Part shown: in pieces, positions 1 through 8,343 of the stretch
Layout of the letters: every line of letters begins with the position of its first letter
Numbering within the stretch: the first letter of the stretch is position 1
NCBI GenBank assembly: GCA_002686955.1
Contig: NYZA01000231.1
Span: 1-8,343, forward strand
Length of the DNA: 8,343 nt
From: Gemmatimonadota bacterium
GTDB taxonomy: Bacteria > GCA-2686955
Reading direction: 5' to 3'
Notes under the pieces: generated by a model
Told to the model about the DNA's origin: nothing
The model's input: the letters and a program-made list of their open reading frames with translations, nothing else
The model's database searches: none
Translations under genes and position numbers: made by a program

Positions 1-1014
1 CGCCTCGTCGACCCCGGGGCCGAACATCTGGCGCAAGTACGGCCTCGGTGCCCACCGCGGCGGGATGTAGTAGGCGTTCGGTTGCGTTCCGAGCTGCGGA
101 TAGAGCGGCAAGGCGACCTTCGCGACGTGCACCATGTAGTAGAGTGGGTGTTGTCGGTCCTCGACCCAGGTACCGTTCTCGCCGATCTCAACCAGGCCCT
201 GCAGTCGAATCTGACCGATACAGGAAGCCATGCAGCGCGTCTCCATCGGTCGACCGTCCCCCTCGGGGTCTTTTCCCTCGACGCGAGGGTAGCAAGCGAT
301 GCATTTTTCCGTCGTTCGCGTGTTGCCACGATAGATGCTCTTCTTGTAGGGGCAGGCTTCGACACATTTTCGGTAGCCACGGCACTGCTCCTGATCGATC
401 AGAACGATGCCGTCCTCCGGCCGCTTGTAGATCGCCTTTCGAGGACATGCGGCGAGGCATGCTGGATAGCTGCAGTGGTTGCAGATTCGCGCGAGGTAAT
501 AGAACCAAGTCTTGTGCACCGGTAGCTCGGCACCCTCTGCATGCAGCTCGCCGCGCTTCCCCGGCGGCCCCACGGGGTTGTCTTCCCAGATGTTCGGCAG
601 GTTCCACTCTTCGTCGGTGGGCAAGTAGCCGAGCGCTCGCGCGCTCTCCGGCTTCAACTCGGAGCTCGCCTCGAAGATCGTCTTCCCTTCATAAGTGCCG
701 TATGGGCCGGCCTCCGAAGGACCCGCCCCCCATACCTGCCCGCCCGGATTCGCGTCTTCGAGCATCTGCAGGATCTTCATGTCCCACGATTGAGGGTAGC
801 CGCCGTACGGCTTCGTCTCGACGTTCGCCCACCACATATGCTCCTGACCCTTGTTGAAGGTCCATGTGGATTTGCAGGCCATGGTGCAGGTCTGGCATGC
901 GAGGCAACGGTTGATGTTGAAAACGAAGGCGAACTGTCGTTTTGGGTATGCGCCTCGATAGGGGTACGACATCTTGCGACCGAGATGCCAGTTGTGCACG
1001 CTCTCGTTTGCCAT
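1..1014 (-). CDS. nxrB: NXR/NAR-type iron-sulfur (beta) subunit, 3' end cut by window
   Basis: Four-cluster Fe-S electron-transfer subunit of a type II DMSO-reductase-family enzyme. It passes electrons between the catalytic subunit and the heme subunit. The frame is open for 338 codons from the ATG at 1014 to the window edge. The family is usually about 430 residues, so roughly the last 90 are missing. Cysteine groups seen: C37-x2-C40-x2-C43-x3-C47; C178, C181, C186, C190; C211-x5-C217-x3-C221; C238, C241; C261, C265. In the third group the usual second Cys is Tyr214 (CRGYRKC). NarH has Trp there and binds a 3Fe-4S cluster, so one 3Fe-4S plus three 4Fe-4S is expected. Stretches such as NINRCLACQTC, AACPRKAIYKRPEDGIVLID and YYIPPR match remembered Nitrospira NxrB. 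There is no signal peptide; it is probably carried across by the Tat signal of the alpha subunit. The start is fixed by AAGGAG five bases upstream, overlapping the end of the preceding small gene. Confidence 0.9.
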   Translation of the reverse strand, partial: MANESVHNWHLGRKMSYPYRGAYPKRQFAFVFNINRCLACQTCTMACKSTWTFNKGQEHMWWANVETKPYGGYPQSWDMKILQMLEDANPGGQVWGAGPSEAGPYGTYEGKTIFEASSELKPESARALGYLPTDEEWNLPNIWEDNPVGPPGKRGELHAEGAELPVHKTWFYYLARICNHCSYPACLAACPRKAIYKRPEDGIVLIDQEQCRGYRKCVEACPYKKSIYRGNTRTTEKCIACYPRVEGKDPEGDGRPMETRCMASCIGQIRLQGLVEIGENGTWVEDRQHPLYYMVHVAKVALPLYPQLGTQPNAYYIPPRWAPRPYLRQMFGPGVDEA

Positions 1015-1016
1015 GA

Positions 1017-1340
1017 CTACTCCTTTTCGGCGCCGCTCTCGGAACGCCTGGAACCAAGGGGTTGTGCATCTCGCACGACGAAATGAACCCGACCCAAGGC
1101 TTGAACACATTCCTCGACGATCCGCAACACTTCCGTGTCGCCGAGGACCTTGTATGCACCGTGCGCCCCTGCGTAGTGAGGCCTGCGGAACAGGGCCATG
1201 ATGCTCTCCGCGTCATGCCCCATCCCGGCGAACTCCTCGGCGAAGGCCCATGCCATATCGGTCATCGAATCTCGCCCGACGTCGACCTGGACGCCCACCA
1301 ACGACATCGGATCGGTCGGGTCAGGATCATGGAAAGGCAT
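1017..1340 (-). CDS. Small unrecognised protein encoded between alpha and beta subunits
   Basis: 107 residues, family not recognised. The start ATG follows the alpha-subunit stop after one base, with GAAGG about seven bases upstream inside the end of that gene. Its stop lies two bases before the beta-subunit start, and the beta-subunit ribosome binding site overlaps its 3' end, so the gene is embedded and probably translationally coupled. The protein looks soluble, with no signal peptide or membrane segment. The N-terminus is Asp/Pro-rich. The middle (about residues 24-85) appears mostly helical, with a run of aromatic and acidic residues (MAWAFAEEF, residues 29-37) and the motif ALFRRPHYAGAHGAY (49-63). 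The tail is charged and Ser/Glu-rich. There is a single Cys (78). The position suggests a subunit-specific assembly factor or small accessory subunit. It does not look like a full TorD/NarJ chaperone, which is about twice as long. Function is inference only; that it is a real gene is well supported by its spacing. Confidence 0.75.
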   Translation of the reverse strand: MPFHDPDPTDPMSLVGVQVDVGRDSMTDMAWAFAEEFAGMGHDAESIMALFRRPHYAGAHGAYKVLGDTEVLRIVEECVQALGRVHFVVRDAQPLGSRRSESGAEKE

Positions 1341-1341
1341 A

Positions 1342-4300
1342 TCAGGCCTTCTTCACTTTCACGAGATCACCGAGGAGGTAGCGCTGCATGAACTCGCTCT
1401 CGTTGTCGGGTGTAAACCCCGTGGTGGCCGGCTTCCAACGGCCTTTGCCGCCCATACCACCGTCCTCCGCCTTGGTGATGCGCACCAAGGTCTCTTTCGG
1501 CACAGTATTGATGGCATGATTGTCCGCCTCCCCTCCGAACATGAAAGCCATGAAGACCTTCTTCTTGTGGAATAGGGAGTCGGTTTGGTGCATCGGCATG
1601 TGCCAGTTGCGCGTGATCGACTGTTGCGATCCGTAGCGCAGGTTGGCCTGGTAGCCGGTGTTCGCCGAGAGCGCACGGCCGTCGGGGCGGGTCTCGTGCG
1701 CTTTTACGCTCTTCTCCGTCGCGATATATGGTGCGTGTTTCATCATGACGATGCCGTAGGGATAGGCACGGTTGTACTTCACGCGGAGCATGCACCGTGA
1801 GACACGGTAGAAGGGGTCGCTCGGATTCGCGCCGATATAGGGCCTGTCGGCGGGATTGGCATCGATATAGACGTAGTCGCCGTCGTTGATCTTCATATCC
1901 TCCGCCGCTTGCGGGTTGATATGAAGCTGGTGTTCACCGACACATGGTGCTCGCCGGTCCAGACGGTACGGATCGCCGAAGTTTGAATCGTAGAGCATGT
2001 GCCAATCGACGTTCGACCACCCGCTGTGCACCCTGTGGCGCGTCTTCGGCGTCAAGCAGAAGAACTGGTACCCCTTTTTCCACAAGAAGTTCTCGGTCTT
2101 GAGGACCTCTTCCCAGGGCATTTTGATGTTGCGGATGGTGCGATCGTCCCAGTGCTCGGCGTCGGCCGGAATGCCGTAGTCGTCGGGCCGAATATAGGGA
2201 TTGGCGCTCACGATCACGTTCGGCAGGAACGGTGTGGCCTCCGGTCCTTCTCGATGCACGATGAAGTTCTCGCCGTAATCGATCGCCTCGTCGATGTCCG
2301 AATAGGCGTGCATCCGTCCCGTATCGGTGTGGAAGGGAATGCTGTCGTGTACTTGTTCGTAGAAAGGCACGCGCGGGTAGGTGCGGAAGAGCAGCAGAGC
2401 GCCGCCTGGAGGGCCGTACTTCCCGGCCATGATCTTGTCGAGATCGTAGCCGCGTGTTGTGGTGCAACTATCCAGGAGGCGCTGCACATAGACGCCGCGT
2501 TTCTCCGCGCTCGCGAATGCGAAGTGGTCTTTGTAGCGTGTGTCGTCGGTGGCATCTCCGAGCGCCCGCGCGATCCCAGCCAGGATGTCGAGATCATCCC
2601 GGCTGTCGAATATCGGAGGCACGCCGCCTTTCCAGATTTGGAGGAAGGGGTTGGAGCAGCTCGCCGTGACCTCCAGCCCCTCGAACTCGAGCCAACTGTT
2701 GGCCGGTAGCGCCAGATCCGAGTACTCGATACTGGCGGTCATCTGAATGTCTAGCGACACCAACATCTCGATCTTCGGGTTCACGTTCTTGATCATTTCG
2801 TACGCGTGCTTGGCGTTGTTGATCAAGTTGACGTTGTTGAAGATGATTGCCTTCGTTGGCGTCGGCATATGGGTTTCGCCCGTGAAGTTCTTCCGTCCGT
2901 ACTTCGGTGTATCGACGATGAGCGCCTTGTCGCCGTGATTCCAGTAGGCAGGCTCCTCGTCCTTGCAGGTCATCCGTGTTTTGATGTCTTTTCCGTCAAC
3001 GGTCGGATCGAGATTGGGCGCGAAAGGATCTTCACCGATCCACCCCTTGAACCCAGGTCCGGTCCAGGGTGATCCCTGGAAAATCGCCGCCTTGTAATTG
3101 CCTGCCCAGGTCTGAGATCCGGCGCCACGCTCGCCGATGTTTCCGGTCAACATCAGCGGCAGATACGAGGCTCGGTTCATCTCGGTGGCGTGGAACCAGT
3201 GGTTGATGCCCTCGCCCTGGTGAATCGCAACCGGCTTGATGGTCGCGATGTCCTCCGCCAACCGCAGAATCATCTCTTTGGGCGAGTTGGTGATCGCCGT
3301 CACGGTGTCGATATCGTAATCGGCCAAGTGGACCTTGTAGAGGCTCCAAAGTGTCGCGACCTGGATCGTCGAGCCATCCGCGAGCTGCAGCTCGAACTCT
3401 CCGTCCAGTGCGGGATCGATGCCGGCGCCGGTCATGGCGTCGCCGACCTGATCCCGGTTCATGGCCTTCGGGGAGTCGGTCCCAAGGTCCCAGCACACAT
3501 AGTCGCCGAGCTTTTCGTGCTGTTCGGTCTTGAAGCCCTGGATGCGCATCGAGGGCCCGTCTTTGGCGAGCGAGCTCTTGTAGTCGGCGAACAGCTCGTG
3601 TGCACGCAGTCTCTTCAGGTTGTCCTTTCTGACCAGGAGCGGAAAGTCGGTGAAGCGTTTGACGAAAGGTTCGTCGTACCAGCCGCGCTCCATCATGATC
3701 CGCGTGATGCAGAGGAAAAGCGCTGTGTCGGTCTGGGGGCGGATCGGAATCCAGTAATCCGCCTTGGTCGCCGGAGGACTGTACTCCGGTGCGATCACGA
3801 CGATCTTCGCTCCCCGTTCCATGCACTCGATGAACCAGTGGGAGTCCGGTAGCTTGTTCTCCACCAGGTTCTTGCCGTCCATGATGATCAGCTTGGAGGA
3901 ACGCAGATCGTTGAAGTCGCAGTCCGAGGTCTGCAGGCCGTGCACCCAGGGATGGCCGGGAGCCTGATCGCCGTGCCAGGTGTAGTTCGACCAGTTGCGC
4001 CCGCCCCTGGCCTGGTCCGGCGAAACTCCTCGGACCTTGGAGTCGAGTAGCGAGAGGGTGTTGTTGAGGCGGTACATACCGTACTTGCCGATGACGCCGA
4101 GCAGCCCCATGCCGCCACGCATCTTCACCGCGCGGGTGCCGGCTCCACCCATCGACTCGACCATCTCGGGCTGGTAGCCCTGATCGATGAGCCTCCTCTT
4201 CCCCGCAGCTCCGCTGTAGCGCTCCGCGATGCTGACCAGACATCCGGCGATCGCTCGAAATGCGTCGTCCCAGGAGATCTGGACGAACTCGTCCTCGCCT

Positions 4301-4788
4301 CTCTTCGTGAAATAGTAACGATCACGGAGCTCTGCAGTCAGCTCCGGGAACCCGGCATCGGCCCATGCCTTCCAACCCTTGCGCACGATCGGGTGGCGGA
4401 GCCGGTAGGGGCCGTACAGGACCCGGTGAAATGTGTAGCCTTTGGCACACTGCCGCGGGTTCCAGTTGACCGTGGCGTTGTTGCCGTAGGTGTCGGCGTA
4501 GGTCTGGTAGTCGTAGGTGGACCCCAGTCGGGTCACGATGCCGTTGCGCACGTAGGCGCGCACCCTACAGGCGTGGGTATCGTTCGGTGAGCAGACCCAA
4601 TCGAAGGTACTGTCGTAGCGGTACTGGTCGCGGTAGATCTGCTCCCAGTCAGTCTCGACCGCTCCAGCCAGAGGGTTCTGGTCTGGATCCGCCGCCGCGA
4701 GGACGCGCATGGGAAATGCGAGCCCAGTAACACCCGCGGAGGTTCCGACTCCGAACCATTGAAGGAAGGTACGCCTTGAGATGGCCAT
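1342..4788 (-). CDS. nxrA: Nitrite oxidoreductase/nitrate reductase-type molybdopterin catalytic (alpha) subunit
   Basis: Catalytic subunit of a type II DMSO-reductase-family enzyme with Mo-bis-MGD, probably interconverting nitrite and nitrate in the periplasm. The product is 1148-1149 residues, the usual NxrA length. Positions here count from the first ATG (4791). A twin-arginine signal SRRTFLQW (5-12) precedes a hydrophobic stretch and a cleavage region near LAAAD (31-35). The FS0 cluster ligands appear as C67-x3-D71-x3-C75-x39-C115; NarG has His/Cys/Cys/Cys. D275 in YTWHGD aligns with the NarG Mo-ligand Asp. RPQTDTALFL (351-360) and the QTWAGNYKAAIFQG region are typical of the family. The C-terminal molybdopterin-dinucleotide-binding domain covers roughly residues 950-1120. 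Two ATGs are adjacent; GAGGAG lies three bases before the first and six before the second, so the second (4788) is the likelier start. The stop is one base before the small gene. Perchlorate, selenate and ethylbenzene enzymes share the fold, but the motifs and the Nitrospira-like partner favour NXR. Reaction direction cannot be read from sequence. Confidence 0.88.
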   Translation of the reverse strand: MAISRRTFLQWFGVGTSAGVTGLAFPMRVLAAADPDQNPLAGAVETDWEQIYRDQYRYDSTFDWVCSPNDTHACRVRAYVRNGIVTRLGSTYDYQTYADTYGNNATVNWNPRQCAKGYTFHRVLYGPYRLRHPIVRKGWKAWADAGFPELTAELRDRYYFTKRGEDEFVQISWDDAFRAIAGCLVSIAERYSGAAGKRRLIDQGYQPEMVESMGGAGTRAVKMRGGMGLLGVIGKYGMYRLNNTLSLLDSKVRGVSPDQARGGRNWSNYTWHGDQAPGHPWVHGLQTSDCDFNDLRSSKLIIMDGKNLVENKLPDSHWFIECMERGAKIVVIAPEYSPPATKADYWIPIRPQTDTALFLCITRIMMERGWYDEPFVKRFTDFPLLVRKDNLKRLRAHELFADYKSSLAKDGPSMRIQGFKTEQHEKLGDYVCWDLGTDSPKAMNRDQVGDAMTGAGIDPALDGEFELQLADGSTIQVATLWSLYKVHLADYDIDTVTAITNSPKEMILRLAEDIATIKPVAIHQGEGINHWFHATEMNRASYLPLMLTGNIGERGAGSQTWAGNYKAAIFQGSPWTGPGFKGWIGEDPFAPNLDPTVDGKDIKTRMTCKDEEPAYWNHGDKALIVDTPKYGRKNFTGETHMPTPTKAIIFNNVNLINNAKHAYEMIKNVNPKIEMLVSLDIQMTASIEYSDLALPANSWLEFEGLEVTASCSNPFLQIWKGGVPPIFDSRDDLDILAGIARALGDATDDTRYKDHFAFASAEKRGVYVQRLLDSCTTTRGYDLDKIMAGKYGPPGGALLLFRTYPRVPFYEQVHDSIPFHTDTGRMHAYSDIDEAIDYGENFIVHREGPEATPFLPNVIVSANPYIRPDDYGIPADAEHWDDRTIRNIKMPWEEVLKTENFLWKKGYQFFCLTPKTRHRVHSGWSNVDWHMLYDSNFGDPYRLDRRAPCVGEHQLHINPQAAEDMKINDGDYVYIDANPADRPYIGANPSDPFYRVSRCMLRVKYNRAYPYGIVMMKHAPYIATEKSVKAHETRPDGRALSANTGYQANLRYGSQQSITRNWHMPMHQTDSLFHKKKVFMAFMFGGEADNHAINTVPKETLVRITKAEDGGMGGKGRWKPATTGFTPDNESEFMQRYLLGDLVKVKKA

Positions 4789-4794
4789 CATGGG

Positions 4795-4800
4795 CTCCTC
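4795..4800 (-). promoter_or_regulatory. Ribosome binding site for the catalytic subunit
   Basis: GAGGAG on the minus strand, followed by CCC and two consecutive ATG codons. Spacing is three bases to the first ATG and six to the second, which favours initiation at the second (4788). It lies in the 15-base gap after the stop of the heme subunit gene. Confidence 0.65.
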
Positions 4801-4806
4801 TAGTGG

Positions 4807-6426
4807 CTATTCGGCGAGGACGAAGTCCTGCCAGATCGTCACGGATTTCTTGCCGTCTCGGTCCCCCGCCGATCCGTTCCAGATCGCAAACGCCGCGGGG
4901 ACCTTTCGGCCGGGCTTCAGGTCCACTGCTTCCCTGCCCTTCCCCTTGAGCTCTCGGCGCAGCACGACTCGGTACGACCCGGTCTTGTAGACACCGGATG
5001 CCTCGACGGCCTGGTCCGCCATGGGGCGCGCCTTGAGCGTGCCGAAACCCTGTGCGCGCAGATCCTCCGCCGCGCTCCGGAGTGTGGGATCGGCAACGAT
5101 ATTTCCGGCTCCCCAGGCAGTGATGAAGGTGGCGTCGGCCTCGAGGGTCGCGGCGTGGCGCATCGGTTGCTCGTAGGGCGAGCGTTGGAGATTCGGGTAC
5201 GAGTCGATGCCGGTGTTGGGGTACTGGGTGTCGATGTCGTGGAAGCCCGCCAGGTCGGCCTGGCGATCCGACTTCCACATCCAGATATTGACGAAGTCGC
5301 CTTTGGTCCCCATGGCGAAGAAGGGGGGATCCTGCGTGGTAGCGAACTGCACCGCGGCCGCGTCCCGAAAATCTTGTGGCCTCACCGCCATTTCGTCGTG
5401 CGTTTCATCGGCCCATGCCAGGAGGATCGCCATGCTCTTTCCGTCGTGGGCGGCCTGGACCTTCACATACTCCGGTCGGCTGTAGCGCCACCAGAGCGGC
5501 ATGAGATGCAGCGTTGCGCCGGGTATGTCTCGCCAGGCGCCCGCATCCGGATGGTCCGGGAGCGTCTCGACTCGGGAACAGAGAAGCTCGATCCTTCTCA
5601 TCTCGGCTCGCTCGCGCAACTCGTCGCTCGAAAGCGAGCGCACGAAGTGGACGAGATCCCAGGCGTCGTCCCCGATCAAGTGGGGATGCGCCGGCATCGG
5701 TGTATCTGCGATGCCGCCGACAATCCGCCGGTAGATGCTCGCCGGGGACGGATCGCCTTTGAAAACGCCTGTCGTCAGGTCGCGCGGGCGGATCGGATAG
5801 CCCGATGCGTCCTCGAGTGTCTCGACCCGCGGACCATCGCCCTGACCGAAAGGTCCATGACACGATTCGCAATTCTGCGCGAAGTGCACGGCCCCCCGCG
5901 CGCGGCCCTCCCGTGTATCGGCCGGCTCGCGCGGAGCCTCGATAACCCCTTCCCCATCGTCGCCCTCTTCGAGATCGGGCGCTTTGCTGGGGGGAACCAA
6001 CAGCGGCCTCTTCGAAAGCGACTTTATGTAGTGGACCAGCGCCCACCGATCACTCTCCGGCAGATGTGCCCAGGAAGGCATGGCCGATCCAGGCATCCCC
6101 CGCGTAATTGTCGCGTACAGATCCTGATCGGTCGGCGTAGCGTCCCACGTCGATGTGATGCGGTAGCTCCCTCGTCGCAGATCGCGCGGTTTGGGGTAGA
6201 GGAGGTACGCAGCCTCCCCATCACCGCTGCCGTCGGATCCATGGCACGCCAAGCACTTGAGCGTGTAGAGCTCGGCGCCGCGCTGCAGGAGCGTTTTCGA
6301 CGGCGACCGAGGAGTGGGCGAAGCCAGGGCCGGCGCGGTCGCCAGCGCCACTGCGAGGAACCAGCCTTGGGCGCTCATGAACGGCGAAAGGGGCGTTCCA
6401 CTGTGATCCGCTCTGCAATCTGCCAT
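4807..6426 (-). CDS. nxrC: Diheme c plus heme b electron-transfer (gamma) subunit, NxrC/EbdC-like fusion
   Basis: Periplasmic heme subunit that would carry electrons between the Fe-S subunit and a soluble or membrane acceptor. It is 539 residues from the start chosen here. A hydrophobic segment (about 21-36, ending PALA-S) looks like a Sec signal peptide. The first cytochrome c domain has C58-L-A-C61-H62, with Met111 or Met116 (GMPGSAMP) as the likely sixth ligand. An acidic, low-complexity linker (about 150-175) leads to a second c domain with C186-E-S-C189-H190 and Met244 (DTPMP). Residues about 300-535 match the ethylbenzene-dehydrogenase gamma/heme b domain. NIWMWKSD carries Lys385, the expected axial Lys of heme b; Met309 is a tentative partner. 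An upstream ATG at 6516 gives 30 more residues but has no ribosome site. The ATG at 6426 has GGAGG eight bases before it. A third ATG (6378) would give a cleaner signal peptide but lacks a ribosome site. The stop lies 15 bases before the catalytic gene's first ATG. Confidence 0.87.
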   Translation of the reverse strand: MADCRADHSGTPLSPFMSAQGWFLAVALATAPALASPTPRSPSKTLLQRGAELYTLKCLACHGSDGSGDGEAAYLLYPKPRDLRRGSYRITSTWDATPTDQDLYATITRGMPGSAMPSWAHLPESDRWALVHYIKSLSKRPLLVPPSKAPDLEEGDDGEGVIEAPREPADTREGRARGAVHFAQNCESCHGPFGQGDGPRVETLEDASGYPIRPRDLTTGVFKGDPSPASIYRRIVGGIADTPMPAHPHLIGDDAWDLVHFVRSLSSDELRERAEMRRIELLCSRVETLPDHPDAGAWRDIPGATLHLMPLWWRYSRPEYVKVQAAHDGKSMAILLAWADETHDEMAVRPQDFRDAAAVQFATTQDPPFFAMGTKGDFVNIWMWKSDRQADLAGFHDIDTQYPNTGIDSYPNLQRSPYEQPMRHAATLEADATFITAWGAGNIVADPTLRSAAEDLRAQGFGTLKARPMADQAVEASGVYKTGSYRVVLRRELKGKGREAVDLKPGRKVPAAFAIWNGSAGDRDGKKSVTIWQDFVLAE

Positions 6427-6539
6427 GCGTTCTGCCTCCGAGTCTTCGCGGTAATCGGATGAGCACCGTAGCGTAGGAACTGCGCGGAGGCACGCCGCTG
6501 AAACGGTCGAATTCATGTAGCTGTAATTACGACAAGCGG
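6427..6539 (-). promoter_or_regulatory. Gap between regulator and enzyme operon, possible promoter/operator region
   Basis: This 113-base stretch is the only real intergenic space in the window, lying between the regulator stop (6540-6542) and the gamma-subunit start. It includes an 8-base perfect palindrome, GTAATTAC (6523-6530), in an AT-richer patch, and a repeated CGTAG (CGTAGCGTAG, 6467-6476). No convincing sigma-70 or sigma-54 promoter was found; the best -35/-10 pair (TTCCTA, 17 bases, GATTAC) matches only about half of each consensus. No hairpin with a T-run terminator was seen, so read-through from the regulator genes is possible. Operator function is inferred from position only. Confidence 0.35.
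6435..6439 (-). promoter_or_regulatory. Ribosome binding site deciding the gamma-subunit start
   Basis: GGAGG on the minus strand, eight bases upstream of the ATG at 6426. Neither the longer start (ATG at 6516) nor the shorter one (ATG at 6378) has a comparable site, so this motif is the main reason for the start chosen. Confidence 0.6.
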
Positions 6540-7193
6540 CTACCCGACGACGTCGTTCTCAATCGCGAAACGGATGAGCTCGGCCGTGGACGAGAGCTCG
6601 AGCTTGCTCATCAGCCGGGTGCGATAAGTAGACGCGGTGCTCGGGCTGATGTTCAGAGACTCCGATGTTTGGCGCAGACTCATCCCGGAGCCCAGGAGGC
6701 GCAGAAGCTCGAATTCGCGGGCGGACAGAGCCTCCACACCTACGCGGTCTCGCCGTGGCCGCCGGAGTGAGTGGATCACTTTGTGCGAAACCTGCGGGGT
6801 CACGTAGACCTCATCTCGCCGAACCGATCGGATCGCCTCCAGCAGCTCTTCGACGGCGCTAGACTTGATGACATATCCGTGAGCGCCGGCCTCCAGCACG
6901 CGCACCGCATAATGGATGCTCTCATGGACGGTGAGAACGATGATCCGAGTCCGGGAGCGACTCCGCACGACCTGCTCGATCACCGGGAGCGCACCGCCAC
7001 CGGGGATGCTGTAATCGAGGACCAGCACATCCGGCTTCTGACTCACCAGGGTGGACAAGGCTCGAGGACTGTCGCCGGCCTGGCCCACGACCTCGATCCA
7101 CCCACAGCTGCACAGAAGCGTCGAAAGCGCCTCGCGCACTAGCGTGTGATCGTCCACGAGGACGACACGGACCTTCGGACGTTTGGCGGTCAC
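6540..7193 (-). CDS. NarL/FixJ-family response regulator
   Basis: 217-residue DNA-binding response regulator, the usual length for the NarL/FixJ/LuxR group. The receiver domain (about 8-122) has the acidic pair D14-D15, phospho-acceptor D60 in VLVLDYSIPGGG, T88 and K110 (GYVIK). A LuxR-type helix-turn-helix follows (about 156-213, starting LSAREFELLRLL, recognition helix near SPSTASTYRTRL). All phosphorylation-switch residues are present, so it should respond to the kinase encoded just upstream. It starts at a GTG that overlaps the kinase stop by four bases (GTGA), with GGAGG about ten bases upstream, indicating translational coupling. The enzyme genes begin 113 bases downstream on the same strand, so they are the most likely target. 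The family resemblance to NarL fits a nitrogen-oxide enzyme, but family membership alone does not show that the signal is nitrate or nitrite. Confidence 0.93.
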   Translation of the reverse strand: MTAKRPKVRVVLVDDHTLVREALSTLLCSCGWIEVVGQAGDSPRALSTLVSQKPDVLVLDYSIPGGGALPVIEQVVRSRSRTRIIVLTVHESIHYAVRVLEAGAHGYVIKSSAVEELLEAIRSVRRDEVYVTPQVSHKVIHSLRRPRRDRVGVEALSAREFELLRLLGSGMSLRQTSESLNISPSTASTYRTRLMSKLELSSTAELIRFAIENDVVG

Positions 7194-8343
7194 GAGAGGT
7201 GTTCCTCCGGGCCGAAGCCCCGCTCGAGTGGAACGCTCAAGCTGATCCGCGTGCCCTCCCCCGGAGTGGAGTGCAAAACTAGCTCCCCTCCCATGAGTTC
7301 CGCCCGCTCCCTCATGCCCAGCAGTCCAAAGCGATCCGACTCGGTCGCCCGCGGGTCGAATCCCTCGCCATCGTCGGCGATCTCCACGATCACGCGGTCC
7401 TCCGAGGCAACCATCGAGAGCGTGATGGATTCCGACCCAGCGTGTTTGGCGGCGTTGGTGAGGCCTTCCTGCACGATTCGATAGACCGATTCGCTCACCT
7501 TCGGAGGGATCGGGTGGGAGCTCGGATCGAGCCGAAGCTCCAGAGCGATTCCTGTGGTTCTCTCGAAATCCCTAGCATAGCTTCGAATCGCCTCCAGCAG
7601 CCCGAGGTCGTCCAGGATCGTCGGCCGCAGGCGCGCTACGACGCCGTGCAGCTCCTGGAGCAGGAGCGAGGCAGCCTTCTCTGCTCGCCGAATGTGGCCA
7701 GCCGTGCTCTCGGGAGCCGCTTTGGCCGCGCCGCGGAGCTCGATGGTGATGGCGGTTACGAGCTGCCCAAGCTCGTCGTGCAGGTCCCGGGATATGCTCC
7801 TTCGCTCCTGCTCCTGGAGGGAGAAGAGCCGCTCCGAGAGAGATCGCAGGCGACGTTCAGAGTCCACGATGGCCTTCCGCTGCCGCCGGCGCGCCTCGCG
7901 CGCGTGGGCCAAATAGGCGGAGAGGACGAAAAGCGGGATCGAGGCAGCCCCACCGACCCACAAGAGCCGTTCGAAAAGGCGATTCGCACCCTTCCGAGAC
8001 TCCTCTGCAGGAACTTGCGACACGATTCTGAGGGCGTTCTGGCCCTCGCCGATGGCGGCGAAAGAGAAGATTCCGTTCCGCGTCTGGATCTGGCCGCTGC
8101 GTTGAGCGGAGATGCGGGCCCACGCTTCCGGATGGTCCACTCGAAAGCTGAGATCGGTGCGGCCGAAGAGGAACCCCCACCTGCGCTCGGGCGGCACCCC
8201 GCTCAGATAGGAGCCGGACGCATTCAGCAACATCGTCGGTCCGGGGGCGCGCAGACCGAGCTCGGTCAGCTCGTCCAAGAGCTGCGCGCCGTCGAGACTC
8301 AGGACCAGCACTCCCCGTTTCGCGCCCTGAACATCGGTCACCG
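7190..8343 (-). CDS. Sensor histidine kinase (HisKA_3/NarX-type core), 5' end cut by window
   Basis: Membrane sensor kinase; the C-terminal 384 codons are visible. The frame stays open to the window edge, and the GTG at 8341 is only the first whole codon, so the true start probably lies outside. Residues about 1-122 (counting from 8341) look like an extracytoplasmic sensor region of Cache-like type (GSYLSGVPPERRWGFLF, then HPEAWARI). One membrane segment follows (about 126-145), then a short charged helical linker with no visible HAMP or PAS domain. The HisKA_3 dimerisation domain has phospho-acceptor His188 in SRDLHDELGQL. The HATPase domain has N296 (LTNAAKH), DDGEGFD (323-329) and GLLGMRERAELMGG (339-352). 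All catalytic boxes are intact. The C-terminal stop overlaps the regulator start. The ligand is unknown; the NarX signature region, if present, would lie in the missing N-terminal part. Confidence 0.9.
   Translation of the reverse strand, partial: VTDVQGAKRGVLVLSLDGAQLLDELTELGLRAPGPTMLLNASGSYLSGVPPERRWGFLFGRTDLSFRVDHPEAWARISAQRSGQIQTRNGIFSFAAIGEGQNALRIVSQVPAEESRKGANRLFERLLWVGGAASIPLFVLSAYLAHAREARRRQRKAIVDSERRLRSLSERLFSLQEQERRSISRDLHDELGQLVTAITIELRGAAKAAPESTAGHIRRAEKAASLLLQELHGVVARLRPTILDDLGLLEAIRSYARDFERTTGIALELRLDPSSHPIPPKVSESVYRIVQEGLTNAAKHAGSESITLSMVASEDRVIVEIADDGEGFDPRATESDRFGLLGMRERAELMGGELVLHSTPGEGTRISLSVPLERGFGPEEHLS

Follow-up and report, generated by a model that had tools for sequence, protein, structure and literature searches.

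The analysed window (8,343 bp) is one whole contig (C231) of the draft genome G000, and its operon genes are all located on the minus strand. In 5' to 3' order, it carries a 5'-truncated sensor histidine kinase, a NarL-type response regulator, the gamma and alpha subunits of a nitrite oxidoreductase (NXR), a protein of 107 aa, and a beta subunit cut by the contig end. The gaps between gamma and alpha, alpha and the small ORF, and the small ORF and beta are only 15, 1, and 2 bp, respectively, and the genes from gamma to beta therefore form a single tight operon. Neither a promoter nor a terminator was found between the regulator and gamma by consensus search, which is a weak test, and no RNA element in the window reached the Rfam threshold. 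A preliminary description had proposed complete gamma and alpha subunits with most of beta, in the order C-A-(small ORF)-B and with a linked two-component system, all of which was confirmed by the gene calls, the coordinates, and a full-length match of alpha.

The nxrA-like gene (1342..4791) encodes an alpha subunit of 1149 aa, which belongs to the molybdopterin-containing type II DMSO-reductase family. It matches NXR-A of Kuenenia stuttgartiensis (PDB 7b04) with 1756 bits across 1145 residues, which excludes a chance match, and is 63% identical to it over the full length, while scores of 214 bits or less were obtained against perchlorate-reductase-type enzymes (the next best, 214), ethylbenzene dehydrogenase, and NarG. 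With 162 bits on the curated narG model, it stays below the cut-off of 1084 and is not a respiratory NarG. The residues Asp275 (3967..3969) and Asn70 (4582..4584), which in Kuenenia NXR-A bind molybdenum and coordinate the substrate, respectively, are invariant in 104 aligned alpha sequences. Both have homologues in NarG, so that alone they do not tell NXR from NAR. A twin-arginine (Tat) export motif, SRRTFLQ, was read directly from the sequence at residues 5-11 (4759..4779). In the alpha tree, the window falls inside a well-supported clade of 25 sequences from uncultured members of Acidobacteriota, Rokubacteria/Methylomirabilota, Latescibacterota, and other groups, which has no cultivated member and lies apart from the cultivated nitrite oxidisers. 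Bit scores and tree thus agreed with the expectation that alpha would group with NxrA and not with NarG, PcrA, or EbdA. The earlier label "Nitrospira/Nitrospina-like" was right about the NXR type but imprecise, since alpha is about 57% identical to Nitrospira-like genomes versus 63% to Kuenenia, and its clade is an uncultivated one.

The nxrB-like gene (1..1014) retains the first 338 of about 420 residues (~80%) of the beta subunit, and a search of the rest of the draft genome did not recover its C-terminus, which runs off the contig. The fragment scores 489 bits against NXR-B, and its cysteine groups at residues 37-47, 178-190, 211-221, 238-241, and 261-265 align with those of NXR-B, with four Fe-S motifs present. 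Between alpha and beta, the small ORF (1017..1340) encodes a member of a small helical family that most relatives also have between nxrA and nxrB. It was predicted to adopt a four-helix fold (pLDDT 87) and matched no known family. Assignment to a known fold was rejected, because Foldseek gave no hit at E <0.001, profile comparison with the PDB yielded nothing convincing, and VIA-align Z did not exceed 6.8. This conserved protein is a candidate target for studies of NXR assembly.

The nxrC-like gene (4807..6426) encodes a gamma subunit with an export signal, a di-haem cytochrome c region, and an EB_dh haem-b domain. Its start was set at 6426, where GGAGG lies about 8 nt upstream, with 6516 and 6378 as alternatives. 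The N-terminus matches a Kuenenia di-haem cytochrome (139 bits) and the haem-b domain matches NXR-C (90 bits). The two c-type haem motifs are CLACH (6241..6255) and CESCH (5857..5871), and exactly two CxxCH motifs occur in 72 of 77 long gamma homologues. Met402 (5311..5313) and Lys557 (4846..4848), numbered from the 6516 start, align with Met155 and Lys305, the haem-b ligands of Kuenenia NXR-C (PMC8387239), and gamma is accordingly tri-haem by sequence. Taken together, these features identify the operon, as far as sequence can, as encoding a genuine periplasmic type II NXR of the Nitrospira/Kuenenia kind.

Upstream, the NarL/GerE-type response regulator (6540..7193) has a 4-bp overlap with the kinase stop, and the kinase (7190..8341, HisKA_3/HATPase_c) continues beyond the contig edge. 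The kinase remnant contains the last part of a periplasmic sensor domain (PF21623) and has no recognised NarX/NarQ sensor. Its closest full-length relative, the only one among 18 genomes, is found in the genome of Acidobacteria bacterium UBA2161 (42% identity), and the response regulator is 51% identical to the regulator adjoining the related kinase in G391. None of the relatives compared has such a pair beside nxr, and many have an Rrf2 regulator there. The linked two-component pair is the sole unusual part of the operon, and it is probably cotranscribed with nxr.

The gamma-first gene order had been taken to indicate a separate module, which did not hold. Among 81 operons (the window and its 80 closest relatives), the order gamma-alpha-small ORF-beta is present in 72, across about ten phyla. 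Being routine, it is no evidence for a special module, and it was rejected as a sign of novelty. In relatives, the operon is further accompanied by a TorD-like chaperone and a protein of about 340 aa. A previous study reported a TorD-like chaperone with NXR in Kuenenia, Nitrospira, and Nitrospina as well, together with a putative zinc-finger protein (PMC3578206). The comparison shows that a large NXR branch across many uncultured phyla shares one operon plan, consisting of tri-haem gamma, alpha, small helical protein, beta, and chaperone.

Among known systems, the Kuenenia NXR-ABC (PDB 7b04; PMC8387239) resembles the window in its alpha subunit, in the Asp and Asn residues of the active site, in the Met/Lys haem-b ligands, and in the Fe-S beta subunit. 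However, its gamma consists of the haem-b domain only and is encoded after beta, whereas the window gamma carries c-type haems and is encoded first. Nitrospina gracilis likewise has a periplasmic Tat-exported alpha, and its alternative NxrC, with one to three cytochrome c sites and a haem-b domain, is similar to the window gamma (PMC3578206). Unlike the window, its operon follows the order A-B-C with a haem-b-only gamma, and the alternative NxrC genes are located outside it. The putative NXR of Planctomycetota MAGs from the Oslofjord tunnel (PMC10732223) and of Rokubacteria (PMC5712423) share the wider branch, and the alpha tree includes Rokubacteria and several OFTM genomes that have the gene order of the window. 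They differ in host phylum, and many relatives possess an Rrf2-type regulator instead of a two-component system. Acidobacteria bacterium UBA2161 (L014) has the highest alpha identity (79%), the nearest beta, and an identical gene order, but its related kinase/regulator pair lies on a contig other than that of nxr.

The host was placed by RpoB in a phylum-level lineage of the FCB group, represented by two genomes in this analysis. The marker places it no more precisely than the FCB group. The lineage is not recognised as nitrite-oxidising, which supports this part of the earlier description. Since its draft genome is 84.5% complete and consists of 270 contigs, every gene absence in it is weak evidence. 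A separate narGHJI is present, with NarG on C188 scoring 1470 (curated cut-off 1084) and its own regulator pair beside it, and nitrate respiration thus has its own enzyme in the host. In addition, a COX1 family protein on C120 (450 bits) was judged from score and sequence to be an A-type haem-copper oxidase, probably using cytochrome c. Within this 84.5% complete draft, no NirK, NirS, or NrfA was found. Among the routes of CO2 fixation, the search covered the Calvin cycle and the ATP-citrate-lyase type of the reductive TCA cycle, and neither RuBisCO nor ATP-citrate lyase was found.

We consider it on balance probable that the locus encodes a periplasmic NXR serving oxygen-linked nitrite oxidation by a reversible enzyme in a probably heterotrophic host. 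The Tat system would export alpha, which would carry beta along, and nitrite would be oxidised to nitrate at the molybdenum site of alpha. The Fe-S clusters of both subunits would relay the electrons to the gamma haem b, from where the two c-type haems of gamma would deliver them to a soluble cytochrome c and, at the end of the chain, to the A-type oxidase. The host most likely would live on organic carbon and gain additional energy from the oxygen-linked use of NXR, and the kinase/regulator pair may adjust expression of the operon to a periplasmic signal.

The sequence is compatible with both a nitrite oxidiser and a nitrate reducer, as NXR is reversible and none of the clade's members has been cultivated or assayed. 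In the reverse role, the enzyme would work mainly as a periplasmic nitrate reductase at low oxygen. Cytochrome c would supply its electrons, and the two-component system would serve as a switch responding to anaerobic conditions or nitrate. Kuenenia NXR, which oxidises nitrite, also reduces nitrate (PMC8387239), related enzymes of Beggiatoa and Hydrogenobaculum have been described as nitrate reductases, and a NarL-type regulator suits nitrate/nitrite control. However, we regard this role as rather unlikely, given the narGHJI with its own regulators, the lack of a recognised NarX/NarQ sensor in the kinase, and a high-potential haem chain that would be a poor donor for nitrate. Oxygen-linked oxidation is favoured because no NirK, NirS, or NrfA was found in the 84.5% complete draft to use the nitrite from nitrate reduction, narGHJI is separate, and a probable A-type oxidase is present.

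The preliminary description had also suggested transfer, in agreement with the gene trees. A single clade for the alpha subunits of FCB hosts was rejected (AU p = 0.012), and in the NxrB tree the window nests among Acidobacteriota, with Acidobacteria UBA2161 and kin (support 97/91), which point to movement of the operon between phyla. The NxrB grouping, the kinase relative in UBA2161, and the absence of nxrA from the sister genome G001 would also be expected if the contig were a mis-binned piece of an Acidobacteriota genome, and its tetranucleotide fit (0.905) is just below that of other G000 pieces (0.909-0.960). This is improbable, however, as the correlation with the G000 mean exceeds that of every foreign locus (<=0.88) and of the sister genome (0.892), G000 is the source that best fits the codon use of the window as a whole and of its gamma and regulator genes, with a tie for alpha, and alpha does not join Acidobacteriota in its tree. 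A palindromic repeat common to C151, C93, and C100, tried as a species-specific binning check, is absent from the window.

A sparsely sampled phylum thereby joins the bacteria carrying a genuine NXR. More tentatively, this FCB lineage, which has no recognised nitrite oxidiser, may hold working, non-autotrophic ones, with a tri-haem NXR from another phylum and a two-component system replacing the Rrf2-type regulator. Nitrite oxidation in these organisms, if real, would bear on which organisms make nitrate in soil and groundwater. The type II DMSO-reductase family is catalytically broad, and gamma has a haem-b domain of the ethylbenzene/chlorate/selenate type, but it is very improbable that the enzyme is an NXR relative acting mainly on something other than nitrite (e.g. 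chlorate, selenate, or a hydrocarbon), given the alpha scores above and tested active-site residues that are those of NXR.

Plasmid carriage was dismissed, as only four haloarchaeal plasmids hold homologues, at 31-37% identity. By codon bias, NxrB ranks 8th and NxrA 13th among 86 genes, differences too small to be taken as a sign of high expression.

Every gene of the window, which is one entire contig (C231, 8343 bp) of the draft genome G000 (4.28 Mb, 270 contigs, 84.5% complete), lies on the minus strand. A histidine kinase (8341-7190, cut by the contig end) and a NarL/GerE regulator (7193-6540) are followed by gamma (ending at 4807; the favored start, 6426, has GGAGG ahead of it, and 6516 and 6378 are possible starts), alpha (4791-1342, with SRRTFLQ at the N-terminus), a small ORF of 107 aa (1340-1017) and beta, of which 338 aa are encoded from 1014 onward before the contig ends. 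Gamma through beta form a single tight operon, and the arrangement given in the preliminary description, a nitrite oxidoreductase (NXR)-type gamma-alpha-small-beta operon with an adjoining kinase/regulator pair, is indeed present. Between the end of the regulator and gamma lie 23 to 161 bp, depending on the gamma start chosen; because no consensus promoter or terminator was found in this gap, the regulator pair and the gamma operon are likely cotranscribed.

The alpha matches Kuenenia stuttgartiensis NXR-A over its full length (63% identity, 1756 bits), whereas the closest of the other solved relatives (perchlorate-reductase type, ethylbenzene dehydrogenase and NarG) reach 214 bits or less. 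Asp275, the Mo ligand in the Kuenenia NXR-A structure, and Asn70, also pointed out there (PMC8387239), are invariant across 104 aligned alpha sequences. Since NarG has residues homologous to both, the NXR assignment of alpha rests on overall sequence similarity and the tree. The part of beta that is present aligns with NXR-B through all its cysteine groups.

The gamma has two parts. Its N-terminal region carries two CxxCH motifs and is related to a di-haem cytochrome of Kuenenia (PDB 6h5l); its C-terminal part is an EB_dh haem-b domain, where the NXR-C haem ligands Met155 and Lys305 are matched by Met402 and Lys557 (numbered from the 6516 start). The same layout is found in the Nitrospina "alternative NxrC" proteins (PMC3578206). 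Exactly two CxxCH motifs occur in 72 of 77 long gammas, a number of which start with a lipobox-like signal (including those of loci L010, L011, L016, L017, L019 and L020) that the window gamma does not carry; in some relatives, gamma may anchor the NXR complex as a lipoprotein. Contig C151 of the same genome (locus L116, 2-1855) encodes another di-haem domain that shares 60% identity with the N-terminus of the window gamma and is fused to a multihaem cytochrome region.

The small ORF (1017-1340) and its homologues make up a conserved family of about 80-140 aa located between nxrA and nxrB, with D10, P11, E36 and G67 invariant in a 71-sequence alignment (A2). Its structure model has four helices, and searches for family and fold matches found none. 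The protein is a candidate assembly factor or extra subunit; two candidate anammox genomes (Anammoxibacter) and the Nitrospira-like genomes yielded no small ORF.

A GTDB genome scan returned 343 stretches encoding relatives, of which the best 80 were kept. The gamma-alpha-small-beta order is shared by 72 of 81 operons (the window plus these 80), with host labels including Acidobacteriota, Rokubacteria/Methylomirabilota, Latescibacterota, Neomarinimicrobiota, Hydrogenedentota, Omnitrophota, Planctomycetota, Verrucomicrobiota, Sumerlaeota and others. The gamma-first order, previously read, together with the linked sensor/regulator pair, as suggesting a separate module, is therefore ordinary. In the window's clade, beta is usually followed by genes for a TorD-like chaperone and for a protein of ~340 aa matching no known family.

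The regulator pair at nxr is the unusual feature of the window operon: a homologous pair was found near nxr in none of the 80 best relatives. Gamma lies ahead of alpha in 76 relatives, with at least 2 kb of sequence upstream of gamma in 60 of them, and about 19 loci carry an Rrf2-family regulator upstream in the same direction (including L009, L010, L018, L021, L029, L034, L039, L049, L066 and L084). The kinase sensor matches PF21623, and the sole full-length relative of the kinase among 18 genomes (42%) is in Acidobacteria UBA2161, where it is adjoined by a regulator 51% identical to that of the window and sits away from nxr. This related pair (locus L194, G391 C39, 6666-9073) adjoins a membrane protein of 665 aa and two exported proteins, both long.

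In the alpha tree (104 rows), the window falls within a 25-row clade with SH-aLRT 100 that consists of uncultured members only; Kuenenia and genomes we infer to be Nitrospira-like lie outside. One of the latter carries two nxrA copies and NirK, matches ATP-citrate lyase and has no match to COX1. The alpha branching inside the clade has no resolution. A single clade of the alphas of FCB hosts was rejected (p = 0.012), while grouping with Latescibacterota/Gemmatimonadota alone was not rejected (p = 0.175), and beta clusters with Acidobacteriota UBA2161 and its relatives (support 97/91). RpoB places the host and its sister genome G001 among Latescibacterota, Gemmatimonadota and Neomarinimicrobiota; G001, the only family relative by RpoB (85% identical) and the only other genome of the host phylum in the compared set, yielded no nxrA. 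Together, the rejected FCB clade, the beta and RpoB placements and the missing nxrA point to a likely transfer of nxr between phyla. The transfer suggested earlier is thus favored by gene trees.

A real rival is that the contig is of Acidobacteriota origin and was wrongly binned, because both beta and the kinase show an Acidobacteriota signal, and the tetranucleotide correlation of the window with the G000 mean (0.905) sits just under that of G000's own pieces (0.909-0.960). However, the relatives' loci reach 0.88 or less, and G000 is the best match in codon usage for the entire window, for gamma and for the regulators, while alpha gives a tie. This fit argues against mis-binning and is supportive, not decisive, since genome binning itself usually relies on composition.

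The NXR kind itself is known, with reports already from Planctomycetota (PMC10732223) and Rokubacteria (PMC5712423), and the window adds a further member with an unusual regulator pair; no report for the host lineage was found in the literature searched, although not by lineage name.

NXR would most likely oxidize nitrite in the periplasm, the electrons running along Fe-S clusters to haem b and on via the two c-haems of the same gamma chain to cytochrome c, which would pass them to an oxidase. The haem b of Kuenenia has to pass electrons on to another binding partner (PMC8387239), whereas in the window the gamma chain itself holds haems that are candidates for that role. A haem-copper oxidase (C120) and a distant COX1-family protein (C93) are present in G000, and RuBisCO, ATP-citrate lyase, NirK, NirS and NrfA were not found in this 84.5% complete genome. 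Among three further genomes carrying close relatives of the operon, the RuBisCO match was strong in one and weak in another, suggesting, in this small sample, that autotrophy is no fixed companion of this NXR clade. Reverse operation as nitrate reduction is possible, because NXR works in both directions (PMC8387239).

Contig C188 of G000 encodes narGHJI (NarG 1470 bits, cut-off 1084), which has regulators of its own. In this locus (L115, 65-11107), a cytochrome c gene precedes narGHJI, and genes for a CxxCH cytochrome and for a Mo/FeS fusion protein follow it, resembling an unassigned cluster reported from a different phylum (PMC10732223, Fig. 6).

Finally, rpoB is split over both ends of contig C126 of G000 (16,227 bp; matches at 11-2989 and 15465-16157), as if the contig had been circularized in assembly. 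Palindromic repeats, imperfect and about 180 bp long, are dispersed in G000 (C151, C93 and C100), at 5800-5979 of locus L116, 3699-3877 of L157, and 2382-2556 and 5020-5100 of L182.
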